Below are positions 1 through 5,829 of a DNA stretch of 5,829 bases, one piece after another (within the stretch, counting starts at the first letter, position 1; every line of letters begins with the position of its first letter). A program made the position numbers and the translations under genes. This DNA comes from Candidatus Methylomirabilota bacterium (GTDB lineage Bacteria; Methylomirabilota; Methylomirabilia; Methylomirabilales; Methylomirabilaceae), in contig JAGWRQ010000140.1 in the NCBI GenBank assembly GCA_028869615.1, forward strand, positions 1 to 5,829, written 5' to 3'. Under the pieces are notes generated by a model. That model was not told the DNA's origin, searched no databases, and saw only the letters and a program-made list of their open reading frames with translations.

Positions 1-311
1 TCGATCTTCTCGACGCCCGGCACACGCTTGAGGTCTTCATCCAAGACCCCACGGGTCTGCGCTCACCCGCCTCAGAGGTAGATCGGAACCTGATGGTCCA
101 CAGCGAACTGGAACAGCTCTTCGAGTGGGGGGAGTCCGTACGGCTTCACGTGCTGCCGCAACTGTGGCTTGATCAGAACCGTGGCATCGAGTGCCAGGAC
201 AATGCCGACATCGATACCGGATTCCTTCGCCCCCTTCGCCACAAAGAACGGCATCGCCGCCCGCGTCGAGTTGTCGTACCCATAGGTCGCGGTGATCAGT
301 AATCTCGCCAT
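1..311 (-). CDS. DsrE-family protein, candidate double-selenocysteine (UGGU) protein, 3' end beyond window
   Basis: Small DsrE/DsrF-like protein, a family of sulfur-relay and related proteins often using a CxxC or single redox Cys. Visible residues 1-79 run from MARLLITATYGYDN, a typical family N-terminus, through GIDVGIVLALDA and LPPLEELFQFAV to VPIYL. Codon 80 is TGA (72-74), then Gly-Gly, then TGA at codon 83 (63-65), then AQTRGVLDEDLKRVPGVEKI to the window edge with no frameshift. Family members usually read IYxCGxCxxARG here, so both TGA codons replace the two Cys. The visible product has no Cys codon at all. The ATG at 311 is chosen because GGAG lies 6 nt upstream; the in-frame ATG at 323 has no ribosome site. 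The gene sits 43 nt after the nuclease stop, probably the same operon. Selenocysteine insertion is inferred. Alternatives are a decayed or truncated 79-residue gene, or UGA read as Cys by an unusual tRNA. Confidence 0.85.
30..50 (-). promoter_or_regulatory. Candidate bacterial SECIS hairpin for the second UGA
   Basis: On the coding strand GGGGTCTT (43-50) pairs with AAGACCTC (30-37): eight pairs including one G-U wobble. The loop is GGATG (38-42). There are 20 nt between the second UGA (63-65) and the loop, which begins with GG, again fitting the bacterial SECIS pattern. The 5' arm overlaps the 3' arm of the hairpin assigned to the first UGA. Confidence 0.5.
44..58 (-). promoter_or_regulatory. 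Candidate bacterial SECIS hairpin for the first UGA
   Basis: On the coding strand AGACCC pairs perfectly with GGGTCT around a GTG loop (arms 53-58 and 44-49, loop 50-52). There are 19 nt between the first UGA (72-74) and the loop, and the loop starts with G. Bacterial SECIS elements lie inside the coding region just after the UGA, with a loop carrying an early G roughly 16 to 37 nt downstream. The loop is short; opening one pair gives a CGTGG loop. Its 3' arm is shared with the second hairpin, so only one can form at a time. Confidence 0.5.
63..74 (-). other. Two in-frame UGA codons, probable selenocysteine sites (U-G-G-U)
   Basis: The coding strand reads TGA GGC GGG TGA. The two TGA codons are at 72-74 and 63-65 and are separated by two glycines, giving the spacing of a CxxC redox motif. 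They are the only stops in this frame between the ATG at 311 and position 1. Sec for Cys at a redox site is the classic selenoprotein pattern. UGA is a true terminator elsewhere in this window: it ends the nuclease gene (355-357) and the radical SAM gene (2588-2590). Confidence 0.75.
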
Positions 312-313
312 CG

Positions 314-321
314 CTCTCTCC
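314..321 (-). promoter_or_regulatory. Ribosome binding site deciding the DsrE start
   Basis: The coding strand has GGAGAGAG just before the ATG at 311, with GGAG 6 nt away. It overlaps the alternative upstream ATG at 323, which has no such site before it. This supports MARLL rather than MERAMARLL as the N-terminus. Confidence 0.7.
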
Positions 322-354
322 ATTCTGTCTTTTGGTCATCAGGCTCTTTCCGAC

Positions 355-1050
355 TCACAGGTTGAGGCGCGGGCTCGCTTCCCACTCCCGGACTGCGCGG
401 GTCCATCGGCAGAATCCACAGGAAGATGAACCGGCCGGCGTGGGGCCGCGAAGGGTCGTCACAGCGTCTCTGACAAGCGCTTCGGCGGCTGTCGGATCGG
501 TCGGAACTTCCTGGACGTCGACCTGGAACTGAATGAGGCCGTACTCTTTCACTTCGACGGGATAATAGTAGATCAGATAGGCAAGGCGTTTGGTCTTGTG
601 GCCGTTGCTTTCAAGCAACAGCGTGTAGAGGTTCATCTGGTCCTGGTAGAATGCGTGGGTGTCGTTTTTCGGAGCATATCCCCGGGTCTTATAATCCAGC
701 GGGTAGTAGAAGTCGGCCTCGTCCACGAGGCACTCGTCCAACGCGCCCATCACGTCAACGTCGGTCCAGGCCGTGACATGACGGATCCCGCGTCTCCAGT
801 CACGCCATTGATCGATCGTCCGCGCGTCCGGGAGCAGTCTCCCAGGGAGCTTGCCTTTCACTTCAGGCGGCAGCTCACCACAGTCTCTGAACCGGTCGAA
901 GTACCGTTTGAACTGAAGGTCCAGTCCGCCAGGCAGACTCGGAAAGATCGTCTCAGGGCGCTTGATCCCGGCATTGATCTCCAGCCAGAAGCAGCGGGGG
1001 CACTCGCGATACAATCCCAGACGGCTGTTAGATAAGGTGAGGCGCTTCAT
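355..1050 (-). CDS. PD-(D/E)XK nuclease, RecB/Cas4 type, with possible Fe-S cysteines
   Basis: A 231-residue protein resembling the RecB-like PD-(D/E)XK domain family (Cas4, AddB C-terminus), DNA exonuclease or endonuclease-like enzymes. The N-terminus is LSNSRLGLYRECPRCFWLE, the usual 'S-x-S-x-L-x2-Y-x2-C-P' opening. Catalytic candidates are D105 (GALDE), D119 and K121 (PLDYKTR), and the Q138/Y142 motif (QDQMNLY). C17, C20, C211 and C214 form two CxxC pairs at opposite ends, a layout that could hold an Fe-S cluster, though Cas4/AddB usually has one N-terminal and three C-terminal Cys. It is too short for a helicase-nuclease, and no cas genes or CRISPR repeats are nearby, so a repair or DNA-processing role is likelier than adaptation. 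Start: ATG 5 nt after the RNase G stop, with GGAGGGG upstream inside the end of RNase G. It ends with TGA, so UGA is a normal stop here. The substrate is unknown. Confidence 0.85.
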   Translation of the reverse strand: MKRLTLSNSRLGLYRECPRCFWLEINAGIKRPETIFPSLPGGLDLQFKRYFDRFRDCGELPPEVKGKLPGRLLPDARTIDQWRDWRRGIRHVTAWTDVDVMGALDECLVDEADFYYPLDYKTRGYAPKNDTHAFYQDQMNLYTLLLESNGHKTKRLAYLIYYYPVEVKEYGLIQFQVDVQEVPTDPTAAEALVRDAVTTLRGPTPAGSSSCGFCRWTRAVREWEASPRLNL

Positions 1051-1055
1051 GCGCC

Positions 1056-2588
1056 CTACCCCTCCAGCAACTGGTATTTCCCGAGAGCCAACGATTCTTC
1101 CGGAACCAGGACGATCTCCCCGCCATAACTCTGCTGGAGCGCCTCAATCACCTCGCCATCCTCAGCCTGAAACCAGCCGATGAGGTCGGGATGGGCCCGA
1201 ATCCGGATCAGGGAGATCCGCTTGCGGGATAGCCGCCATTCCACCTCTCGAAGGACTTGATGGGCGATGGACGGAGTCGAACGGATGTAGCCAAGACCGC
1301 CGCACGCGGGGCAGGACGCGCTCAGGGCTTTGTTCAACCCTTGGCGGACCCGTTTCCGCGTCATCTCAACCAGGCCCAGTTCAGACAACAGTGAGACGTT
1401 GGTCGGAGAGCGGTCGGGCTTCAACACCTCCTTGATCTCCTGCAGCACCCGATCCCGGCTCTCCTGCCGAGCCATGTCGATGAAGTCGATGATGATGATC
1501 CCACCCAGGTCTCGTAAACGCACCTGGCGCGCGATCTCCCGGGCCGCCTCCAGATTGGTCTTGAGGACCGTTTCTTCAAAATCGTGCTTGCCGACATACT
1601 TGCCGGTGTTGACATCAATGGAGACCAGCGCCTCTGTCTCCTCCAACACGATATACCCTCCAGACTTCAGCCATACCTTGTGTCGCAGCGCCTTCTCGAC
1701 TTCCCGTTCGATACCGAACGACTTGAAGATCGGCTCGTCCTCGGTATACAGAAACAGATGCGACTTCAACTCAGGATGCAGCGATTCGGCATATTCCAGA
1801 CACCGCTCATACTCCGTCGGACTGTCCACCACCAGGCGGACTACCTCCTTCGTGAAGAGATCGCGAAAGATCCGGAAGATCAGATCCAGGTCCTTCTGGA
1901 CTAATGCCGGGGCGGTGAGTGTTTCGGCCTTGCCCTTGATCTTTTTCCAGAGCGATCGGAGAAACTCAAGATCGGCCTCGATCTCCGCCTTCCCTTTACC
2001 GATCCCGGCGGTCCTGACGATCACCCCCTCGCGGTCCGGGTTGATCTCCTCAATGATCGCCTTCAGCCGGGACCGTTCCGCTTCGTTCTCGATCTTCCGC
2101 GAGACCCCGACGTGCTGCTCGGTGGGCATATAGACCAGGTAGCGGCCGGGCAAGGTGATGTGCGAGGTAATGCGAGCGCCCTTGGTCCCAAGCGGCTCAC
2201 GGGCCACCTGCGCGACGATCTCCTGCCCCTCCTTCAGGAGTTCCTCAATACTGGCCTGTTGGCGGCGACCTCGAGAGAAGGTCGGTCTCGGCTCCTCGGA
2301 GGCAGGTTCGGCAGGCTCGCCCTCCTCCCCGATGGTCAGCAACTGCTCATACTCCTCCACGTCCTCGAAGATGTCCCGAACGTACAGAAAGGCGTCCTTC
2401 GCCAGACCCAGATCCACGAAGGCCGCCTGCATCCCTGGGAGAATCTTCAGCACGCGCCCTTTGTAGATGTTTCCGGCGATGCTCTTGTTCTTCGAGTCGT
2501 CGATCAACAACTCGACCAGGACACCGTCCTCCAGGACGGCCACCCGGGTTTCCACGATAGAAGAGTTAACGATGATCTCGCGTTTCAT
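1056..2588 (-). CDS. rng: Ribonuclease G/E family endoribonuclease
   Basis: RNase E/G family, about 510 residues, close to E. coli RNase G (489) and lacking the long C-terminal scaffold of RNase E. It cleaves single-stranded RNA in rRNA maturation and mRNA decay in the cytoplasm. An N-terminal S1 domain is seen (IYKGRVLKILPGMQAAFVDLG, residues about 41-61), with a charged insertion (about 77-120) rich in Glu, Pro and Arg before the S1 domain resumes. The DNase I-like catalytic core has the metal-binding aspartates D325 (LVSIDVNTGKYVG) and D368 (GGIIIIDFIDM). The Zn-link motif CPACGG has C426 and C429. The ATG at 2588 is preferred to the further upstream start at 2642: family proteins begin near MKREIIVNS, GGATGG lies 6 nt upstream, and this ATG overlaps the stop of the preceding gene as TGATG, which suggests translational coupling. 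Confidence 0.96.
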   Translation of the reverse strand: MKREIIVNSSIVETRVAVLEDGVLVELLIDDSKNKSIAGNIYKGRVLKILPGMQAAFVDLGLAKDAFLYVRDIFEDVEEYEQLLTIGEEGEPAEPASEEPRPTFSRGRRQQASIEELLKEGQEIVAQVAREPLGTKGARITSHITLPGRYLVYMPTEQHVGVSRKIENEAERSRLKAIIEEINPDREGVIVRTAGIGKGKAEIEADLEFLRSLWKKIKGKAETLTAPALVQKDLDLIFRIFRDLFTKEVVRLVVDSPTEYERCLEYAESLHPELKSHLFLYTEDEPIFKSFGIEREVEKALRHKVWLKSGGYIVLEETEALVSIDVNTGKYVGKHDFEETVLKTNLEAAREIARQVRLRDLGGIIIIDFIDMARQESRDRVLQEIKEVLKPDRSPTNVSLLSELGLVEMTRKRVRQGLNKALSASCPACGGLGYIRSTPSIAHQVLREVEWRLSRKRISLIRIRAHPDLIGWFQAEDGEVIEALQQSYGGEIVLVPEESLALGKYQLLEG

Positions 2589-5188
2589 CAGTCGCCATCC
2601 AGGACCAGGTCGGTTCTCGCCACACACAGCTTCGCTTCCCACCCATCATACTCCCCGTCGAGCGTCTCCTGCAGCAGGTGGGTCATAATCGCCTGTGGTC
2701 GCACACCGATGCCCTGGCCCGTCCTCAAACGAAGGTCCCAACAGAGTGTCCCTTCCTCTTCCTGCAGCGCCGCTAACCCCAGGATCTGCGGACGGGCATC
2801 GATCTCCACCCGCCCATCCTTCCGCTCCACGCTGACCAGAATGCTGGGCCGATCCAACCACTCATCGCAGAACGCCTGAGCGCCGAGTCGCTCGCCGATC
2901 TGCTTGGCACAGCCATTCAGCGGCAACGAGACGCGATAGACGGCCTCTCGCGCCAACGCCGTGAGCGACGGCGCCGTTAACGGAACCTCCCAGGCCCGAA
3001 GCAATTGCAATCCGTCCGCGAGGCAACGATTGACCCGCGTCGTCAACTCCTCCGGGGCCATGGCCGCGCGCAACTCGATATCCCCCAACTCCTGCCGCCC
3101 CTCGACCCCCACCGGCAGCGCGAGGGCACACGACAGTTTCGGCTGAGGGTTGAACCCCTGCGAGTAGGCTACGGCAACCCCGGCCCGACGCAGCGCCCGG
3201 CTGAGCGCCCGCATCACCTCCAGGTGCGAGAGAAACCGGAGTACGCCGACCTTCTGAAAGACAAATCGAATGCGCTGCACGGGCGCTTCGCTTGAAGTTT
3301 CGGGCTTCGCGTTTCGGGTTTCGGGTGCAGCGCTTTGGGCCGCGCACGTTGAGCCCGAAACTCCAAATTCGGAACTCGAAACCTTCATTCCGACTTGCTC
3401 GGCCCAGGTCGGCCAGTTGGGCATACAGATCTCGCCGCAGGCCGTGCAGGTGGCCGTATGGCAATCGACCGTCCCGCGTGCCTCCAGCGCCTTCTTGTAT
3501 TCCCGCTGCAAAAACGCCTTGCTGACACCGGTATCGATGTGGTCCCACGGCAACGGCTCATCCAGGTTGCGCGGCCGGTTGGCGATGGCCTTCGGATCGA
3601 TCCCCGTCTCCTCGAAGGCCTGCATCCACCGGTCGAACTTCAGGTGTTCGGTCCAGCCGTCAAGCCGGCACCCCAGCTCATAGCCGCGCCGGATGGCCCG
3701 GCCCAGTGAACGATCACCCAGGGAAAAGACCGCCTCCAGAAACGAGGACCGGACGTTATGCCACTTATACGAGACCTTGACCTCCCGCAACTTCCGCCTC
3801 AGGTAGTCCTGCTTCTCCTGGAGCAGCTCCATGGAGTCCTGGGCGAACCATTGGAACGGGGTGTGCGGCTTCGGCACGAATGGGGAACTGCTGACGGTCA
3901 GGCCGAAGCCTCTCGCCGACTCGGCCCGCGCGACCCGCGCCGATTCCCGCGTAATGCGAACCAGCTCGTCCAGATCCTCCTGCGTTTCGGTCGGCAGGCC
4001 GATCATGAAATAGAACTTTACCGATTCCCAGCCGGATCTGGCGGCGTTCCGCACGGCCGTAAAGATCTGCTCCTCGTCGAACCCTTCCTTGTTGATCACC
4101 TTCCGAAGCCGCCGGCTTCCGGCCTCCGGCGCGATGGTGAAGCCGGTCTTGCGAACCCGGCTGATCTCATCGGCCACCTGCGGAAACCGGTTCAGGGTTT
4201 CAACCCGGAGGGAGGGAAGCGACAGCGAGATTTTCTCCGGCAGGAGCGTGTCCATCAGTGAAGGCACCACATCGGGAAGGACCGTCAGATCGGCGATGCT
4301 CAACGAGGCAAGCGAGACCTCTTCGTACCCCGTTTCCCGAATCGCCTGCAAGGCCAACCGGCGGATCTCCTCGGCCGATCGCTCCCGGAGCGGCCGATAC
4401 AGATAGCCCGCCTGACAGAACCGGCACCCCTGGGTGCAACCCCGCATCACCTCGATGCTCGCACGGTCGTGGACGATCTCCATGAAGGGGACCGGGAAGG
4501 CGCCATAGTCGATCCCATTGAGATGAATCGCCGTCCGCTTGCGGATGGTCTCGCCCTGGTGGAGCGCGGGGACGTAGCAGCCCGGGATCCGGGTCCATGC
4601 CTCAAGGAGCGCGTCACGCCGCCCGCCTGATGCCTTCCATGCGGCCACCGTCTCGCAGACCTCGAGCACGACCTCCTCACCGTCGCCCAGGACAAATAGG
4701 TCAAAAAATTCAGCGATCGGCTCGGGATTGAAGCCGACGGACCCGCCCCCGATGACGAACGGATCGCCCTCCCGCCGCTCGGCGCTCTTCAGCGGAACGC
4801 CGGCCAGGTCCAGCATGTTCAGGATGGTGGTGTACGACAGCTCGTACTGCAGCGTAAAGCCGATCAGGTCGAAATCGGCCAAGCTGTACCCGGACTCAAG
4901 GGTACAAAGCGGAATCAGCCGCTGCCGCAGGAGCATCTCCGCATCGGTCCAGGGCGCATAGACCCGTTCCGCCATGAACTCCGGCCGCCGGTTCAGGATC
5001 TGGTAGAGGATCTTCAGGCCCAGATGGGACATGCCGATTTCGTACGTATCGGGGAAGGCAAGCGCAATCCTGACCGCTGTCTTGGCGGGGTCCTTCTTGA
5101 CGGCGTTCCACTCCATTCCGATATAGCGAGACGGTCTGCTGACCTGGGGCAGAATCTCGTTCATCATCGCTTGCCGGAAGCTACGCAC
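2588..5188 (-). CDS. B12-binding-like radical SAM protein fused to DUF2344 domain
   Basis: An 866-residue protein joining two families often encoded side by side or fused (TIGR03960-type radical SAM and TIGR03936-type DUF2344). Both lack an assigned reaction; linkage to RNase G and ribosomal genes in other bacteria hints at RNA or translation-related modification. The N-terminus (about 38-171) resembles a B12-binding fold, with FPDTYEIGMSHLGLKILY and VIGGGSVGFNPEP. The radical SAM cluster is RGCTQGCRFCQAG, C251, C255 and C258. A Cys-rich segment DCHTATCTACGEIC (C576, C581, C584, C588) may bind metal. Residues about 601-636 are a low-complexity linker, then DUF2344 follows (about 638-836, RIRFVFQKVGVLRFLSHLEV, YSQGFNPQPKLS). 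GTG at 5188 is chosen because GGAGAGG ends 7 nt before it. The start at 5245 would overlap the -10 box. ATG at 5167 or 5164 (MMNEILPQV) remains possible but has no clear ribosome site. Confidence 0.92.
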   Translation of the reverse strand: MRSFRQAMMNEILPQVSRPSRYIGMEWNAVKKDPAKTAVRIALAFPDTYEIGMSHLGLKILYQILNRRPEFMAERVYAPWTDAEMLLRQRLIPLCTLESGYSLADFDLIGFTLQYELSYTTILNMLDLAGVPLKSAERREGDPFVIGGGSVGFNPEPIAEFFDLFVLGDGEEVVLEVCETVAAWKASGGRRDALLEAWTRIPGCYVPALHQGETIRKRTAIHLNGIDYGAFPVPFMEIVHDRASIEVMRGCTQGCRFCQAGYLYRPLRERSAEEIRRLALQAIRETGYEEVSLASLSIADLTVLPDVVPSLMDTLLPEKISLSLPSLRVETLNRFPQVADEISRVRKTGFTIAPEAGSRRLRKVINKEGFDEEQIFTAVRNAARSGWESVKFYFMIGLPTETQEDLDELVRITRESARVARAESARGFGLTVSSSPFVPKPHTPFQWFAQDSMELLQEKQDYLRRKLREVKVSYKWHNVRSSFLEAVFSLGDRSLGRAIRRGYELGCRLDGWTEHLKFDRWMQAFEETGIDPKAIANRPRNLDEPLPWDHIDTGVSKAFLQREYKKALEARGTVDCHTATCTACGEICMPNWPTWAEQVGMKVSSSEFGVSGSTCAAQSAAPETRNAKPETSSEAPVQRIRFVFQKVGVLRFLSHLEVMRALSRALRRAGVAVAYSQGFNPQPKLSCALALPVGVEGRQELGDIELRAAMAPEELTTRVNRCLADGLQLLRAWEVPLTAPSLTALAREAVYRVSLPLNGCAKQIGERLGAQAFCDEWLDRPSILVSVERKDGRVEIDARPQILGLAALQEEEGTLCWDLRLRTGQGIGVRPQAIMTHLLQETLDGEYDGWEAKLCVARTDLVLDGD
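3285..3390. repeat. Repeat-like low-complexity insert within the radical SAM/DUF2344 linker
   Basis: GTTTCGGG occurs at 3297-3304, 3311-3318 and 3318-3325. An inverted copy lies at 3352-3361, giving an 11-bp inverted repeat (3296-3306 with 3352-3362). Related CCGAAAC and TCGAAAC units follow to about 3383. On the coding strand it is translated in frame as a linker rich in Ser, Glu, Thr and Pro (PETRNAKPETSSEAP). Similar TTCGGGTTTCGG-type dispersed repeats are found between genes in some environmental bacteria, so this may be a mobile repeat unit that landed in frame. Its exact ends are uncertain. Confidence 0.5.
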
Positions 5189-5257
5189 CAGAGCGCCTCT
5201 CCTTTTTCTCGCGCGGTTCACGCCGTATCGCGCAAAATCATACACGAAGGCGCTCTG
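5189..5257. repeat. 10-bp inverted repeat spanning the promoter and ribosome site
   Basis: CAGAGCGCCT at 5189-5198 and its exact reverse complement AGGCGCTCTG at 5248-5257. One arm lies in the spacer between the -35 and -10 boxes. The other abuts the GTG start and overlaps the ribosome site. The upstream arm would not be transcribed from the predicted start, so any role would be at the DNA level, for example as a paired operator. It could also be chance. Confidence 0.35.
5196..5202 (-). promoter_or_regulatory. Ribosome binding site supporting the GTG start
   Basis: The coding strand has AAGGAGAGG, with GGAGAGG ending 7 nt before the GTG at 5188. No comparable site precedes the downstream ATG codons at 5167 and 5164. 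This decides the start in favour of GTG at 5188. Confidence 0.6.
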
Positions 5258-5265
5258 AAAGGCAA
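5237..5265 (-). promoter_or_regulatory. Sigma70-type promoter for the radical SAM-rng-nuclease-DsrE operon
   Basis: On the coding strand TTGCCT (-35, 5260-5265) is followed by exactly 17 nt and TATGAT (-10, 5237-5242). Transcription would start near 5230, leaving a 5' leader of about 40 nt before the GTG at 5188. It is the only promoter-like signal found ahead of the four closely spaced genes, so the operon probably starts here. Confidence 0.6.
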
Positions 5266-5337
5266 TCTTGTGACGATGGGAGCCGGAGTGGCACGTGAGA
5301 GAAAGGGAGCAAGTGGACGATAGTACGCTCTGTGTCG

Positions 5338-5829
5338 TTACAGATCGACCAGACGATTCTGAAACGCAAACCGGACCAGCGCGGCGCGGTTGCCGCCGAT
5401 GCGAAGCTTCTTGCGGATTCGCGCGGCATGGTTCTCAACGGTCCGAACGGATAGTTGAAGCGCTCCGGCGATCTCTTTGTCGGGCAAACCCTGTGCGATA
5501 CGCTGGAGCACCTGAGTCTCGCGGGACGTCAGACGCGCGCCCGAGCCGCTGTCCGGCGGCCCCTGTGCACGCTGGGCTACCCGATCTTCGATCCGCGGAT
5601 AGACAACGCCGGACGTCGCCAGGCTCTCCTCGGACGTTCGATAGTAGATGGCGAAGGCGCAATTGCACGGCGGCGTCCCCGAGCATGCGCTCACACAGAC
5701 CTTGACGTCGCCGATCGCCTCCGCTATGGCCCCACCAAAGAGTCCGGAACCGAACTCGCACAGGTACGATCCGGATTCATTCGACTCCGCCAGCTCGCAC
5801 CCCAGCACAGCGATCCGAATCACGCCTTC
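5338..5829 (-). CDS. V4R-like sensor / LuxR-type HTH transcriptional regulator, N-terminus beyond window
   Basis: The last 163 or so codons of a regulator that enters from the right edge. The frame stays open to the edge and the first possible start (GTG at 5823) falls inside what looks like a domain, so the gene is treated as 5'-partial. The N-terminal part resembles the end of a V4R (4-vinyl reductase) domain: a CELAES segment, then CEFGSGLFGGAIAEAIGD, then VCVSACSG followed by CNCAF. It has Cys at 9, 22, 43, 47, 53 and 55 counted from that GTG; V4R domains bind small hydrophobic ligands and often zinc through such Cys. The C-terminus (about 97-161) is a LuxR/GerE helix-turn-helix: LTSRETQVLQRIAQGLPDKEIA and LSVRTVENHAARIRKKL. 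No receiver domain is visible, so a one-component sensor is inferred. The HTH call is firm; the V4R call is moderate. It ends with TAA, about 150 bp before the radical SAM gene. Confidence 0.85.
   Translation of the reverse strand, partial: EGVIRIAVLGCELAESNESGSYLCEFGSGLFGGAIAEAIGDVKVCVSACSGTPPCNCAFAIYYRTSEESLATSGVVYPRIEDRVAQRAQGPPDSGSGARLTSRETQVLQRIAQGLPDKEIAGALQLSVRTVENHAARIRKKLRIGGNRAALVRFAFQNRLVDL

Follow-up and report, generated by a model that had tools for sequence, protein, structure and literature searches.

The dsrE-like gene at one end of the window (by which we mean the whole stretch of DNA analysed, 5829 bases) most likely encodes a 121-residue DsrE-family protein in which both in-frame UGA codons are read as selenocysteine (Sec), with Sec-Gly-Gly-Sec in place of Cys-x-x-Cys. 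The first-pass annotation had called it a likely double selenoprotein, a prediction that the frame, the conservation, the Sec genes and a hairpin of the bSECIS type all support. If it is correct, this gene offers a concrete, testable case of the bacterial insertion of two Sec three residues apart with the signal inside the coding sequence, and a double-selenium form would be added to a sulfur-carrier fold. The window corresponds to a complete contig (C72) of a genome of 2.06 Mb in 278 contigs, and its dsrE features are as follows.

3 to 311, minus strand: DsrE-like gene with two predicted Sec, first 103 codons; start ATG at 311-309; PF02635; 121-aa relatives.
316 to 321, minus strand: GGAGAG, likely Shine-Dalgarno of the dsrE start at 311, read from the sequence.
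72 to 74, minus strand: UGA1, predicted Sec, aligned to the Cys of TusD, YchN, 3mc3 and 3pnx.
63 to 65, minus strand: UGA2, predicted Sec, aligned to the second Cys of CxxC homologs.

On the minus strand the frame consists of 79 sense codons, TGA (74-72), GGC GGG and TGA (65-63), which confirms, coordinates and both TGAs included, the earlier reading of a gene that ends conventionally after 79 codons and continues as TGA-Gly-Gly-TGA. Beyond the second TGA the frame continues for 20 codons, AQTRGVLDEDLKRVPGVEKI, without meeting a stop before the window ends, in line with the earlier statement that nothing else interrupts it. Its completion comes from contig C6 of the same genome, whose first 89 bases overlap the dsrE end of the window exactly and which supplies the final 18 codons, DIKRYAQLLVEYDRSVSY, followed by a third TGA that is the real stop (L003:88-144). 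The joined product has 121 residues, as do most aligned relatives. A further in-frame ATG lies at 323-321; the start at 311 is favoured both by GGAGAG (321-316) and by how the relatives align. The read-through protein matches PF02635 at 44.6 bits (gathering cut-off 22.7).

The tail after the UGAs is under protein-level selection. In 14 of the 17 genes of the TGA-Gly-Gly-TGA subfamily (a count that omits L001, which is cut, L028, which has a deletion, and L021, a repeat), pN/pS is 0.15 before UGA1, 0.21 for codons +15 to +41 of the tail and 0.93 downstream of the true stop, and synonymous divergence is high, at a pS of about 0.6. Both UGAs coincide with invariant Cys/Sec columns in an alignment of 19 proteins, three of them CxxC proteins, which agrees with the original placement of both TGAs on the expected cysteines, and conservation, judged by alignment and pN/pS, continues beyond both TGAs and not just the first.

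In the protein database searched, nearly all listed homologs have the conventionally truncated form. About 5.8 billion proteins were searched, with 144 homologs as the outcome; 120 of these were listed, and 119 of them stop at the residue preceding UGA1, 114 at exactly 79 aa. Also among these 120 is P0012 (82 aa), which ends in VYVCGG just before the UGA2 position and suggests a natural CGGU form of DsrE. The first-pass annotation had pointed to orthologs with UGGU, UGGC or CGGC as a check; UxxC relatives do exist, and this one database protein ends in CGG, as expected of a CGGU form. A profile search gave at least 6321 proteins, the best 120 being 117 CSPC and 3 CAPC paralogs.

A six-frame search of 95 genomes of the phylum yielded 70 match rows in 52 genomes, of which 50 rows were read; the 20 left out include five more one-TGA rows and the C6 piece. 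The 50 loci comprise 19 UxxU, 27 UxxC (TGA first, TGC second) and 4 CxxC genes, or 18, 26 and 4 distinct ones once L021 and L034 are dropped as repeats over 75 nt. The TGA-Gly-Gly-TGA subfamily is present in 17 of the 95 genomes, always with both TGAs: 11 of the 15 genomes of this Methylomirabilis-type genus and 6 of the 80 remaining phylum genomes searched. The 16 relatives are 68-94% identical to the window gene, and a Cys at the second redox position is absent from all 17, TGA standing there in each. Two distant paralogs (G016, UGGU; G018, UTGU) bring the two-TGA form to 19 of the 95 genomes. The six-frame search gave no match in four genus genomes, three of them about 80% complete and one 94%. 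Named relatives at seven of eight loci were Candidatus Methylomirabilis, Methylomirabilota and Rokubacteria MAGs, and the eighth was a weak partial match to a Bacteroides MAG. The single-Sec UxxC DsrE paralogs, 27 in number (L029-L034, L036-L044, L046-L057), come from other genomes of the class and show the motifs UGRC, UGKC, UGAC, UTAC, UTPC and UDTC.

The UxxU form probably has one origin. When both redox positions are masked, UxxU requires two changes on the first version of the tree, owing to the long UxxC branch L057, and UxxU as one clade was not rejected (AU p 0.257). Without L057, a single branch separates the UxxU genes from the rest (82/77; found in 84% of 200 bootstrap trees). We accordingly dropped the idea that the paralogs L035 and L045 represent an independent gain of UxxU.

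The genome itself carries the genes for Sec insertion. It has a tRNA-Sec with a UCA anticodon (56.4 bits, cut-off 47), and selB (380.9 bits), selA (599 bits) and a fragment of selD (259.8 bits) all score above their cut-offs, so that the check for selA, selB, selC and selD proposed with the original claim finds all four, selD as a fragment with an in-frame TGA at a contig end that cuts it. Matches above cut-off were obtained for selB in 84, selA in 83 and selD in 92 of the 95 phylum genomes, and in 14 control genomes for selB in 2, selA in 1, selD in 2 and tRNA-Sec in 5. A tRNA-Sec match alone proves little, because those 5 of 14 controls also pass its less strict model. A SelD with an in-frame TGA, itself a predicted selenoprotein (G000:C67:1-552), occurs in most phylum genomes above cut-off.

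Sec at both positions has to be weighed against three other accounts of the TGAs. A change of the genetic code in this lineage, with UGA read as an ordinary amino acid, would also leave frames open across TGA. However, UGA is a true stop at the third TGA of dsrE and where two of the window's four other genes end, selA, selB, selD and tRNA-Sec are all present, and the UGAs coincide precisely with Cys columns, for which reasons we reject a code change as wildly improbable. A sequencing error, a pseudogene or an artefact of assembly at the contig end might be suspected from the fact that the gene is cut there and that the MAG has 7.85% contamination. Yet the same structure recurs in 16 more genomes, including the single-contig assembly G025, the tail evolves at the low pN/pS given above, and the same gene lies past the break in 10 genus relatives. 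The TGAs, found again in 17 genomes, are thus not sequencing errors, as the first-pass annotation had allowed they might be, and we reject pseudogene and assembly error too, leaving this explanation with next to no probability. The possibility that UGA1 alone encodes Sec and that translation stops at UGA2, giving an 82-residue protein, draws on the UxxC relatives, which carry TGA at the first position alone; selection on the tail beyond UGA2 and the alignment of UGA2 with an invariant Cys argue against it, and we reject this termination as very unlikely. Sec at both UGAs is the reading that we follow below.

How a bacterial ribosome would be directed to insert Sec at two codons so close together is a question of hairpins. 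The bSECIS model, as described in the parts of PMC13188914 accessible to us, is a hairpin with a loop of 3-9 nt that has G as its first or second base, a stem of 4-16 bp and a stability of -7.5 kcal/mol or lower, with a spacing of 16-37 nt from UGA to loop. We scanned for hairpins with uninterrupted stems only. Two hairpins of the dsrE gene concern us here.

44 to 58, minus strand: hairpin 1, AGACCC-GUG-GGGUCU, loop 19 nt after UGA1 and 10 nt after UGA2.
29 to 51 (core 32-48), minus strand: hairpin 2, UGGGGUCUU-GGAUG-AAGACCUCA, predicted SECIS, loop 29 nt past UGA1 and 20 nt past UGA2.

Because they share bases, the two are mutually exclusive. Hairpin 1 corresponds to the hairpin predicted as SECIS in the UxxC relatives, and hairpin 2 fits the bSECIS model for both UGAs, at -11.9 kcal/mol and 29 and 20 nt; a SECIS-model hairpin in range of both UGAs of a UxxU dsrE is new here. 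The subfamily consensus of hairpin 2 is (U)GGGGUCUU-GGAYG-AAGACCUC(A), with a 7-nt loop and one pair fewer in L017, and the two UxxU paralogs have another hairpin, 26-27 nt past UGA2. The paralog L045 (G018, UTGU), which lacks hairpin 1, has an 8-bp hairpin with a GGAUU loop 35 and 26 nt after its UGAs.

The second codon has a model hairpin within range in all 18 distinct UxxU genes, in 0 of 26 UxxC genes and in 2 of 4 CxxC genes, the UxxU count amounting to about one event because that form probably arose once. The same scan without the loop-G rule (at -7.5 kcal/mol or lower) gives 18 of 18, 5 of 26 and 2 of 4; the contrast between UxxU and UxxC leans on the early-G loop rule and is weaker without it. 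Mean folding z past the second codon is -1.68 for UxxU and -0.06 for UxxC genes, a contrast whose p value is not meaningful because the genes are related. The UxxC genes have a separate hairpin, with a loop that is mostly GUG or GGG, 19 nt past UGA1 (at -7.5 or lower in 21 of 26), and this GUG/GGG-loop hairpin is seen in most of the 27 UxxC paralogs. The UxxC and UxxU sister genes thus place their best SECIS-type hairpin differently.

Covariation over 39 distinct sequences is 0.253 for hairpin 1, against 0.129 +- 0.014 in shuffles (0 of 500 as high) and 0.142 for its best slid version, and two of five covariation measures (double-change pairs and pair types) were not above shuffles in these 39. 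For hairpin 2, covariation over the 39 sequences is barely above shuffles and below one slid version, and none was found in the main clade, where the hairpin is nearly invariant. The lower four of its six core pairs are formable in the majority of the 39 sequences, including most of the UxxC genes; it is the upper two that distinguish UxxU from UxxC.

Codon usage gives a further view of the constraint on this stretch. The codons GGG, GTC, TTG, GAC and CTC (at +8, +9, +10, +13 and +14) are unvaried in all 16 distinct subfamily genes, whereas of 36 columns elsewhere in which the amino acid is invariant, none uses a single codon; at +12 there is GAA in 15 genes and GCA in one. Neither core hairpin pairs at the columns with invariant residues and varying codons (+1, +2, +4, +7, +11). 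TTG makes up 1.3-16% of Leu codons at the subfamily loci, and pS is 0.20 in the hairpin stretch and 0.57-0.60 in its flanks. Random synonymous versions, drawn for 10 of the 18 genes, match the stability of hairpin 2 in 0.9-8.6% of draws, and when the hairpin 1 codons are held fixed 15-53% reach it in eight main-clade genes and 0.8-6% in two paralogs. Since synonymous draws reach this stability, part of hairpin 2 is dictated by the amino acid sequence, and this codon-sampling null is weak support for it.

We hypothesize that SelB with Sec-tRNA on hairpin 2 would serve UGA1 and then UGA2, while a loop of the hairpin 1 type, only 10 nt from UGA2, would by the model be too near to serve that codon. 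One shared SECIS is the simplest reading, since in 14-16 of the 16 subfamily genes the structure favoured at equilibrium with 45 nt exposed is hairpin 2 even when the ribosome is still at UGA1.

An alternative is that the two hairpins act in relay, hairpin 1 serving UGA1 until the ribosome, three codons on, melts its 5' arm, whereupon the freed 3' arm would pair downstream to make hairpin 2 and serve UGA2. The spacing lends itself to such a scheme, as hairpin 1 stands 19 nt from UGA1 and hairpin 2 a nearly equal 20 nt from UGA2, with bases in common. Hairpin 1 is kept in the subfamily, its pairs being present in 100% of main-clade cells, and all 16 genes retain TTG, whose U pairs in both hairpins, though CTG with GAG should stabilise hairpin 2 equally or more. 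With 25 nt exposed, a window too short to hold hairpin 2 at UGA1, hairpin 1 forms at UGA1 in 15-16 of 16 genes and hairpin 2 at UGA2 in 16 of 16. The 45-nt folding, by contrast, already puts hairpin 2 first at UGA1, the folding model is crude (at 45 nt, hairpin 1 is dominant in anything from 2 to 20 of the 26 UxxC genes, according to the point at which exposure begins), and L045 does without hairpin 1. On balance we think a relay unlikely, and we regard with the same doubt the combined proposal of a two-state SECIS, its arm-sharing hairpins passed on by the ribosome, together with Sec at both DsrE redox cysteines. If it were true, two Sec codons nine bases apart would each be served at 19-20 nt by one two-state element. 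For the remainder of the text we keep to one shared SECIS.

The fold of the protein points to sulfur or redox chemistry. One of five predicted structures of the Cys form is confident (pLDDT 87.4; the other four 59-74), and its matches include YchN (1jx7), 3mc3, DsrEFH (2hy5) and TusD (2d1p). At E 0.001 or better there are ten PDB matches, each of them either an entry with the DsrE fold or a conserved protein whose function is unknown; a peroxiredoxin is not among them. The position of the first Sec (Sec1) is a Cys in YchN, 3mc3, 3pnx and TusD, and YchN has CxxC there. The 107-residue window protein has a single Pfam match, PF02635 (DsrE), with no SirA domain, and no NCBIfam match at E 0.001; its full-length relative L013 has none at E 0.01. 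The NCBIfam TusD model matches weakly in 5 of the 19 aligned family members (best E 0.00079). No NCBIfam model names the protein, and its putative biochemical role is drawn from fold and motif.

In TusD and DsrE the Cys at the Sec1 position is the one that carries sulfur. Sec1 would then be the nucleophile for sulfane sulfur or an oxidant, the second Sec would resolve it as an intramolecular diselenide, and a diselenide DsrE protein may act as a low-potential soluble redox or sulfur-relay protein. TusBCD and DsrEFH act as hetero-oligomers. Among the 12 proteins scanned around dsrE (4 in the window, 3 on C6 and 5 beside the relatives' genes), none was a DsrE-family neighbour. The TusD and DsrE sulfur carriers, YchN and 3mc3 share the fold but have no Sec.

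Two Sec residues three apart, with a possible diselenide, are also found in Prx-like thiol:disulfide oxidoreductases, NF041115 metal-binding proteins and FmdB-like proteins, and likewise in UxxU SELENOW (alga, amphioxus). SelL is another UxxU selenoprotein, and the eukaryotic UxxU members rely on a 3'-UTR SECIS. All of these (Prx-like, NF041115, FmdB-like, SELENOW and SelL) belong to protein families other than DsrE; the SelL-type UxxU Prx-like proteins have a thioredoxin/peroxiredoxin fold, unlike the DsrE fold of the window protein.

Among the closest known systems is the DsrE-like selenoprotein (PF02635; Sargasso Sea, GOS, Desulfovibrio vulgaris), which shares the Pfam domain and the first-position Sec but has the motif UxxC, whereas the window gene has UGA at both positions. 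UxxC is the form given in the accessible parts of PMC1088965, PMC2398784 and PMC9312934, and the accessible part of the 2026 review PMC13188914 gives it too, with one Sec. The first-pass annotation was right in pointing to a DsrE-like selenoprotein from a marine metagenome (UxxC, in the part of PMC1088965 available). Within the available part of PMC2398784, UxxU is assigned only to a Prx-like family. YedF, a SirA-DsrE fusion linked to selenium metabolism in the part of PMC5322559 at hand, has a DsrE-like domain and a CGxC motif in common with the window protein, which differs in having UGGU and no SirA.

One-Sec UxxC DsrE and UxxU in other folds are thus known already, and two-Sec DsrE was not found in the literature searched. 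The available portions of PMC1794560, PMC5322559 and PMC2432076 hold no two-Sec DsrE, the word DsrE is absent from PMC12013277, and none of the titles and abstract openings that made up the literature searched gave a UxxU DsrE. The earlier suggestion that such a form may be undescribed holds for this literature, whose coverage is incomplete, making a prior description possible. The finding also bears on the very large Methylomirabilota selenoproteome, 63 selenoprotein genes in one MAG, cited in the portion of PMC13188914 available to us.

The genes around dsrE offer no obvious partner. Upstream of it, window positions 355-5829 hold genes for a LuxR-type regulator, a B12-radical-SAM protein (TIGR03960 with a TIGR03936 domain), RNase G and a PD-(D/E)XK protein. 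Genomes of the genus retain part of the order LuxR, B12-radical-SAM, RNase G, PD-(D/E)XK, dsrE and zinc-type dehydrogenase. Of the relatives' loci, 18 were examined, and the dehydrogenase gene, which lies on C6, is 3' of dsrE at 10 of them too, each in the genus. None of the upstream genes was found in G034 and G033, G022 showed only part of PD-(D/E)XK, that gene is missing beside dsrE in G030 and G021, and several relatives' stretches end short of the far neighbour genes. In the six genomes outside the genus and at the two paralog loci, none of these neighbours lies beside dsrE, and five neighbours scanned with Pfam at such loci are mutually unrelated. A conserved partner gene of dsrE is therefore rejected, as the neighbours differ outside the genus. 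The LuxR-type regulator (5338-5829, minus strand) has a Cys-rich stretch, CVSACSGTPPCNC, ahead of its HTH domain, and could be a redox or metal sensor.
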